From assembly GCA_030045295.1 (NCBI GenBank), contig JASIGD010000337.1, positions 1 through 12,201 on the forward strand: DNA of 12,201 nt, in the 5' to 3' direction. The DNA comes from Streptosporangiaceae bacterium. GTDB taxonomy: Bacteria; Actinomycetota; Actinomycetes; Streptosporangiales; Streptosporangiaceae. The notes below the pieces were generated by a model. It did no database searches, was not told the DNA's origin, and worked only from the letters and a program-made list of their open reading frames with translations. Every line of letters starts with the position of its first letter. Position 1 is the stretch's first letter. The position numbers were made by a program, and so were the translations under genes. This document shows, piece after piece, positions 1-12,201 of the stretch.

Positions 1-1943
1 GCCTCGAACGCCGCCGTGGCCTCGTCAACCGCGTCGGCCAGGTACGACAGCACCCACCGGTCCACCAGGGCGCGCTCCCCCGGCGCCGGGGCGGGCGCCG
101 AGAAATCCAGCTCGCCCAGGTTCATGGACAAGAACCGGCCCACGTTCCACAGCTTGACCGCGAACTTGCGCCCGGTGCGGATCTCCTTCTCGTTGTACCG
201 CAGGTCGGTGCCGATGCGGCCCCTGGTGGCCCACAGCCGCAGCGCGTCCGCGCCGTACTTCGCCATCACGTCGTCCGGCACGTACCGGTTGAACCCGTCT
301 TGCTGGTCGAGATCGCGCTTGGACAACTTGCGGCCCTGCTCGTTCAGGCCCCAGCCGGAGATCAGCGCCGTGCGCCACGGCACCCGGCCGAACAGCAGCT
401 CGGACTGCACCACCGAGTAGAACAGCCAGGTCCTGATGATCTCGAACGCCTGCACCCGCATGGACATCGGCGCCAGCGCGGGATCGGTGCCCCCGACGGC
501 CCATCCGTCGTTGATCTGCGGCGTCAGCGACGAGGTCATCCAGGTGTCCATCACGTCCGGGTCCGGCGCCAGCTCGGCCGAACCGCAGGACGGGCAGGCG
601 GTCAGCGGCGGCTTGTCCGCCAGCGGGTCCACCGGCAGGTCGTCCAGGCGGGCCAGCACCGGCTCCGCGCAGGAGGCACAGAACCAGGCCGGGAACGGCA
701 CCCCGTAGCGCCGCTGCCTGCTGATATTCCAGTCCCACTTGAGCCCGTCGATCCAGTCTTCCAGACGCCGCCGCATGTATTGCGGGATCCACTCCAGCTC
801 GGCGGCGCGGGCTCGGAACCGGTCCGCGTTCTCCCGCACCGCGATGAACCACTGCGGCCTGATCTGGAACTCGACCGGCGTCTGGCACCGCTCGTGCACC
901 CCGACGACCTGCCGCACCGGGGTGCTGTCCGCCAGCAGCCCCGCCTCGGCGAGCGCCTTGACCATCGCGGATCGCGCCTGGGCCAGGGGAAGCCCGGCGA
1001 ACTCGCCGGCCAGCGGCCCGAGCCGTCCGTCCGGCTCCACCACCAGGCGCAGCGCCAGGTGGTCCCGCCGCCACTTCAGTACGTCCTCGCTGTCGCCGAA
1101 CGTGCACACCATCATCAGTCCGGTCCCGTACTCCGGGTCCACGGATTCGTCGGTGAGCACGGGCACCTCGTAGTCGAACAGCGGCACGATGGCGCGCTCG
1201 AGCCCGGCGTAGCGGGAATCGGACGGGTGGTGGTAGAGCGCCACGCACGCGGGGAGCAGCTCAGGCCGCGTGGTGGCGACGAGCAGGTCCCGGCCGTCTG
1301 CCGCCGAGAACCTGATCGTGTGCAGCTTGCTGGCGCGCTCCAGGTCCTCCACGTCGGCCTGGGCCAGCGAGGTACGGTCTTCCGGGCACCACAGGATCGG
1401 GTCCTGCGCGCGCCGCAGGTATCCCGCCTCGTACAGCTTGATGAAGCTGGTCTGGGCGGTCCGCTGGCACCGCGCGTCGATGGTGGAGTAGCGCAGCGAC
1501 CAGTCCACGGACAGCCCAAGCCTCCGCCACAGGTCCTCGTACCGTTCGGCGGTGCGCCCGGTTTCGGCCAGGCACAGCGCGACGAAGTCGGCCCGCGGCA
1601 TGTCCGCGGCCCGGACGCCGTAGACCTGCTCCACGTACCGTTCGGTGGGCAGCCCGTTGTCGTCGAACCCGATCGGGTAGAACACCCGGTCGCCCCGCAT
1701 CCGCCGGTACCGCACGATGAAGTCGGGCTGCGAATAGCTCATCGCGTGGCCCACGTGCAGGTGCGCCGCTGACACGTACGGCGGCGGCGTGTCCACGCTG
1801 AACACCGGCCCCTGCGCGTCCGGCTCGTACCGGTAGATGTCGCGGGCTTCCCAGAGCGCCCGGGCCGCGGCTTCGACCGCGCGGTGGTCGTACTCGCCGG
1901 GTTCCATAGCTAGGGACGGTATCTGGTCAGCCAGCTGCCGCAT
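1..1943 (-). CDS. valS: Valyl-tRNA synthetase, archaeal-like type (3' end outside window)
   Basis: Cytoplasmic class I aminoacyl-tRNA synthetase that charges tRNA-Val. 647 codons are visible; the C-terminal anticodon-binding part is cut off by the window edge. Seen in order: PPPYVS leading into HVGH (the HIGH motif, residues 63-66), DDNGLPTER, an editing domain with TTRPELLPACVA and GTGLMMVCTFGD, a zinc-ribbon pair (CASC ... CPSC), DVMDTWMTSSLTPQI, and KLSKR at about 539-543 in place of KMSKS. DNGLPTER and the CTFGD editing motif belong to the archaeal-like ValS form rather than the usual bacterial form with DHAGIATQ. Start choice: ATG at 1943 has a purine-rich AAAAGAA just upstream; an in-frame ATG at 1907 lacks any Shine-Dalgarno sequence and would remove 12 residues. 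It diverges from the phosphoesterase gene. It could be the housekeeping enzyme or a second copy; the window cannot decide. Confidence 0.93.
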   Translation of the reverse strand, partial: MRQLADQIPSLAMEPGEYDHRAVEAAARALWEARDIYRYEPDAQGPVFSVDTPPPYVSAAHLHVGHAMSYSQPDFIVRYRRMRGDRVFYPIGFDDNGLPTERYVEQVYGVRAADMPRADFVALCLAETGRTAERYEDLWRRLGLSVDWSLRYSTIDARCQRTAQTSFIKLYEAGYLRRAQDPILWCPEDRTSLAQADVEDLERASKLHTIRFSAADGRDLLVATTRPELLPACVALYHHPSDSRYAGLERAIVPLFDYEVPVLTDESVDPEYGTGLMMVCTFGDSEDVLKWRRDHLALRLVVEPDGRLGPLAGEFAGLPLAQARSAMVKALAEAGLLADSTPVRQVVGVHERCQTPVEFQIRPQWFIAVRENADRFRARAAELEWIPQYMRRRLEDWIDGLKWDWNISRQRRYGVPFPAWFCASCAEPVLARLDDLPVDPLADKPPLTACPSCGSAELAPDPDVMDTWMTSSLTPQINDGWAVGGTDPALAPMSMRVQAFEIIRTWLFYSVVQSELLFGRVPWRTALISGWGLNEQGRKLSKRDLDQQDGFNRYVPDDVMAKYGADALRLWATRGRIGTDLRYNEKEIRTGRKFAVKLWNVGRFLSMNLGELDFSAPAPAPGERALVDRWVLSYLADAVDEATAAFE

Positions 1944-2134
1944 AAATTCTTTTCGGCCGAACGATCGGTGGTTATGCGCGGCCCTGATCCGATTCCGAAC
2001 CGCGTGGCCACCGGATGCGCCTTAACCTCAGGTGCGGTGAATTCTTCGTGGCGTCGCCTGCCGTACCGGCGCCGTGCGCCGTTCCTGCGGCATCATTGCT
2101 AGGTGCCGGGGAAAGAACCTGGTACGAATGACCC

Positions 2135-2141
2135 AGAAGGA
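2135..2141 (+). promoter_or_regulatory. Ribosome binding site of the metallophosphoesterase
   Basis: AGAAGGA lies 10 nt before the ATG at 2152 and decides for that start over the in-frame ATG at 2128, whose upstream purines (GGGGAAAG) are weaker and further away. The 208-bp divergent gap between this gene and valS shows no convincing -35/-10 pair in either direction. Confidence 0.55.
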
Positions 2142-2151
2142 ACGACCCCGC

Positions 2152-3465
2152 ATGTCCGCGCCGCGACCTGAAATCGCCGACCTGCTCGAGGTGGCCATCC
2201 CGCCCGGCGGCAAGGTGATCGCGATCAGCGACCTTCACCTGCCCCCGGTGCGGACGGACGTGTCCGGGCGCTCCTGCGAGACGCTGGCACGCCACCTGGA
2301 CGGCGAGAGCGGGGCGCTGACCGTGGTGCTCGTCGGGGACGTGATCGAACTGCTCGGCTCGCCGGGGTCGACGGCCACCGACATCCTGCGCCCGCACGAG
2401 GATCTGTGCGCGGCGCTGCTCGCGGTGACCGCGCGCGGCGGGCAGGTGATATACGCGATCGGCAACCACGACAGTGACCTGGTCTGGGACCTCAAGGCGG
2501 CGGACGCGGTACGGGAGATGACCGGCGCCCGGCTGTGCCTGGCCGCGGACCTGATCTTGGAAGACGGCCGGAAGATCCGGGTCGAGCACGGCCACCAGCT
2601 TGACCCGTACAACTGCTTTCATGACGCGCGCAACCCGCTGGACACCCCCATCGGCCACCACATCGTCAGGGAGGTCATTCCCCGCATCGAGTGGCTGGGC
2701 CGCGGCTGGGTCGACGGTGCGCACGAGATGGCGGACCCGACCGACTTCCCGTCCTTCGTCGGTTCCCGGATGGTGTACCGCAAGCTGAGCCGGCACCTGT
2801 GGTGGCTGATCGCGATCCCGTTCGTGATCCTCGTCCTGATCCGGATACCGGAGGTCGCCGCGTTCCGGTCCCGGTACCCGGATACCAACCTGTGGGTGCA
2901 CCGGGCGGTGATCGTCGGCTACGGCGCGCTGGCCGACCTGATCGTGATCGCGGCCCTGGTCGCCATCCTGGCCCGGCGCGCGTGGGTGTCGATCAGCGCG
3001 CTGGCGCTCGACGAGCGGGGCTACGGGCAGAACCAGGCGGCGCGCCAGCGGGCCGCGGATCTCGTCGCCGACGGCTATCACGGCTTCATATCCGGGCATA
3101 CCCACCACCCGGAGCTGGCCGCGTCGGGGACCGGCTTCTACGCCAATTCCGGGTCGTGCACGTCGGTGGTGGAGGGCATCGGCGGGAAGTTCGGCCTTCC
3201 CCCGGCGTACGTGCGCAACCAGCAGATCTGCTGGGTGGAAGTGGCGGCAGGGACGGCCGAGCTGATCTCGGCGCGGGTCGAACTGCCCGGCGCGACCAGG
3301 ATGGAGCGGTTCGCGGCCCACGGCCGCAACCCGCACTCCGACACTCCGGTACGGGTCGCCTCGTGGCCGGCCGGGCCCGACTGGCCGCCCGCGGACAAGA
3401 AGGCTGACCGGCAGAGGCGGGCGCAGCGCGGTCCGCAGGATGCCCAGGCGCCGCCCGCGCCCTAG
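2152..3465 (+). CDS. Calcineurin-like metallophosphoesterase with inserted membrane hairpin
   Basis: 437 aa. The full set of binuclear-metal motifs of the calcineurin-like phosphoesterase family is present: D27-x-H29 (ISDLH), GD with D63, GNHD with N105/H106, GH at H146/H148 and GHTH with H316/H318. Between the GH and GHTH motifs sit two hydrophobic stretches, about 215-232 and 252-275, separated by a polar stretch rich in Arg, Asp and Asn. The hairpin would bring both catalytic halves to the same side of the membrane. The EHGHQLDPYN segment recalls LpxH-like UDP-diacylglucosamine pyrophosphatases, but actinobacteria make no lipid A, so the substrate (perhaps a nucleotide-linked or lipid pyrophosphate) is unknown. 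The C-terminal 30 residues are charged and Pro/Ala-rich, probably disordered. It stands alone: divergent from valS and convergent with the DksA-like gene. Confidence 0.9.
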   Translation: MSAPRPEIADLLEVAIPPGGKVIAISDLHLPPVRTDVSGRSCETLARHLDGESGALTVVLVGDVIELLGSPGSTATDILRPHEDLCAALLAVTARGGQVIYAIGNHDSDLVWDLKAADAVREMTGARLCLAADLILEDGRKIRVEHGHQLDPYNCFHDARNPLDTPIGHHIVREVIPRIEWLGRGWVDGAHEMADPTDFPSFVGSRMVYRKLSRHLWWLIAIPFVILVLIRIPEVAAFRSRYPDTNLWVHRAVIVGYGALADLIVIAALVAILARRAWVSISALALDERGYGQNQAARQRAADLVADGYHGFISGHTHHPELAASGTGFYANSGSCTSVVEGIGGKFGLPPAYVRNQQICWVEVAAGTAELISARVELPGATRMERFAAHGRNPHSDTPVRVASWPAGPDWPPADKKADRQRRAQRGPQDAQAPPAP

Positions 3466-3495
3466 CCGGCGCTTCCGGGCCGGGTTCCCGGGTTC

Positions 3496-3515
3496 AGGCG
3501 CCCCGAGGGCGGCCT
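3496..3515 (+). terminator. Possible hairpin terminator between convergent genes
   Basis: In the 66-bp gap between two gene ends, AGGCGCCC (3496-3503) can pair with GGGCGGCCT (3507-3515) around a CGA loop, with one bulged base. A short TTT follows at 3519-3521. The position between convergent stops fits a terminator, but the whole region is so G/C-rich that such pairing is not rare. Confidence 0.3.
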
Positions 3516-3531
3516 GCCTTTCCGGGCTGCC

Positions 3532-3882
3532 TCACGGGGCTTCGTCCGCCCGGGCTTCCTCGACGGTGAGCTCGGCCGCGGGATCGGCTTCCAGGCGTTC
3601 GTCGGGGATCGGCTTGCCGCTGCGGACGGACCGGCCGTAGGTGCCGTCGTCCAGCCGGTGCAGGGCACGCTCGATGGCGTCCAGCCGGTCGCGCAGGCTC
3701 TCCGCGATAGCGTCGTCCTCGCCCTCCTCGGTGAGCGCGAGACCGGCATCTTCGATGTCTTCCGCCTCGCTGTCCACTTCCGCCACACGGTCATCGCGGC
3801 CCGCGGCCTCGGTGTCCTTGAGCAGGCTCCGCACCTCGTCGCGCTCGGCGACGAGCAGGGTACGTGCCCGGTCGGTGTCCAT
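3532..3882 (-). CDS. DksA/TraR-family protein lacking the zinc-finger cysteines
   Basis: 116 aa, acidic. The N-terminal half is a predicted coiled coil rich in Glu, Asp and Arg (residues 1-75, with AIESLRDRLDAIERAL-like heptads). The C-terminal part aligns with the DksA/TraR zinc-finger region (GTYG ... GKPIPDERLEA ... VEEA). DksA-type proteins reach RNA polymerase through its secondary channel and change promoter response, usually with ppGpp. The four finger cysteines are all replaced: the first pair reads RSVRS (Ser, Ser) and the second pair TVEE (Thr, Glu), so no zinc can be held in the usual way. The ATG at 3882 has a good Shine-Dalgarno (AGAGGA, 7 nt away); longer upstream reading in the same frame is a shadow of the permease gene. 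It begins 23 bp after the permease stop, so the two are very likely co-transcribed. Confidence 0.85.
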   Translation of the reverse strand: MDTDRARTLLVAERDEVRSLLKDTEAAGRDDRVAEVDSEAEDIEDAGLALTEEGEDDAIAESLRDRLDAIERALHRLDDGTYGRSVRSGKPIPDERLEADPAAELTVEEARADEAP

Positions 3883-3905
3883 CCGGTCGTCCTCTCTAGT
3901 CCGTT

Positions 3906-5117
3906 CTAGTCCGTGTGGGACGCGTGCGCGTCCATGTGGCCGTCGGGCGAGCCGTGGCCGTCGGGCGAGCCGTGGCCGTCGGGCGAGCCGCCCATCATGC
4001 GCAGCATAGCGAGCCCGCCGGTGCGGACGAATCGAATGACCAGGGCGGCCGCGAGGATCAGGAAGACGATATTCAGCCAGGTGGTGTAGTTCCAGGACAC
4101 GCCCTGGTCGGGGATCCTGGCGTCGGCGGGGTCCGGGATCAGGCCCAGCCCGCCGAAGACCAGCTCGACGATGTACCCGGCCGCGACCATCGTGGCGTAG
4201 AACGTGCCGAGCAGGAACAGGGCCATCCGGGCTCCGTAGTACTTCCGGTAGATGTTCAGGATCGGCGCGATGATCAGGTCGGCGAAGATGAAGGCGATCA
4301 CGCCGCCGAAGCTGATGCCGCCCTTCCACAGCACCACCGCCAGCGGCACGTTCCCGATCGAGCACACGAACGAGATGATGGCCACGACCGGGCCGATGAG
4401 CGGCCCCCATACCTTCGCCGCGAGCGGGTGCCCGGTGATGAAGAAGCTCCGCCAGAAGCTGTCGGGGACCCAGGCCGCGATGGCCCCGGCGATGAGCAGG
4501 CCGACGACCAGATCGCGGATGATGGCGGCCCATTCCATCACGAATACGTGCGCGACCGACGTGTAGCCGTCGCGGGAGAACAGGCGGCTCGTGAACGAGC
4601 CGGGCCGCTGGACGGACATGTCCATCGCGGCGTGGCCCTCCATCGAGCCCGCGATTCCGCGGTCGGCCTGCAACCGGGCCGCGCTGACCAGGCGCTCCCG
4701 CAGCAACAGCCGGAACAGCACCGCGAGCAGGACGATCATCACCGGGCCGCCGGTGAACTCGGCCACGGTGAACTGCCAGCCCATGAGCAGCGCCAGGATC
4801 ACTCCGAGCTCGATCACCAGGTTCGTCGAGGCGATCTCGAACGCCATCGCCGAGGTGAAGGAGGCCCCCTTGCGGAACAGGGACCGGGCCAGGGCGACCG
4901 CGGCGTACGAGCAGGACGACGACGCGGCCCCGAAACCAGTCGCCACCGCCAGAGTCCGCGGCCGGTCGTCGCCGAGGAGCCGCGCGACCGTGGACTTCCT
5001 GACCACGGCCTGGATCACCGCCGACAGCGCGAACCCGAAGATCAGCGCCCAGGTGATCGCCCACGTCATCGACCAGGTGATCGTCAGCGCGTGCACGACG
5101 GCCTGAATGCTGCTCAC
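3906..5117 (-). CDS. ArsP/DUF318-type permease, probable metal or metalloid exporter
   Basis: 403 aa from GTG 5117; integral membrane protein with roughly 8-10 hydrophobic segments. It matches the ArsP_1/DUF318 permease family (ArsP, SO_0444-like), with two pseudo-repeated halves. Each half carries a Cys-Ser motif before a KG(A/G) loop: SSSCSYAA (about 67-74) and VCSIGNVPLA (about 251-260). A cytoplasmic-looking loop (about 140-190) contains MEGHAAMDM, and the tail is three GSPDGH repeats followed by a His-rich end, all suited to soft-metal binding. Family members export organoarsenicals or have been linked to copper/zinc; the exact substrate here is inference. The start is uncertain: GTG 5117 overlaps the Shine-Dalgarno GGGGAGG (5123-5117), while an in-frame ATT at 5108 sits 8 nt behind it. 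A longer reading up to 5276 is unlikely because it would run through the ABC gene start. A CsoR-like operator lies just upstream. Confidence 0.87.
   Translation of the reverse strand: MSSIQAVVHALTITWSMTWAITWALIFGFALSAVIQAVVRKSTVARLLGDDRPRTLAVATGFGAASSSCSYAAVALARSLFRKGASFTSAMAFEIASTNLVIELGVILALLMGWQFTVAEFTGGPVMIVLLAVLFRLLLRERLVSAARLQADRGIAGSMEGHAAMDMSVQRPGSFTSRLFSRDGYTSVAHVFVMEWAAIIRDLVVGLLIAGAIAAWVPDSFWRSFFITGHPLAAKVWGPLIGPVVAIISFVCSIGNVPLAVVLWKGGISFGGVIAFIFADLIIAPILNIYRKYYGARMALFLLGTFYATMVAAGYIVELVFGGLGLIPDPADARIPDQGVSWNYTTWLNIVFLILAAALVIRFVRTGGLAMLRMMGGSPDGHGSPDGHGSPDGHMDAHASHTD
3936..3989 (-). repeat. Three perfect 18-bp tandem repeats encoding (GSPDGH)x3
   Basis: Three identical in-frame copies of an 18-bp unit (plus-strand GTGGCCGTCGGGCGAGCC) lie at 3936-3953, 3954-3971 and 3972-3989. 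They encode the His-rich tail of the permease. Perfect identity at the DNA level points to recent slippage, so copy number may vary between strains. Confidence 0.95.
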
Positions 5118-5140
5118 CTCCCCGGGATCCCGGCGGACAT
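5114..5140 (-). other. Possible 8-codon leader ORF coupled to the permease
   Basis: ATG at 5140 opens an 8-codon frame (MSAGIPGR) that ends in a TGA overlapping the permease GTG as GTGA, the usual layout of translational coupling. The operator's G-run precedes the ATG by 4 nt and could act as its ribosome binding site. It would only be in the mRNA if transcription starts upstream of 5140; the TATTAT -10 candidate (5144-5139) would start later and exclude it. A perfect 12-bp palindrome, CCGGGATCCCGG (5122-5133), lies inside it. Confidence 0.25.
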
Positions 5141-5141
5141 A

Positions 5142-5158
5142 ATACCCCCCGGTGGTAT
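5142..5158. promoter_or_regulatory. CsoR/RcnR-type metal-repressor operator (17-bp dyad)
   Basis: The 17-bp site begins ATACC, has a C/G-rich centre and ends GGTAT; 14 of 17 positions match its own reverse complement. Such ATACC-C-run/G-run-GGTAT dyads are typical of CsoR/RcnR-family repressors, which release DNA when Cu(I), Ni/Co or sulfane sulfur is bound. On the minus strand it sits just behind a TATTAT -10 candidate (5144-5139), where a bound repressor would block the permease promoter. On the plus strand CGGACA (5134-5139) and TATATA/TATAAC (5156-5163) could form a second promoter toward the ABC genes overlapping the same site. No repressor gene is in the window. Confidence 0.6.
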
Positions 5159-5198
5159 ATAACGCCGCGTCAGCGCCCGGCCTGTCGCGCTGCCACCG

Positions 5199-5204
5199 TA
5201 GACT
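5199..5204 (+). promoter_or_regulatory. -10 element for leaderless ABC operon transcript
   Basis: TAGACT lies 7 nt before the GTG at 5212, the spacing expected when the transcript starts at or next to the start codon. There is no Shine-Dalgarno sequence before this GTG, which supports leaderless translation. No clear -35 is seen. Confidence 0.55.
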
Positions 5205-5211
5205 CGCCTGC

Positions 5212-6162
5212 GTGAGCACCGGCAAGGCTGCGGCGGACCCGGCGGCGCCTGCCGTCGAGGTCAGCGGGCTGGTCAAGCGCTACGGTCAGACGGCGGCCGT
5301 CGACGGGCTTTCGCTGACGGCCGGGCGCGGTGCCGTGACCGGCATCCTGGGGCCGAACGGCGCGGGCAAGACCACCACGATCGAGATCTGCGAAGGCTAC
5401 CGGCGGCCCGACCAGGGAACGGTGCGAGTGCTCGGGCTGGACCCGGCGCGCGACGCCCGTGCGCTGCGGCCGCGGGTCGGCGTGATGCTGCAGTCCGGCG
5501 GCATTCCCCCGTCGGTGCCCGCCGCGGACTACCTGACGCTGCTGAGCCGTTTTCATACCACCCCGGTCGAGGTCCCGGTGCTGCTCGACCTGGTCGGGCT
5601 CACCACGGTCGCGCGCACTTCCTACAAGAGGCTGTCGGGCGGCCAGCAGCAACGGCTGTCCCTGGCCGCGGCGATCGTCGGCCGCCCGGAGCTGGTCTTC
5701 CTCGACGAGCCTACGGCCGGCATGGACCCGCAGGCACGCCACGCCACCTGGGAGCTGATCACGCAGCTGCGCGCCGCGGGCGTAAGCGTCATCCTCACCA
5801 CGCACTTCATGGAGGAAGCCGAACGGCTCTGCGATTACGTCGTCATCATCGACCACGGCCAGCTGATGTCCGCGGGCACGCCGGAGCAGCTCACCGGTAC
5901 GGTCGGCCAGCTGAGGTTCCGCGCCGAAGCGGGCCTGGATACCGAGAGCCTGCTCACCGTGCTGCCGCCGGCCAGCGCGGTGAAGGAATCGCCGGCCGGC
6001 CATTACGTGATCGAGGTCCACGGCGCGGTGGACCCGTTGCTGCTCGCCGCGGTGACCGCCTGGTGCGCGGAGCGGGGTGTGCTGGCCAACAGCCTGCGCA
6101 TCGAGAGCCGCACGCTGGAGGACGTGTTCCTTGAGCTCACCGGGAAGGAACTCCGCCCGTGA
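5212..6162 (+). CDS. ABC transporter ATP-binding protein
   Basis: 316 aa cytoplasmic ATPase subunit. Seen: Walker A GPNGAGKT (47-54), Q-loop glutamine near 94 (VMLQSGG), signature LSGGQQQR (141-148), Walker B LVFLDEP (161-167) with D-loop GMD, and the H-loop histidine near 198 (TTHF). The C-terminal third (about 220-316) is the extension usual in DrrA/CcmA-like exporters of the ABC-2 class. GTG 5212 is preferred over the further upstream in-frame GTG at 5152 because of the -10 element placed 7 nt before it and because homology begins near residue 15. Its stop overlaps the start of the permease (GTGA). In mycobacteria and streptomycetes a similar ABC pair lies beside the suf genes and ctaA, so this is probably the conserved neighbour; the substrate is not known. 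Confidence 0.93.
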   Translation: MSTGKAAADPAAPAVEVSGLVKRYGQTAAVDGLSLTAGRGAVTGILGPNGAGKTTTIEICEGYRRPDQGTVRVLGLDPARDARALRPRVGVMLQSGGIPPSVPAADYLTLLSRFHTTPVEVPVLLDLVGLTTVARTSYKRLSGGQQQRLSLAAAIVGRPELVFLDEPTAGMDPQARHATWELITQLRAAGVSVILTTHFMEEAERLCDYVVIIDHGQLMSAGTPEQLTGTVGQLRFRAEAGLDTESLLTVLPPASAVKESPAGHYVIEVHGAVDPLLLAAVTAWCAERGVLANSLRIESRTLEDVFLELTGKELRP

Positions 6163-6950
6163 CGCTGGCGTCTGCCGAGACGGTGTTCGCGCCCGCTCCG
6201 GGGGCGGCCCCGATGCGCAGGATGATCGCCGCGCAGGCCGCGCTGGAAGCGCGGACGCTGCTGCGGAACGGCGAGCAGCTCCTGCTCATACTGTTCATCC
6301 CGTTGCTGCTGCTGGCCGCGTTCGGCCTCGAGCCGCTGGTGAACTTCGGGGCGGGGCTGAGCCGGGTCGACTTCCTCACGCCCGGGATCATCGCGCTGGC
6401 GGTGATGTCGACCGCATTTACCAGCCAGGCCATCGCGACCGGCTTCGAGCGGCGATACGGCGTGCTGAAGCGGCTGGGGGCCACGCCGCTGTCGCGCGGC
6501 GGCCTGATCGCCGCCAAGACCACCACCGTGATCGGGGTGGAATTGCTGCAGAGCGTGCTGATCCTCGCCCTCGCCCTGGCCATCGGCTGGCGGCCGAACG
6601 CCAGCCCGGCCGCGATCGTGGTCGCTCCGCTGCTCATCATGCTCGGTACCGCCGCCTTCAGCGGGCTCGCCTTGCTGATGGCGGGCACGCTGCGCGCCGA
6701 GGCCACCCTGGCCGCGGCCAACCTCATCTACATCCTGCTGCTCGGCCTCGGCGGCGTGGTGTTCCCGCTGACCAAGTTCCCCGCGGCCGCGCGGCCTGCC
6801 CTCGAGCTGCTGCCCACCGGTGCGCTGTCCACCGGCCTGCGCGACGTCTTGCAGCACGGGGTGGTCTTCCCGGTCGGGAATACGGTCACGCTGGTGATCT
6901 GGGCCGCGGTAGCGATCGTCTCCGCCGCGCGGACGTTCAGGTGGGACTGA
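6159..6950 (+). CDS. ABC-2 type transporter permease
   Basis: 263 aa membrane subunit partnering the ATPase just upstream, whose stop it overlaps by 4 nt (GTGA), so translation is coupled. About six hydrophobic segments are visible, starting with LLLILFIPLLLLAAFGL after a short cytoplasmic N-terminus. The RRYGVLKRLGATPLSRGGL stretch is the coupling-helix region typical of ABC-2 permeases (DrrB/NatB-like). It ends in a short cytoplasmic tail, FRWD. Together the pair forms an exporter of unknown substrate. The position before ctaA suggests, but does not prove, a link to heme, iron-sulfur or respiratory biogenesis. Confidence 0.9.
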   Translation: MTLASAETVFAPAPGAAPMRRMIAAQAALEARTLLRNGEQLLLILFIPLLLLAAFGLEPLVNFGAGLSRVDFLTPGIIALAVMSTAFTSQAIATGFERRYGVLKRLGATPLSRGGLIAAKTTTVIGVELLQSVLILALALAIGWRPNASPAAIVVAPLLIMLGTAAFSGLALLMAGTLRAEATLAAANLIYILLLGLGGVVFPLTKFPAAARPALELLPTGALSTGLRDVLQHGVVFPVGNTVTLVIWAAVAIVSAARTFRWD

Positions 6951-7861
6951 GGGACTCCGCGACCTGGAAGGCGGCCACACGGGACGCGGATAAGCCCGGC
7001 TCGCACGGCCAGGCCCGGGCGGTGCTGCCGGCCGTCATGGTCCTGTCCGGCATCGTCTCGGTTCAGTTCGGGGCGGGCCTCGCCGCCCGCCTGTTCGATC
7101 AGATCCCGCCCGCGGCCGTGACCGGCCTGCGGCTGTGGACCGCGGCGCTGGCCATGACCGCGATCTCCGGGCGCGGCTTCGCCCGCTCCGTCCGCGGCCT
7201 GGCGGAGCGGAGGGCGTTGACCGACACGGCCGTAGCGGTGGCGTTCGGCATCGCGCTCGGGGTGATGAATTTCTCCATCTACCAGGCGTTCGCGCGGATC
7301 CCGCTCGGGATCGCGGTCACCATCGAATTCCTCGGCCCGCTGGCCGTGGCCGTAGCCGGGTCACGGCATCTCCGGGACGTCGGCTGGGTGGTGCTCGCGG
7401 CGGCCGGGGTGGTGCTGCTCACCCGGGGCGGTCACGGTCACCTCGACCTGGTCGGGGTGATCTTCGCCGGCGTGGCCGCGGCCTGCTGGGCCGCTTACAT
7501 CGTGCTCAGCTCGGCGACCGGCCGACGCTTTCCCGGTTCGGCCGGCCTGGCGATCGCCATGGTGGTGGCCGCGGTCCTGGTCACCCCGCCCGCCGTCGTG
7601 GCAGGGGGCGACGCCATGTTCCGCCCCGCCGTGCTGGCCACCGGAGCCGCGATCGGCCTGCTGTCGTCGGTGATCCCCTACCGGCTGGAACTCGAGGCGC
7701 TGCGGCGGATGCCCATGCGGCTGTTCGGCGTGTGGATGAGCCTGGAGCCTGCGGTGGCGGCGCTGATCGGGCTGGTGATGCTGAGCCAGCAGCTCAGCGT
7801 CGTCGAATGGCTCGCGATCGGCTGCGTGATCATCGCGTGCGCGGGAGCGGCGCAGGGTTAG
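6941..7861 (+). CDS. EamA-family transporter (RhtA-like exporter)
   Basis: 306 aa, about ten hydrophobic segments arranged as two EamA (drug/metabolite transporter) halves. VTIEFLGPLAVAVAGSR ends the first half and SVIPYRLELEALRR ... MSLEPAVAALIGL lies in the second; these resemble E. coli RhtA, an inner-membrane exporter of threonine and homoserine, which has a similar length. The start is taken as GTG 6941, overlapping the permease gene by 10 nt; it has no Shine-Dalgarno sequence, so coupling is likely. GTG 7022 or ATG 7037 would drop a polar N-terminal leader of about 30 residues and remain possible. It is the last gene of the ABC operon. Whether it works with the ABC pair is unknown; amino-acid export is inference from family. 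Confidence 0.85.
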   Translation: MGLRDSATWKAATRDADKPGSHGQARAVLPAVMVLSGIVSVQFGAGLAARLFDQIPPAAVTGLRLWTAALAMTAISGRGFARSVRGLAERRALTDTAVAVAFGIALGVMNFSIYQAFARIPLGIAVTIEFLGPLAVAVAGSRHLRDVGWVVLAAAGVVLLTRGGHGHLDLVGVIFAGVAAACWAAYIVLSSATGRRFPGSAGLAIAMVVAAVLVTPPAVVAGGDAMFRPAVLATGAAIGLLSSVIPYRLELEALRRMPMRLFGVWMSLEPAVAALIGLVMLSQQLSVVEWLAIGCVIIACAGAAQG

Positions 7862-7975
7862 CCTCGGGGGACGGTGTTAGCCCTGGCTCAAGCAACGGGA
7901 TGATCACACCGCTTCTCACTCTGCGTCCGTGATCCATGACACAAAGGCGCAGTCCGGGATCTGGCCGGGTCCGGT

Positions 7976-8035
7976 AAGGGGCTCGTTGCGCCAACGACAC
8001 CCTCAGGTGGGGCACGTTGCGCCAACGAGCCCCTT
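7976..8035. repeat. 60-bp interrupted inverted repeat with two direct 14-bp copies
   Basis: Outer arms AAGGGGCTCGTTG (7976-7988) and CAACGAGCCCCTT (8023-8035) are perfect 13-bp complements. Pairing resumes inward with CAACG/CGTTG after a 3-nt mismatch. CGTTGCGCCAACGA occurs twice in the same orientation, 7984-7997 and 8015-8028, exactly 31 bp apart (about three helical turns), and each copy is itself a small dyad (CGTTG-CGC-CAACG). It lies in the 263-bp gap between the EamA gene and ctaA. It could be a bidirectional terminator without a U-tract, a pair of repressor sites, or a dispersed palindromic repeat. Confidence 0.8.
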
Positions 8036-8072
8036 CCTGCTCGCCGTGACCATCACGAAAATACGGGCCAGA

Positions 8073-8099
8073 GCCCGGGGGATGCCTTTCCCCCCGGGC
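8073..8099. terminator. Strong G/C hairpin upstream of ctaA, possible terminator
   Basis: GCCCGGGGG (8073-8081) pairs perfectly with CCCCCGGGC (8091-8099) around a 9-nt loop. There is no U-tract after it in either direction. It ends 14 bp before the ctaA -10 element, so it may insulate ctaA from the operon upstream or act as a protein site. Confidence 0.45.
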
Positions 8100-8112
8100 C
8101 GCCTCGGCGCTC

Positions 8113-8118
8113 TACCAT
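8113..8118 (+). promoter_or_regulatory. -10 element for leaderless ctaA transcript
   Basis: TACCAT is followed by 6 nt and then GTG 8125. The AAGGG in between is too close to the codon to serve as a ribosome site, so a leaderless start is the simpler reading. The -35 region is only a C-run. Confidence 0.55.
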
Positions 8119-8124
8119 AAGGGC

Positions 8125-9201
8125 GTGCCCGCGCGACTGTCCCGGGGGGACGATCCCCCCCAGAGCCCCCCTGATCCCGGGGGAAATGGCCGTTCGCCCA
8201 AGCCTCGTTGGCCCCGCCTGGCCAGGTTGGCCAGCCCCGTGCTGTCGCCGACACCTCGGTCGATGCGCCGGATCGCGCTGGTCGGAGTGATCGCCGATAC
8301 CGTGATCATGTCCACCGGCGCGGCGGTCCGGCTCAGCTCGTCTGGCCTCGGCTGTCCCGACTGGCCGCGATGCAGCGCGTCGGACATCGTGGCCAGCAAG
8401 AATGCCGGCCAGACGCTGCTCAACACGTGGATCGAGTTCAGCAACAGGCTGCTCAACTTCCCGCTGGTCATCATCACCGTGATCGTCTTCATCGCGGCCT
8501 GGAACTTCCGGCCGATGGGGAGCAGGCGGCGTGACCTGGTCTGGCTGGCGGCGGCCCAGCCGGCCGGGGTGGTGGCGCAGGCGGTGATCGGCGGGATCGT
8601 CGTGCTGACCAAGCTCAACCCGGCCGCGGTCTCGGTGCATTTCCTGGTGTCCGCGTCGATCGTGGCCGCCGCCGTCGTGCTGTACGTCAGGTGCGCCGAG
8701 GGCACCGACCCTCCGCGTACCGTCGTCCGGCCTGACCTCCGCGTGCTGGCCGGCGCCCTGGTCGCGGTCACGTGCGCGATGCTGGCCGCGGGCACGGTGG
8801 TGACGGGGACCGGCCCGCTGGCCGGCAACGCGGTCGCGCCCCGGTACAAGCTGCCCCTGGAAGGGGTCACCCAGCTGCACGCTGACATCGGCTGGCTGAT
8901 GGCCGGCCTGGCGGTCGCGCTCGTGGTGGGACTGCGGCTGTCCGGCGCGCCGCCGCGCGTGCTGCGGGCCGGCTGGATCATGATCGCGGCGCTGGGTATC
9001 CAGGGCGCGCTCGGCTACATCCAGTACTTCACTCACCTGCCGGCCGGACTGGTCTGGGTCCACGTGACCGGGTCGATGATCGTCTGGATCGCGGTGCTCC
9101 TGCTGTTCTTGGCCATGCGCGACCGCGGCCCCCTGGTCACGCCGCCGCCGGGGCCCGTGCAGGCCGCACCCCGCAGGCAGCCGGAGCCACTGGACCGATA
9201 G
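8125..9201 (+). CDS. ctaA: Heme A synthase (COX15/CtaA family)
   Basis: 358 aa membrane enzyme that oxidises the C8 methyl of heme O to a formyl group, giving heme A for cytochrome aa3 oxidase. Eight hydrophobic segments in two four-helix halves follow a 48-residue polar, Pro/Arg-rich N-terminus. Seen: GLGCPDWPRC with the cysteine pair C77/C83, IEFSNR with the catalytic-type glutamate E104, and heme-ligand candidates H172 (VHF), H252 (LHAD) and H313 (VHV). The first-helix histidine of the EXXHR motif of Bacillus CtaA is Asn here (N107), a change I associate with other actinobacterial forms. GTG 8125 is chosen from the -10 element 6 nt ahead; ATG 8263 would start at the first helix. A GGGGGGA/TCCCCCC hairpin (8144-8160) lies just inside the coding region. 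The partner heme O synthase gene ctaB, often nearby, is absent here. Confidence 0.92.
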   Translation: MPARLSRGDDPPQSPPDPGGNGRSPKPRWPRLARLASPVLSPTPRSMRRIALVGVIADTVIMSTGAAVRLSSSGLGCPDWPRCSASDIVASKNAGQTLLNTWIEFSNRLLNFPLVIITVIVFIAAWNFRPMGSRRRDLVWLAAAQPAGVVAQAVIGGIVVLTKLNPAAVSVHFLVSASIVAAAVVLYVRCAEGTDPPRTVVRPDLRVLAGALVAVTCAMLAAGTVVTGTGPLAGNAVAPRYKLPLEGVTQLHADIGWLMAGLAVALVVGLRLSGAPPRVLRAGWIMIAALGIQGALGYIQYFTHLPAGLVWVHVTGSMIVWIAVLLLFLAMRDRGPLVTPPPGPVQAAPRRQPEPLDR

Positions 9202-9204
9202 GCT
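9199..9204 (+). promoter_or_regulatory. -10-like element overlapping the ctaA stop
   Basis: TAGGCT begins with the TAG stop of ctaA and is followed by 6 nt and GTG 9211, the same layout as the leaderless starts before the ABC operon and ctaA. It could drive the transketolase remnant and tal-zwf, or be left over from the promoter of a deleted gene. Confidence 0.4.
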
Positions 9205-9210
9205 CCTACC

Positions 9211-9384
9211 GTGAGCATTCAGTCCGGACCCTGGCGGCTGTTCGTGGGAAAGGCGGGCGCTTCAATTGGAGTAGACCACTTCGGCGCCTCGGCCCTTTAC
9301 CAGAAGATCTACCAGGAGTTTGGCATCACCGCGGAGCGGGTACCCGCCGCCGCACGCGACAGTCTGGCCCGGGTCCGGGCCTAG
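9211..9384 (+). pseudogene. tkt: Transketolase C-terminal remnant (57 codons)
   Basis: Open frame of 57 codons from GTG to TAG. FVG ... [10 protein letters not shown] ... [19 protein letters not shown] is the C-terminal end of transketolase, where full proteins (about 650-700 aa) read VG ... (I/V)xxxHFGASA ... FGxTxExVxxAAxxSL. The similarity extends back to VSIQSG (compare VSIEAG/VSVEAG), so it starts at or within four codons before the GTG; an in-frame TAG, the ctaA stop, lies just upstream. The thiamine-diphosphate-binding and pyrimidine domains are gone, so it cannot be an active enzyme. It sits where full-length tkt is found in related actinobacteria, 34 bp before tal. The promoter-like element and GTG leave open that a short peptide is still made, or that the stretch survives as the leader of tal. 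Confidence 0.85.
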
Positions 9385-9418
9385 CCCGGCCCAGGTACGT
9401 AGGGAAGGGAAAGCAACG

Positions 9419-10522
9419 GTGTCAGTTGACGTTCTCGGGCAGCTATCCGAGGCCGGAGTGTCGGTGTGGCTGGACGACATCAGCCGTGACCGGCTGCGCA
9501 CCGGCAACCTGCAGATGCTCATCGATGACCTGCACGTGGTCGGGGTGACCTCCAACCCGACGATCTTCGCCAAGTCGCTGTCCTCCGGGGACGCCTACGA
9601 CCAGCAGATCGCCGATCTGAAGACCCGCGGCGTGACCGTGGACGAAGCGTCCCGGATGATCACGACGTACGACATCCGATGGGCCTGCGACGTGTTCCGG
9701 CCCGTCTACGAGCGGACGGGAGGTCTCGACGGCCGGGTGTCGCTCGAGGTGGATCCCCGTCTGGCCAATGAAACCGAGAAGACCATCGCCGAGGCGCGTG
9801 CGCTGTGGTGGATGGTGGACCGGCCGAACCTGCTCATCAAGATTCCCGCGACCCTCGAGGGCCTGCCCGCGATCACGCGGTGCATCTCGGAAGGGATCAG
9901 CATCAACGTCACGCTGATCTTCGGGCTGGAGCGGTACGGGCAGGTCATCGACGCGTATATGGAGGGCCTGGAGCGGGCCGCCGCGGCCGGGCAGGATCTG
10001 TCCCGGATCCGCTCGGTGGCGTCGTTCTTCGTCAGCCGGGTGGACACCGAGGTCGACCAGAGGCTCGACAAGCTCGGCACTCCGGAGGCCGAGGCGCAAC
10101 GCGGCAAGGCGGCCGTCGCGAACGCGAGGCTGGCCTACGAGCTGTTCGAGCAGCGGGTCGCCACCGACCGCTGGAGGGCGCTGAGCGCCAAGGGAGCGAA
10201 CATCGAGCGGCCGCTGTGGGCCTCCACCTCGGTCAAGGACCCGTCGTTCGGCGACACCAAGTACGTTGTCGAACTGGTGGTGGCCGACACGGTGAACACG
10301 ATGCCCGAGAGCACCATCCGGGCCACCGCCGACCACGGCCACCTGCTCGGCGACACGGTGCACGGCACCTACGACGCGTCCCGGCAGGTCTTCGCCGACC
10401 TGGAAGAGCTCGGCATCGAATACGACGACGTGGTACGCGTCCTCGAGGTCGAGGGCGTGCAGAAGTTCAAGGCATCGTGGAACGAGCTGCTCGACACGAT
10501 CAGAACAAAGATGGGGCTCTGA
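9419..10522 (+). CDS. tal: Transaldolase
   Basis: 367 aa cytosolic enzyme that moves a dihydroxyacetone unit between sugar phosphates in the non-oxidative pentose phosphate branch. It is the long actinobacterial form (Tal type B/2-like): [13 protein letters not shown] and [11 protein letters not shown] near the N-terminus, the Schiff-base lysine in LLIKIPAT (K141), [22 protein letters not shown] and ASTSVKDP further on. GTG 9419 is chosen because AAGGGA lies about 9 nt ahead and homologues begin close to this point; a longer in-frame reading from 9320 would overlap the transketolase remnant and is rejected. The zwf ATG follows its stop with no gap, so the two are coupled. All recognisable catalytic motifs are intact, in contrast to tkt upstream. 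Confidence 0.96.
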
Positions 10523-12121
10523 ATGACAGAAGAACCGGGGAGCCCCGAGGGACTCGCCCCGGCCAATCCGGGCGTCATCGCGGGACTCGACGACATCTCC
10601 GGCCCGCGCAACCCGCTGCGCGACCCGCGGGACCGGCGCATCCCCCGGGTGGCCGGGCCGTGCGTGCTGGTCATGTTCGGGGTCACCGGGGACCTGGCCC
10701 GCAAGAAGCTGATGCCGGCCGTCTATGACCTGGCCAACCGGGGCCTGCTGCCGCCCGGGTTCTCGCTGGTCGGCTTCGCCCGCAGGGACTGGGAGCACGA
10801 GGATTTCGCCCAGGTCACGTACCAGGCGGTGAAGGAATACGCCCGCACGCCGTTCCGCGACACGGTATGGGAGCAGCTCAGCGAGGGCATCAGGTTCGTT
10901 CCCGGCGAGTTCGGCGACGACGACGCGTTCGACCGGCTGGCCGCGACGGTCAGGGAACTGGATGAGGAGCGGAGTACCGGCGGGAACTACGCGTTCTACC
11001 TCTCGATCCCGCCGAAGTCCTTTCCCACCGTCGTGCAGCAGCTCAAGCGCAGCGGCCTTTCTGACTCGCACGGTAATGGCTGGCGGCGGGTGGTGATCGA
11101 GAAGCCGTTCGGTCACGACCTGGCCAGCGCGCGGGAGCTGAACGCGATCCTGGACGCGGTCTTCCCGCCGGAGGCGGTCTTCCGCATCGACCACTATCTC
11201 GGCAAGGAGACGGTGCAGAACATCCTGGCGCTGCGGTTCGCCAACGAGATGTACGAGCCGATCTGGAACCGGGGTTTCGTGGACCATGTCCAGATCACGA
11301 TGGCCGAAGATATCGGGATCGGCGGGCGGGCCGGGTACTACGACGGCATCGGGGCCGCCCGCGACGTGATCCAGAATCACCTACTGCAGCTCCTCGCGCT
11401 GACCGCGATGGAGGAGCCGGTCGCATTCGACGCGGACTCGCTGCGGATGGAGAAGGTGAAGGTGCTCTCCGCGGTCCGGCTGCCCAGCGATCTGGCCACG
11501 GGTACCGCGCGCGGGCAGTACGCGGCCGGCTGGCAGGGCGGCCGGCAGGTGAAGGGATACCTGGAGGAGGACGGCATCCCCGCTGACTCACGTACCGAGA
11601 CGTACGCGGCGCTGCGGCTCGGCGTCGATACCAGGCGCTGGGCGGGGGTGCCGTTCTACCTGCGCGCGGGCAAGCGGCTGCCGCGCCGGATGACGGAGAT
11701 TGCGCTGATCTTCCAGCGCGCGCCGCATCTGCCGTTCTCCGCCACCGACACCGAGGAGCTCGGCCAGAACGCGCTGGTGATCAGGATCCAGCCGGACGAG
11801 GGCATCACCGTCAGGTTCGGCTCGAAGGTGCCGGGCACGGCCATGGAGGTCAGGGACGTGAACATGGACTTCGCCTACGGCGAGTCGTTCACCGAATCCA
11901 GTCCCGAGGCCTACGAACGGCTGTTGCTCGACGTCCTGATCGGGGACCCCCCGCTGTTCCCCCGGCAGCAGGAGGTCGAGCTCGGCTGGCGGATCCTCGA
12001 CCCAGTGGAGGACTTCTGGGCCTCGTACACCAAGCCTGAGCAATATACGGCCGGTTCGGCGGGTCCAGCGTCAGCGGACGCGATGATGGCAAGGGACGGG
12101 CGCGCATGGCGCCGACTGTGA
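10523..12121 (+). CDS. zwf: Glucose-6-phosphate 1-dehydrogenase
   Basis: 532 aa cytosolic enzyme that oxidises glucose 6-phosphate to 6-phosphogluconolactone while reducing NADP, the entry step of the pentose phosphate pathway. Seen: the dinucleotide-binding stretch MFGVTGDLARKKL (about 51-63), the EKPFG motif (193-197), the substrate-binding RIDHYLGKE (221-229), and FVDHVQI with the likely catalytic histidine near 255. The ATG follows the tal TGA directly; there is only a weak GGGG-rich site before it, so translational coupling is likely. About 45 residues precede the nucleotide-binding fold, slightly longer than the Streptomyces homologues I recall. In actinobacteria the enzyme often needs OpcA, which seems to start 64 bp downstream. 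Confidence 0.97.
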   Translation: MTEEPGSPEGLAPANPGVIAGLDDISGPRNPLRDPRDRRIPRVAGPCVLVMFGVTGDLARKKLMPAVYDLANRGLLPPGFSLVGFARRDWEHEDFAQVTYQAVKEYARTPFRDTVWEQLSEGIRFVPGEFGDDDAFDRLAATVRELDEERSTGGNYAFYLSIPPKSFPTVVQQLKRSGLSDSHGNGWRRVVIEKPFGHDLASARELNAILDAVFPPEAVFRIDHYLGKETVQNILALRFANEMYEPIWNRGFVDHVQITMAEDIGIGGRAGYYDGIGAARDVIQNHLLQLLALTAMEEPVAFDADSLRMEKVKVLSAVRLPSDLATGTARGQYAAGWQGGRQVKGYLEEDGIPADSRTETYAALRLGVDTRRWAGVPFYLRAGKRLPRRMTEIALIFQRAPHLPFSATDTEELGQNALVIRIQPDEGITVRFGSKVPGTAMEVRDVNMDFAYGESFTESSPEAYERLLLDVLIGDPPLFPRQQEVELGWRILDPVEDFWASYTKPEQYTAGSAGPASADAMMARDGRAWRRL

Positions 12122-12185
12122 TCACCCGCAGGGCGTTCCGGGCGGCGCGAACGTCCAAGGCAAGCGCTGTGAGGGGAAGGCCGCG

Positions 12186-12201
12186 ATGACCATCGACCTG
12201 A
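12186..12201 (+). CDS. opcA: Start of probable G6PDH assembly protein OpcA (cut by window end)
   Basis: ATG 12186 follows GAGGGGAAGG, a good ribosome site. Only five codons (MTIDL) are visible. OpcA proteins commonly begin M(T/K)IDLTDT, and opcA follows zwf in many actinobacteria, so the call rests on position and five residues. OpcA is needed for full G6PDH activity in several of these organisms. Confidence 0.5.

Follow-up and report, generated by a model that had tools for sequence, protein, structure and literature searches.

The window, by which we mean the whole stretch of 12,201 nucleotides analyzed here, carries a frame of only 57 codons between the gene for heme A synthase (ctaA) and that for transaldolase (tal), and its presence there raises the questions of what it is, how it came about and why it is still open. 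The earlier note on this DNA had read it as the tail end of a transketolase gene (tkt), left behind by a deletion that had also removed ctaB, and kept for the expression signals that it carries. To answer these questions, we compared the locus with those of related genomes, with protein family profiles, and with short proteins related to transketolase. The features of the window to which we refer are the following:

8113..8118, + strand: putative -10 box TACCAT, 6 nt 5' of the ctaA GTG, a spacing of the leaderless type
8125..9201, + strand: ctaA (heme A synthase), stop codon TAG at 9199-9201; Pfam PF02628, E 4e-23
9199..9204, + strand: putative -10 box TAGGCT, overlapping the ctaA stop codon, 6 nt 5' of the GTG of the remnant
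9211..9225, + strand: native tkt start GTG AGC ATT CAG TCC, matching the tkt starts of L002 and G193 at equal distance from ctaA
9225..9228, + strand: deletion junction, uncertain by 2-3 nt; about 637 codons missing relative to the tkt of G193
9229..9384, + strand: last 51 tkt codons and stop codon TAG, matching the ends of PF22613 and TIGR00232; colinear with codons 643-693 of the G193 tkt
9402..9410, + strand: Shine-Dalgarno-like stretch GGGAAGGGA before tal, its function putative
9419..10522, + strand: tal (transaldolase), start codon GTG; PF00923, E 1e-81; NF002881, 4e-162
10523..12121, + strand: zwf (glucose-6-phosphate dehydrogenase); PF00479 and PF02781

The 57-codon frame (GTG to TAG, 9211-9384, 57 residues) is confirmed as a tkt remnant at an ancestral ctaA-tkt-tal-zwf locus. 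Residues 7-40 of its product correspond to positions 80-113 of the 113 positions of PF22613 (Transketolase_C_1), a match that runs to the last position of this profile (30.3 bits, E 5e-7), and the product aligns with positions 607-650 of the 654 positions of the bacterial transketolase family NCBIfam TIGR00232, with 26 bits against a family cut-off of 682 bits. This comparison with transketolase C-termini, which the earlier note had suggested as a check, upholds its view that the frame contains the end of transketolase, but the frame is not just a C-terminal tail: its first 5-6 codons (GTG AGC ATT CAG TCC ..) are, by comparison with relatives, the native tkt N-terminus, and both ends of the ancestral gene are therefore retained. 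Judged from these alignments, the remnant is the native tkt start (GTG and about 4-5 further codons) followed in the same frame by the 51 terminal codons. Searching the 57-aa product against Pfam gave no match to the TPP-binding N-terminal domain (PF00456) or to the pyrimidine-binding domain (PF02779), and the C-terminal domain itself is incomplete, with positions 80-113 of 113 of PF22613 only. Because of these missing domains, a product from which nearly all of the enzyme has gone cannot, on its predicted sequence, be a functional transketolase. The Pfam domains of ctaA (PF02628), tal (PF00923) and zwf (PF00479, PF02781) cover the full profile or nearly so, and the description of tal and zwf as intact has held; opcA falls outside the window. 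The stop codon of the remnant lies 34 nt upstream of the tal start (GTG 9419).

Within the family to which G002 belongs, the genome that best matches the 57 residues is G193, a colinear sister of the window (79-85% DNA identity in four blocks, from window position 3541 to 12117). In this genome, the ctaA stop codon is followed by a 9-nt spacer, a GTG codon and then a full tkt of 693 codons. At the junction, the window reads ..CTGGACCGATAGGCTCCTACC GTG AGC ATT CAG TCC, joined directly to GGA CCC TGG.., and G193 reads ..CTGGACCGATAGGCTCGTGCC GTG AGC ACA CAG GCC AGT.. at the same site; in L002, where the ctaA stop and the 9-nt spacer are the same, tkt begins with GTG AGC AAT CAG TCC. As the comparison with these relatives shows, the remnant is accounted for by a single deletion inside tkt that preserved the frame and removed about 1.9 kb (about 637 codons, tkt codons ~6-642). 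Measured against the full tkt of G193, the estimate that about 90% of the gene is missing was correct, and the sister comparison that the earlier note had proposed placed the endpoints: the native start is kept, the junction lies at 9225..9228, and G193 codons 643-693 are retained. The suspicion that tkt might never have been here fails, since this sister carries the full gene at the locus. Microhomology at the junction, read by eye, amounts to about 2 nt and is not informative.

The proposal that ctaB was lost and that the deletion ran from ctaA into tkt was not borne out. Since the ctaA-tkt boundary is the same in G193 and L002, which possess a full tkt, the deletion is internal to tkt and does not proceed from ctaA, and since only 9 nt separate ctaA from tkt in both of them, there was no ctaB at this site to lose. 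A deletion spanning ctaA, ctaB and tkt was hence rejected: the boundary is ancestral, and G192 has the same boundary without tkt. The start of the frame within 12 nt of the ctaA stop had been taken as the sign of one deletion; a single deletion it was, but the spacing is ancestral. A search for tal in the named genomes yielded 80 loci, and the tkt tail is present at 78 of them, 77 times within a frame of 681 aa or more and once in a frame that starts at a contig edge; no tail match was found at the two other tal loci (L061 and L065). At L001 (5431-6690, - strand), a reverse frame of 419 aa lies between ctaA and tkt, where the group of the window has 9 nt.

The locus has been reduced further in G192, which belongs to the same genus as G193 and in which the search of 341 family genomes found no match to the remnant tail. 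Its tal locus (L144, contig G192:C374) is colinear with the window, and tkt is completely gone between the start region and tal; read without a frame filter, the DNA still shows the ctaA stop with TAGGCT, then 6 nt, a GTG and a frame of 21 codons whose end lies 11 nt into tal. A transketolase elsewhere in G192 was not found: the highest score among its PF00456 matches is 139 bits, compared with 430 and 438 bits for the two transketolases of G193. We looked at its 3 PF00456 and 6 PF02779 matches for a split transketolase and rejected this candidate, taking the matches, as a matter of judgement from frame length and score, for DXS and dehydrogenase E1-type proteins. Phosphoketolase as a substitute for tkt in G192 was rejected as well; no match was found in G192, nor in G339, and four of the six genomes searched have one. 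G192 is a 4.3-Mb draft with fewer marker matches than G193 (PF00133, 8 vs 11; PF00009, 9 vs 11), counts that are a rough sign of completeness only because one gene can give two matches; the absence of transketolase and of phosphoketolase is therefore not proved, and it may reflect a draft gap or be real.

G193 possesses a second complete tkt-tal pair on another contig (G193:C277; L112, L159) and a third tal gene (G193:C127:2942-3976, L145). Its second tkt shares 91% identity with a tkt of G338, a genome that likewise carries two tkt genes, whereas the regions around the first tkt of the two genomes share 78% DNA identity. This difference could mean that the second tkt was acquired by transfer or that one of the contigs is of foreign origin; by tetranucleotide distance, the half of the G193 contig that bears the second tkt does not stand out as foreign, and the other half is the more distant. 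We regard it as improbable that a group of Streptosporangiaceae-like actinobacteria is losing transketolase, with some members (those like G192, and perhaps the organism of the window) retaining tal, zwf and ctaA without any transketolase. If this were true, both the supply of erythrose-4-phosphate and the pentose phosphate pathway of such members would depend on a route that is yet to be described.

Is this a single event? Since our tail search was restricted to proteins of similar length, its 54 matches are short proteins. In 22 of them, the Tkt N-terminus is fused to the C-tail (two-piece score gain of 37 or more), whereas a control search of the same type, made with the 57 C-terminal residues of Zwf, found the Zwf N-terminus in none of 55 matches (best gain 17; Fisher p 1.3e-8), zwf being the sole control and a gene that may be less dispensable than tkt. 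A profile built from 15 remnants (A1) retrieved 2,556 proteins, of which the best 120 were listed. Among the matches listed from both tkt searches, 47 of 127 distinct short proteins are such fusions, as judged by mosaic alignment with at least 10 N-terminal residues; the protein of the window is not one of the 47, since its N-terminal piece is shorter than 10 residues. Grouped by hand, they fall into 41 junction sets, some of which lie one residue apart, and they are found on contigs ranging from under 1 kb to 189 kb (P0014) and 872 kb (P0118). Five are mosaics of three pieces (P0003/4/11, P0032, P0118, P0127, P0148), and the middle piece is in the native frame in all five, for which the chance expectation is (1/3)^5 = 0.004, with one middle piece only 5 residues long. 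Searches for short proteins detect only open frames of limited length, and both in-frame fusions and junctions close to the two ends are therefore favored by design. Two remnants (those of the window and of G192) were read as DNA; nearly all others were compared as protein sequences, outside the context of their neighboring genes.

In the family of G002, 335 of 341 genomes gave a match to the tail and 338 of 341 to profile A1; at the order level, 342 of 345 genomes did so, mostly the same genomes as in the family set. Among the matches listed in the family (341) and order (345) genomes there is no remnant; these matches are full frames, except for one of 401 aa in G106. Many remnants bear the name 'transketolase' in their source records. 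A different kind of remnant is P0006 (7 contigs, up to 47 kb), in which a short tkt tail follows an unfamiliar start, VINPPLPL. Taken as database sequences, these proteins indicate that tkt appears to have been hollowed out repeatedly in related lineages. A survey of open-access papers by their titles and abstract openings found no transketolase remnants of this kind, and what is new here is this repeated hollowing in related sequences, together with the complete loss at the locus in the genus-mate G192.

A feature shared by four of the compared loci lies at the start of the old gene. The hexamer TAGGCT, whose TAG is the ctaA stop codon, stands 6 nt before the GTG in the window, G193, G192 and L002. 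According to excerpts of two papers, TA signals about 12 bp before start codons mark leaderless genes, which make up about a fifth of the genes in Actinobacteria (PMC3160421; PMC4895711), and the remnant, with its TAGGCT at 9199-9204, has a TANNNT motif at this distance. In the window, this motif occurs at the exact 6-nt spacing before 3 of 337 plus-strand ATG or GTG codons (GTG at 1552, 8125 and 9211), two of which are the starts of ctaA (TACCAT) and of the remnant. It is found at the tkt start in 2 of 27 readable relatives (L002 and L111) and most of them are without it; 82 loci had been tried, and the statement is limited to the 27 that gave a start by pattern. A scan for promoters of the sigma-70 type found none at 7800-9700. 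From GTG 9211 to TAG 9384, the open frame leads from the possible start to near the tal GTG at 9419. Read on in the frame of the remnant, window positions 9403-9426 encode GRESNGVS, and the TGA that comes next ends 11 nt into tal; this peptide is also the end of P0013 and P0006, whose frames therefore also seem, from the protein data, to run into tal. On the sequences compared, it is the start region (ctaA stop, TAGGCT, 6 nt, GTG) and the open frame that are conserved.

With these observations in mind, we propose that the remnant is kept as a short translated leader of the tal operon, a reading to which we give an even chance. From the ancestral ctaA-tkt-tal-zwf locus, a single internal deletion fused the native start with the 51 final codons; as tkt decayed at the locus, deletions that left a frame open from the tkt start towards tal would have been retained. 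The transcript probably begins at the old tkt GTG or right beside it, as predicted for the leaderless type from the TAGGCT 6 nt upstream, so that the ribosome would initiate at this GTG and the remnant would be the first translated frame of the operon message. The unbroken frame is predicted to carry the ribosome towards the tal start, by which the message would stay translated and tal and zwf would be expressed. Selection would then act against any deletion by which the frame is broken or the start lost; we infer such selection for an open frame from the frames that are found. Since tal has a Shine-Dalgarno-like site of its own, coupling may be unnecessary.

A neutral origin is a serious rival to the leader model, and a possible one, even if we hold it to be somewhat doubtful. 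Here tkt would have been redundant owing to a second tkt elsewhere, as in G193 with its second tkt-tal pair, and an in-frame deletion fixed recently by chance would have left a remnant that decays without a role. A single deletion is in frame by chance in a third of cases, the sizes and junctions of the remnants vary widely, and residues K14 and P45 of the window's protein occur in none of the 14 other rows of A1. Against chance alone stand the five multi-piece mosaics, all in the native frame (with the caveat that only open frames are detectable), and the start region, which is kept even in G192. Compared with G193, the dN/dS ratio of the tail (51 codons) is 0.32, close to those of tal (0.40) and ctaA (0.37) though above that of zwf (0.14). 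Such a value would count against a strong claim of decay, but it may only be a sign that the deletion is recent. The same ratio, being below 1, and the fact that the tail is the intact end of the C-terminal domain could be taken to speak for a functional small protein, e.g., one that binds the intact transketolase dimer; with N-terminal parts that differ between remnants and no tail kept in G192, we hold this to be extremely unlikely.

The tail could instead be kept for a promoter or another signal for tal in its DNA, as the earlier note had suggested for the scar as a whole. The overall GC3 of 79 tkt genes is 0.95, compared with 0.86-0.87 over their first 50 codons and 0.91 over their last 51 (79 of 84 loci were used for this analysis, with 5 dropped by a match and frame filter). 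GC3 falls at both ends of tkt, the ends that the remnants retain. The drop at the 3' end and the low values of the tails of the window (0.78) and of G193 (0.71) are what a signal might leave behind, as is the dS of the tail (0.25), which is lower than those of tal (0.38), ctaA (0.43) and zwf (0.44). The drop in GC3, however, is no smaller at the 5' end, synonymous conservation over the last 51 codons shows no excess in the 79 intact tkt genes (-0.008 compared with a mean of +0.059), the region from 7800 to 9700 has no sigma-70-like site, and G192 keeps tal without the tail. For the C-tail, the idea of retained expression signals is therefore unsupported, and we judge it unlikely. There remains the question of whether the junction is real, given that the source of the window is a single 12.2-kb contig and that no remnants are among the listed matches of the searched genomes, apart from the full loss of tkt in G192. 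The remnant belongs to a protein cluster of 3 sequences on 3 contigs (P0001), the longest of which has the length of the window; clusters were built at about 90% identity, so that the three members may differ or share an assembly, and the three contigs may come from assemblies that are not separate. A second variant of 57 aa, 96% identical (P0002), has the same junction on another contig of 13.8 kb. Because of the three contigs and this second occurrence, an isolated assembly error appears unlikely as the source of the remnant. Other remnants lie on contigs of up to 189 and 872 kb, and the zwf control gave no fusions among its 55 matches; a misassembly or chimera that hides a full tkt at this site is accordingly a very remote prospect.

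The usual view of gene remnants is that each arises once and has a broken frame. In the present case, a gene for a central enzyme has apparently been lost repeatedly with its start and an open frame kept, and from such a natural deletion series one could learn to what extent an operon depends on translation of its first gene. The series also points to lineages that must either obtain the transketolase step by other means or do without it, a loss that the name 'transketolase' given to many remnants in the source records hides from annotation.

Among known systems, the closest is the actinobacterial tkt of the tkt-tal-zwf operon itself, with which the remnant shares the locus, the start codon, the spacer to ctaA, the last 51 codons and the order of tal and zwf, while about 637 of 693 codons, and with them nearly all domains, are missing. 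Like an in-frame pseudogene or gene remnant of an operon, the window has one internal deletion, start and stop codons that are kept and intact flanks; unlike it, tkt remnants show many junctions, some of them eroded stepwise with the frame staying open. With translated leader ORFs and translational coupling, the remnant has in common a short frame just before tal, which in G192 ends 11 nt inside tal and may do so in P0013 and P0006; it differs in its derivation from an enzyme gene and in its stop codon 34 nt before tal, and coupling is our proposal. Leaderless genes of Actinobacteria, as described in excerpts of the two papers cited (PMC3160421; PMC4895711), resemble the remnant in the TANNNT motif about 12 bp before the start codon, whereas the transcription start of the remnant is a predicted one.
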